Below are positions 1 through 32,608 of a DNA stretch of 32,608 nucleotides, one piece after another. The notes below the pieces were generated by a model. It was not told the DNA's origin. It worked only from the letters and a program-made list of their open reading frames with translations, and ran no database searches. The translations under genes and the position numbers were made by a program. This DNA comes from a virus: the IMG/VR virus record IMGVR_UViG_3300042484_002100, positions 1 to 32,608 of that record; one strand, written 5' to 3'. The stretch's first letter is position 1. Every line of letters starts with the position of its first letter.

Positions 1-34
1 CTACTGCCATCGATGGCGCTTCGTTGAGTGGCAT
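1..34. repeat. Left copy of the 34-nt terminal overlap
   Basis: Bases 3-34 are identical to 32577-32608. Base 1 also matches 32575, and only base 2 (T) differs from 32576 (G). Both copies lie in the portal gene in the same frame, and the difference is a silent third position of a valine codon (GTA against GTC). This is what the ends of a contig from a circular or circularly permuted genome look like. Confidence 0.9.
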
Positions 35-1177
35 GCGGTAGTTGTCTCCGCCTTCAATCGGGCGCAGGTCCTCGAGCGCCCTCGCTTCATTTGTGCTGAT
101 GATCCCCTGCTGCAGCAGCTGGGTGTAGAACGATGCGCGGTCTGCGCTTGCCCCTCGAAGCAATCCCTCGAGTCCGAATCGAACGAAGGCATCCGGGTTC
201 GTGATCAAAGTTCCCAGCGCGCTTTCGATAAGCGATGCCAGTGGGCGCACGGTGTCTCGAACGAAGGCGAGGGTCTGCTGCTCGACTGACGCGTAGCTCA
301 TTGCGCCCGGGTCCGTGACTGAAAGCATCGATGGTGGGATTCGCAAGAGGCGGCAAATCTGCAGCACGGTGAAGGTGCGCGAAGCCAGCAGCTGCGTCTG
401 CTCTGGGTCGACGCCACGGAATTCCTGGAAGTCTGCGCCGCCTGTTAGCAGCAGCATGCTCCAGCGCTTGCTCCCAGTCTGCGCGTGTCGCAGCTGGTCT
501 CGGAGCGCTTCGGTCACTTCGCGCTTCTGCTCCGCTGGAATTTTAACGACGCCGCTTGGGTTGGAGCCGTTGACGAAGTAGGCATTTGCGAAGTCCTCAA
601 TGGCGAGCCCGGTGCGGATCGCTTGGGCGTTTGCGCGCAAGAGGTCGATGCCCCGTTCCTCGCCTGGAAGTCGAAGCAGTGGGATGTGTTTGATTTCGTC
701 TGCGCCCGCGACGATGCTGTCTGTTCCATTGGTGACCGTATAAATCGGTGCGCCGTCTGCGTCTCTTTGCACGTGCACTCGCTCTGGGTTGAGGATTCTC
801 AGCTCTTGCACTTCGCCGCTTGAATCGCGCAGCGTGGCGATGAATGCGTTTCCGTTCGTGTAGAGGCTCACGATCGCCTGGCTCAGCAGGGATTGGATTG
901 TCTGCGTTTCGTTGCGCGGGTCTGGTGTCGTCAGCCAGATTGGTTTCGGTCGGAACGGGTAGCGCACTCCGTCCCTGCGAATATACGAATCGATCGGAAG
1001 CGTCGAGACCGTGTCTGCCAGCAGCCGGATTCCTGCGTTGTAGGCAGTGAGGTTCATCGCCGCTTGAACGTCCGTCTCGCTGTTCGAAGCTGGCACCCGG
1101 TCAAACGGCAGGAAGCCACCGATTCGATTTAGGGCGCGTGTCTCCGTCTCTCCGACGATTCTGCGCAGGATGCTCAT
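1..1177 (-). CDS. Portal protein, HK97 family (main part, runs off the left edge)
   Basis: This is the dodecameric channel at the head vertex through which DNA is packaged and released. Translation from 1177 begins MSILRRIVGETETRAL and shows the HK97-portal layout: NAFIATLRDSSGEVQELRIL, LNPERV, HIPLLR, NGSNPSGVVKIPAE, and IPPSMLSVTDPGAMSYASVE near the end. The frame is still open at base 1. It continues in phase into 32608-32486 through the terminal overlap, giving 421 residues, the usual size for this family. The start overlaps the stop of the preceding small membrane gene as ATGA, which implies translational coupling. I am confident of the family. Confidence 0.93.
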   Translation of the reverse strand, partial: MSILRRIVGETETRALNRIGGFLPFDRVPASNSETDVQAAMNLTAYNAGIRLLADTVSTLPIDSYIRRDGVRYPFRPKPIWLTTPDPRNETQTIQSLLSQAIVSLYTNGNAFIATLRDSSGEVQELRILNPERVHVQRDADGAPIYTVTNGTDSIVAGADEIKHIPLLRLPGEERGIDLLRANAQAIRTGLAIEDFANAYFVNGSNPSGVVKIPAEQKREVTEALRDQLRHAQTGSKRWSMLLLTGGADFQEFRGVDPEQTQLLASRTFTVLQICRLLRIPPSMLSVTDPGAMSYASVEQQTLAFVRDTVRPLASLIESALGTLITNPDAFVRFGLEGLLRGASADRASFYTQLLQQGIISTNEARALEDLRPIEGGDNYRMPLNEAPSMAV

Positions 1178-1323
1178 CGCTTAGTTTTGCTCCCCTGATA
1201 CCCGGTGGCGATCAAAAGCGCGCCAAGCGTCGCCGCAGCGAGCGCCGGGCTCAGCGTTGCGATTGCCCACAAAATAAGCGCCAGCCCCGCGAGCTCGAGC
1301 ACCGTTGAAGTTGTCTCTGTCAT
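1174..1323 (-). CDS. Small membrane protein, 49 aa, between terminase and portal
   Basis: The frame begins MTETTSTVLELAGLALILWA and ends GYQGSKTKR. A hydrophobic stretch spans about residues 9-41 (one long or two short membrane segments), with a short basic tail. The start codon overlaps the terminase stop (ATGA at 1320-1323), and its own stop overlaps the portal start (ATGA at 1174-1177). The coupling on both sides supports it as a real gene made in step with its neighbours. I do not recognise a family. It could be a membrane factor for head assembly or an early lysis helper, but nothing in the sequence decides this. Confidence 0.7.
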   Translation of the reverse strand: MTETTSTVLELAGLALILWAIATLSPALAAATLGALLIATGYQGSKTKR

Positions 1324-2828
1324 ATCCACTCCACTGTCGCTTCCGCTTTGGTTCCCGCTGTTGCATAGTAGCGCGCCCTATCGTATGCCATCACCGCGCA
1401 TACTGCCGCATCGATTTTTCGCGGGCTCCCTTTGTGCTCTTTGACGATCCTGGGTCCGAGCCGGTCCACTTTCACCGTGCAGTTTGCCAGGTGTCTCGCC
1501 ATCGTTGCGTCCCCCGTGTGGGTAATTGTGCCACTGGTGACCGCTTCCAGGAAGGAGGCGCAAGCCGGCACGAGCCTGCTCGGGCTCTGCGGGTAAACGA
1601 CCACGGGCAACCCTTCCGCTTCCCACGCCTGCAGCGTGCGCGCCCATCGGAACGGGTCAGCTGCGATTTCGATGACCTGGTACGTGGCGCAAAGTTCGCG
1701 CATCGATGCTTCCACTTCGTCAATCGGCACCTGGTAGTGCGGGTCGTCGAGCGGGCGCTCCCAGATTTTTAGCAGCTCGATGTGCCCGTCGAGTGTGGCG
1801 GCAACAATGGCGCTGCAGTCCTGCGTGAAGGCACCGTCGAACGCGAGCACGACCTGCTCCCCCTCTTGCAGCTGCCGCTCTGTGTTCAATTTCTCCCAGG
1901 CGCCATTTGGCAGCCACGCGGTGTGGGTCGTCACCCATTGGTTGAGGCGCCGGGTGCGGACCTCTGCCTCTGGCAGCGATTTGACCGCGCTCTCCATGTC
2001 GTCGAGTGAAAGGAAGTCCCCGAGCGCTGGGTTGGCAAGCGCCCACGTTTTAGGGTCGCGGTAGTCTGCGTCGTCTGGTGCGCTGAACCAACGGAAGTAG
2101 AAGGTCGAATCGTCGACCTCGCCTTTCTCCACCCGCTTGCCGTATTGCCATAGCCGGTAGCAGAGCGAATCCTGCCCGCGCCCGTCGAAGCGCGCGCCTG
2201 CTGTGGTGATCCCGAGCACGAGCGGTTGCGATCGTGTTCCGCTTCCCAGGTTCATCGTGCTCCATAGGCGGTCGTCTGGTTGCACGTGCACTTCGTCGAA
2301 TAAAACCATTGACGGGTTCAAGCCTTCAGCGCGCGATGCGTCTGCGCTGAGCACTCGCAAAATGGAACCGGTGGCGGGCGCTTCGATCAAGTCCCGGGTG
2401 ACTCGCAGGCGCTGGCTCAGCACTGGGTCGAGCTCAACCATACGCGCGCACTCTCGGAAAATAATTCGAGCCTGTGCCCGGTCCCCAGCGACTACGAAAA
2501 CGTCGGCGCCCACTTCGTCAACGACCAAGCCGTATAGCGCGATGCCTGCTGCGAGCAGCGATTTGCCCTGCTTTCGTGGCATCCCTAAAAGTCCGCGCCT
2601 GTGTTTGCGCTTTCCGTCTGCGCGCAGTTCGAATATGTCATTCAGGATTTCGCGCTGCCACGGTCGCAGCTTGATGAGCTGCCCCGCCTGGTCTCCCTTT
2701 GTCAGCCGGCAGAACGTCTCGATGAAATCTGCGACCAGCCCGCCCTGTGTCTCCCGCTTAGCGCGCTTTGCGCGCCGCTGCGAGGAGCGAGTCGAGTTTG
2801 TCCTGGGCGCTTCGATTTGTGTCGTCAT
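1320..2828 (-). CDS. terL: Terminase large subunit
   Basis: This is the motor ATPase and nuclease that cuts concatemeric DNA and pumps it into the prohead. The protein has 502 residues. The ATPase domain shows a Walker A region GMPRKQGKS (about 82-90) and a Walker B MVLFDE (174-179). The C-terminal nuclease half contains acidic segments such as LAFDGAFTQD and EIAADPFRW. The N-terminus is basic and disordered-looking. The start at 2828 is preceded by GAGGGGGAACG, a strong ribosome site, so the 71-nt overlap with the small subunit gene seems genuine. It is of the HK97-like (Terminase_1) type. Confidence 0.95.
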   Translation of the reverse strand: MTTQIEAPRTNSTRSSQRRAKRAKRETQGGLVADFIETFCRLTKGDQAGQLIKLRPWQREILNDIFELRADGKRKHRRGLLGMPRKQGKSLLAAGIALYGLVVDEVGADVFVVAGDRAQARIIFRECARMVELDPVLSQRLRVTRDLIEAPATGSILRVLSADASRAEGLNPSMVLFDEVHVQPDDRLWSTMNLGSGTRSQPLVLGITTAGARFDGRGQDSLCYRLWQYGKRVEKGEVDDSTFYFRWFSAPDDADYRDPKTWALANPALGDFLSLDDMESAVKSLPEAEVRTRRLNQWVTTHTAWLPNGAWEKLNTERQLQEGEQVVLAFDGAFTQDCSAIVAATLDGHIELLKIWERPLDDPHYQVPIDEVEASMRELCATYQVIEIAADPFRWARTLQAWEAEGLPVVVYPQSPSRLVPACASFLEAVTSGTITHTGDATMARHLANCTVKVDRLGPRIVKEHKGSPRKIDAAVCAVMAYDRARYYATAGTKAEATVEWI

Positions 2829-3246
2829 CGTTCCCCCTCATCCCTGTTCGTGCGCTCGGGGTGAGCCCGAGCTCCCGTGCGAGTTTCTGCATAAGCACCG
2901 CGTTGTCTCTGACGACCTGGTGCAGCGGATTCTTTACGAGATCGCCGTTCCTTCCCGGCAGCAATGGTCCACTCTTTCGCAGCGCGCGTTCCGCCATCCG
3001 GTAGCGCGTCACTGCCTCGACGTAAAGGCGCAGCATTTCTGTGTCTGCTGCTGTGATGATTCCGGTGTGCCCGATCGCCCCCATGACCTGTTCCCATGCT
3101 GCTCTACTTTCGTCATCGAGGTCCTCTGGTGGCTCAATGGTAGCGCGCGCGGGGATGGGCTCCGCATAGTTCACTCTGCTCGGGCGCGTCTCGCCTTTGA
3201 TGAGCTTGAGGCGTGTAGGCTCCGGTTGCGGTCCCCGTTGTCCCAT
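2758..3246 (-). CDS. terS: Terminase small subunit, P27 family
   Basis: This is the DNA-recognition partner of the packaging motor. The protein has 162 residues and opens MGQRGPQPEPTRLKLIKGET, typical of the P27/Terminase_4 family. Family-like helical segments follow: DDESRAAWEQVMGAIGHTGI, then TEMLRLYVEAVTRYRMAERA, and finally NPLHQVVRDNAVLMQKLARE with LGLTPSAR. The start directly follows the stop of the ParB-methyltransferase gene (TAAATG). The last 71 nt overlap terL in another frame. Confidence 0.9.
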   Translation of the reverse strand: MGQRGPQPEPTRLKLIKGETRPSRVNYAEPIPARATIEPPEDLDDESRAAWEQVMGAIGHTGIITAADTEMLRLYVEAVTRYRMAERALRKSGPLLPGRNGDLVKNPLHQVVRDNAVLMQKLARELGLTPSARTGMRGNDDDTNRSAQDKLDSLLAAARKAR

Positions 3247-4650
3247 TTATGCCCTTTCGACGGTTGCCGTAAGCCCCTCATCTGCGAGGCGTTCCAGCGC
3301 CACTGCCACGTATCCTGGGTTGTAATCTGTGCCGTAGCAAATGCGCCCGCCGCGCTCTGCTGCCACCGCTGTGCTCCCGCTCCCCAGGAAAAGGTCGAGC
3401 ACGATGTCGCCCGGTTCGCTTGAGTTGCGCAGCGCCCGTGATGCCAGCTCCACGGGTTTCTGCGTGGGGTGGAATGGGTGCGCCGCGTCGCGCGCGAGGT
3501 ACCAGATATCGCTCTCTCTGCCCGGTTCATAAAGTTCGAGCTTCTCCCCTTCCTCGATTCTGAACGTGCGCAGTTTTTTGCCCTTTGGTGCGGTCGTCGA
3601 AATGTAAAGCCGGCGCTCGCCGCTGCTCACGAGAATGCCGTTCGTCAGCGCCGCTGCTGCGCGGTTGTCGTCTGCCTGAGCGATGACCCAGACGGTCTGT
3701 TTGTCTCGGGCTCCGAACCAGCGAGGCTGGTGCCCCGCCTTTGCCGCGTAGAAGCACGGTTCATGCGCCTGCTGGTAGTCGCTGTGTCCCAGCGTGGGTT
3801 GAGGTTTCGCCCAGATGAGGTATTGCTTTTCGTGCAGCCCCGCCTTTTTCATGGCGATTGTGAATTCGTCTCTGCTCGCCGTGGCGTGCCAAATATACCA
3901 GGCGCTGTCGTCTGCGGTTGCCTGCACTGCGTTGCGCAAGCTGGCAAGTAGGAAATCGACGAGCGCGTCGCCGGTCAGCGCGTCTGCTCGAATGGCGTCA
4001 TGCCCTTCGCCCTGGTACGCGACCCCGTAGGGTGGGTCTGTGAAAACGAGGCGCGCCTTTCTGCCGCCCATCAAGCGCTCGATCGCTTTGGGGTCCGTGG
4101 CGTCAAGGCAGCCGATCCGGTGGCGACCGATTGTCCAAACGTCGCCCGGTCTGGTGTCCCACTTTTTTTGAAGCGCCGCGACCCGCTCTGCTGCTGTGGG
4201 CGCTTCGCGTGTGCTGTCGCTGCTCTCTTGATCCCCGCCCGCGTCGACCGCCAGCGCCGCCAGCATTTCTGCGAGGTCTGCGTCTCGGACCGTTATGCCG
4301 CCAAGCAATCCGCGCAGCGCTTCGTCGCCTTGCCTGGCAAGGTCGCCCAGCGGGTCGATGGTTGCGAGCGCCAGCCGTTCCTCTGCGTCGCTGAGCTCAA
4401 CCCAGGCAACCGGCACGCTGGTCTCTCCGCGTTGAATTGCCAGCGCCGCTCGCATGTGTCCGTCGATGATTCTGCCGCTGGTGCGGTTGACTAAAACAGG
4501 CGCGACCCAGCCGAGTTCGTCGAGCGCTCCGCCCATTTTCCTCTGTTGCGCTGTGGGGTGCTCTCTCCAATTCTCCGGGTGCGGCAGCAGCTCAGCCGGG
4601 TCTGCTGTGCCCGTCTCGACGATCCTGTTGCGCCATTCAATTTTCGCCAT
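3247..4650 (-). CDS. ParB-like/DNA methyltransferase fusion
   Basis: This is a SAM-dependent DNA amino-methyltransferase (N6-adenine or N4-cytosine) with an N-terminal ParB/Srx-type domain. Residues 17-115 form the ParB-like part (LLPHPENWREHP, then GRIIDGHMRAALA at 59-71). The methyltransferase part has TDPPYG at 204-209, HPTQKP at 394-399 and the SAM-binding DLFLGSGST at 419-427. With the catalytic motif ahead of the SAM motif, this is the beta-class order. The start at 4650 is chosen over the ATG 12 codons upstream because GAAGGGGGAGACAACG sits in front of it. It lies next to terS, as in many phages. It probably protects phage DNA. The 467-residue length is normal. Confidence 0.9.
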   Translation of the reverse strand: MAKIEWRNRIVETGTADPAELLPHPENWREHPTAQQRKMGGALDELGWVAPVLVNRTSGRIIDGHMRAALAIQRGETSVPVAWVELSDAEERLALATIDPLGDLARQGDEALRGLLGGITVRDADLAEMLAALAVDAGGDQESSDSTREAPTAAERVAALQKKWDTRPGDVWTIGRHRIGCLDATDPKAIERLMGGRKARLVFTDPPYGVAYQGEGHDAIRADALTGDALVDFLLASLRNAVQATADDSAWYIWHATASRDEFTIAMKKAGLHEKQYLIWAKPQPTLGHSDYQQAHEPCFYAAKAGHQPRWFGARDKQTVWVIAQADDNRAAAALTNGILVSSGERRLYISTTAPKGKKLRTFRIEEGEKLELYEPGRESDIWYLARDAAHPFHPTQKPVELASRALRNSSEPGDIVLDLFLGSGSTAVAAERGGRICYGTDYNPGYVAVALERLADEGLTATVERA

Positions 4651-4768
4651 CGTTGTCTCCCCCTTCACTTTTGTTGCCTGCTCCAAAACTGCGAAACTGC
4701 GCCGCGCGCGTATGGGACTCGGTGCTGGGTCAGGAGTCCGTGCTCGTTTAGTTTCGACCCCTATCCCC
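4651..4768. other. 118-nt gap with nested inverted repeats; candidate cos region
   Basis: No gene is seen here. An outer inverted repeat (CGAAACT at 4692-4698 and AGTTTCG at 4750-4756) encloses an inner one (GGACTC at 4715-4720 and GAGTCC at 4734-4739). The gap lies between the HNH nuclease gene and the methyltransferase/terminase genes. In HK97-like phages the cohesive-end site is near terS and an HNH gene, so this is the best local candidate for cos. It could equally be a terminator or attenuator for the HNH transcript. The ribosome site for the methyltransferase gene occupies the low-coordinate end. Confidence 0.3.
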
Positions 4769-5056
4769 CTATCTGTCTCTCTTTGCGCTGTTGCATCGCC
4801 TGCATAAAGTTACCAGACCGCCGGGCTCCGGGAGCGCGGCGCCCCCTCTTGCCAGCGGCACGACGTGGTCTGCCGTAAGGTCCCACGCGGTCCCGCAGCG
4901 CTCGCAAAATGGCACCGCCTCTCTTTGTGCCTTCGATGCTTTCTGCCACGCGTGCGTGGCGTATGGGCGCCCTGGGCGCGGTGCACGGGGCACGGTGTGG
5001 CGTAGGCAGCGCGCTCCCTCTGCCGGTGCGCCGCAGGTCAGGCATGGGCGCTTCAT
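4769..5056 (-). CDS. HNH endonuclease
   Basis: This is a metal-dependent HNH nuclease of 95 residues. It shows CERC (51-54), the core DHVVPLARGG (63-72) and LCRRCNSAK (84-92), the layout of small phage HNH proteins with a zinc site. A further cysteine pair is near the N-terminus (CLTC, 5-8). In HK97-like phages such proteins sit beside the terminase and are needed for cos cleavage with TerL, so a packaging role is likely. The start overlaps the stop of the metallopeptidase gene (ATGA at 5053-5056). Confidence 0.9.
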   Translation of the reverse strand: MKRPCLTCGAPAEGARCLRHTVPRAPRPGRPYATHAWQKASKAQREAVPFCERCGTAWDLTADHVVPLARGGAALPEPGGLVTLCRRCNSAKRDR

Positions 5057-5481
5057 CTGCGTTCAATCCTGGCGGGCGTTGCGCTGAGCTTGAAGTCTGG
5101 CATCCGGGGCGCCAGCGCCTTAGCGATCCGCTCCGTTGCCGCTTCGAGCTGGTCGTCGTAGCCGGGGTACCAAGCGTTCCACCAAATGCTCCCGTGTTGC
5201 GTCTCGAGGTGCGAGGCGTATTGGTCGAGCGGTTGCAGGAATAGGTGCGCGAGTTCGTGGGTCAAGATGAGCACCTGTTCCTCTGGTGCCTTGCCTTCGA
5301 AGCCGGCGCCGATCCTGATCACCGCTTTGGGGTCGATGCTGTGGGGCTCGATGTCTGCCCAGGCGTCGTCGCTTGCCGCGTCGTCTGCCACGGTGATCTG
5401 CCAATCGCCCAGCCCGATGCGGCGCTTTGCGTCGTCGATCCATTCCTGCGCAGCTACTTTGGTGCTCTGTCTCAGGCGCAT
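5053..5481 (-). CDS. Putative zinc metallopeptidase (HExxH)
   Basis: The protein has 142 residues with HELAH at 75-79, the zinc-binding and catalytic motif of zincins. Glutamates in LEAATERIAKAL (about 112-123) may supply the third ligand. The start at 5481 is favoured over an ATG 12 codons upstream because AAAGGGGGAACAG precedes it. The target is unknown. Comparable small phage zincins are annotated only as putative metallopeptidases. It is coupled by ATGA to the downstream HNH gene. No signal peptide or membrane segment is visible, so it should act in the cytoplasm. Confidence 0.65.
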   Translation of the reverse strand: MRLRQSTKVAAQEWIDDAKRRIGLGDWQITVADDAASDDAWADIEPHSIDPKAVIRIGAGFEGKAPEEQVLILTHELAHLFLQPLDQYASHLETQHGSIWWNAWYPGYDDQLEAATERIAKALAPRMPDFKLSATPARIERR

Positions 5482-5520
5482 CTGTTCCCCCTTTCCTTTG
5501 GTCTGCGATCCTAGCACCGG

Positions 5521-6060
5521 TCAGGGAGCGGGCGTTATGGTCACCGCTTGGATGCCGCGCCCCAGCGGAACGCCCAGCGCGGTGAAGGCAGCGGGCGAAA
5601 GGTCGACCACTGGGTTGTCGCTCGGGTCTGCCTTTCTGCCGTTGCAGCCGCACTCATCGACGACCCAGGCGATGATGCTGCGCCCGTTGCGCGTGTTCGT
5701 GATCCTGACCGCGTAGGGTTCCCCGCCCCACTTGAACGGCGCCAGCGCTCGAAGCGCCGGGCTCGCCGCCGCGTAGAAGGCGTAGGGTGCGCCATCCTGG
5801 TGGCGCTTTGCCGCGCCCGGTCTGGGTGCCTGGGTGAACCATGCATGGTTGCGTGTGGCGTCGTACCACGTGGCGATGCCGCTGAGCTCCCAGCTGGGTG
5901 CGGTGGGGTCTGCCGTGGGCGTCGCCTGCACTGGTGTGGGCGTTGCGGTGGGCGCTGGTGCGGGTGGCGCCTGCTGGGGTCTGCCCAGCAGGGTGACGAT
6001 CAATGCCAGCGCCAGCCCTGTGGTCGTGATGGCGTGCAGCTGCTCAGCCCGTCTGCTCAT
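5521..6060 (-). CDS. RlpA-like double-psi beta-barrel protein with N-terminal membrane anchor
   Basis: The protein has 179 residues. A hydrophobic segment at about 11-26 looks like a signal anchor. A Pro/Thr-rich linker (about 29-55) leads to an extracytoplasmic domain (58-176). That domain resembles the RlpA/expansin-like double-psi barrel: SGIATWYD at the start, FYAAASPALRAL, GGEPYAVRITN, WVVDECGCNG, then VVDLSPAAFTALGVPLGRGI. RlpA-type domains bind or cleave peptidoglycan, so a role at the host wall is likely. It is far from the lysis genes and lies among nucleases and the packaging genes, which is odd. The start overlaps the upstream gene by 17 nt. Confidence 0.7.
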   Translation of the reverse strand: MSRRAEQLHAITTTGLALALIVTLLGRPQQAPPAPAPTATPTPVQATPTADPTAPSWELSGIATWYDATRNHAWFTQAPRPGAAKRHQDGAPYAFYAAASPALRALAPFKWGGEPYAVRITNTRNGRSIIAWVVDECGCNGRKADPSDNPVVDLSPAAFTALGVPLGRGIQAVTITPAP

Positions 6061-6424
6061 CGTCGCCCCGTGTTGCGGTCCCGTGCCAGTCGATGAATTC
6101 GTCGAGCGGGATGGCGATGTAGGCGCGCCTTCGCGTGCCTGGTCCCGGTGCGTCTGCGACGACCAAGCCTCGCAGCTGGTCTCCCCGGTAGGGCACGCTG
6201 GTGATCAAGCCCCAGACTTTCTCACTGAAAGCGCCGCCGCTCTTGACCTGGACCGCGATCCATTCGTCATGCCTGCCGCCGTCTGCCTTGCCGCCGAACA
6301 TACCGACTCGGGTAATGCCCAGCGCCTTGCAGATTTCCCTTTCGATGGCGTTCCCCCTGTTGCGGTTGCGCTTCCCCCGGATGCGATTCGCTTCGTCGAT
6401 GGCGCGCTCTTTCATGGCTCCCAT
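6044..6424 (-). CDS. Putative PD-(D/E)XK-type nuclease or resolvase
   Basis: The protein has 126 residues. The segment NRGNAIEREICKALGI followed by GKADGGRHDEWIAVQVKSGG suits a small restriction-like or Holliday-junction-resolvase-like fold: a glutamate in the first helix, an acidic residue, then QVK in place of ExK. The opening MGAMKER offers two close starts (6424 and 6415). The start follows the previous stop as TAAATG. A role in processing recombination or packaging intermediates is an inference from the fold. Confidence 0.5.
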   Translation of the reverse strand: MGAMKERAIDEANRIRGKRNRNRGNAIEREICKALGITRVGMFGGKADGGRHDEWIAVQVKSGGAFSEKVWGLITSVPYRGDQLRGLVVADAPGPGTRRRAYIAIPLDEFIDWHGTATRGDDEQTG

Positions 6425-6727
6425 TTACGCCCCCTTTGCCGCGTATTGCGCGCGGCGCTTAGCGTTGAGCTCAACGCGGTTAGCCGCATACCAGCGACGC
6501 ATGCCGGCTAGGTAGCGGTCACGGTGGCGAGCGTACTTCTCTCGCTGGTATTGGCGCTCTGCCTCTGGCGTTCGATAGCCACGCTTCTTGACCGCCTTTG
6601 GGCGTTGCATTGCGACGCCCTCAGTGACGCAGGCTCGACATACCAGCGCGTTGCCGTCGTAGAATTCCTCATCGGCAAACCATTCCTCATCGCAGCCAAG
6701 ACAGCGGCGCTCGTTCATGGCTCCCAT
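6425..6727 (-). CDS. Small zinc-finger-like basic protein, 100 aa
   Basis: The first 33 residues hold two cysteine pairs (RCLGCDEEW and LVCRACV), the spacing of a zinc-binding finger. The rest is basic and helical, rich in Arg, Lys, Tyr and Gln (ERQYQREKYARHRDRYLAGM). It is probably a nucleic-acid-binding phage protein. The 12-base start region ATGGGAGCCATG is identical to that of the next gene at 6424, so either ATG (6727 or 6718) could be used. No specific family function is known to me. Confidence 0.6.
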   Translation of the reverse strand: MGAMNERRCLGCDEEWFADEEFYDGNALVCRACVTEGVAMQRPKAVKKRGYRTPEAERQYQREKYARHRDRYLAGMRRWYAANRVELNAKRRAQYAAKGA

Positions 6728-6728
6728 C

Positions 6729-6926
6729 CTATGCCTTTCCGAAGCAGGCGCGGTGTTGCCACTCCAGCCTTCGAGCTGCGCGCTCCCTGGTGAAGGCGAG
6801 CGCCTGGACCCGCCACGCGTCTGTGAGCTTGGCGATTTCCTTGCCGCAGCGGGCGCACCCTGGGGTGCTCCAGCGCGGTTCCTTTCGCGTCCCTGCCGCC
6901 GCTTTCTTTGCCTTCACCCCTGCCAT
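6729..6926 (-). CDS. Small cysteine/histidine protein, 65 aa
   Basis: The N-terminus is basic (MAGVKAKKAAAGTRKE). CARCGKE and HRACF supply three cysteines and a histidine, a likely single zinc site of treble-clef type. The stop is 1 nt before the next gene's start, and the start overlaps the end of the kinase gene by 13 nt. It may be a DNA- or RNA-binding accessory. No function is assignable. Confidence 0.55.
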   Translation of the reverse strand: MAGVKAKKAAAGTRKEPRWSTPGCARCGKEIAKLTDAWRVQALAFTRERAARRLEWQHRACFGKA

Positions 6927-7492
6927 GCGTTCCCCTTCAGCACCGCTGCGATGTCGTCGAGCACCTGCACTGGTGTGCGGGCGTCTGTTCGAACCGAAGG
7001 GTAGCCGACGAGCGGTGTCTCCGTTAGGTCGTAGCGATCGTTCCAGGCATTGCCGGTGCGCTCTTTGCGTGTCCCCTCTGGTGCCTGAAGCACGACCACT
7101 TCGAAGCCTGCGACTTTCAGCATCTCCGCTTCGCGCGGTGTGCGCAGGTCATGGATGACCAGGCGGGCGTCTGGGTTGCGCCGGTCGAGGTCGTCAAGCG
7201 TTCCCCTCATCGCCCGGATGATGATGTCGAGATCAATCGCCCGTGCCGCTGCGCCGTAGCGCTGCAGCAGCTCACGCCCTGTCATGAAGCCTGGTTCCCC
7301 TTTGGCGTCCGTAATCGGGTAGAAGGTGCCTTTCTCGATGGTCCCGTGTGCGGGCTCAAGCCAGCGCCGGATTTCGTCTGCGAAGGCGAGGGGCGTATAT
7401 CCCTGCTCTGCCAGCAGCCCCGCCGTTGTCGTCTTTCCGCTTCCCATCAACCCGCCCAGCGCGATCCGCTTTGGCAATGCCCAGGTCGTCAT
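6914..7492 (-). CDS. P-loop nucleotide kinase, dNMP-kinase-like
   Basis: The protein has 192 residues with the P-loop GGLMGSGKTTTAG (13-25). FADEIRRWLEP and GRELLQRYGAAARAIDLDII follow, then LVIHDLRTPREAEMLKVAGF, the pattern of phage deoxynucleoside monophosphate kinases. It would phosphorylate dNMPs for phage DNA synthesis. The start at 7492 is chosen because GGAAGGGTGACAGC precedes it. The longer open frame upstream lies over the HTH gene. It is coupled to that gene by ATGA at 7489-7492. Other small P-loop kinases remain possible. Confidence 0.7.
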   Translation of the reverse strand: MTTWALPKRIALGGLMGSGKTTTAGLLAEQGYTPLAFADEIRRWLEPAHGTIEKGTFYPITDAKGEPGFMTGRELLQRYGAAARAIDLDIIIRAMRGTLDDLDRRNPDARLVIHDLRTPREAEMLKVAGFEVVVLQAPEGTRKERTGNAWNDRYDLTETPLVGYPSVRTDARTPVQVLDDIAAVLKGNAWQG

Positions 7493-7698
7493 GCTGTCAC
7501 CCTTCCTGCTGTTCCAGGCTCCCTCTGAACCCGTCCCTCTGCTGCTAATCGAACGATGCGGTATCGCACCGCTGTGGCGCTCTGGTATCCCAGTGCTTTG
7601 GCGAGCGTGCGGTAGCTCGCGCCCCCCTGCTCTTTGGTCAGCGCCTTCACTGTGGCGATGATCGTGTCGTCTGTGATTCCCTTTGGGCGCGTTGTCAT
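7489..7698 (-). CDS. Winged-helix DNA-binding protein, 69 aa
   Basis: The protein resembles the LexA N-terminal winged helix: ITDDTIIATVKALTKEQGGA, then SYRTLAKALGYQSATAVRYR with the recognition helix, then LAAEGRVQREPGTAGRVTA as the wing. There is no dimerisation or protease domain. It is likely a small transcription regulator of the phage. Its start overlaps the methyltransferase stop, and its stop overlaps the kinase start, so it is made together with both. Its operator is unknown. The palindromic CTAG blocks in the phage promoters are one candidate. Confidence 0.7.
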   Translation of the reverse strand: MTTRPKGITDDTIIATVKALTKEQGGASYRTLAKALGYQSATAVRYRIVRLAAEGRVQREPGTAGRVTA

Positions 7699-8801
7699 GT
7701 GCCACTCCTTTCATTCCATTGTTTGTCTGTTTTGACAATTCTCCTGCCGATCCATTCCGCTACAGGAGTGACTACGCCGTTCCCGCAGCAGCGGTATCGG
7801 TGCGAATCAATCCCTTGAGGCAGCAGTGCGTCGTCGTCATCCGCTGTGTGCGCTGATTCAAGTTTCCGCAATACTGCGGGAGCCCCTGCGCTGTGCGCCA
7901 TTGACTGCGCTTGATTCTCAGTAACGTTGGCGTTGCTCCCGAATCTCGACGGGAACGAGAGGATATTTTCTGAACCGCCACCGGCATCACCGCCATTCGC
8001 TCTGAGCGTTCCCGCGACATTGGTCATCTGGTATTGCCCGTACGATGTCGCCGTTGCCATGTGCTGCTGATTGTCCATCCGTCTGGATATCCCATCAGCC
8101 GTTCGCACTCCGTCGGGGTCAGGCGACGCAATGATGTTGAGCGGCTCGTCGGCGGTGCTGTTGACTCGTTTGCCAAATCTTCCTGCGATTGCGCCAGCGA
8201 CGTGAGCGCCTTTTCCAAGCTCGCGGGTAGTTTCTTTCCCCTGCGGTTGGCTCGGCGCAGGATGCCGCTCGCAGCCGTTGCACTCAAGGAGAACCTCGGC
8301 GGAGCGGTCGGATTCAAGACTTCCGATAATGAAGACTCGACGCCGTCTTTGGGGGACTCCGAAGTAGCGAGCATCCAAAGTTCTCCACGAAACGCCATAC
8401 CCGAGTTGCTCCATTTCATGGAGAAGCCTTCCGAAGTCAGCGCCGTTGTTGGAGCTGAAAAGCCCCGGGACGTTCTCCAACACGATCCACCGAGGTCGTC
8501 GTCGCTCCACAAGGTCGAGGAATGTGAAGGCAAGGCTGGAACGTTTTCCTGCGAATCCTGCTCGCTTGCCTGCGACGCTGAGGTCTTGGCACGGGAACCC
8601 CCCGCTCCAGATGTCTGCTTCTGGGATGTCATCTGCGTTCACCTTTGTTATGTCCCCCAGATTCGGAGCGTCTGGGAATCGCTCAGCCAGCACGCTGCTG
8701 GCGTATGGATCAATTTCGCTGACGCTGACTGTGGTAATGCCTGAGCGTTCGAAGCCGAGATCAAGACCGCCGACGCCGCTGAAAAACGACGCGTGCCTCA
8801 T
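7695..8801 (-). CDS. DNA cytosine-C5 methyltransferase
   Basis: The protein has 368 residues. It transfers methyl from SAM to cytosine C5. Visible motifs are I FFSGVGGLDLGFE (6-18), IV GGFPCQDLS (67-75, catalytic Cys71), VI ENV (109-111), VIII PQRRRRVFI (150-158) and X DSHRYRCCGNGVVTPVAEWI (332-351). Motif IX is not in this frame. A clear copy lies in an overlapping frame at 8072-8128. The start at 8801 has AAAGGGGAG in front, and the ATG seven codons upstream does not. The variable part contains a Gly/Asn-rich stretch (GTLRANGGDAGGGSENI). The enzyme may be active, may need frameshifting, or may be degraded at its target-recognition end. Confidence 0.85.
   Translation of the reverse strand: MRHASFFSGVGGLDLGFERSGITTVSVSEIDPYASSVLAERFPDAPNLGDITKVNADDIPEADIWSGGFPCQDLSVAGKRAGFAGKRSSLAFTFLDLVERRRPRWIVLENVPGLFSSNNGADFGRLLHEMEQLGYGVSWRTLDARYFGVPQRRRRVFIIGSLESDRSAEVLLECNGCERHPAPSQPQGKETTRELGKGAHVAGAIAGRFGKRVNSTADEPLNIIASPDPDGVRTADGISRRMDNQQHMATATSYGQYQMTNVAGTLRANGGDAGGGSENILSFPSRFGSNANVTENQAQSMAHSAGAPAVLRKLESAHTADDDDALLPQGIDSHRYRCCGNGVVTPVAEWIGRRIVKTDKQWNERSGT
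8024..8632 (-). CDS. Overlapping ORF inside the C5-methyltransferase gene, 202 aa
   Basis: This frame is open across most of the methyltransferase gene. ATG 8632 has an acceptable ribosome site (AAAGGTGA, then 6 nt). Two features argue against a chance shadow. Residues 168-187 (LRRLTPTECERLMGYPDGWT) are a textbook cytosine-methyltransferase motif IX. Residues about 76-140 (NSGMAFRGELW, TSESPKDGVESSLSE, then FSLSATAASGILRRANRRGK) resemble a sequence type I remember from phage proteins encoded beside or over C5-methyltransferases. It may be an overprinted protein, or the 3' part of an enzyme made by frameshifting. This recognition is from memory. Confidence 0.4.
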   Translation of the reverse strand: MTSQKQTSGAGGSRAKTSASQASEQDSQENVPALPSHSSTLWSDDDLGGSCWRTSRGFSAPTTALTSEGFSMKWSNSGMAFRGELWMLATSESPKDGVESSLSEVLNPTAPPRFSLSATAASGILRRANRRGKKLPASLEKALTSLAQSQEDLANESTAPPTSRSTSLRRLTPTECERLMGYPDGWTISSTWQRRHRTGNTR

Positions 8802-9088
8802 TCGTCTCCCCTTTCCGCCCATAGGTGCGCCTGCTCTGCGCCGGTCAAGATGGGGATCGGTGTCGCACCGACCGGGCTCGCCAGCAGCGTGTAGTGCGCG
8901 GTCTTTCCGTGTTCCGTCTTTGTGTGGATGAGGTATCCCTCTCGCCGCAGGTCAAACACTCGGGCGCCTGCGCGGTAAATCCCGAACCTGCGATCTAGCT
9001 CGATGGCGCTCACGCCGTCGTCTCCCCGCTCTCGCAAAATGGCGAGCACGGTCTCTCTCTGCGTTGCCGTTCCGTCTCTCTTTCTCAT
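8798..9088 (-). CDS. Winged-helix protein, 96 aa
   Basis: The start at 9088 follows GGAAGGGATGGAAGC. The core ATQRETVLAILRERGDDGVS, then AIELDRRFGIYRAGARVFDL, RREGYLI and a wing (TKTEHGKTAHYTL) form a helix-turn-helix of the winged kind found in small phage proteins with a C-terminal extension. It is probably DNA-binding. The stop overlaps the methyltransferase start (ATGA), and the start overlaps the upstream gene's stop. The target is unknown. Confidence 0.6.
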   Translation of the reverse strand: MRKRDGTATQRETVLAILRERGDDGVSAIELDRRFGIYRAGARVFDLRREGYLIHTKTEHGKTAHYTLLASPVGATPIPILTGAEQAHLWAERGDE

Positions 9089-9348
9089 GCTTCCATCCCT
9101 TCCCCCGGCATCGAGTAGCCGAGCGCTTCGTCGACCAGGATTGCCTGGGTGCCCTCTGAGATTTTCTCGAAGGCAGCGATCGTCGCTGCTCCCTTTGGGT
9201 CTGCCGCGTACTTGCCCAGCCGTTCGAGCAGCTGCTCCGCTGGCAAGAGGCAAAGGCGGCACGGTTGCGGGTGTCGACTCGTTGTCCCGCCTAGTCGCCT
9301 GGCAAGCACGCAAATGCCCGCCGCCGCGTATTGAGCTGCGCCGCTCAT
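9085..9348 (-). CDS. Unknown phage protein, 87 aa
   Basis: I do not recognise this protein. It has a hydrophobic or small-residue N-terminus (MSGAAQYAAAGICVLARRLG), a CxxC pair (PCRLCLLP) and an acidic helical second half (AEQLLERLGKY, then AFEKISEGTQAILVDEALGY). Both ends overlap neighbours by ATGA, which supports real translation. The one visible cysteine pair could contribute to a zinc site. Confidence 0.5.
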   Translation of the reverse strand: MSGAAQYAAAGICVLARRLGGTTSRHPQPCRLCLLPAEQLLERLGKYAADPKGAATIAAFEKISEGTQAILVDEALGYSMPGEGMEA

Positions 9349-9821
9349 CGCTTCGCCGCCAATCGTGCCAGCACATGCCCCACCGTCTCCGATCCGCGAT
9401 TGGGGGTTACGGGGGTAATGTCTCCGTCTCTGTCTCTGTCACTGTCCGGTGCGTTTAGATGTGTTCGTTCCGCGTTTGCGTGCGCTGTTGCGCGCGTTCG
9501 GTCTCTCCAATGCTTTGCGCGCTTTGCCGACTCGGGGTCTGGTCGCTGGTAGTCGCTCCAGTCCCGGATCGTCAAGCCGTCGACGAGCCCCGCTTCGCGC
9601 ATCCGCTTCAGCCATTTGTAGCCTGCGCCCAGCGCAAGCTTGAGCTGGTGCTCCGTGCGGAATTCCTGCTCCCCTGTGCGCTTCAAGGCGAGCAAGGTTC
9701 GAACCCACGCGCCGAAGGCGGCATCCGCTTTCTCGCCTTCGAGCCCGTCGAGGTAAACCGCCACCCTCGGGTGTGTGTCTGCGTCTGCGTCGAGCCGCAG
9801 CCAGGGTTTCCGTCTGCCCAT
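9345..9821 (-). CDS. Replication-initiator-like protein, 158 aa
   Basis: The N-terminal half follows a pattern seen in phage replisome organisers. An opening WLRLDADADTHPRVAVYLDG is followed by a winged-helix-like part (AFGAWVRTLLALKR, KWLKRMREAGLVDGLTIRDW) and a DWSDYQRPDPESAKRAKHWR segment. The C-terminal half is polar and low-complexity (DSDRDRDGD). It is the first gene downstream of promoter P3, 23 nt after that promoter's hairpin. GAGGGGGAAACAC precedes the start. A role in recruiting host replication proteins is an inference, since no phage polymerase or helicase is seen. Confidence 0.45.
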   Translation of the reverse strand: MGRRKPWLRLDADADTHPRVAVYLDGLEGEKADAAFGAWVRTLLALKRTGEQEFRTEHQLKLALGAGYKWLKRMREAGLVDGLTIRDWSDYQRPDPESAKRAKHWRDRTRATAHANAERTHLNAPDSDRDRDGDITPVTPNRGSETVGHVLARLAAKR

Positions 9822-9844
9822 GTGTTTCCCCCTCTCTGTCTCTG

Positions 9845-9862
9845 CCCGGTTCCTTCGCCGGG
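9845..9862 (-). ncRNA. 5' leader hairpin of the P3 transcript
   Basis: On the minus strand CCCGG pairs with CCGGG around the loop CGAAGGAA. It begins 9 nt after the -10 box, so it would sit at the very 5' end of the mRNA. The same type of loop occurs behind promoters P1 and P2 with different, compensating stem bases. Confidence 0.5.
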
Positions 9863-9871
9863 TCGAGTTGG

Positions 9872-9900
9872 ACTATGCCGCCCCTGTGCTAGAAAGGCAA
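9872..9900 (-). promoter_or_regulatory. Promoter P3
   Basis: The -35 box is TTGCCT (9895-9900) and the -10 box is CATAGT (9872-9877), separated by 17 nt. The spacer has CTAGCAC at 9886-9892, exactly where P1 and P2 have it. The -35 box and the CTAG include the last codons and stop of the upstream gene. It would drive the replication, methylation and packaging genes from 9821 downward. Confidence 0.6.
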
Positions 9901-10503
9901 GCGCTCGAGCTCGTCGTCGCTCGCCTGTGCGGGCGCCGGCGCTGGAACGCCCACCCTCGCCAGCGCTGGCTTTCGCTTGCACCATCCGCCGTCTGGCAGC
10001 TTGGAGGCGCAGTGCGGTCCAAACTTGCCGACCCGGAAAGGCTTTCGGTGCTCTGGGCAATCGCCCAGCTCGCCTTCCGCCTGGGGTGCCGCTGGTGCCG
10101 CCTGTGGCGCCCGCTGAGGCTCGGAGAAAATGCGCGCCGCTTCCGATGCCAGGCGCGCGTCGTCTGCCCCCTCTACGCGGTGTGCGCGCACTTCGTCTGC
10201 CGAAGCGACCCGCTTTGATGGCAAGCCCGCGAGCACGATCGCTCGCCCGGTTGCCGAGGTCGATGCATTCTCGAGCTCGGAGCCCCGCGTGTACGGGGTC
10301 GTCCCTGGAATTGCCAGCGAGCTGAAATCGACGCCCGCCGGTTCCGCGTCTGTGGCGTCTCGATAAACGCTCGCCCGAACCGTCACGCGCGCTTCCGTGT
10401 ACTCGATGATTTCTGTGATCACTCGGGCGTTTGGATGCTTCGCGTAAAGCTCTCGCAGGCGCTCTGCGACGTCGATGTAATTCCCCAGGTCGAAGTTAGC
10501 CAT
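9889..10503 (-). CDS. Putative ssDNA-binding or annealing-associated protein with SSB-like tail, 204 aa
   Basis: The N-terminal domain opens NFDLGNYIDVAERLRELYAK and contains TPYTRGSELENASTSATGRA. This is a phage recombination-associated pattern, and the TSxxGRA part recalls ERF/Rad52-like annealing proteins. A cysteine/histidine cluster (CPEHRKPFRVGKFGPHC, then WCKRK) suggests a zinc site. The acidic end with terminal phenylalanine, DDELERLPF, resembles the tip of bacterial SSB that binds partner proteins. It lies directly downstream of the Cas4-like nuclease (8-nt overlap), fitting a recombination pair. Promoter P3 overlaps its 3' end. Confidence 0.5.
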   Translation of the reverse strand: MANFDLGNYIDVAERLRELYAKHPNARVITEIIEYTEARVTVRASVYRDATDAEPAGVDFSSLAIPGTTPYTRGSELENASTSATGRAIVLAGLPSKRVASADEVRAHRVEGADDARLASEAARIFSEPQRAPQAAPAAPQAEGELGDCPEHRKPFRVGKFGPHCASKLPDGGWCKRKPALARVGVPAPAPAQASDDELERLPF

Positions 10504-11371
10504 TTGTCTGTTCCCCTTCCGTCGCTCGGGTATCGAGCGCTGTGATTGATTGTCCGACTACGCAGCCGGAGAATTTATATTCTGGGCGTGCCGCCTTCCA
10601 CTCGCAGCTGCCGCACATCGCTGGAGCAAATGGAAGGCTCGCCGGGCTCAGCGCTTGCAGCGTTGCCTTCGCTGCAGCTCTGTGTTGCGCGGCAAGTTCC
10701 AGGTGTTCCTCTTGCGCCTGCGTTGAGATCGTTTGCCATTTGCGTTCCTTTGTGCGCACCCATGTGATGTATCCGACTTTCGGAAGTCGACCGTAGAGCG
10801 ATTGATAAAGCGCCGCGTAGTGCGCCATTTCTGGTCCCCACAAATCGCGCGCGCTCTTGGAGCGCGGGCTCGTTTTGATATCCCAGATCGCCGGGTATTC
10901 GTCATCGACGACGATGATGTCCGGTGTTCCGATCCACTCGCCGTCTCGCAGGCTCTCTCCGTCGATGCCTTGCAGGAACGTTGCCCCTTTGCGCAAGTCG
11001 AGCAGCGGCATGATGTCGTCTGCGAATGCGTGCGTTGCGATTGCCAATTCCTCACCGAGCGCGATCGGGTCGAGTTCCTCTGCGCCTGGTCTGCTCGCCA
11101 TTGCGCCGAGCCCTTCCTCGATTGCGAGCTCGACGAGTTCGTCGTCGAGGTGCTCCCCTTCCCTCACCGCGTACATGAGGTAGCTGGTCGCTTCGTCTGC
11201 CGCTGTGCCAAATAGCACCCGTTCCGGCATCGGGATTGGAACCCGTGCGCCGTCGCTGGTGCGGATGTGCTCCCCGTACCAACCCTTCCGCGCGCAAAGC
11301 GTCGACGCGACGATTGCGCTCTTGGAAATTCCCACGCGCTTGGGGTCGATTGCTTTACTGATCCCGCTCAT
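10496..11371 (-). CDS. Cas4-like PD-(D/E)XK nuclease
   Basis: The protein has 291 residues. The nuclease core is GTPDIIVVDDEYPAIWDIKT with Asp151 and the D-I-K at 164-166. Cys26 near the N-terminus and Cys253, Cys256 and Cys270 near the C-terminus have the spacing of the iron-sulphur cluster in Cas4 and AddB-type exonucleases. It would resect DNA ends for recombination. The start at 11371 is chosen for AAAGGGGGAACATTC. The longer open frame overlies the next gene. No CRISPR array is present, so a phage recombination role is likelier than adaptation. Confidence 0.75.
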   Translation of the reverse strand: MSGISKAIDPKRVGISKSAIVASTLCARKGWYGEHIRTSDGARVPIPMPERVLFGTAADEATSYLMYAVREGEHLDDELVELAIEEGLGAMASRPGAEELDPIALGEELAIATHAFADDIMPLLDLRKGATFLQGIDGESLRDGEWIGTPDIIVVDDEYPAIWDIKTSPRSKSARDLWGPEMAHYAALYQSLYGRLPKVGYITWVRTKERKWQTISTQAQEEHLELAAQHRAAAKATLQALSPASLPFAPAMCGSCEWKAARPEYKFSGCVVGQSITALDTRATEGEQTNG

Positions 11372-11586
11372 GAATGTTCCCCCTTTCTGGCGCCTGCGCG
11401 CCCGACTCGAATGGTTCGAAGTGTGCCGTTCATCCGTGCCAGATGGATGGCATGGTTGCGTGCCTCTGCCTCTGTTGGAAAAGTCCCGCCGATGGCGCGC
11501 CCTTCCTTTCCCCACCAGACCTGGTCGACCGCCCAGCCTTTGCCGGTGTCTCGCACCCCGTAGGGCGTTGTCTCGTAGGCAGTCAT
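11368..11586 (-). CDS. Small protein, 72 aa, DUF2188-like pattern
   Basis: GWAVDQVWWGKEGRAIGGTF followed by PTEAEARNHAIHLARMNG matches the short beta-beta-alpha pattern seen in small DUF2188-like proteins (aromatic strand, then a helix with repeated alanines). The function is unknown. Both ends are ATGA overlaps with neighbours, which supports translation within this operon. Confidence 0.5.
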   Translation of the reverse strand: MTAYETTPYGVRDTGKGWAVDQVWWGKEGRAIGGTFPTEAEARNHAIHLARMNGTLRTIRVGRAGARKGEHS

Positions 11587-11780
11587 GGGCGCAGTTCCAT
11601 CGCTCGAGCTGCGACCAATGCCGCCATGAAAAGAAGCAGCAGCGCGATCTGCAGCTTCGCTCGGGTGTGGCGCGCCTCTCGTTCGGTGTCGAGCTGGTAG
11701 CGCGTTTTAGGTCGAACGGTTCCGATCGTCACCGGCATCGTTGCGGTGTTGAGTTTGGTGCTCCGCTTCCTTCGCTTCAT
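11583..11780 (-). CDS. Small membrane protein, 65 aa
   Basis: A basic N-terminal half (MKRRKRSTKLNT, ending with REARHTRAK) is followed by one membrane segment LQIALLLLFMAALVAARA (about 43-60). The orientation would be N-in. The function is unknown. The stop overlaps the next start by ATGA, and the start follows the previous stop directly (TAAATG). Confidence 0.5.
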   Translation of the reverse strand: MKRRKRSTKLNTATMPVTIGTVRPKTRYQLDTEREARHTRAKLQIALLLLFMAALVAARAMELRP

Positions 11781-11927
11781 TTACTTTCCCCCCCATAGGC
11801 TCTCGACGATCCACATCGCTGGCAGCAATCCTGCCAGCGCCCATTTCCCCAGCCACGCGATATCGCGCTGCTGCTGCTCCGCCCGGCGGAGCGTGCTCTG
11901 TTCCTTCCAGGTCAGGTTGCGCTTCAT
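11781..11927 (-). CDS. Small membrane-associated protein, 48 aa
   Basis: The translation begins MKRNLTWKEQSTLRRAEQQQ and contains one hydrophobic segment (AWLGKWALAGLLPAMWIV), ending ESLWGGK. The start overlaps the upstream stop (ATGA at 11924-11927), and the stop abuts the next start (TAAATG). With the following gene it makes a pair of small single-pass proteins with N-terminal charged arms. No family is recognised. Confidence 0.5.
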   Translation of the reverse strand: MKRNLTWKEQSTLRRAEQQQRDIAWLGKWALAGLLPAMWIVESLWGGK

Positions 11928-12160
11928 CGTGCCGCCCTTTCTGCGATCGCCTGTGCGCGCGCCTGCTCGAAGCGCTCCCGGCGCTCCGCTGTTCCGCTTG
12001 ACCCTTTACGCATCCGTTCCCATCGAACGTCGAGCTGCTCGAGCCAGGCGTTGAGGTGGGTCGGGCAAAAGTCCCGAAGGTCCAAGTTCACCGGGTCCGT
12101 GACCTGGTGCTCCGCCCCTGCTGCGCAGTGGCAGCATGTTGCGGTCTCTGTGTTCGTCAT
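11924..12160 (-). CDS. Small zinc-finger-like protein, 78 aa
   Basis: CCHCAAGAEH and FCPTHLNAW give a likely zinc site. The remainder is charged and helical (RRERFEQARAQAIAERAAR). The FCPTHL part resembles FCAPHM in the gene at 14297, which suggests distant relatedness. AGAGAGGAACGCAG precedes the start. It may be a nucleic-acid-binding host-takeover factor, but that is not shown. Confidence 0.5.
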   Translation of the reverse strand: MTNTETATCCHCAAGAEHQVTDPVNLDLRDFCPTHLNAWLEQLDVRWERMRKGSSGTAERRERFEQARAQAIAERAAR

Positions 12161-12163
12161 CTG

Positions 12164-12198
12164 CGTTCCTCTCTTTCTCTCTGCCGCTTACTTCGTTG
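12164..12198. repeat. 35-nt exact direct repeat, copy 1
   Basis: Identical to 14273-14307. On the minus strand it covers the last codons and stop of a small gene, the intergenic linker, and the AGAGAGGAACG ribosome site of the next gene. A 17-nt part also occurs at 14504-14520. Confidence 0.85.
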
Positions 12199-12367
12199 TC
12201 GCCTGCCGGACAACCCAGTGCTCATCATTGATGAGGTCGGCAATCGCGCCGCATTGGGTGCAGGTTCGGACCAATTCAGAGGTAACCTCTGGATGCGGTG
12301 TGCCGCATACGCAATGTAAATCCTCATGGTCTACGCCATCCCAGTAAAACTGATTTGCCTTCGTCAT
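12188..12367 (-). CDS. Zinc-ribbon mini-protein, 59 aa
   Basis: It begins MTKANQFYWDGVDHEDLH and has two cysteine pairs (CVCG and CTQCG) 17 residues apart, followed by ADLINDEHWVVRQATTK. This is a small zinc ribbon. It is the first gene after promoter P1, with GGCAGGAACACAA before the start. The function is unknown. Its 3' end belongs to the 35-nt repeat shared with the gene at 14297. Confidence 0.6.
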   Translation of the reverse strand: MTKANQFYWDGVDHEDLHCVCGTPHPEVTSELVRTCTQCGAIADLINDEHWVVRQATTK

Positions 12368-12392
12368 TTGTGTTCCTGCCTTTCCTCTTGCC

Positions 12393-12410
12393 CCAGGTTC
12401 CTTGCCCCGG
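12393..12410 (-). ncRNA. P1 leader hairpin 2
   Basis: On the minus strand CCGGG pairs with CCTGG (one G-U pair) around the loop GCAAGGAA. It lies 4 nt after hairpin 1 of the same leader. Confidence 0.45.
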
Positions 12411-12414
12411 TTGC

Positions 12415-12433
12415 GAGGGGTTCCTTGCCCCTC
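12415..12433 (-). ncRNA. P1 leader hairpin 1
   Basis: GAGGGG pairs with CCCCTC on the minus strand, leaving CAAGGAA in the loop. It starts 7 nt after the -10 box, that is at or next to the expected transcript start. Confidence 0.5.
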
Positions 12434-12440
12434 TGCTGTG

Positions 12441-12469
12441 ACTATGGGGGGTGCGTGCTAGTCCGTCAA
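12441..12469 (-). promoter_or_regulatory. Promoter P1
   Basis: The -35 box is TTGACG (12464-12469) and the -10 box is CATAGT (12441-12446), with a 17-nt spacer that contains CTAGCAC at 12455-12461. It differs from P2 only slightly. It drives the genes from 12367 downward. Confidence 0.75.
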
Positions 12470-12649
12470 GCCCCCCGGCGCCTTTGCTGCGCGTTTCCTG
12501 GGTTATGAATCCTTAACGGTTGCCTGCTCCAAAATGCCCCCGTGGGAGCCCCGTAGGGGCGCCTTTCCGCCTTTGCCCCGGTCTGTGCCCCAGAACGCTG
12601 CTCCGAAGCCACACGGGGGCGCATTTGTGCCCCTGCGGGCGCTCCGTGC
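12470..12649. other. Structured intergenic region after metK; terminator candidate
   Basis: No convincing gene is seen. On the minus strand AAATGCGCCCCCGTG (12626-12612) can pair with CACGGGGGCATTT (12544-12532), apart from a 2-nt bulge. The pairing encloses further GC hairpins such as GCCCC-TAC-GGGGC at 12548-12560 and ends in TTTT. This could terminate the metK transcript just before P1. A 52-codon frame (12466-12624) with AGGGG before its ATG is possible, but it overlaps these structures and ends inside the P1 -35 box. Confidence 0.4.
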
Positions 12650-13789
12650 TCAGGCGTGTCCCGTCGCTTCCCTGAGCTGCGCCGCCTGGTCCGTCTGCTC
12701 CCAGGGTTGCGTCTGGTCTGTGAAATGCCCGAACGCCGCCGTGCGCCGGAATCGGGGGCTCCGCAGGTCGAGGCGCTCGATCATCGCTTTGGGCGTGAAG
12801 TCGAACGTCGCCGCCACCGCTGTGGCGATCGCCTGCTCGGGGCGCGTTCCGGTTCCGAAGGTGTCAACGGTGATCATGACCGGTTGCCGCACGCCGATGG
12901 CGTAAGCCAGCGCCACTTCCGCGCGCCTTGCCAAGCCTGCCGCCACGATGGTCTTTGCCGCCTGCCGCGCCGCGTATGCCGCCGAGCGGTCCACTTTGGT
13001 TCCATCCTTGCCGCTGTAGGCGCCCCCGCCATGCCTGGCAATGCCGCCGTAGGAATCGACCGCGAGTTTGCGCCCGGTCAGCCCCGCGTCTGCCGCTGGT
13101 CCCCCGATGCTGAAGGCGCCCGTGGGGTTCACGTAAATGTCGACCCCCTCTGCGCTTTGTCCCCGCAGCTCGATGAATTCAAACGCTCGCCGTCGCAGTT
13201 CCGCTTGGACCGCTCGGGCGTTTGATTCGCTGGTGTGTTGCGCTGAAAGCACGAGCCCGGTGATCCCTTTGGTGCGCCCGGTGTCGCTGTAGCGCATCGT
13301 CACCTGTGCCTTGCCGTCCGGTCGAAGCTCGGGGAAGTCGAACGTGCGCCAATCCCTCAGCGCCATCACGAGCTCGTGCGCATAAACGAGCGGGCGCGGC
13401 AGGTTCGTCGCCCCGCTTTCGTCCGTGGCGTAGCCGTAGATGATTCCCTGGTCCCCCGCGCCTTCGTTGTCGACCCCTTTGGCAATGTCCGGGCTCTGTC
13501 GTCGAAGGGTGACGCTGACCTGGCAGTTGTCTGGGTCGATGCCGTCCGCTTCGATGCGGTATCCCGCGTCTCGAAGCACGCCGCGTGCGATCGCCTCGAC
13601 GTCTGGGTCTGCGTCGCTGCTCACTTCCCCGAAAATCCACACCTGGTTGCCGCTGGTCGCCGTCTCGCAAGCGACCCGAGCGAACGGGTCGACCTCGAGG
13701 TGGGCGTCGAGCACCGCGTCGCTGATCTGGTCGCAGAGTTTGTCCGGGTGTCCGATTGCCACCGATTCCGCTGTCTGCAGGCGTTCCAT
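12650..13789 (-). CDS. metK: S-adenosylmethionine synthetase
   Basis: It makes SAM from methionine and ATP. The 379-residue protein is full-length for the family. It has GHPDK (13-17), GAGDQGIIYGYA (110-121) and GGGAYSGKDGTKVDRSAAYA (254-273), the signature loops for ATP, phosphate and metal binding. AAGGGGGAACAC precedes the start. It lies at the end of the P2 operon, after four mini-genes. A phage-encoded enzyme would raise SAM supply for the two DNA methyltransferases in this genome, or replace SAM drained by the host. Only 10 nt separate it from the upstream gene, so there is no room for its own riboswitch. Confidence 0.96.
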   Translation of the reverse strand: MERLQTAESVAIGHPDKLCDQISDAVLDAHLEVDPFARVACETATSGNQVWIFGEVSSDADPDVEAIARGVLRDAGYRIEADGIDPDNCQVSVTLRRQSPDIAKGVDNEGAGDQGIIYGYATDESGATNLPRPLVYAHELVMALRDWRTFDFPELRPDGKAQVTMRYSDTGRTKGITGLVLSAQHTSESNARAVQAELRRRAFEFIELRGQSAEGVDIYVNPTGAFSIGGPAADAGLTGRKLAVDSYGGIARHGGGAYSGKDGTKVDRSAAYAARQAAKTIVAAGLARRAEVALAYAIGVRQPVMITVDTFGTGTRPEQAIATAVAATFDFTPKAMIERLDLRSPRFRRTAAFGHFTDQTQPWEQTDQAAQLREATGHA

Positions 13790-13799
13790 GTGTTCCCCC

Positions 13800-14024
13800 T
13801 TACTTTGCGCGGCAGGCGTCGCAGCGCTTCGCTGGTCTGCCCCGCTTTCCGTTTGATGTTATCGCCGCGCCGCAATCTGCGCAGCCACCTGGTGCGTCGT
13901 CTCCGTCGCTGTCGCCGGTGACTCGTTGCCATCCCATGCAGGTTGGAAGCCCGAGCTCAGCGAGCTGCGGTCGCAGCGGGTCGCATGCTTTGCAGTCCTG
14001 GGTGCCGGTGTGGATCGCTGTCAT
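13800..14024 (-). CDS. Cysteine-rich mini-protein, 74 aa
   Basis: Three CxxC pairs (CKAC, CADC and CDAC) indicate one or two zinc sites. The C-terminal part (GKRGRPAKRCDACRAK) is basic with an AT-hook-like GRP core. The start at 14024 follows AAGGATCGACAACG and overlaps the upstream stop by ATGA. The longer open frame on the same reading is only a shadow of the genes upstream. It is probably nucleic-acid binding. No function is known. Confidence 0.55.
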   Translation of the reverse strand: MTAIHTGTQDCKACDPLRPQLAELGLPTCMGWQRVTGDSDGDDAPGGCADCGAAITSNGKRGRPAKRCDACRAK

Positions 14025-14269
14025 CGTTGTCGATCCTTGAGCACTCCGATCGTCATCGCTCGGGCGATCATTTCTGCCTTCGCCGCTTCGCTCAGTTCGA
14101 GCTCTGCTGCGAGCCTTGCCGGTTCCGCGTCTGCGATCCGTTTTGCATCTGCCCGTTGCGTCGCTTGAAGTTTGCTCTGCTCCCTGGCGTTGATGCTTTC
14201 GACCCGTGTGAAAAGTTCCAGCATCGAGTCGATGGTTGCGCGCTGCGCCTTTCGTGTCTGCCCTTTCAT
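14021..14269 (-). CDS. Charged helical protein, 82 aa
   Basis: Almost all of the protein looks alpha-helical and charged (NAREQSKLQATQRADAKRIA, then AAELELSEAAKAEMIARAMT). It could form a coiled coil. The start is preceded by AGAGAGGAACGAAC, as in its neighbours. I do not recognise a family. Confidence 0.5.
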   Translation of the reverse strand: MKGQTRKAQRATIDSMLELFTRVESINAREQSKLQATQRADAKRIADAEPARLAAELELSEAAKAEMIARAMTIGVLKDRQR

Positions 14270-14272
14270 GTT

Positions 14273-14307
14273 CGTTCCTCTCTTTCTCTCTGCCGCTTAC
14301 TTCGTTG
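14273..14307. repeat. 35-nt exact direct repeat, copy 2
   Basis: Identical to 12164-12198. It spans the 3' end of the gene at 14297 (ending in TK and stop), the linker, and the ribosome site of the gene at 14269. Confidence 0.85.
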
Positions 14308-14500
14308 CCGCTGCTGCGCGGTTCGCTGTCCACTCTGCTGTCGTCTGGACCGTCTGCAGGTAGCGCACCATGTGCGGTGCGCAAAAGTGGCGCATTCGAA
14401 GTGATCCCGGTTCGACGATGTGCTTCGTCGCCTTCCCTTCGCAGCGGTGAATCGTTCCGCTGACGTTGCTCTGGCAGTCTGTTGCCTTTGCGTTCCTCAT
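14297..14500 (-). CDS. Small zinc-finger-like protein, 67 aa
   Basis: Cysteines and histidines at DCQSNV, HRCEG and HFCAPHM could form a zinc site, and a helical tail (YLQTVQTTAEWTANRAAAAT) follows. It resembles the gene at 11924 in the FCxxH segment. AGAGAGGAACGAAC precedes the start. No function is known. Confidence 0.5.
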   Translation of the reverse strand: MRNAKATDCQSNVSGTIHRCEGKATKHIVEPGSLRMRHFCAPHMVRYLQTVQTTAEWTANRAAAATK

Positions 14501-14527
14501 GTTCGTTCCTCTCTTTCTCTGCTGCTC

Positions 14528-14713
14528 TTACTTGCCGCTGCTGAGGTGCGCATCCTTGAGGTAACCGTGCAGCCCGGAGTAGCTGGCGGTCACGATCTTT
14601 CCGCACTTGCAGCGTGCCTTGAGTCCGTCTCCGCCGAGCATGTCCTTGCCGAATTTGTGCAGCTCCGGTGTGTTGTACTTTGCGAGGCTCTGCTGTCGCT
14701 TGAAGTTTGCCAT
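14528..14713 (-). CDS. C2H2-like mini-protein, 61 aa
   Basis: The second half has CKCGKIV, then LHGYLKDAHLSS. The cysteine pair plus two histidines five residues apart resemble a C2H2-type finger. The first half is basic and helical. It is the first gene after promoter P2, with GAGGGGAAAGACAC before the start. It may bind DNA or RNA early in infection. Confidence 0.5.
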   Translation of the reverse strand: MANFKRQQSLAKYNTPELHKFGKDMLGGDGLKARCKCGKIVTASYSGLHGYLKDAHLSSGK

Positions 14714-14738
14714 GTGTCTTTCCCCTCTTTCCTCTTGC

Positions 14739-14756
14739 CCAGGTTCCTTGCCCTGG
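14739..14756 (-). ncRNA. 5' leader hairpin of the P2 transcript
   Basis: CCAGG pairs with CCTGG on the minus strand around the loop GCAAGGAA. It starts 7 nt after the -10 box, the same distance as in P1. Confidence 0.5.
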
Positions 14757-14763
14757 TGACCTA

Positions 14764-14792
14764 ACTATGGGGTGTGTGTGCTAGTCCGTCAA
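14764..14792 (-). promoter_or_regulatory. Promoter P2
   Basis: The -35 box is TTGACG (14787-14792), the spacer is 17 nt and the -10 box is CATAGT (14764-14769). CTAGCAC is at 14778-14784. It drives the mini-gene and metK operon. Confidence 0.75.
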
Positions 14793-14830
14793 CCCCCCTA
14801 TTTCGTGCTCAATTTGGGGGGTGCCTGGGT

Positions 14831-14914
14831 GAAAAGGTGGCGCCCCTGCGTCGACCCCGGGAGGAAGCGGGGGAGCAGAGGCGCCATGCCCGCCGGGTAG
14901 GATTCCCGCCGGGC
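14831..14914 (-). terminator. Double hairpin after the phosphoesterase gene
   Basis: First on the minus strand comes a 27-nt hairpin (14888-14914), nine pairs around AATCCTA with one G-G mismatch. Then 14839-14885 folds with GGCGCCTCTGC against GCAGGGGCGCC and an inner CCCCG/CGGGG stem, followed by ACCTTTTC. This would end the late transcript ahead of P2. The 200-nt gap around it holds no gene. Confidence 0.55.
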
Positions 14915-14921
14915 GTCAATC

Positions 14922-16136
14922 CTAGCGCATTGAAGCGCGCGCGAGAATCTTGAGGTTGTCCCAGCCGCTTTCGTCGACGGTGAAGCTCAGCGTTCCTGCG
15001 CCGCTGTCTCCGGTTCCTGTTATGTCGCCGTACCAAGCTGAAGGTCCACACATCGCTGGCGCTTGGATGTGTGTGCGCGGTCCGTGTTGCGTAATGCTCA
15101 GGTGGTGGTAGTGACCTGTGATCAAAAGCGTTGCGTCTGCGACCGGTCGCATTCCCATCGCCTGTCCCTTCCACCACTGTTCAACTTTGGCGCTTGCATT
15201 TGTTCCGCGCTTTGCGAGGTGCCCGTGTGTGATTCCGATGATCGTTCCGTGCAGGTCAATCGTCAGCGCGAGTTCGTCTCTTGGAATGGTGAAGCGCACG
15301 CGGTCGTCGTATTCGGAGTTGCGCGCGAAAATCTCCGCCGCCTGTTCCGCCACTTCGACGTCTGCGTTGTCGCTGGTGTCCGTGTATGCCTTTCCGTCTC
15401 TGCGCGCTTCGCCGTGGTTGCCACCGATGACTGCGACTCGAACCTGTGGCGCTGTTGCGATTGCCGCTTCGATGATTTTCACGAGCAGTCTGCGCGCGAG
15501 GGTGCGCTGCTCTCTGTTGTTGAGCTCTGCCTGGAACGTCTGCGCCGCATACCAATCGCCGGAGCATCCTTCGACCAAATCGCCAAGCCCGAGCAGGGTG
15601 ATGTCTGAAAGTTCGACGCCCTGCTTTCGCAGTTCGTTCCAGCGGTGTGGGATGGCATCGATGAGCTGCAGGATTCGATCGGTGGCGTCTGCCGTTCCTT
15701 CCATCCCGATCTGCCAATCTGCGAGCGCAATGACCAGGCTCCGCTTTGTCGTCCCTGTTGCCTTTGCCTTCGCTGGTCGTCGTCGCTTTATTTCGTCGAT
15801 GAGGCTCTTGATGTCTGGGTCGTCTGTTGCGCGCTTCGCTCTGATCTGCGCCCGGTAGTAGTAGAAACGCTGGACGTTGCCTTCGCCTGTGTTTGCGTCC
15901 CAGGTGCGAAATTGAACCGTTCCGTCTGCCACTTCGAAGCGCTCGGGGTCGAAGCCCCATTCTCGAAGGTACGAATCCCATTCTGGACCTGGTGCGTTGA
16001 CCGCAATGGTCAGGCTCCCGGTGCGCGTCTGTTCGTCCCATTGGATCGCGGGCTCCCATCCGTCTGGGTGCGCTTTGCGCGGTGCCTTCGCCTGTTGAAC
16101 CGATAGCGCTTTGGCGAGTTTGTCGCTCAGGCGCAT
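14922..16136 (-). CDS. Calcineurin-like metallophosphoesterase, Mre11/SbcD-like
   Basis: The protein has 404 residues. After an N-terminal region of about 130 residues, the metal-binding motifs appear in order: ADWQIG (139-144), GLGDLVEG (183-190), GGNHGEARR (238-246), THGH (303-306) and GHYHH (341-345). This is the layout of a phosphoesterase common in phages and usually called an Mre11-like exonuclease. It may process DNA ends with the Cas4-like nuclease. The start at 16136 follows AAGGGGCGACTGCAA and overlaps the previous gene by 10 nt. No SbcC/Rad50 partner is visible in the window. Confidence 0.85.
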   Translation of the reverse strand: MRLSDKLAKALSVQQAKAPRKAHPDGWEPAIQWDEQTRTGSLTIAVNAPGPEWDSYLREWGFDPERFEVADGTVQFRTWDANTGEGNVQRFYYYRAQIRAKRATDDPDIKSLIDEIKRRRPAKAKATGTTKRSLVIALADWQIGMEGTADATDRILQLIDAIPHRWNELRKQGVELSDITLLGLGDLVEGCSGDWYAAQTFQAELNNREQRTLARRLLVKIIEAAIATAPQVRVAVIGGNHGEARRDGKAYTDTSDNADVEVAEQAAEIFARNSEYDDRVRFTIPRDELALTIDLHGTIIGITHGHLAKRGTNASAKVEQWWKGQAMGMRPVADATLLITGHYHHLSITQHGPRTHIQAPAMCGPSAWYGDITGTGDSGAGTLSFTVDESGWDNLKILARASMR

Positions 16137-16363
16137 TTGCAGTCGCCCCTTCGGTGGCGCCCGACCGTCGCTTTCCTGAGCTTGCCGTCGTATGCCGCGT
16201 TCATGGCGTCTGTCAGGGTCGTCGTCGGAATGTCTGGGTTGCCGAGCGCTGCTGTGCACTCCGCCTGTTCCGCTTTGTCGAGTCGCTCAATGAAAAGCGC
16301 CACGCCGCAGCGCGTTCCAAAGCGCGGGGCGCCGACCGCCGCTAATGCTTCAGCGAGTTTCAT
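16127..16363 (-). CDS. Small phage protein ending in HRRGDCKC, 78 aa
   Basis: It has a helical N-terminal part (KLAEALAAVGAPRFGTRCGV), a helix-turn-helix-like middle (IPTTTLTDAMNAAYDGKLRK) and the ending TVGRHRRGDCKC. That ending is a pattern I associate with small phage DNA-binding proteins. GAGGAAGGGGGAAGCG precedes the start. It is probably a DNA-binding accessory. No specific role is known. Confidence 0.5.
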   Translation of the reverse strand: MKLAEALAAVGAPRFGTRCGVALFIERLDKAEQAECTAALGNPDIPTTTLTDAMNAAYDGKLRKATVGRHRRGDCKCA

Positions 16364-16385
16364 CGCTTCCCCCTTCCTCTCTGGT

Positions 16386-16413
16386 AGGTCGGGCAGCGCA
16401 TGCCACCCGACCT
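16386..16413 (-). terminator. 12-bp hairpin downstream of the endolysin gene
   Basis: On the minus strand AGGTCGGGTGGC pairs with GCTGCCCGACCT around ATGC, with two wobble pairs. No T-run follows, so it may be an attenuator or a 3' stability element rather than a full terminator. GTGACA and TAGGAT, 18 nt apart at the end of the endolysin gene, could form a weak promoter just upstream. Confidence 0.4.
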
Positions 16414-16422
16414 GGGTTCATC

Positions 16423-17562
16423 CTAGCGCGGTCCCTGAGCCTTTGTCACGCCGTATGCTTTGTTGTCCGGGTCGATGAATTTGATTAGGGTCTGCAGCGC
16501 CGCCGCCAGCGCCGCGCTTGCCACGGTTCGAAGGTCGCCGGTGCTCAGGTCGAGAAGGGGCGCGCCGGTTGCCAGCATGACGCTGATTGCCACCGTGATG
16601 GCGCTCCGCGCCGCGTCGAGTAGGGCGTCGTCGATGGCGGTCTTTGCCGCCACTGCGCTTGCCGCTGCTCCAAGCTTGCCCCAGAATCCGCGCCCGCTCT
16701 TTGCCCCCTCGAACGCGATTCTCGCCGCGTCTGCCGCGCCCTCTGCCGCCCCGCTCCAATCGACCGCTGTCAGGTCTGGCAGCTGGGTGGTCGCCTTTGG
16801 TGCCTTTCGAGCTGGAGCCGGGGCAGGCGCGGGTTGCGCCGCCGGTGCGGGCGCCTTTGGCGCCGCCGTCTGAGCTGGTGGGGTCGCCTTTGGCGTTGTC
16901 GTCTCTGGTGCCTTTGGTGTCGTCACTGGTGTCGCCGCCTTTCGCTTTGCCGTGATGATAATCAGGTGGGTGTGGATTGCGCCTGGTTTGCCGCTGGCGA
17001 TCGCCTTGAGCTCCGCTTCGCTGATCTTGAAGGCGTATTTCTCCGCTGGGTCGCGGTCATCCATCGTAGGGTCAGCGAATTGCCACCCGTGCTCTGCGTT
17101 CCAGCCCGCGCTGCACATATGCCCGTAGCCTGCCTTGATTTTCTTTGGGTCGCGGGCAGACCACCAGCGTTCCCATCGCAGGTGCCACTTGGATTTTGCA
17201 TGCTTTGGATATCCCTTTGGTGCCTGGACCCACACGCCGACGGCGCTCCCCGCCTTCGCTGCTGCGACCGCGTCATCCCAGGACTTTGCCCAGCGCGCGT
17301 CTGCTCCGAGAACCCGTGCGGTCTTGATCAAGTCTGCGAGGCTGCTCCCGTTATCTGACTTTCCCTGCTGCTCAACTCGACCGGTCGCCTTTGCCTTTGC
17401 CGCCACTCCGTCTGCCGCGCTCGGGTTGATTTCATATTGCGTCGCCCATGCGACCGCTGCGCTGATTGACGAGGGACCGCAATCGTCGAGGACCTGTGCG
17501 GCGCCTTTGCGCTGCGCTTCGCTGTCCGAGTAGAGCTGGCTCTTGACCTGGTATCTGCTCAT
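16423..17562 (-). CDS. Endolysin with C39-like peptidase domain and hydrophobic C-terminus
   Basis: The protein has 379 residues. Residues 1-200 look like a papain-like C39 peptidase: DDCGPSS with Cys28, GYGHMC with His148 and FADPTMDD with Asp164. A Pro/Ala/Lys linker spans about 207-262. The C-terminal part (263-379) has alanine-rich hydrophobic helices (ITVAISVMLATGAPLL, then AALAAALQTLIKFIDPD). Cysteine peptidases of this kind cut the peptide part of peptidoglycan, mainly in phages of Gram-positive hosts. The start at 17562 follows AAGGCGGAGACAAATTC. It lies beside holin candidates. The C-terminal region could be a membrane- or wall-targeting domain. Confidence 0.7.
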   Translation of the reverse strand: MSRYQVKSQLYSDSEAQRKGAAQVLDDCGPSSISAAVAWATQYEINPSAADGVAAKAKATGRVEQQGKSDNGSSLADLIKTARVLGADARWAKSWDDAVAAAKAGSAVGVWVQAPKGYPKHAKSKWHLRWERWWSARDPKKIKAGYGHMCSAGWNAEHGWQFADPTMDDRDPAEKYAFKISEAELKAIASGKPGAIHTHLIIITAKRKAATPVTTPKAPETTTPKATPPAQTAAPKAPAPAAQPAPAPAPARKAPKATTQLPDLTAVDWSGAAEGAADAARIAFEGAKSGRGFWGKLGAAASAVAAKTAIDDALLDAARSAITVAISVMLATGAPLLDLSTGDLRTVASAALAAALQTLIKFIDPDNKAYGVTKAQGPR

Positions 17563-17813
17563 GAATTTGTCTCCGCCTTGATCTGTGTGGCGATCGCCTG
17601 TGCCGCCGCTTCGAATCCTAGCGTGGCGTCGACTGGGTGTCCCGCTGTGCAGCCCTCTGCGTGATCGAAGCCGTCGCTCCCGCGCTTCCACAGCGTTCCG
17701 CCGTAGGCGGTGGCGTCGTCATTCGGAACGAGCGCGACCCATTCGTCTGCGCCGGTGTCGATGCGTGTCCAGCCCTGGGTCTCGATTGCCTGGGTGTGCG
17801 TTGCGTCGCTCAT
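17559..17813 (-). CDS. Unknown lysis-module protein, 84 aa
   Basis: It starts MSDATHTQAIETQGWTRIDT and continues with WVALVPNDDATAYGGTLWKR, an even mix of short strands, and a helical end (FEAAAQAIATQIKAETNS). It has no membrane segment. The stop overlaps the endolysin start (ATGA), and the start is 2 nt after the holin-candidate stop. I do not recognise a family. Confidence 0.5.
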   Translation of the reverse strand: MSDATHTQAIETQGWTRIDTGADEWVALVPNDDATAYGGTLWKRGSDGFDHAEGCTAGHPVDATLGFEAAAQAIATQIKAETNS

Positions 17814-17815
17814 GG

Positions 17816-17998
17816 TTAATTCTTGCCCCAGCGAAGTGGTCCCGTGATCACCCATGCCACGATCAATGCCGCGATTGCCGCTCCGACGAAGTCTCGGGTT
17901 GCGCCCTCGGGCAAAACGACCCACGCCACGGTCATGCCAAGCCAGGTCCAGGCGCTCGCCGCCGCGTCGATTGCCGCGTCGATTAGTTTGTCTCTCAT
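17816..17998 (-). CDS. Putative holin, two membrane segments, 60 aa
   Basis: Two hydrophobic segments (about 12-29, AASAWTWLGMTVAWVVLP, and 37-54, FVGAAIAALIVAWVITGP) are joined by a short polar loop, with a basic end (LRWGKN). Small size, two passes and a position just upstream of the endolysin fit a holin. The start overlaps the stop of the secreted-protein gene (ATGA). The assignment is by topology and context only. Confidence 0.5.
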   Translation of the reverse strand: MRDKLIDAAIDAAASAWTWLGMTVAWVVLPEGATRDFVGAAIAALIVAWVITGPLRWGKN

Positions 17999-18999
17999 CG
18001 CTTTCCCTTTCGCCCCCCGCCCCCGGTTGCCGATCCGCCGCTTGCCGCTGCTGCAGCTGCTGCTGTTGCCGCTGCTGCGACCTGCGTGATGACGACTGCG
18101 GGGATGATTGTAGCGCGTGCGGTCTCCCGTTCCTCTGGGGTCAAGTCTGCCCCCAGGTTGGCGATAAAAGCCACCGCCGCCGTCAGCGCCTGAGCTGGAT
18201 TTTCGATGGGCGCTGGGGGCTCTGTGGGCGTCTCTGTGGGCTCTGGGGTGGGTTCCTGTGGCGTCTCCGTTGCGCTGGGTTCCGGTGTTGCGCTTTCGCT
18301 CGGGGTGGGCGTGGGCTCGGGGGTGGGTTCCGGGGTGGGCGCGACCGTAGGCGCGGGCGTCGCCGTCTCGATTGGGCTCGGGCTCGGGGTGGGTTCCTCT
18401 GTTGCGGTTGGAGTGGGCTCTGGTGTGGGCTCGGGCGTCAAGCTCGGGCTCGGGTCAGGCGTGGGCGTCTCTGTGGGTGTGGGTTCCGGTGTTGCGCTCG
18501 GGGTGGGTTCCTCTGTGGGGCTCGGGCTCGGGAGCTCGGAAGGGATCGGCGCCGGTGAAAGTTGCGGGGGCTCGGGGTCGAGCAGCGCGTCGACGCTGGT
18601 CAGCAGCGTGTAATGCCCGCCGCTTGGAAAGTCTGCCTCGGGATGATTGCAGCCTGTGTTGTCGCAAAAGAAGCGCCCCGCTCGCAGGCGGTAAACGCCG
18701 GGCTCGAGCTGGAGCTCAAGGCGCGAGGCGTAGCTGACTCCGTCGTCGTCGCTCAATCCCAGCAGCGTTCCTTCGCTGCTGTAAAGCCACAGCATCGAGT
18801 CCGTGAAGTAGCCGCTGTCCCTGCACCACAATTCGTCGCTGTCGTCGCAGAGGTCCGTTGTCGCAAGGAAAACCTGGGCGCTGTTGATGACGATGAAGTA
18901 GTCCGTTGTCCGATCGACCGTGTTGCGTTGCCCTGCCTTTGCTGTCGCCGTCGATGTGGCGAAAATCAAAAGCGCCAGCAGCAGCGCGGTGCGTCGCAT
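17995..18999 (-). CDS. Secreted protein: PPC-like domain, Pro/Thr stalk, C-terminal hydrophobic anchor
   Basis: The protein has 334 residues. A signal peptide (MRRTALLLALLIFATSTATA) is followed by a domain (about 24-134) with the beta pattern of bacterial pre-peptidase C-terminal domains (DSMLWLYSSEGTLLGLSDDD, then LELQLEPGVYRLRAG) and four or more cysteines. Next is a stalk (about 140-265) of EPTPTETPTP-like repeats. A helix rich in Val and Ala (IIPAVVITQVAAAATAAAAA) then leads to a basic end (GGGGRKGKR). It would be exported and anchored in the host envelope, with the domain displayed outside. Possible roles are superinfection exclusion, release from debris or lysis control. Confidence 0.65.
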   Translation of the reverse strand: MRRTALLLALLIFATSTATAKAGQRNTVDRTTDYFIVINSAQVFLATTDLCDDSDELWCRDSGYFTDSMLWLYSSEGTLLGLSDDDGVSYASRLELQLEPGVYRLRAGRFFCDNTGCNHPEADFPSGGHYTLLTSVDALLDPEPPQLSPAPIPSELPSPSPTEEPTPSATPEPTPTETPTPDPSPSLTPEPTPEPTPTATEEPTPSPSPIETATPAPTVAPTPEPTPEPTPTPSESATPEPSATETPQEPTPEPTETPTEPPAPIENPAQALTAAVAFIANLGADLTPEERETARATIIPAVVITQVAAAATAAAAAAASGGSATGGGGRKGKR

Positions 19000-19002
19000 C
19001 TG

Positions 19003-19188
19003 CTACTTGCCCTGGGTCTGCAGCCAGGCAACCAGCGATCCGAGCCCGGCAAGCCCGAGCAGAGAAATAACCCAGCGCGCCAACCACCAAGCGCCGCGCA
19101 CCCGCTCCAGGTCCGTGCGAATGGATCGCACTTCGCCTTCGAGCTCGGTGAGTTTGTCGAGGATCACTTGGATGTCGCGCGCGGTCAT
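19003..19188 (-). CDS. XhlA-like coiled-coil membrane protein, holin candidate, 61 aa
   Basis: An N-terminal coiled coil (DIQVILDKLTELEGEVRSIR, then TDLERVR) is followed by one membrane segment (WVISLLGLAGLGSLVAWLQ). This is the layout of XhlA/BhlA-type holin proteins. The position upstream of a second membrane protein and the endolysin supports a lysis role, perhaps as a partner of the two-pass protein at 17816. GAAAGGGAAAGCG precedes the start. Confidence 0.6.
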   Translation of the reverse strand: MTARDIQVILDKLTELEGEVRSIRTDLERVRGAWWLARWVISLLGLAGLGSLVAWLQTQGK

Positions 19189-19238
19189 CGCTTTCCCTTT
19201 CAGGGTGCGGTGTATTTGTTGCGCTTAGTTTATCTGTT

Positions 19239-19376
19239 TCATGGGCGCGTGAAAATCTCACCGCAGCCCCCGCACTCCGCCTCATCCCCGGTCACTGGGA
19301 ATTGTATGTTTTTGAGCTCGCAGTCATCGGTGGTGCAGCTCACCGACCAAATGTCAGGCGCAGTTTCTGTTGTCAT
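19239..19376 (-). CDS. Zinc-ribbon mini-protein, 45 aa
   Basis: It begins MTTETAPDIWSVSC and shows CTTDDC and CGGCGEIF, a compact four-cysteine ribbon, and ends FTRP. TAAGGAGAAACT before the start is the best ribosome site in the window, formed over the stop of the fibre gene. It may bind a nucleic acid or a virion protein. No function is known. The remaining 50 nt to the next gene hold nothing I can name. Confidence 0.6.
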   Translation of the reverse strand: MTTETAPDIWSVSCTTDDCELKNIQFPVTGDEAECGGCGEIFTRP

Positions 19377-19385
19377 AGTTTCTCC

Positions 19386-20690
19386 TTATGTGGTTGTGTT
19401 GCCAAGATAAACGACCGAGCAGGCAGAACGTCGCGATCCGCCGATTGTTTTTGATGCAGAGGATGCTGATGCTCGGAAAACGAGCGAGTCCGCTGCGTTC
19501 ATATAGGCAATCGTGGAAATGCTGAAAGTGTCGCTCGTTGTATTTGCACCAGCTTGTGTCTCCGTTTCAGCGATAACAGTTCCGTTCACGAGCGCGTATA
19601 ACCGGAAAGCGAATCCTGTTCCGAGTCCTGTTCCGCTGATGAGGTGGCAGGTGATGCTATACCAGCCCTGCAGTGGGATTGTTATTGTTGAACCGCTCGA
19701 CCAATAAGCGTAGAGCGTTGTATTTTTCACTGCGCTTGACCAAGTGATCGCGGTCGCTGATGCGTCGGTGGAAGTATTGACCGTCAGGTTAGTGGTGCGC
19801 TGAAGTGTGATTCCATGTTTTAGATTTTTGGTGACTCCGTCGCCTGTAATGTCTCCCGTAACCGTGAGGTCTGCGTCGAGTGTAAGTCCGTCGATTGCTT
19901 GAATTTCGAGCGAACCACTGGCGTCGATGGTTGTCGCTCCTGCTAGTTTCTGAATCGTCATAGGTGTCGCGTAGGTGCCGTCGAGGTCGGGTAGCGCCCA
20001 GACCTGTGCGCGCGCGGTGTTATTAATAATCGAACGCAGATCAATTGATCGCGCCGTTCCAGCGCTGGTCGCCGTGTAGACCGTAGCTTCGATTTTCATA
20101 TAGGCAGCGGTCTCCGGGTATGGGTTGTATCCCCCCACGGATTCGAACCAATCGATCGCGCCGTATTGGTTGAATGCGACCGTGCCCCCTGCTGTCGTTC
20201 CGTTTGTGATCGCTGTCGTCTGATCATTTTTGTATGCGACGAGTCTGCTGGTCACATATGCCGTTGCGCTTTGCGTTGCGCTGCCCCATGACATCTGCGC
20301 CATGCTGGTCTGGTTGAATCCGCGTGTTCCGTCGAGTGGGATAAAGGTCGAAATAGTCGCCGTTCCGGTGGTGCTCGCCGCAATGGTGAAGCGCAGAACG
20401 TTGCCGGTGCTCTGGTCGCTGTCTGCGACGATTCTTGCCGTGATGCCCGTTCCGATCGTCGCGTATGTGAAATAGGGCAGCGGGTTGTCTGTGCTAATCG
20501 CCGCCGTTCCGTCTGCCGGTGGCAAGCTGAACAGCCCATTCGTCACCATCGTGTTGATCGTGCGGGTCGCTGTGTCTCCGAATAACTGCGCGGTCTCTCC
20601 GTTTGTGTCTGGGCTGATGATGCTGTTGCCCTGGTCGTCTGTGATTCCTGAAAGGCTCGCGCTGCTCAGGTCGCTGAGAATCTTTGCCAT
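19386..20690 (-). CDS. Tail fibre or receptor-binding protein with C1q-like end
   Basis: The protein has 434 residues and is rich in Thr, Ser, Ala and Gly. It begins MAKILSDLSSASLSGITDDQ. A middle region (LEIQAIDGLTLDADLTVTGD) is typical of repetitive fibre shafts. The last 130 residues (GWYSITCHLI, FRLYALVNGTVIAETETQAG, AYMNAADSLVFRAS, CSVVYLG) follow the C1q/TNF-like jelly-roll pattern used by many receptor-binding tips. It is the last structural gene before lysis. It lies after the tape measure and minor tail genes, as expected for an adsorption protein. Confidence 0.75.
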   Translation of the reverse strand: MAKILSDLSSASLSGITDDQGNSIISPDTNGETAQLFGDTATRTINTMVTNGLFSLPPADGTAAISTDNPLPYFTYATIGTGITARIVADSDQSTGNVLRFTIAASTTGTATISTFIPLDGTRGFNQTSMAQMSWGSATQSATAYVTSRLVAYKNDQTTAITNGTTAGGTVAFNQYGAIDWFESVGGYNPYPETAAYMKIEATVYTATSAGTARSIDLRSIINNTARAQVWALPDLDGTYATPMTIQKLAGATTIDASGSLEIQAIDGLTLDADLTVTGDITGDGVTKNLKHGITLQRTTNLTVNTSTDASATAITWSSAVKNTTLYAYWSSGSTITIPLQGWYSITCHLISGTGLGTGFAFRLYALVNGTVIAETETQAGANTTSDTFSISTIAYMNAADSLVFRASASSASKTIGGSRRSACSVVYLGNTTT

Positions 20691-20702
20691 CGTTGTCGCC
20701 CC

Positions 20703-22028
20703 CTATGCCTTAAGCAGCAGCTGGCTCGCCTTGCCTTGCCGCCGTCTGTTCGCTGTGATTTCCCATTTGCGGATCAAACTGCCCGCCTCGAACCCGCATG
20801 TTACTGCCTCGATCCTGTAAAGCCCGGAAAGTCCGAGCTGGTCTGCTGTAATTTTCACCTGCTGCCCTGGCTCCCAGCGGTCCACAAATGCCCAGCTCGC
20901 CGTGCCCGTCTGCGCCGTTCCTGCGCCGAAGCCGTAGGTCTGCCCGCTTGCCGTTCCGTTCCCTCGAACGGTGAAGGTGACCGTTTCCTGTGGCAGCCGG
21001 CGCTCTGTAAAGTATGCCTTCGCTGTGTTCGTCAGCGCGGTGGTGCGATTCTTTGCGGTGATCGTTGCCGCGTCGAGCACTTCAAAGGTCGTCAGCCCGC
21101 TCCGCGCCGCAAAGCCCACCCCGGTGTAGGTGCGCACGTATGGGTCTGCGTCTGTGTCCCGGTCTGCGTTGCTGTCTGCCGTGGCAATGACCACCACTTT
21201 GCGGACCTGGTCATGGTCTGAGCTGGTCGTCAGGTCCCGAACCTGCAGGGTGCTCGCCGTTGCGGTCCCCCCTGCTGGGTTGTCCGTTGCGGTCGTCACC
21301 ACTTCGAAGGGCGCGGTGGCAAAGCTCGAAGTCGCCGGCGCCTTGCCGTAAACGAGGCGCCTGGTGGAAGTGTTCACGTAAAAGCGCCGGGCGATGCCGT
21401 CTGTTGCCTGTGCCAGCTCGAGCACGGTCTGCAGCGCCGATCGAAGGGTGCCCAGCGGGATGCTCACTTTTTCGTTGATGGTGGCGGTCGATGTCACGGT
21501 TGCCACGCTGCTCGCATCGAATAGCGCGGTGCCTGCTGTGGTCCCCCAGCGCGTCTGCGCATTCGCCAGGATGGTGGTGATAATCGCTTTGTCCGTTTTG
21601 CCGCTGGCGATTGTGATCGTTGAAGTGGTCGCTCCCTTCACTCCCGCCAGGGTTCCTGCTCCCTTGTAGATCAAGATTTTATCGAGCAGCGTGTTGGGGT
21701 CTGAGCAATTCACCGAGCTGCGTGTTCCTTGCCCGCCTTCGTTCACTGAGCTGTCGATGGTCGTAATGTAGCCGGAGAAAAGTACGCCGCTGGTCAGCGT
21801 GGTGTCTGTGAATTTCACCACTGCGTTGTCCGTGATCGATCGGAACCACGGGGTCCCGCCTGGTGTCGCTTCCTGGTGCACTTCGAAGCTGAGCGCCGCT
21901 CCGCCCCCGTCTGCCTCAGCGGTCAGCGAGATTGACTCTGGCACGATGTATGGCGTCGTTGCGCTTCCCCCGCTAAAGGCAGCGAAGTAATCCGTGCCGT
22001 CGATCGTCAGCGTGAACGGTCCCGGCAT
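20703..22028 (-). CDS. Minor tail protein (tail-tip/hub candidate)
   Basis: The protein has 441 residues and is rich in beta-forming Thr, Val and Gly. It opens MPGPFTLTIDGTDYFAAFSG and ends with a hub-like final domain (DRWEPGQQVKITADQLGLSG, then YRIEAVTCGF). It sits directly after the tape measure gene (3 nt apart), where siphophages encode the distal tail and hub proteins. The family call rests on position and on the ending, which resembles phage tail proteins that define a path from tip to tube. Confidence 0.6.
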   Translation of the reverse strand: MPGPFTLTIDGTDYFAAFSGGSATTPYIVPESISLTAEADGGGAALSFEVHQEATPGGTPWFRSITDNAVVKFTDTTLTSGVLFSGYITTIDSSVNEGGQGTRSSVNCSDPNTLLDKILIYKGAGTLAGVKGATTSTITIASGKTDKAIITTILANAQTRWGTTAGTALFDASSVATVTSTATINEKVSIPLGTLRSALQTVLELAQATDGIARRFYVNTSTRRLVYGKAPATSSFATAPFEVVTTATDNPAGGTATASTLQVRDLTTSSDHDQVRKVVVIATADSNADRDTDADPYVRTYTGVGFAARSGLTTFEVLDAATITAKNRTTALTNTAKAYFTERRLPQETVTFTVRGNGTASGQTYGFGAGTAQTGTASWAFVDRWEPGQQVKITADQLGLSGLYRIEAVTCGFEAGSLIRKWEITANRRRQGKASQLLLKA

Positions 22029-22031
22029 CTG

Positions 22032-23660
22032 TTATCGCCCCCCTGCTGAAACTCCAGCCAGTCGACCGATCCTGGTGTCGACGCTGTCTGCGACTTTCTT
22101 GCCGTCGAGCGTGACCGCGACGCTGACCTGTGGTGCCGGTGTCGTCCCCGGTGCCCTTCCACCTACGCTCGCCAAGCCTGGGAACATCGCGCCGCCGCTG
22201 GTGCCAGCTGGAGCAGGCTTTGGTTTGTCGCCGCCGCCGAAAAGATTTCCGATGATGCCGCCGATCGCTTCAGCAATTTTGAAGAGTGGCGAGTCCGTGA
22301 CCATTTTGATGAATTGTCCGAAAAGGTCAAAGACGAACCCGATCGCCTTTGCGAAAACATCAAAGATGCCAGCGACGATTCCGATTGCGACGCCAAGCGG
22401 TCCGCTGAGGAAATCGACGAGCGCGAGAATTGCTGGAAGCACAACGTCAACGACAAATCCGGCAAGCGCTCCGAGCACTGGCAGGATTGATGTGCTGATG
22501 ACGTTTGCCACGGTGGTGATAACTGGTCCGAGTTTCTCTGCGAGGAACGAGACGAGCTGCGCGATGCGTGGTGCGATTTGTTCCGCGATGAATTTGCCCA
22601 GGCGCGTCAAAGGTGGGAGCAGGTTCGTCACGACTGCGTCCTGGATTTGCTGCATTGCTGGAAGCAAGCGCTCGACAAAGAACGCGGCAAGCGTGCCGAT
22701 GATCGGGCTCAGATTTTGAACGAGCGTTTTGCCGATTTCGACAAATGGTCCAATAACTTTGACTGCGTTCTCCGCTGTTCGTTTGAGGAATGCGATCAGC
22801 GGTTTGCCGACTTTCTCGAGCTCTTTGAGCGCTGGGGTCAGGCTCTCGCCAACCGAGGATGAAACGTCACCGATCGCTGGTGCCAGCGTTTGTTCAAAGA
22901 ATCGCGCGATGCTTTCGATGATTGGTCCGAGCGTGTCGAACGCCGCTTCAATCGCCGGAATGATTTTCTCGCTGAGGAACGAGAGCGCTTTGTTTGCGAT
23001 CGGGAGCAACTTATAGCCGAGCTTCTCGAACGCTTCATTCATTTGGATTTGCGCAGCTGCGAATTTGCCGCTGGTGGAGTTTGCGATTTCTGTCGCTGTT
23101 CCAGCGTACTTCGCGTTTGCCGCTGTGAGGATATCCTGCGCGGTTGCGCCTTTCTTGACTTCAATGCCGAGCGCCTTGAGCCCGCGCGTCTGCCCCTTCG
23201 TTGCCTTGCCCAGGGTCATCATCGCTTCCTCGAGCGTCATGCCGGTCACTGCCGCGATGTTTGCCGCCGTTGCGTTTGCTTCCAGGATGGTTGCGCGGTC
23301 CTTGAAGAAGCGGGAGCCCACTTCGATGCCTGCGCGCACCTGGTCGTCTGTGAAGCCGAGCGTTGCCATCGACTTGATCTGGTCTGTGATTCCCTTCGTC
23401 AAGTCTGCAGTCAAAAGCCCGCGCGCCTTCAGCGCCGCGTTGAGCCGGATGGTGTCTCTCTCATCCTTCGCTGCTGAAACTGCCGCCGCGATCGCAATGC
23501 CAGCGAGCGCCGCTGTCGCAGCTGCGACAGCGCCCATTGCCACTTTCGCGGTCTGCCCCGCCTTCGATAGCCCGCCGAGGGATTTGTTTACTTTGCCAAT
23601 GGCGCCGGAGGCGGCATCTGTTGCCGCAATTGTGAAGTTGACCGATGCCTTGCCTGCCAC
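22032..23660 (-). CDS. Tape measure protein
   Basis: The protein has 542 residues. It has an alanine-rich start (SKAGQTAKVAMGAVAAATAA), helical segments and a long run of hydrophobic repeats (KALSFLSEKIIPAIEAAFDT, VISTSILPVLGALAGFVVDV). It ends with a Gly/Pro-rich tail (GGGDKPKPAPAGTSGG). This is typical of siphophage tape measures, which set tail length and pass through the membrane during injection. At about 0.15 nm per residue, the tail should be near 80 nm. The region around 85-160 (DDQVRAGIEVGSRF, AANIAAVTGMTLEEAMMTLG) is shared with many tape measures. Confidence 0.92.
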   Translation of the reverse strand: MAGKASVNFTIAATDAASGAIGKVNKSLGGLSKAGQTAKVAMGAVAAATAALAGIAIAAAVSAAKDERDTIRLNAALKARGLLTADLTKGITDQIKSMATLGFTDDQVRAGIEVGSRFFKDRATILEANATAANIAAVTGMTLEEAMMTLGKATKGQTRGLKALGIEVKKGATAQDILTAANAKYAGTATEIANSTSGKFAAAQIQMNEAFEKLGYKLLPIANKALSFLSEKIIPAIEAAFDTLGPIIESIARFFEQTLAPAIGDVSSSVGESLTPALKELEKVGKPLIAFLKRTAENAVKVIGPFVEIGKTLVQNLSPIIGTLAAFFVERLLPAMQQIQDAVVTNLLPPLTRLGKFIAEQIAPRIAQLVSFLAEKLGPVITTVANVISTSILPVLGALAGFVVDVVLPAILALVDFLSGPLGVAIGIVAGIFDVFAKAIGFVFDLFGQFIKMVTDSPLFKIAEAIGGIIGNLFGGGDKPKPAPAGTSGGAMFPGLASVGGRAPGTTPAPQVSVAVTLDGKKVADSVDTRIGRLAGVSAGGR

Positions 23661-23675
23661 TGTGCTCTCCTTCGC

Positions 23676-24245
23676 CTACTCTGTGCTGCGCCCTGTGCGG
23701 ACATTGTAGGCGCGCACGTATTCCGCGTGGAAGCCGAGCACTTTGTTCCTGAACGCTTCATCCTCGATGAGCTTGCCGATGGTCGCTTCGAAGGCGTTTC
23801 TCACTTTGCCGATGTTCCGCTCCGCTGTCTCTGCCACGAAATTGTCTCCCTTTGCGCCGGGATGGTTGACTGCGCTGACGACCTGCTGGTCAAAAACGAG
23901 CCAGCCTGGTCCCTGGTCTCGCGGGCTCTGAACGTGCGCCTTCGTGCCGTAAACAACGAACTTCGCATACCACGCTTTGTCCTTCCCCTGTTGCGGACCG
24001 ACCATCGCGCCGCCTGGGGTGTAGCGCGATCTGCGCGCCTTCACGTACTTTGCGAGCTTTCCTGATCTGCGTGGCGCTGCTGCTCGGACATCCGGTTGAA
24101 TCGCTCGTGCTCCGTTCAGCGTTGCGAAGCGCTCAAGTTTGCGGATGCCCTTCCAGCCGAGGGTATTGAGGAATGTGTCAGCGAGTTTCTTTGTCTCTTT
24201 CTTGACGTCGCCCTGGATTTCAAGCTCGAGCGCGCTCTTTGCCAT
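23676..24245 (-). CDS. HK97-gp10-like tail completion protein
   Basis: The protein has 189 residues. A helical start (MAKSALELEIQGDVKKETKK) is followed by KLERFATLNGARAIQPDVRA and AAPRRSGKLAKYVKARRSR, the hallmark of HK97-gp10-type head-tail or tail-completion proteins. The start at 24245 follows AAAGGGATAAACGAC. Its place is unusual. It sits between the tail chaperones and the tape measure, while its relatives normally lie near the connector and tail terminator. Confidence 0.75.
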   Translation of the reverse strand: MAKSALELEIQGDVKKETKKLADTFLNTLGWKGIRKLERFATLNGARAIQPDVRAAAPRRSGKLAKYVKARRSRYTPGGAMVGPQQGKDKAWYAKFVVYGTKAHVQSPRDQGPGWLVFDQQVVSAVNHPGAKGDNFVAETAERNIGKVRNAFEATIGKLIEDEAFRNKVLGFHAEYVRAYNVRTGRSTE

Positions 24246-24250
24246 GTCGT

Positions 24251-24726
24251 TTATCCCTTTCGCTGTGGTGGCTCCAGGTCGTTGAGCAATTGCCACCATC
24301 GTAGGACATCCCGCGCGCTTGCCGCGTCGATTGCGCTCGGCAAAACGCCGAAGCTCTTTCCCAGCAATATTGCCACCACGTCGTATGGTGGAGCGGTAGG
24401 TTGCCCGTGTGCTATGCGCCGGGCGCTTGCCCTGACCGCTGGATCGATTTTCCCAGCTCGGCGCCCCAGACCTCGAGCGCTTCCTGCACTGCGCTGAACG
24501 GATCGACGTCGAGGAAGTCGACCGCCTTCGCGCCCGCTTCGTCTGTTGCATTGTGCTCCGTCACGATTTTTTGGAACGCTTCCAGCTGCCGCTCGAAGTC
24601 CCCGCTCTGAAGCTCCACAAGGAGCCGAGCGGGGAAGTCGAGGCGTGCGACGAAATACGTTCCTTCGTTGTGCCCGGTGCACTCGATTCGAACCGTGCGC
24701 GCTGTTCTCTTTGCGATTGCGTTCAT
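24251..24726 (-). CDS. Tail assembly chaperone, frameshift product (GT-like), 158 aa
   Basis: The first 93 residues are as in the shorter protein at 24412. Ribosomes that slip -1 at GGGAAAA (24454-24448) then re-read base 24448 and continue with IDPAVRASARRIAHGQ, followed by YDVVAILLGKSFGVLPSAID and DVLRWWQLLNDLEPPQRKG. The extension carries tryptophans and a VLPSAI segment like the T-parts of other siphophage chaperones. In lambda the longer product links the tape measure to the major tail protein. Its stop is 5 nt before the next start. Confidence 0.8.
24412..24726 (-). CDS. Tail assembly chaperone, short form (G-like), 104 aa
   Basis: It opens MNAIAKRTARTVRIECTGHN and has a helical second half (LQSGDFERQLEAFQKIVTEH, then FSAVQEALEVWGAELGK). 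It lies between the major tail protein and the tape measure, as in lambda. It coats the tape measure during tail assembly and is not in the virion. The slippery GGGAAAA is 11 codons before its stop. GGAAAGGGGGAACG precedes the start. Confidence 0.8.
   Translation of the reverse strand: MNAIAKRTARTVRIECTGHNEGTYFVARLDFPARLLVELQSGDFERQLEAFQKIVTEHNATDEAGAKAVDFLDVDPFSAVQEALEVWGAELGKSIQRSGQAPGA
24448..24454 (-). other. -1 ribosomal slippery site GGGAAAA
   Basis: In the chaperone frame the bases read G GGA AAA, the X-XXY-YYZ form. Lambda G/T uses GGGAAAG. A -1 shift here joins the two chaperone frames without a gap. Confidence 0.85.
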
Positions 24727-24748
24727 CGTTCCCCCTTTCCGCGTTCCC

Positions 24749-25774
24749 TTATGGGAGCGCGCTCAGTCCATTCTTGACCTGGTATTCCAGGACTTTGCCG
24801 CTGGTGGCGTCGTAGGCGAGCGCAAGCTCGACCTCGTAGGTGGTGATCCCATCCTGGTCGCCGCTGATCGGTGTGACGCTGGTGGGCACTGCGCTTACGA
24901 GAATGTCTGCGCTTTCCGTGTTGCCGCTGTTCTGCCAATGCAGGCGCCAGAACGTCTGGCTCGCCAACTTATCGAATAGTTGCGCCACCGCTGTGGTGTT
25001 GCTGGCAACCGTCACCGTCAGCGTCCCGCCGAAGCCGGCGCCGAATTGGTTGTAGTCAGCCAGCGTCAATGCACCCGCCTGTGCGTTGATTGGCGTAAAG
25101 CCGGACGTGATTTCAAGGCTCCAGCTGTAAAGGTGCGAGAACGCTGTTCCGCCGCTGGTGCCTGCGCTGAGGAACGCCGTTCCATAGCTCAATTGCCAAA
25201 GGCGCCCCGCCAGCGCGTTTGCGCTTGATGGCAGCGTGTCGTCTGGTGCGACTGAAGTTTTAGCAACGCTCTTGGCAAAGAACGACCCGCTCAGCGTCGT
25301 CAGTCCGCTTGCCTCTGCGCCGATGGTGATCGACGTTGGAAGGATGCCGTTGACGTAGTAGCTTTGGTTGCCGTCTGCCACGATTGCGTGAAGGCTCGCC
25401 GGCGCGTTCGTCGAGCTGGTCAGCCCGATTGCGCGGGTCCACGTGTACGGTGCCGCTGTGCCGGTGGGCGTTCCGCCTGCCGTTTTCTCGATGGCGCTGA
25501 GCCAGATTGCGAGGTCGTCTGTCGTCACCGCTGGTGCGTCGATGCTGATTTCTGGATTCTCTGCCGTCTGCGTTACGCGGTTGCCGATCACCGGTGTGCG
25601 AATGCCAACGGTGCGGTCTGCGCCGGTGTCGTATTCGCGCCCGAGGCTGATGACGCCGGTGGGTGCGACGGTCAAACGTCGCGCGCCGGAGCTCAGGTTG
25701 CTGTCCGTTCCGCCCGCGTAGCTGCTCTCAGCCTTTGCGACGACCTTTGCGAATAGGAGCGTTCCGTTTGCCAT
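24749..25774 (-). CDS. Major tail (tube) protein
   Basis: The protein has 341 residues and is rich in Ala, Thr, Ser and Gly. It shows VISLGREYDTGADRTVGIRT, SIDAPAVTTDDLAIWLSAIE, SFFAKSVAKT and the ending DQDGITTYEVELALAYDATS, a pattern of phage tail-tube proteins. It lies just before the tail chaperone pair, as in lambda V and G/T. It forms the hexameric tube of the tail. Confidence 0.8.
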   Translation of the reverse strand: MANGTLLFAKVVAKAESSYAGGTDSNLSSGARRLTVAPTGVISLGREYDTGADRTVGIRTPVIGNRVTQTAENPEISIDAPAVTTDDLAIWLSAIEKTAGGTPTGTAAPYTWTRAIGLTSSTNAPASLHAIVADGNQSYYVNGILPTSITIGAEASGLTTLSGSFFAKSVAKTSVAPDDTLPSSANALAGRLWQLSYGTAFLSAGTSGGTAFSHLYSWSLEITSGFTPINAQAGALTLADYNQFGAGFGGTLTVTVASNTTAVAQLFDKLASQTFWRLHWQNSGNTESADILVSAVPTSVTPISGDQDGITTYEVELALAYDATSGKVLEYQVKNGLSALP

Positions 25775-25791
25775 GTGTTGTCCCCTTTGTT

Positions 25792-26226
25792 TTATGCGGT
25801 GAAGCTGAGCGCTTCTTGCTTTGTTGTCTCAACCGTGAGCTCGACCACCATGTAGTCTACGCCCCCGATCGTCTCTGTGCCGATCGTTGTCGCTGTCACG
25901 CTGGTCATGTCGACCAATCCGCCAAGCGTCACGGTGCCATTGTATAGGTTCCTGCCCCATGTGCGGTAGGCAGCGAGCGCCTGGCTCCGTCGCTTGATGT
26001 CTGCGATGGGGTCAAGGTAAACCCTGACCGCGTGCGCCAGCACTGTGCGCCGTGTCTGACCGCCGTATTCGATCTGGTCTGCTCCGCTGAAAACGACCAG
26101 CGCCGGTGTTGCGCTGAGCGCTTCAACCGGGAAGGCGTGCGCGACTCGAATCGAGGCGTAGCCACTGGGCGCGCTTACTGCCGTCCCTCGAGCTGCGAGC
26201 GCTGCTGCGATTGCCGCGTCGTCCAT
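25792..26226 (-). CDS. Tail terminator-like protein, 144 aa
   Basis: It starts with a helical alanine-rich segment (MDDAAIAAALAARGTAV), then VRVYLDPIADIKRRSQALAA and a beta end (YMVVELTVETTKQEALSFTA). Length, pattern and place between the connector and the major tail protein suit the tail terminator that caps the tube and joins the head. The assignment depends mainly on gene order. Confidence 0.6.
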   Translation of the reverse strand: MDDAAIAAALAARGTAVSAPSGYASIRVAHAFPVEALSATPALVVFSGADQIEYGGQTRRTVLAHAVRVYLDPIADIKRRSQALAAYRTWGRNLYNGTVTLGGLVDMTSVTATTIGTETIGGVDYMVVELTVETTKQEALSFTA

Positions 26227-26835
26227 TTATCCGATCATTCCATTGTGCAGCCGGTAGCCGTCGAGCAGCAGTTGCGCTTCGGGGTGCAGCCGACTGGTCA
26301 TGCGGATCACTCCCGTCTCTGTCGCCCCAGCGATACCAAACGGAGTTTTTCTCGACTCGTAGATGGTCGTTGCCTGGATCGTGGTTGCCTGTGCTACTTC
26401 GCTTGGGCAGGCGCTCCAGCCCAGGTTGCCGATGATCTGCACGGACGACGTGAGGTTGATTGGAAACGCTTTCGTCCCTGTTGGGCGCACTTCGATTTTT
26501 GTGAATGGCTCCGTGAAAAGCGGGGCGTTGCTTGGGAGCGCCTGGTAGTCCGTTGCGCTCCATGTCACTTCATAGATGCCGTCGCCATCCTCATCCGTTT
26601 TGAGCGTGGTCACGCTGGTGAACGGCAGCGTGTTCACGGTGTAGTAAGTCTCGGGTGTGAAGGTTGCCGTTCCGCCTGTGATGGCGTAGAAGAATTGCCC
26701 GGTGTACTGATCAACGAGCCTGCTCGCCGTGTTGACGATTTCGTCGAGCAGCGTGTCGTCTGCGGTGTCTGCGGTGCCAATTGCCAGCGCCGCCTTGAGT
26801 TCGTTCCTGGTCAGGTAGCCGTTTGTGATCGCCAT
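26227..26835 (-). CDS. Head-tail connector (gp6-like), 202 aa
   Basis: A helical N-terminus (YLTRNELKAALAIGTADTAD, then LLDEIVNTASRLVDQYTGQF) is typical of the adaptor that docks under the portal. A beta middle (TPETYYTVNTLPFTSVTTLK) and a helical end with RMTSRLHPEAQLLLDGYR follow. It is separated from the capsid gene by the three-gene sugar cassette, which is unusual. Confidence 0.7.
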   Translation of the reverse strand: MAITNGYLTRNELKAALAIGTADTADDTLLDEIVNTASRLVDQYTGQFFYAITGGTATFTPETYYTVNTLPFTSVTTLKTDEDGDGIYEVTWSATDYQALPSNAPLFTEPFTKIEVRPTGTKAFPINLTSSVQIIGNLGWSACPSEVAQATTIQATTIYESRKTPFGIAGATETGVIRMTSRLHPEAQLLLDGYRLHNGMIG

Positions 26836-27495
26836 TTATGGTGTCTCCCTTTCGAGCTTTGCCAGCGCTTCGTCGTCCCCCGCGTCTCGCCAACCGTGCA
26901 CCCGCTGTGCGGGCAGGCGCCTTTGGTCTGCATAGTAGCGCAGCGCCTCTGCCATGTGCGTCTCTGCCTTGCCTTGAAGTAGCGCCCGCTCCCTGAGCTG
27001 GTGGGCGATGTGCTCGAGGATGTCTGGTCTGTCGAACCGGTAAAGCCCCACGCAAACGAGCGCCGTGGGTGTTCCTCTGGTCCACTCGATGCCGTCATGG
27101 AAGTCCCAGGTCCGTGTGGGCGCTGCTGCGACTCCAACCCAGGAGCCTGGTCGCTCTGGGATTTCGTCAAGCAAGGTGTCGCCGTAAACGACCAGCAGCG
27201 GTCTGTCCCGCTTGAAGTGATCGCTCTCGAAGTATGCGGTCAGCGCGCCGACTGGTCCCCCGCCCCGGTTGTCGCCTATGACCGCGTGCAGCCACGGAGC
27301 TTCGCTGCGCACTCGCTCTCGTTCCTCATATCGAACGATTGCGGTCGTCTCGTAGCCTGCCAGCGTCTGCGCGTGGTAATCCGCGACTGGTCTGCCCGCC
27401 GCTTTGACCAGAAGTTTGTTCCTTCCCCCGAGGCGCGTTGCGCGCCCCGCTGCGAGGATTACTGCCCGGTCCAGGGTCTGCTCTCGTGGCGCCAT
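26836..27495 (-). CDS. Sugar nucleotidyltransferase-like protein
   Basis: The protein has 219 residues. It carries the NTP-transferase signature DRAVILAAGRATRLGGRNKL (9-28) with LLVVYGDTLLDE supplying the metal-binding Asp. Such enzymes activate a sugar phosphate or alditol phosphate with a nucleotide. It lies in a cassette with two glycosyltransferases and would supply their donor. It overlaps the GT2 gene by 37 nt. The start at 27495 has a poor ribosome site, so translation may depend on coupling or a later start. Confidence 0.8.
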   Translation of the reverse strand: MAPREQTLDRAVILAAGRATRLGGRNKLLVKAAGRPVADYHAQTLAGYETTAIVRYEERERVRSEAPWLHAVIGDNRGGGPVGALTAYFESDHFKRDRPLLVVYGDTLLDEIPERPGSWVGVAAAPTRTWDFHDGIEWTRGTPTALVCVGLYRFDRPDILEHIAHQLRERALLQGKAETHMAEALRYYADQRRLPAQRVHGWRDAGDDEALAKLERETP

Positions 27496-28016
27496 GTCGG
27501 GTTGAGCCGGTAGTGCCAGGTGCGTTCCTCGAGGCATGCGAATTTGGCGCCCGCGTCTGCCGCTCTGTTCCAAAGTTTCCAGTCGTATCCCGGTTCCTCG
27601 AGCCATCCGCCGAGGTCGAGGAGCAGCTCGGTTCGAACCAGCGCGTTATGCGAAACGATCGAAAGGTTCCGCAGCGTCTCGCGGTCGTATGGTCTGTTGT
27701 AAAGGTTGAAGGTGTCGTCGCCTTCAACGCTGCAGTAGCTGTAGACGATGTCTGCCCCGGTTGCGTCTGCCTTCGCTGCGAGCGCCGCGAGGTGCTCTGG
27801 CATAAGCAGGTCGTCGTCGTCGAGAATCTGAACCCACGGGGTCGTCGTCGCTGCCACCAAAGCGTTGCGCACTCGGGCTCCCCCGATGCGCTGGTAATCG
27901 ATGCCGACGAGGTGGTCTGCCGGTAGGTGCGTCTGTGCTCGGACCGATTGCATGGCGTCTCGCAAAAGGTCAGCCCGCTCGGGCAGGCTCGCCGTTATGA
28001 CCGTGATCTGGCTCAT
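27459..28016 (-). CDS. GT2-type glycosyltransferase, 185 aa
   Basis: It is a GT-A fold transferase. It opens ITVITASLPERADLLRDAMQ and has the metal-binding ILDDDDLL at 64-71, the segment HNALVRTELLLDLGGWLEEP and the ending DWKLWNRAADAGAKFACLEE. At 185 residues it is short, so it is probably only the catalytic domain. The acceptor is unknown. The start overlaps the stop of the GT4 gene (ATGA). Confidence 0.85.
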   Translation of the reverse strand: MSQITVITASLPERADLLRDAMQSVRAQTHLPADHLVGIDYQRIGGARVRNALVAATTTPWVQILDDDDLLMPEHLAALAAKADATGADIVYSYCSVEGDDTFNLYNRPYDRETLRNLSIVSHNALVRTELLLDLGGWLEEPGYDWKLWNRAADAGAKFACLEERTWHYRLNPTWRHESRPWTGQ

Positions 28017-29230
28017 CGCTTTCCCCCCTTCAATGCTGCGCGCCTGGTGTCCCGCCGCTGCTCCCGGTTGAGCGGTGGCGTCAGGCGCTGCTCCAAGTCT
28101 GCCAAAATAGGCAGCCAGTGGCTCTCGAAAATGGTTCCGCTGTCGTACTGCTCCGCGAATTTGCGGGCGCTCTGCGCTCGCCCCTGGTCCCCGTTGGAGG
28201 CGTAGGAAGCCTCAAGCGCCGCCACGATCGAGTCGACCCTCGGGGCGCTGAACCATGAAGCCATGCCTTCGTCCCACTCGGGTTGCCCTTCAACGAGCCA
28301 GCCGCTCCCCGCGTCTGTGAGCTCGGGTTGCGCTGTCCAGTTATTTGTGATGACCGGGAGCCCGCAGCTCTGCGCTTCGATAACGGGTATCCCGAATCCT
28401 TCCCCTCTGCTGGGTGAAAGTAAAACGCTCCCCATGCGATAAACCTGGGGCATTTCCTCTGTTGGAATTCCTGCGCGGTACTGGTATTGCGGAACGATTC
28501 GCACCCGGTCCAGCGGGCAGTTCGTTGCCTTCAGCAGCCTGATAATATTCACGCCGCTTGCCAGCCCCATGCTCTCCGTGTGCAGGTAAAGCCAGGCGTC
28601 GCTGTGGCGTTGCGCAAAGGCTCCCCATGCCTGCAGCAATTCCCCCCAGCTCTTGCGCGGTGGCAGCCCTTTGTTTGCCGCGTTGACGACCGTCACGTGC
28701 ACGCCGCTTTCGGGGATGCCGAGGTTGCGTCTGAAGTTTGGTCCCTCTGGTGAAAAGAGGCGCGTGTTGATTGCGTGCGGGGCGTAGTGGACATCCTTCA
28801 GCCCCTCTGCCTCGAGGCGCGCCTTGCCGAATTTGGACATGGCGATCGGAATCCGTGGGCTCTTTCCTTCCTTGAACCACTGCGCCACCGGTTCCGGGCA
28901 GGGATCGTGATCGATCGGCACCCATGCTGCGAGCTTGCAGTCATCCCAGAGGGGTCCCTTGATGGTCCAAACGTCGTAGAGGGTGATCCCCCAGCCCTGC
29001 TCTTGCACGTAGTTGCGAATGTGGGCGCCTGCGATGTCATTGCTCCAGCCGTCGTATCCCTGTGGCAATACTGGGATTCCGTTCCAATCGAGAACCGATC
29101 CGGCGAGCCCGTAGTTTGCGACGACCGCCACATCGTGTCCCTGTGCCTTGAGGCGTGGCGCGAGCTCTGCCACCTGTGTGCCGTATCCCGTTCCGGTCCA
29201 CGGTGCATTGCTGAAAATTGCGAGCTTCAT
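28013..29230 (-). CDS. GT4-type glycosyltransferase, 405 aa
   Basis: It is a GT-B fold transferase. The N-terminal domain opens MKLAIFSNAPWTGTGYGTQV, and the donor domain has PSRGEGFGIPVIEAQSCGLP (273-292) with the EX7E pair. GGAAGGGGGAACAC precedes the start at 29230, and an ATG 12 codons upstream is less good. It lies just after the capsid gene and its hairpin. Transfer of sugar to a virion protein or to host envelope polymer is possible. Confidence 0.9.
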   Translation of the reverse strand: MKLAIFSNAPWTGTGYGTQVAELAPRLKAQGHDVAVVANYGLAGSVLDWNGIPVLPQGYDGWSNDIAGAHIRNYVQEQGWGITLYDVWTIKGPLWDDCKLAAWVPIDHDPCPEPVAQWFKEGKSPRIPIAMSKFGKARLEAEGLKDVHYAPHAINTRLFSPEGPNFRRNLGIPESGVHVTVVNAANKGLPPRKSWGELLQAWGAFAQRHSDAWLYLHTESMGLASGVNIIRLLKATNCPLDRVRIVPQYQYRAGIPTEEMPQVYRMGSVLLSPSRGEGFGIPVIEAQSCGLPVITNNWTAQPELTDAGSGWLVEGQPEWDEGMASWFSAPRVDSIVAALEASYASNGDQGRAQSARKFAEQYDSGTIFESHWLPILADLEQRLTPPLNREQRRDTRRAALKGGKR

Positions 29231-29263
29231 GTGTTCCCCCTTCCTCTTTCCCCCGGTCGTCTC

Positions 29264-29313
29264 CACCCAGGGGCGAGAGCCCCTGGGTGAATCCGTCGCG
29301 CCCTATCGGGCGC
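29264..29313 (-). terminator. Two hairpins between the capsid and glycosyltransferase genes
   Basis: On the minus strand comes first GCGCCC-GATA-GGGCGC (29313-29298), then the perfect 11-bp stem CACCCAGGGGC/GCCCCTGGGTG with loop TCTC (29289-29264). No T-run follows. It probably stabilises or partly terminates the capsid transcript so that capsid exceeds downstream products. The 89-nt gap holds no gene. Confidence 0.55.
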
Positions 29314-29319
29314 TGTTCA

Positions 29320-30504
29320 TCAGCTGTTCGCGCTGACGAGAACGCGGACCGCGTTCGTGTCGAGCAGGTTGCCGTCGACGCGGTAAAGCGTGCGCAGCGC
29401 GACCTGGTCGGTCTCGAAGTAGCGATCACTGGAACGTGCCACGTTGATCGATCCAACTTCGCGCACGATGTAGGACGGTCCGTGAAGGACCGCAACCGAC
29501 TTCGATGCGCTGCCGGCGGCAGCGAGGTTCACGTTCTCGAGGAAGCGGTAGCCCGCGATCCTGTCTGAACCTGGACCGTCAATGCCCGGCTGGAAGATGA
29601 ATTGACCCGTGGTGTCCTGGAACTTGCGAATCTTTGCGACTGCCGACGTCGACGCAAACACGACCGTGTCCTGGTTGCGATATGAAGGCTCGAGCGCGTA
29701 GATCAACGTCAAGATATCCGGAGCGTTGAAGAAAGCCGAACCCGTCGCCGTCGAAAGCGCGCCAGCGGTTGTTGCCGCAGTCACGAATCCGGTTGGCTGC
29801 ACGGTGCCGGTTCCCAGCGTGAACGCTGAGCCAGCTACGTAGGCGATCTGTCGACCGGCTGCGCGACCCACATATTCCTCGATCGGGAATGCGGCATCAG
29901 CAGCAAGCTCCGAGCTCAGAAGGGTCAAGCTTGCCAGCTTGTAGGCGCCCAGGGTCACGCTTCCGATCGTTGGATCGGCAGCGGTGATCGTGCCGCCTTC
30001 AGCCACCCATGCCGCGCTCTGATTTGCGGTCACGCGTGGAACGACGATGTCCTCACCGTTCGTGGTGCGGAGCTTGCGCGCCACATCGTAAACCGGTGCG
30101 ACGCTCGTCAGGTACTCGACGACGAAGTCAGCGAAGCCCTTTCGAACGGTTGCGTCGCCCTTAACGAGCGCGCGCAGTGCGATCTGTGCATCGCGCTTCT
30201 CGCCCGAGGCGATTGCGCGAAGCTCGGACGCAGCGTCCGTGTCGGTCTTGGCGATTTCGTGCGCCTTGACTTCGTACTTTGCGCGGAGTGAGTCGACGCG
30301 GGTTGCGCGCTCCTCAGCTTCGCTGATCTGCTGTGCCTTTGCGTCCTTGTCGGACATCGCGCCCATGATCTTGTCAAAGTCGACATTCTCCTCGGCGGTC
30401 AGCTCTCGCTTCTCATCCTGTGCGCGGGTGAGAAGTTCCTTCGCTCGCTCCCAGTCGGAAGCGCGCGACTCGAGCAGTCCCTTGACTACTTTATCGGTTG
30501 CCAT
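29320..30504 (-). CDS. Major capsid protein, HK97 fold
   Basis: The protein has 394 residues. The first 100 or so are charged and helical (delta-like scaffold: KELLTRAQDEKRELTAEENV, then DKIMGAMSDKDAKAQQISEA). The core has FVVEYLTSVAPVYDVARKLR, IVVPRVTANQSAAWVAEGG, SSELAADAAFPIEEYVGRAA and LRTLYRVDGNLLDTNAVRVL, all family-typical. The N-terminal part is probably removed by the protease encoded upstream. AAAGGAACACAAAC gives a strong start. Confidence 0.95.
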   Translation of the reverse strand: MATDKVVKGLLESRASDWERAKELLTRAQDEKRELTAEENVDFDKIMGAMSDKDAKAQQISEAEERATRVDSLRAKYEVKAHEIAKTDTDAASELRAIASGEKRDAQIALRALVKGDATVRKGFADFVVEYLTSVAPVYDVARKLRTTNGEDIVVPRVTANQSAAWVAEGGTITAADPTIGSVTLGAYKLASLTLLSSELAADAAFPIEEYVGRAAGRQIAYVAGSAFTLGTGTVQPTGFVTAATTAGALSTATGSAFFNAPDILTLIYALEPSYRNQDTVVFASTSAVAKIRKFQDTTGQFIFQPGIDGPGSDRIAGYRFLENVNLAAAGSASKSVAVLHGPSYIVREVGSINVARSSDRYFETDQVALRTLYRVDGNLLDTNAVRVLVSANS

Positions 30505-30603
30505 GTTTGTGTTCCTTTCTTTCTTGCCTTTGTTTTGTTTGCCTTCCCCGGTGCCGCCTTCAGCAGTGGTGCAGTTGCCCTCGTGCCGGCGCTCGCGGTT
30601 CAG
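30505..30603 (-). other. 99-nt leader upstream of the capsid gene
   Basis: No gene is seen. The minus strand shows a purine-rich stretch rich in A (GGCAAACAAAACAAAGGCAA and onward) ending in the capsid ribosome site, a form that suits high-level translation. I see no clear promoter here. Confidence 0.4.
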
Positions 30604-32211
30604 TTAACGCTTGGCTCTCATGAGCCGAAGCTGAAGCTCGCGGATCGATGCTGGAACCTCGACCTGTTCCATCGCCACGCTTTCGCTTGGCTCTGGCTCG
30701 GGCTCTGGCTCCGCGATCGCCCCGTGTGCTCTTTCAATAATAGCGCGCAATAGGCGCAGGTTGTCTACGTCTGTGGTTCCGTTCATTAATGAATCGATGG
30801 CGTCCCGCAGCGCGCCTGGCTCCGTGTCCATTCGCTCTGCCAAAGCTCGAACCGCTCCAAGCCCGACGGTTGACGGGTAGGCGGGTTGCATGCCGGTGAG
30901 GATCGAGCACTCGACGAGGCGGCAGTTGAGCAATTCGCGGGTCGTCCCGTCTGCGCTCCACTGGTCCCCCTTTGCTGGAATGCTAAAGCCGAAGCTGGCG
31001 CCGAAGCTGGCGCCGTCCCGCTTCAAGTTTGCCGCGAGGTCTGCCGCGTAGGTGACGTCTGGGTTGAGCTGAACCTGTGCCTTGAGCCCGCGCTCATCCT
31101 CTTGCAGAGTCAGCGTGCCGGTCTTTGTCGTCCCGAGGAACAGGGACGGATTGTGATCCTGGTATGCCTTCACTTCCCAGGTGCCCTGTTGCGTCGCTGC
31201 GATCGACTTCGAGAAAGCGCCGCGCTTGATGATTTCGGTGAAGCCCAGCGCGGGGCTCGATGGTTCGTCAAATAGGGCGATGTAGCCCGTGTAGGTGAAG
31301 CCGTCGTCACTTGCCGCCATTGATCCGGTTGTCGCCCTGTACTCGATTGCCATGCTCTTTCCCTTTCGTTGCGGTTGCGCCGCTGCGCGCTCTGCCGGCG
31401 CTTCCTCGCCTTCGATGATTCTAGTCGCCCATTGTAGGACTTTGTCTGCTCCGTCTGCGCGGGTGGGGTCGACGCCCCAGAGGTATGCCGCCACCGCGCC
31501 CGCTCCCGGGAAGCCTTCCGCCTGTGGGTCGCTGTTGTCTGGGTTGCCTTCCCAGTCGCCCCGGTGTCTGGCAATCCAGGCGCGCAGACGAAGCACTTTC
31601 TCCGTGTCTGCCTTGCCGTCTGCGAGCTGGCGCGCTTCGCGCACGGTTGCCGGTTGGAGCCCGTCTCCCGCCTTGCCTTCGCTGTGGTATTCCAGCCCCT
31701 TCGCTGCTGCCGCGCTGACGTATGCGGGCACGTCAACGATCGCGCGCTGGTCTGCTGGTGCCTGTTCCTCTGGTGCGCTTTCCGCTTGGTCGTCGCCTTC
31801 GTCGCTGCTGGTCTCACCGATCCCGTCGCTGACCGCCTGCTCGGGCGTAATCGCTCGGATGCCGAGTTCCTGGTAGGCAGCGCGGGCGCCGGCATCGTTG
31901 TCGATAGCGAGGTCGATTTCCTTGCCTTCCTCGAGGAGCTTCGCCGCCTTATATGCCTTGAATGCGTTTCCTGCGTTTGGTCCCTCTGGGAAGTCCGAGA
32001 GGTGCACTTCCTCGATTCCCGCGATTCCGTGTTCCTGAAGCCAGGCGCGGGTCTCTTGCAGCCGGTCAACGTTGCGCGCGCTGATGATGATGATTTGCGC
32101 GTCTCCGCTCATGACCGCTTCGTTCAGTCGCTCGATGATCGCTGTGTTTGGTGCGTCGCTGCCGTCGCTGGTCGTCAGGGTGCCGTCGACGTCGACGATG
32201 ATGTAGCTCAT
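30604..32211 (-). CDS. HAD-phosphatase / unknown domain / prohead protease fusion, 535 aa
   Basis: Three parts are visible. Residues 1-125 are a HAD-like phosphatase: IIVDVDGTL (Asp7, Asp9), IIISAR at 41-46 and LAIDND at 101-106. Residues 160-267 are a domain (YVSAAAAKGLEYHSEGKAGD, VREARQLADG, AYLWGVDPTRADGADKVLQW) that recalls a region of XkdF-like phage proteins. Residues 287-470 are an HK97-type U35 prohead protease, with His in YQDHNP and Ser in GASFGASFGF. An EPEPEPEP tail follows. An internal ATG at 31353 (Met287), preceded by AAAGGGAAAGAGC, could give a 249-residue protease alone, close to the usual size. Confidence 0.85.
   Translation of the reverse strand: MSYIIVDVDGTLTTSDGSDAPNTAIIERLNEAVMSGDAQIIIISARNVDRLQETRAWLQEHGIAGIEEVHLSDFPEGPNAGNAFKAYKAAKLLEEGKEIDLAIDNDAGARAAYQELGIRAITPEQAVSDGIGETSSDEGDDQAESAPEEQAPADQRAIVDVPAYVSAAAAKGLEYHSEGKAGDGLQPATVREARQLADGKADTEKVLRLRAWIARHRGDWEGNPDNSDPQAEGFPGAGAVAAYLWGVDPTRADGADKVLQWATRIIEGEEAPAERAAAQPQRKGKSMAIEYRATTGSMAASDDGFTYTGYIALFDEPSSPALGFTEIIKRGAFSKSIAATQQGTWEVKAYQDHNPSLFLGTTKTGTLTLQEDERGLKAQVQLNPDVTYAADLAANLKRDGASFGASFGFSIPAKGDQWSADGTTRELLNCRLVECSILTGMQPAYPSTVGLGAVRALAERMDTEPGALRDAIDSLMNGTTDVDNLRLLRAIIERAHGAIAEPEPEPEPSESVAMEQVEVPASIRELQLRLMRAKR
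31353..31368 (-). promoter_or_regulatory. Internal ribosome site for a protease-only product
   Basis: GAAAGGGAAAGAGC precedes the in-frame ATG at 31353-31351, as good as sites before true genes here (for example 19188 and 17998). The product would match the prohead protease domain exactly. Confidence 0.5.
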
Positions 32212-32221
32212 GGATTCCCCT

Positions 32222-32482
32222 TTACTGCCTTATTTCGAGCACTTGGCATACCTGCGTGCCGCTTTGGACTACGCCGTAAAGCACCGAGTCTGCGTCGAGT
32301 CTGATTTCAAGTTGATCGATGTGGTCGCCTTGAATTCCTGTTCCGTGCGTCACCCCTTCGCCGCCAAAGTCGATCTGCGCGAGACCAGCTCCGCCAATGA
32401 TAACCGTGCGCGGTGTGGGCGTCGCCGCGCTGACGACCGTTGCGGTCGTCGCTACGGTCACGCGATAGGCTCGCACTGCCAT
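32222..32482 (-). CDS. Unknown head-module protein, 86 aa
   Basis: A beta-rich protein opening MAVRAYRVTVATTATVVSAA, then a Gly-rich middle (TVIIGGAGLAQIDFGGEGVT) and EIRLDADSVLYGVVQSGTQV. It lies between the portal and the protease, 3 nt after the portal stop. It may be a small head or decoration protein. I do not recognise a family. Its stop is 10 nt before the protease start. Confidence 0.55.
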   Translation of the reverse strand: MAVRAYRVTVATTATVVSAATPTPRTVIIGGAGLAQIDFGGEGVTHGTGIQGDHIDQLEIRLDADSVLYGVVQSGTQVCQVLEIRQ

Positions 32483-32485
32483 CTG

Positions 32486-32608
32486 CTAAATTCCCGCGAT
32501 CTTTCGCGCCTGGTCCAGCGGTACGCCGCTTGCCACCAATTTGTCGAGCACTTCTGCTCGGGCGCGTGAATCTGCGACTGCCATCGATGGCGCTTCGTTG
32601 AGTGGCAT
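32486..32608 (-). CDS. Portal protein, C-terminal end (continues from base 34 across the junction)
   Basis: Read from 32608 it gives MPLNEAPSMAVADSRARAEV and ends ASGVPLDQARKIAGI with TAG. The first 11 residues are the same as those encoded at 34-2, and the rest completes the portal. The helical end is as expected for the family. Confidence 0.9.
   Translation of the reverse strand: MPLNEAPSMAVADSRARAEVLDKLVASGVPLDQARKIAGI
32575..32608. repeat. Right copy of the 34-nt terminal overlap
   Basis: Matches 1-34 with one difference (32576 G against 2 T). See the left copy. Dropping one copy leaves a 32,574-nt circle. Confidence 0.9.

Follow-up and report, generated by a model that had tools for sequence, protein, structure and literature searches.

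Small hairpins at a fixed distance from phage promoters, with a probable role in shielding the 5′ ends of early messages

Three promoters on the minus strand of an uncultivated phage are each followed, 7–9 nt after the −10 box, by a small hairpin with the loop AAGGAA. What would such a structure do at the beginning of a message, and is it the loop, the stem or the place that matters? We addressed these questions in the window, the whole 32,608-nt virus record IMGVR_UViG_3300042484_002100 (IMG/VR), which is possibly a fragment. The early messages of this phage, we suggest, appear to begin with a small hairpin that probably protects them against decay; in related phages the same arrangement recurs with quite different sequences.

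Hairpins downstream of four promoters

The initial annotation had placed four hairpins with an SSAAGGAA loop behind three promoters. All four are present, on the minus strand, as are the three promoters, and a fourth promoter that the annotation had missed (P0) is followed by a hairpin with another loop. The features are (loops in brackets):

14764–14792, minus strand: promoter P3, TTGACG-17-CATAGT, with CTAGCAC in the spacer
14739–14756, minus strand: 5′ hairpin of P3, CCAGG(GCAAGGAA)CCTGG, stem starting 7 nt after the −10 box
14528–14713, minus strand: first gene after P3, 61 aa
12441–12469, minus strand: promoter P2, TTGACG-17-CATAGT, with CTAGCAC in the spacer
12415–12433, minus strand: first 5′ hairpin of P2, GAGGGG(CAAGGAA)CCCCTC, stem starting 7 nt after the −10 box
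12393–12410, minus strand: second (tandem) hairpin of the P2 leader, CCGGG(GCAAGGAA)CCTGG
12188–12367, minus strand: first gene after P2, 59 aa
9872–9900, minus strand: promoter P1, TTGCCT-17-CATAGT, with CTAGCAC in the spacer and a weak −35 box
9845–9862, minus strand: 5′ hairpin of P1, CCCGG(CGAAGGAA)CCGGG, stem starting 9 nt after the −10 box
9345–9821, minus strand: first gene after P1, 158 aa, with a weak match to a replication initiation family of phages
16420–16449, minus strand: promoter-like site P0, GTGACA-18-TAGGAT, which overlaps the upstream gene's end
16386–16413, minus strand: 5′ hairpin of P0, AGGTCGGGTGGC(ATGC)GCTGCCCGACCT, 12 bp, starting 6 nt after the −10 box
16127–16363, minus strand: first gene after P0, 78 aa, of a small family ending in RHRRxxCxC

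P1 was picked up by eye and by the scan for hairpin position, and not by the consensus promoter scan. In the copy at 12415–12433 the stem has 6 bp and the loop 7 nt, in place of the GAGGG/CCCTC stem and 8-nt loop first described. The P0 hairpin lacks the AAGGAA loop; the RHRRxxCxC gene behind it sits just upstream of an MRE11-like nuclease (ORF 14922–16259). The spacing of 7–9 nt given earlier is what we found in the AAGGAA leaders (7, 7 and 9 nt from the −10 box to the first stem base), and the gaps at all four promoters (6, 7, 7 and 9 nt) would fit a stem that starts within about 0–2 nt of the predicted transcription start. At P1, the 9-nt gap would mean about 2–3 unpaired bases.

A scan for 8-nt loops returned four hairpins in the window, where 300 dinucleotide shuffles gave 0.04 on average and at most 3; the four are three leader copies and TGCCG(GGAAGGAA)CGGCG at 2943–2960, inside an ORF. 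The scan for 7-nt loops returned one, at 12415–12433 (shuffle mean 0.07, maximum 1). Folding z-scores of the three AAGGAA leaders were −1.2, −2.3 and −2.7. The four copies differ in their arms and flanks but all keep AAGGAA and the inner GG/CC. Covariation, part of the original case for a functional RNA, is present, though thin: 95% of 20 cells are paired and two of the five pairs changed on both sides, in 3 such cells. The P1, P2 and P3 leaders can be aligned with one another as copies, so that the four hairpins are not four independent events, as would be the case if chance dyads without function had spread by duplication of one promoter cassette. The shuffle odds, the pairing kept despite changes in the arms, and the locked place of the hairpin in relatives (see below) all argue against this reading, which is already disfavoured and in our view very improbable.

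The position right at the predicted start of the transcript, together with the tandem pair at P2, might instead point to an action on RNA polymerase in early elongation, through promoter escape, a start-proximal pause or antitermination of the put type, in which each early leader contains a two-hairpin element. Two hairpins were found at P2 only, the AAGGAA leaders of P1 and P3 each having a single simple one. Nor is there an excess of terminators to overcome, as terminator-like sites were no commoner than chance predicts (8 against 10.9 expected); these 8 sites include none of the five leader hairpins (an intrinsic terminator being a stem followed by a T run). No family was matched at the gathering thresholds of Rfam, which may contain no put family. 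Moreover, an RNA that binds polymerase should keep its sequence, and in relatives both arms and loops are free to vary. An effect on elongation is thus improbable, and the initial proposal of put-type antitermination was not supported as it stood.

Hairpin place and pairing in related phages

Relatives were obtained through the nuclease and through the terminase; none were found through the first gene of P1 (which had no match in the phage collection either), the SAM synthetase or the PD-(D/E)XK protein. Across the window and the two closest relatives sampled, a strong hairpin follows 12 of the 23 promoter-like sites, and all 12 hairpins start 5, 7 or 9 nt after the −10 box, of the 0–31 nt tested. 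Exact TTGACA...TANNNT promoters in two related records, G001 and G002, carry a hairpin at 9 of 11 sites, the scan finding none at the other two. The base just 5′ of the stem is a purine in all 10 leaders of the three nearest phages, which fits a transcription start site.

The wider set consisted of 149 non-redundant promoter-like sites, pruned to below 80% identity. Strong hairpins follow 47 of them, 24 starting 3–10 nt after the −10 box and 23 scattered over the other 33 positions (binomial p 1.3e-6; 21 of 44, p 2.3e-5, without the window; both tests count related sequences as independent). A purine precedes the stem at 16 of these 24 sites (p 0.08). The place lock is not universal across relatives, however: among the terminase relatives (n=68) 5 of 9 hairpins at loosely defined sites, and 2 of 5 at strict ones, start at 3–10 nt. 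The best terminase relative (78%, contig L175) does not include the leader region, and an actinobacterial MAG locus from the genome collection (39%) has no promoter hairpin. Among 29 non-redundant leaders of RHRRxxCxC genes, only 5 have a hairpin better than 95% of shuffles; all 29 together gave a Fisher p of 4.5e-5 against mononucleotide shuffles, which are lenient.

As background, 1 of 5 strict and 1 of 16 loose sites in 68 unrelated loci had a hairpin, in a scan that clipped hairpins at the start codon and so favoured early starts; the 149-site and 23-site counts are free of that limit. At none of the 5 strict and 19 loose sites of phiC31, Endor1, Quhwah (49.9 of 53.5 kb), lambda and phiPsal1 did a hairpin start at 3–10 nt, a sample too small to prove absence and with a loose definition that differs from that used for the relatives. 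A scan that demanded a hairpin near the −10 box returned 48 unique hits, and permuted boxes returned 16, 19 and 11 (counts not made unique); by design it cannot demonstrate the place lock.

What is conserved in relatives is the hairpin and its place, while the arms change and stay paired. Two promoters identical in 28 of 29 bases carry the unrelated hairpins TGTTGGGA(ACAG)TCCCGACA and TAGGGG(GCTT)CCCCTG, and the genes downstream of them have no detectable homology. In the orthologous leaders CTTGGC(CTGTAT)GCCAAG and GCGAGG(CTTGTATC)CCTCGC pairing is kept through 2 two-sided changes, and the window's own member of this family is a 12-bp hairpin. Another pair of leaders (L149 and L152) differ by one inserted base in each arm. 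Most likely, as first proposed, the hairpin is a functional RNA element with a set position.

The dyads might also be DNA operators over the start site. Sites near +1 are common for operators, and 5 of the 9 scanned hairpins of G001 and G002 share the dyad core GGGA...TCCC or something near it (TCGGGA/TCCCGA; TGTTGGGA/TCCCGACA). Other promoters of the same records, however, have unrelated arms (TGCGGGC, TAGGGG, GCCGA), and the window's hairpins vary in the arms and keep an asymmetric centre, the opposite of an operator; the CTAG-containing spacer motif is a better operator candidate. The operator reading, already disfavoured, thus seems to us quite improbable. Known phage dyads differ as well. 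Cluster O mycobacteriophages (17 bp, PMC4351075) and also Cluster EG Microbacterium phages (18 bp, PMC7302621) have inverted repeats, many of them between genes and close to start codons, but with invariant arms and a variable centre; the window contains neither motif, even when up to 3 mismatches are allowed.

A probable role in 5′-end protection

We lean towards a reading in which the hairpins are 5′-terminal stem-loops that keep the RNA 5′ end paired and so slow 5′-end-dependent decay. It is the best fit among the three proposals of the initial annotation, because in relatives the spacing between −10 box and hairpin is kept while arms and loops change. Each hairpin would form the 5′-terminal stem-loop of a leftward transcript, with the stem beginning at the expected transcription start and, judging from the −10 spacing, about 0–3 unpaired 5′ bases. 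Such a paired end would withstand pyrophosphate removal and the subsequent 5′-end-dependent attack by RNase E or J, prolonging the life of the mRNA, and a purine-rich unpaired stretch downstream would keep the ribosome-binding site free. Selection would then act on pairing and place, the arms drifting through compensatory changes, and the three leaders sharing AAGGAA would be copies of one promoter-leader cassette. Two features expected of a stabilising stem-loop were found, pairing conserved with sequence free and, in predicted folds, a ribosome-binding site unpaired downstream. In single-sequence folds the stretch 3′ of the hairpins is unpaired at P3 and P2, and at P1 part of it is taken up by a weak outer helix.

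There is precedent for such protection, in general (excerpts of PMC3997798) and in mycobacteria. According to excerpts of the report on DrrS of Mycobacterium tuberculosis (PMC5360333), its 5′ stem-loop confers a half-life of hours and increases lacZ reporter output roughly threefold in M. smegmatis; 1 extra unpaired 5′ base has little effect and at least 2 destabilise. DrrS and the ompA, papA and aprE leaders have a stem-loop no more than a few bases from the transcript start, followed by an accessible ribosome-binding site, as is predicted for the phage leaders, and in them too pairing counts for more than sequence. Stabilising 5′-terminal stem-loops are already known; the phage element, whose stabilising effect is predicted, differs in that it recurs, both among the promoters of a single phage and in its relatives, and in the loop that this phage also keeps.

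Short repeats upstream of gene starts are also known from actinophages, namely the SAS and ESAS elements of Cluster K mycobacteriophages (PMC3203893) and of Cluster EF Microbacterium phages (PMC7302621), some with inverted repeats and located before non-structural genes. SAS is, however, a near-invariant 13-bp sequence at the ribosome-binding site, whereas the phage hairpins lie at the predicted transcript start and have variable arms. The Cluster K SAS (GGGATAGGAGCCC) has two matches with 2 mismatches in the window, 11232–11244 (plus strand) and 16050–16062 (minus strand), neither at a leader, and 11 of 100 shuffles had as many.

If the protective role holds, message protection would be achieved by structure built into the promoter region, promoter after promoter, and 5′-end-dependent RNA decay would be a selective force in phage infection of these hosts. 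A hairpin starting 5–9 nt after the −10 box could then separate real phage promoters from chance matches in GC-rich genomes, and the leaders would offer a ready set of natural, putatively stabilising leaders.

The AAGGAA loop

Retention of AAGGAA in all four copies is unexplained by generic protection. The invariance of AAGGAA and of the inner GG/CC among differing arms and flanks, and the tandem copies in one leader, could mean that the stem merely presents the loop as a recognition site, either to a phage or host RNA-binding protein or to the 30S subunit through pairing of AAGGA with the 3′ end of 16S rRNA, so that three operons form one post-transcriptional regulon. The CsrA/RsmA consensus is a GGA within an A-rich hairpin loop, and AAGGA in the four loops contains this core. 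The phage hairpins, however, do not lie at the ribosome-binding site, and the CsrA-like protein of the initial annotation lost ground, as the csrA profile (PF02599) matched nothing in the one record searched, 32.6 kb long and possibly a fragment (the control was positive in 3 of 14 genomes). As for ribosomes, AAGGA is too distant from the start codons to serve as their own Shine-Dalgarno sequence (25 nt separate hairpin and ATG at P3), though its presentation to ribosomes in this phage is still conceivable. The loop is missing from the window's fourth leader, and the three leaders that have it may be recent copies, in which case the shared loop may reflect ancestry.

The loop was not found in relatives either. 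A covariance model run over 71 sources recovered only its four training copies, and a scan of IMG/VR for CATAGT plus the loop pattern gave 11 chance matches, all with stems of only 2–3 bp. The promoter string TTGACGGACTAGCAC occurs in 57 stretches of viral contigs, none with an AAGGAA hairpin leader. AAGGAA hairpins were seen once in the 68 terminase-relative loci and at 3 places in 11 further regions, by flank inspection never at a leader. The hairpin has further covarying examples in relatives, but SSAAGGAA is not the element's conserved part there.

Recognition of the loop is, in our judgement, rather unlikely, though it may act on top of 5′-end protection. More speculative, and doubtful, is the idea that, throughout a clade of actinophages, early transcripts are capped genome-wide by 5′-terminal hairpins and that AAGGAA is an address, read here by a phage or host RNA-binding factor co-controlling the three operons. 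From these comparisons AAGGAA appears to be this phage's own version of the element, with an added role a possibility only. As a plain sequence match, structure aside, SSAAGGAACC occurs at 6 places in 5 records among 28 of the 68 terminase-relative records.

Results

The window, a 32.6-kb virus record and not a bacterial genome, carries siphovirus-type genes (terminase, capsid, tape measure); by terminase, the nearest named entry of the phage collection is Pontimonas phage phiPsal1 (43.5% identity), with Streptomyces phages next in the list. Genes around the hairpins are oriented leftward, and the hairpins were therefore read on the minus strand.

Promoters, hairpins and the gene discussed here
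14792-14764, minus: promoter P3; leader with AAGGAA hairpin 14739-14756
12469-12441, minus: promoter P2; leader with tandem AAGGAA hairpins 12415-12433 and 12393-12410
9900-9872, minus: promoter P1; leader with AAGGAA hairpin 9845-9862
16449-16420, minus: promoter P0, GTGACA-18-TAGGAT
16386-16413, minus: P0 hairpin, 12 bp, loop ATGC, 6 nt after the -10
16127-16363, minus: 78-aa gene after the P0 hairpin, start at 16363

The four AAGGAA hairpins described in the initial annotation were indeed found in three leaders. A scan for SSAAGGAA 8-nt loops with at least 5 closing pairs gave 4 hairpins in the window, versus a mean of 0.04 and a maximum of 3 in 300 dinucleotide shuffles of it; three lie in leaders and one (2943-2960) within an ORF. 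The 12415-12433 copy, with a 7-nt loop and a 6-bp stem, was counted apart (1 observed versus 0.07 in shuffles). All three promoters share the -10 CATAGT and have CTAGCAC within the spacer. Their leaders can be aligned with one another and are, therefore, probably copies of one promoter-leader cassette. Across the four hairpins 95% of cells are paired, one stem pair occurs as AU, CG, GC and GU, and two stem pairs show two-sided changes, pairing evidence that is small and suggestive.

Between 9000 and 17000, a consensus scan returned three sites resembling promoters (1.2 expected). All three are minus-strand sites followed by a hairpin; P0 is new among them. Since the P0 leader has a hairpin with the loop ATGC, the 5′ hairpin is general in this phage, but the AAGGAA loop is not. 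The 78-aa gene belongs to a small family (about 68-83 aa) ending in RHRRxxCxC, which many relatives encode directly upstream of an MRE11-like nuclease; a search of 89 loci gave 62 such ORFs (carriers include loci L100, L113, L117, L133 and L096). The nuclease ORF as listed (14922-16259) overlaps this gene, and homologues of the nuclease are ~400 aa; translation of the nuclease therefore probably begins near 16130.

Judged by sequence comparison, relatives have kept the hairpin and its place. In contigs L061 and L062, whose nucleases are 65% and 64% identical to that of the window, a hairpin follows 9 of 11 exact TTGACA-TANNNT promoters within a few bases. Together with the window they hold 23 loosely defined promoter-like sites that have a gene start downstream; hairpins at 12 begin 5 nt (five), 7 nt (six) or 9 nt (one) after the -10 and nowhere else, and most of the 11 hairpin-less sites look like chance matches. 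When the full set of relatives was thinned so that identity stayed below 80%, 149 sites remained and 47 had hairpins: 24 of these begin at 3-10 nt, and 23 are spread over the other 33 positions tested (p 1.3e-6; leaving out the window, 2.3e-5; both with related leaders treated as independent). Terminase relatives show a weaker positional lock, with 5/9 loose and 2/5 strict hairpins at 3-10 nt.

Two exact promoters lack a simple hairpin (complement 8260-8232 of L061 and 11280-11252 of L062); after both comes GGGGCGGGAATGCGACCCAGAGCTCC, a conserved sequence whose fold contains an internal loop.

We did not find the AAGGAA leader loop outside the window in what we searched. A covariance model built from the four hairpins, as the initial annotation had proposed, recovered its training copies (27.9-30.9 bits) and, below E = 0.4, nothing further in 71 sources (1.07 Mb, part of the gathered loci); the next best hit scored 18.1 bits. 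In IMG/VR, the pattern CATAGT, 7-14 nt, GGSSAAGGAACC matched 11 stretches, whose stems were 3 bp at most. No AAGGAA hairpin was seen at a leader in terminase relatives (identity up to 78%; the nearest contig stops short of the leader region) or in 11 further regions.

Hairpin sequences vary among relatives. A promoter pair of L061 and L062 with 28/29 identical bases is followed by the hairpins TGTTGGGA[ACAG]TCCCGACA and TAGGGG[GCTT]CCCCTG. Hairpins of RHRRxxCxC-gene leaders include AAAGCCG[AAA]TGGCTTT, CCGATGT[TCTAAAT]GCATCGG, GCGGGC[AGTAGTCA]GCCCGT and, from clear orthologues two two-sided changes apart, CTTGGC[CTGTAT]GCCAAG and GCGAGG[CTTGTATC]CCTCGC. The orthologue pair is weak stand-alone evidence for pairing, because 37/500 shuffles reach as many two-sided changes. 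Leaders of L149, L153 and L152 differ by a G-U exchange and one extra base per arm. Of all 29 non-redundant RHRRxxCxC-gene leaders, many without a visible promoter, 5 had a best hairpin exceeding 95% of their mononucleotide shuffles (Fisher p 4.5e-5).

Discussion

Transcription usually starts ~6 nt after the -10 box, and because of this the stems would begin at, or adjoin, the first transcribed base. A purine directly precedes the stem in 10/10 leaders of the three nearest phages and in 16/24 overall. According to PMC5360333, PMC3997798 and PMC4681348, RNA with a paired 5′ end resists pyrophosphate removal and then RNases E and J; the phage leader RNAs would do likewise. The DrrS stem-loop of Mycobacterium tuberculosis gives such protection in mycobacteria, tolerating one unpaired 5′ base and not two or more, and raised a lacZ reporter about threefold (PMC5360333). 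We lean towards a 5′-terminal hairpin that protects the RNA from 5′-end-dependent decay, every step from transcription onward being one we infer.

The strongest rival, which we consider unlikely, is that AAGGAA is a recognition element, maybe in addition to 5′-end protection. In the window the arms vary and AAGGAA is kept, as recognition would have it; loops are, however, also kept in other close leader families whose arms change (TGTAT in L100 and L113), and loop conservation inside one phage is therefore not by itself proof of recognition. Three further rivals, namely an influence on elongation, a role as DNA operators and the absence of any function, each rank lower still.

The class of 5′-terminal stem-loops is already known (related work: PMC3203893, PMC7302621, PMC4351075, PMC3014915). 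No description of them as a recurrent phage-promoter feature was found in the literature searched, which took in few subscription papers, and this absence is weak evidence of novelty.

Arms TCGGGA/TCCCGA recur with different loops in several 5′ hairpins of two phages (L061, L062, L271), the opposite of the window pattern. Promoter spacers share a CTAG motif, a putative operator of a phage regulator: CTAGCAC in the window and near-palindromic GCCCTAGgcgCTAGGGC in L061 (8881-8910), with related promoters in L062 and L271. Downstream of P3 lies a phage-borne S-adenosylmethionine synthetase (12650-13789). The same genome codes for a C5-cytosine methylase (7695-8822) and, at 3247-4686, for a DNA methyltransferase that also has ParB-like matches.

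Follow-up and report, generated by a model that had tools for sequence, protein, structure and literature searches.

Prohead proteases of the HK97 gp4 type are classically free proteins of ~200–250 aa, encoded between the portal and capsid genes. In phage lambda, a single frame of the head module (C/Nu3) gives rise to both a long protein and a nested product made from an internal start, the nested product being the scaffold and the protease lying in the long N-terminal part. Interactions of lambda C, Nu3 and the portal have been described (PMC3224144). Swappable, multi-domain proteins termed polyvalent proteins have also been proposed to enter the host together with phage DNA (Iyer et al. 2017, PMC5512222), and in that paper the term “prohead protease” occurs in the reference list only. 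Here we report the analysis of a gene from an IMG/VR virus record (IMGVR_UViG_3300042484_002100, 32,608 nucleotides, hereafter the window) in which an HAD phosphatase and a middle domain stand in front of an S78 prohead protease. Our overall reading, to which we give a probability of roughly 60%, is that this gene yields two products, the longer of which brings the front module into the prohead as enzyme cargo.

The protease gene lies between the portal gene, whose C-terminal end is in the window, and a capsid gene of HK97 type, in the order portal, small gene, protease, capsid, glycosyltransferase, glycosyltransferase (Table 1). Pontimonas phage phiPsal1 has the same order, with a methyltransferase and some small genes in addition, and its prohead protease (MG835450, AUV61415) also shares the middle domain; where the window has the HAD, the front modules of the phiPsal1 protein comprise an MPY..GCH domain and a HiPIP-like domain rich in Cys. 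The homologous junction of the phiPsal1 gene carries a TTG with the Shine-Dalgarno (SD) sequence GGAG, and its short protease is predicted to start at the TTG in ..GGAGAAGCG TTG AGT... In both genomes two glycosyltransferase genes (GT4 and GT2; 27459-29266 in the window) directly follow the capsid gene. The fusion is already present in public databases as UniProt A0A6J5R419, a “Prohead protease” from an uncultured Caudovirales phage with 50% identity to the HAD and middle domain, with no internal-start or two-product reading in its name or in the literature searched.

Table 1. Features of the fusion gene and its neighbours in the window.
Feature	Position	Strand	Basis
Long ORF, HAD phosphatase-middle domain-S78 prohead protease	30604..32211	-	535 aa, one uninterrupted frame
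SD of long-form start, AAAGGGG	32217..32223	-	Sequence, SD -7.1 kcal/mol
HAD phosphatase domain, residues 1-128	31828..32211	-	Motifs in relatives, AlphaFold model, fold match
Acidic linker, low confidence, residues 129-157	31741..31827	-	pLDDT mostly <60 in 136-157
Middle helical domain, residues about 158-278	31378..31740	-	Common to other phage head proteins
Internal SD-like AAAGGG	31361..31366	-	SD at homologous place conserved in relatives
Putative internal start codon ATG, residue 287	31351..31353	-	Homologous codon ATG/GTG/TTG in 167/178 distinct ORFs
Candidate nested short product, S78 prohead protease, 249 aa (residues 287-535)	30604..31353	-	Profile matches
86-aa gene between portal and protease	32222..32482	-	Same place as phiPsal1_005
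Portal gene C-terminal end, runs off window	32486..32608	-	Sequence; resembles portal end in L003
Major capsid protein, HK97 type	29320..30504	-	PF05065 2.5e-50

The original prediction of an HAD domain, a middle domain and a U35 protease in one 535-residue frame was borne out, as the frame is open and all three domains were recovered. A profile search of the ORF placed Pfam Peptidase_S78 (PF04586) at residues 302-448 with an E-value of 2e-28, and NCBIfam proheadase_HK97 (TIGR01543) scored 70 bits, above its cut-off of 59. His67 and Ser120 of the short form (His353 and Ser406 in full-length numbering), which we take to be the active-site residues of the S78 (former U35) family, are invariant in a four-sequence alignment. 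By profile, and likewise by its position between portal and capsid genes, the C-terminal part is thus a member of the HK97 gp4 type, and initiation at the internal ATG would, as foreseen, give a protease of normal size, 249 aa; the HAD and middle domain set the complete ORF apart from the classical members.

The internal ATG at 31353 is preceded by CGAAAGGGAAAGAGC, with an SD of -4.6 kcal/mol. It had been claimed that this ribosome site is as good as those of true genes, which holds against the capsid gene (-4.9) and the 86-aa gene (-4.3) but not against the long-form start or several other starts in the window, which have stronger SDs. Since the SD of the window is ordinary, and no stronger than under synonymous recoding (p 0.55), the window alone adds little to the predicted start, and the case for it rests on homology. 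Taken by itself, that recoding result would suit the explanation that the long fusion is the sole product and that the start-like codon and SD arose by chance. We regard this explanation as very improbable, given the conservation of codon identity and SD described below.

We read the codon homologous to the internal ATG (the junction codon) in 178 distinct ORFs, allowing any amino acid at the site, and found ATG in 103, GTG in 53 and TTG in 11 (167/178), with four Phe codons and seven ORFs that could not be aligned. The Phe codons (TTT/TTC) belong to one clade (L031/L032/L062/L255), a clear start at the exact place is also missing from L025, L071, L100 and L142, and two of the seven ORFs that could not be aligned (L068 and L115) have an ATG with GGAGG or GAGGAG nearby. 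The choice of codon is more restricted than the amino acid requires: in the non-redundant set, Val at the junction was encoded by GTG in 23/23 cases, against a background of 0.30 in the same genes, and Leu by TTG in 11/11, against a background of 0.16, and the junction alone, among the 33 Val columns of the alignment, uses one codon throughout. The same is seen upstream of the start. AGG is the core of the SD, and in the 65 ORFs with the junction peptide ERFDVKE, Arg is always AGG (65/65; AGG makes up 0.07 of Arg codons in the background) and Val always GTG (65/65), while the Phe, Asp, Lys and Glu codons vary. The peptides ahead of the start differ between groups (RKGKS, RKEKPK, NGEPN, KENNA, DRSISE, DREIVD, ERFD, NEGDE), yet nearly all of them encode AGGAG, GGAG, AGGG or GAGAGG a few bases 5′ of the start.

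Across the ORFs, the mean SD at the junction was -7.0, compared with -4.6 under synonymous recoding (Wilcoxon p 1e-10), a p value that, like others obtained from these related sequences, overstates independence. Without preselection of the site, the junction codon ranked first among all in-frame NTG codons in 29/71 ORFs (3.5 expected) and within the top three in 57/71 (10.4 expected), and a control scan found start-like codons at the HAD-middle linker in 11/40 ORFs versus 33/40 at the junction. On a quick tree of the proteases the state of the junction codon changes at least 14 times. A close relative, L003, encodes the protease directly behind the portal without HAD or middle domain, and has an SD of -8.1 ahead of a Met that matches the internal ATG of the window; L002 shares both the middle domain and this internal ATG with the window. 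This combination of codon and SD is what one would expect of a translation start and would not expect of a protein linker, and comparison across the 178 distinct ORFs thus upholds the proposal of an internal start that would free the protease, a start apparently kept by selection in these phages. As a separate observation, the SD of the long form is on average slightly weaker than the internal one (-6.3 vs -7.2 in 122 HAD ORFs, with a rough choice of start), a difference that would favour the short protease.

The first 128 residues contain the HAD motifs DVDGTL, IISAR, AFKAYK and IDND. Profile matches fall below the Pfam cut-offs (0.003 for the PNKP phosphatase domain), with a PHROG polynucleotide kinase match at 2e-8, and profile searches of the 535-aa ORF found no kinase domain anywhere. 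The AlphaFold model is an HAD Rossmann fold (pLDDT 91-97) with many HAD matches, the best solved fold being the 3′ phosphatase of T4 Pnkp (PDB 5uj0, 1ltq; Z 16.5 over 121 residues, 2.1 A, 20% identity), followed by Nir2 and lipin-type phosphatases at Z of about 14-15. In contrast to T4 Pnkp, the HAD of the window has no accompanying 5′ kinase domain and is fused to a protease. Loss of active-site residues in relatives had been named beforehand as an outcome that would count against the idea; instead, D7, D9, S/T44 (S44 in the window), K85 and D104, comprising the DxD pair and motifs II, III and IV, are kept in 179/179 sequences, and the domain is therefore very probably an active phosphatase. 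With low confidence, we consider a nucleic-acid or nucleotide phosphate the likeliest substrate; that nucleic-acid ends in particular are acted upon is a tentative suggestion.

A different substrate would follow if the HAD were a sugar phosphatase serving capsid glycosylation together with the glycosyltransferases downstream of the capsid gene. The presence of GT4 and GT2 at this place in both the window and phiPsal1 is in keeping with such a role, as is a weak NCBIfam match of the HAD to a capsule-biosynthesis phosphatase. However, among the 84 HAD loci whose downstream sequence extends for 2.6 kb or more, 78 have no relative of these glycosyltransferases, and one is present in 24 of 34 loci without HAD, making this role improbable.

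The search for the same domain order in other phages, suggested at the outset, found it to be common. Over 300 loci were gathered by scans of IMG/VR and of genomes, and domain searches of their open frames identified 154 complete HAD-middle-protease ORFs and 45 complete middle-protease ORFs with other front modules or none recognised; further gathered loci hold proteases without the middle domain. A collection of phage isolates contained no well-matching HAD-protease fusion, its HAD matches being mostly annotated as polynucleotide kinases, and a DNA scan for close relatives with the HAD-middle half alone gave no match, as single-sequence patterns were too strict for a task in which alignment queries worked. 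On the quick protease tree the HAD was gained or lost at least 11 times, while the fusion and the internal start stay; tree neighbours L190, with HAD, and L011 or L012, with the MPY..GCH and Cys-rich module, share the same junction peptide. Other front modules include ferritin (7e-13), HIPIP (0.04, weak), Tudor-like Hva1 and DUF5824.

Several of these modules are worth recording in their own right. The Cys-rich, HiPIP-like sequence RACGNC..C..YYCNAW.P precedes the protease in L012, L010, L011, L051, L085 and others, with a Pfam HIPIP match of 0.04, below the cut-off, in L012, and in Actinomycetia phage DSL-LC01 a gene adjoining a middle-domain gene is annotated as a high potential iron-sulfur protein. 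A ferritin/Dps-like domain lies between the middle domain and the protease in L100:3542-5257, L142:2543-4123 and L025:3381-5666 (Pfam Ferritin 7e-13 in L100 and 1.5e-6 in L025, with L142 judged by eye), and in L025 the middle, HAD, Dps-like and protease domains all occupy one frame.

With a start of its own for the protease, nothing would force the upstream domains to stay in frame, and stop codons should frequently have broken up an incidental fusion. Nearly every locus with a front module nevertheless keeps it in frame with the protease, and splits were seen in just two cases, L017/L194 and L057. We rejected these as natural separate genes, as they look like local deletions that remove the junction: the apparent deletions in two metagenome contigs, L017:2696-2777 and L057:1986-2221, end at the same protease codon (GYAA) and take out the internal start, as either a real variant or an assembly artefact. 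The rarity and deletion-like character of the splits weigh against the view that the HAD-middle half is an ordinary cytosolic enzyme whose fusion is incidental and removed by the protease. The HAD forms a domain complete in itself and set off by a flexible linker, and T4 Pnkp-like phosphatases normally work on nucleic acids in the cell. Both points lend this view some credit; we judge it unlikely. Retention of both the fusion and the inner start across these sequences instead suggests that both products are needed.

The middle domain is modelled as compact and helical (pLDDT 93). It had no match to a solved structure by profile, and by fold the best Foldseek E-value was about 1 and VIA gave Z ≤3.9, which is no proof of a new fold. 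The domain is widespread in phages, often within head-module proteins, and stands at the front of a protease-capsid polyprotein in Roseobacter phage CRP-821; the HAD-middle model also gave fold matches to viral proteins that bear the names XkdF, portal or Dps, where the matching part could be either domain. The CRP-821 frame (L318:2986-5910), 974 aa long and annotated as a capsid protein, comprises the middle domain, a protease-like part and the capsid, and its codons 324 (MEIRHIVS) and 537 (MTEEVKKD) are start-like ATGs, each with an SD, that could free a protease and a capsid protein in a phage available as an isolate. We infer that the middle domain is a head-directed adaptor.

Its near-constant place beside the protease while other modules change, together with its occurrence in other head-module proteins, would also be expected if the N-terminal modules regulate the protease, either as a tethered or delayed form or through recruitment to the portal or capsid by the middle domain, with HAD activity secondary. 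The exchange of unrelated modules (HAD, HiPIP-like, ferritin-like, Tudor-like) points to enzyme functions over simple steric control, as does the strict conservation of the HAD catalytic residues, and we therefore hold regulation to be rather unlikely, if somewhat less so than an incidental cytosolic enzyme.

Our computations support the fusion, the intact active site, selection for the internal start and the swapping of front modules. On the proposed model, for which two nested products from one gene are, on the comparative sequence data, highly probable, ribosomes starting at 32211 would make the 535-aa HAD-middle-protease chain and those starting at the internal ATG a free S78 prohead protease of 249 aa, which probably serves as the main maturation protease. 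The long form would add a phosphatase, or in related phages other enzyme-like or metal-binding modules. Both proteins are expected to accumulate, and the protease part would most likely bring the long form into the prohead together with the free protease. Within the assembling head the front module would be cargo, perhaps cut free or ejected with the DNA, and the enzyme could act in the prohead, during maturation or after ejection, presumably on a nucleic-acid or nucleotide phosphate. Whether the long form is prohead cargo we see as an even question, and “cargo” describes it better than the scaffold-like role first envisaged: at its N terminus the capsid protein itself carries a region of ~115 residues ahead of the Phage_capsid domain, an arrangement seen in phages that lack a separate scaffold, and no scaffold role need therefore be invoked.

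The pairing of a swapped front enzyme with a constant inner start suggests a built-in route for attaching enzymes to the protease during capsid assembly. More speculatively, and with slightly less than even confidence, the protease gene may be a general loading platform, in which a constant middle-protease core with its own start receives exchangeable Pnkp-like, HiPIP-like, ferritin/Dps-like or Tudor-like modules and a measured share of proteases carries the cargo into the capsid and possibly the next host. If so, this would be a common and unrecognised way for phages to load enzymes on the maturation protease, perhaps inside heads, in which one gene and two starts set the ratio, and such a natural cargo tag for capsids could be of practical use. 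On a practical level, users should be aware that gene callers give the long protein only, so that the actual protease would go unnoticed. Codon choice compared across metagenomes can lend support to a start codon buried within a fusion gene, and the approach could also be applied to other fused head proteins.

In-frame nested head genes and S78 proteases are both known already. Like lambda C/Nu3, the ORF of the window combines a single frame with an internal start codon and SD that are conserved, but here it is the protease that is predicted to be nested, and the additional part is an enzyme module. The swappable modules recall polyvalent proteins, and for the system described here, known from its genes, injection is a proposal. 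Searches of the open-licence literature found neither an internal start described for proteases of this kind nor any fusion of HAD or Dps to them. What is new, as judged against that literature, is the reversed layout, in which a nested protease lies behind exchangeable enzyme modules.
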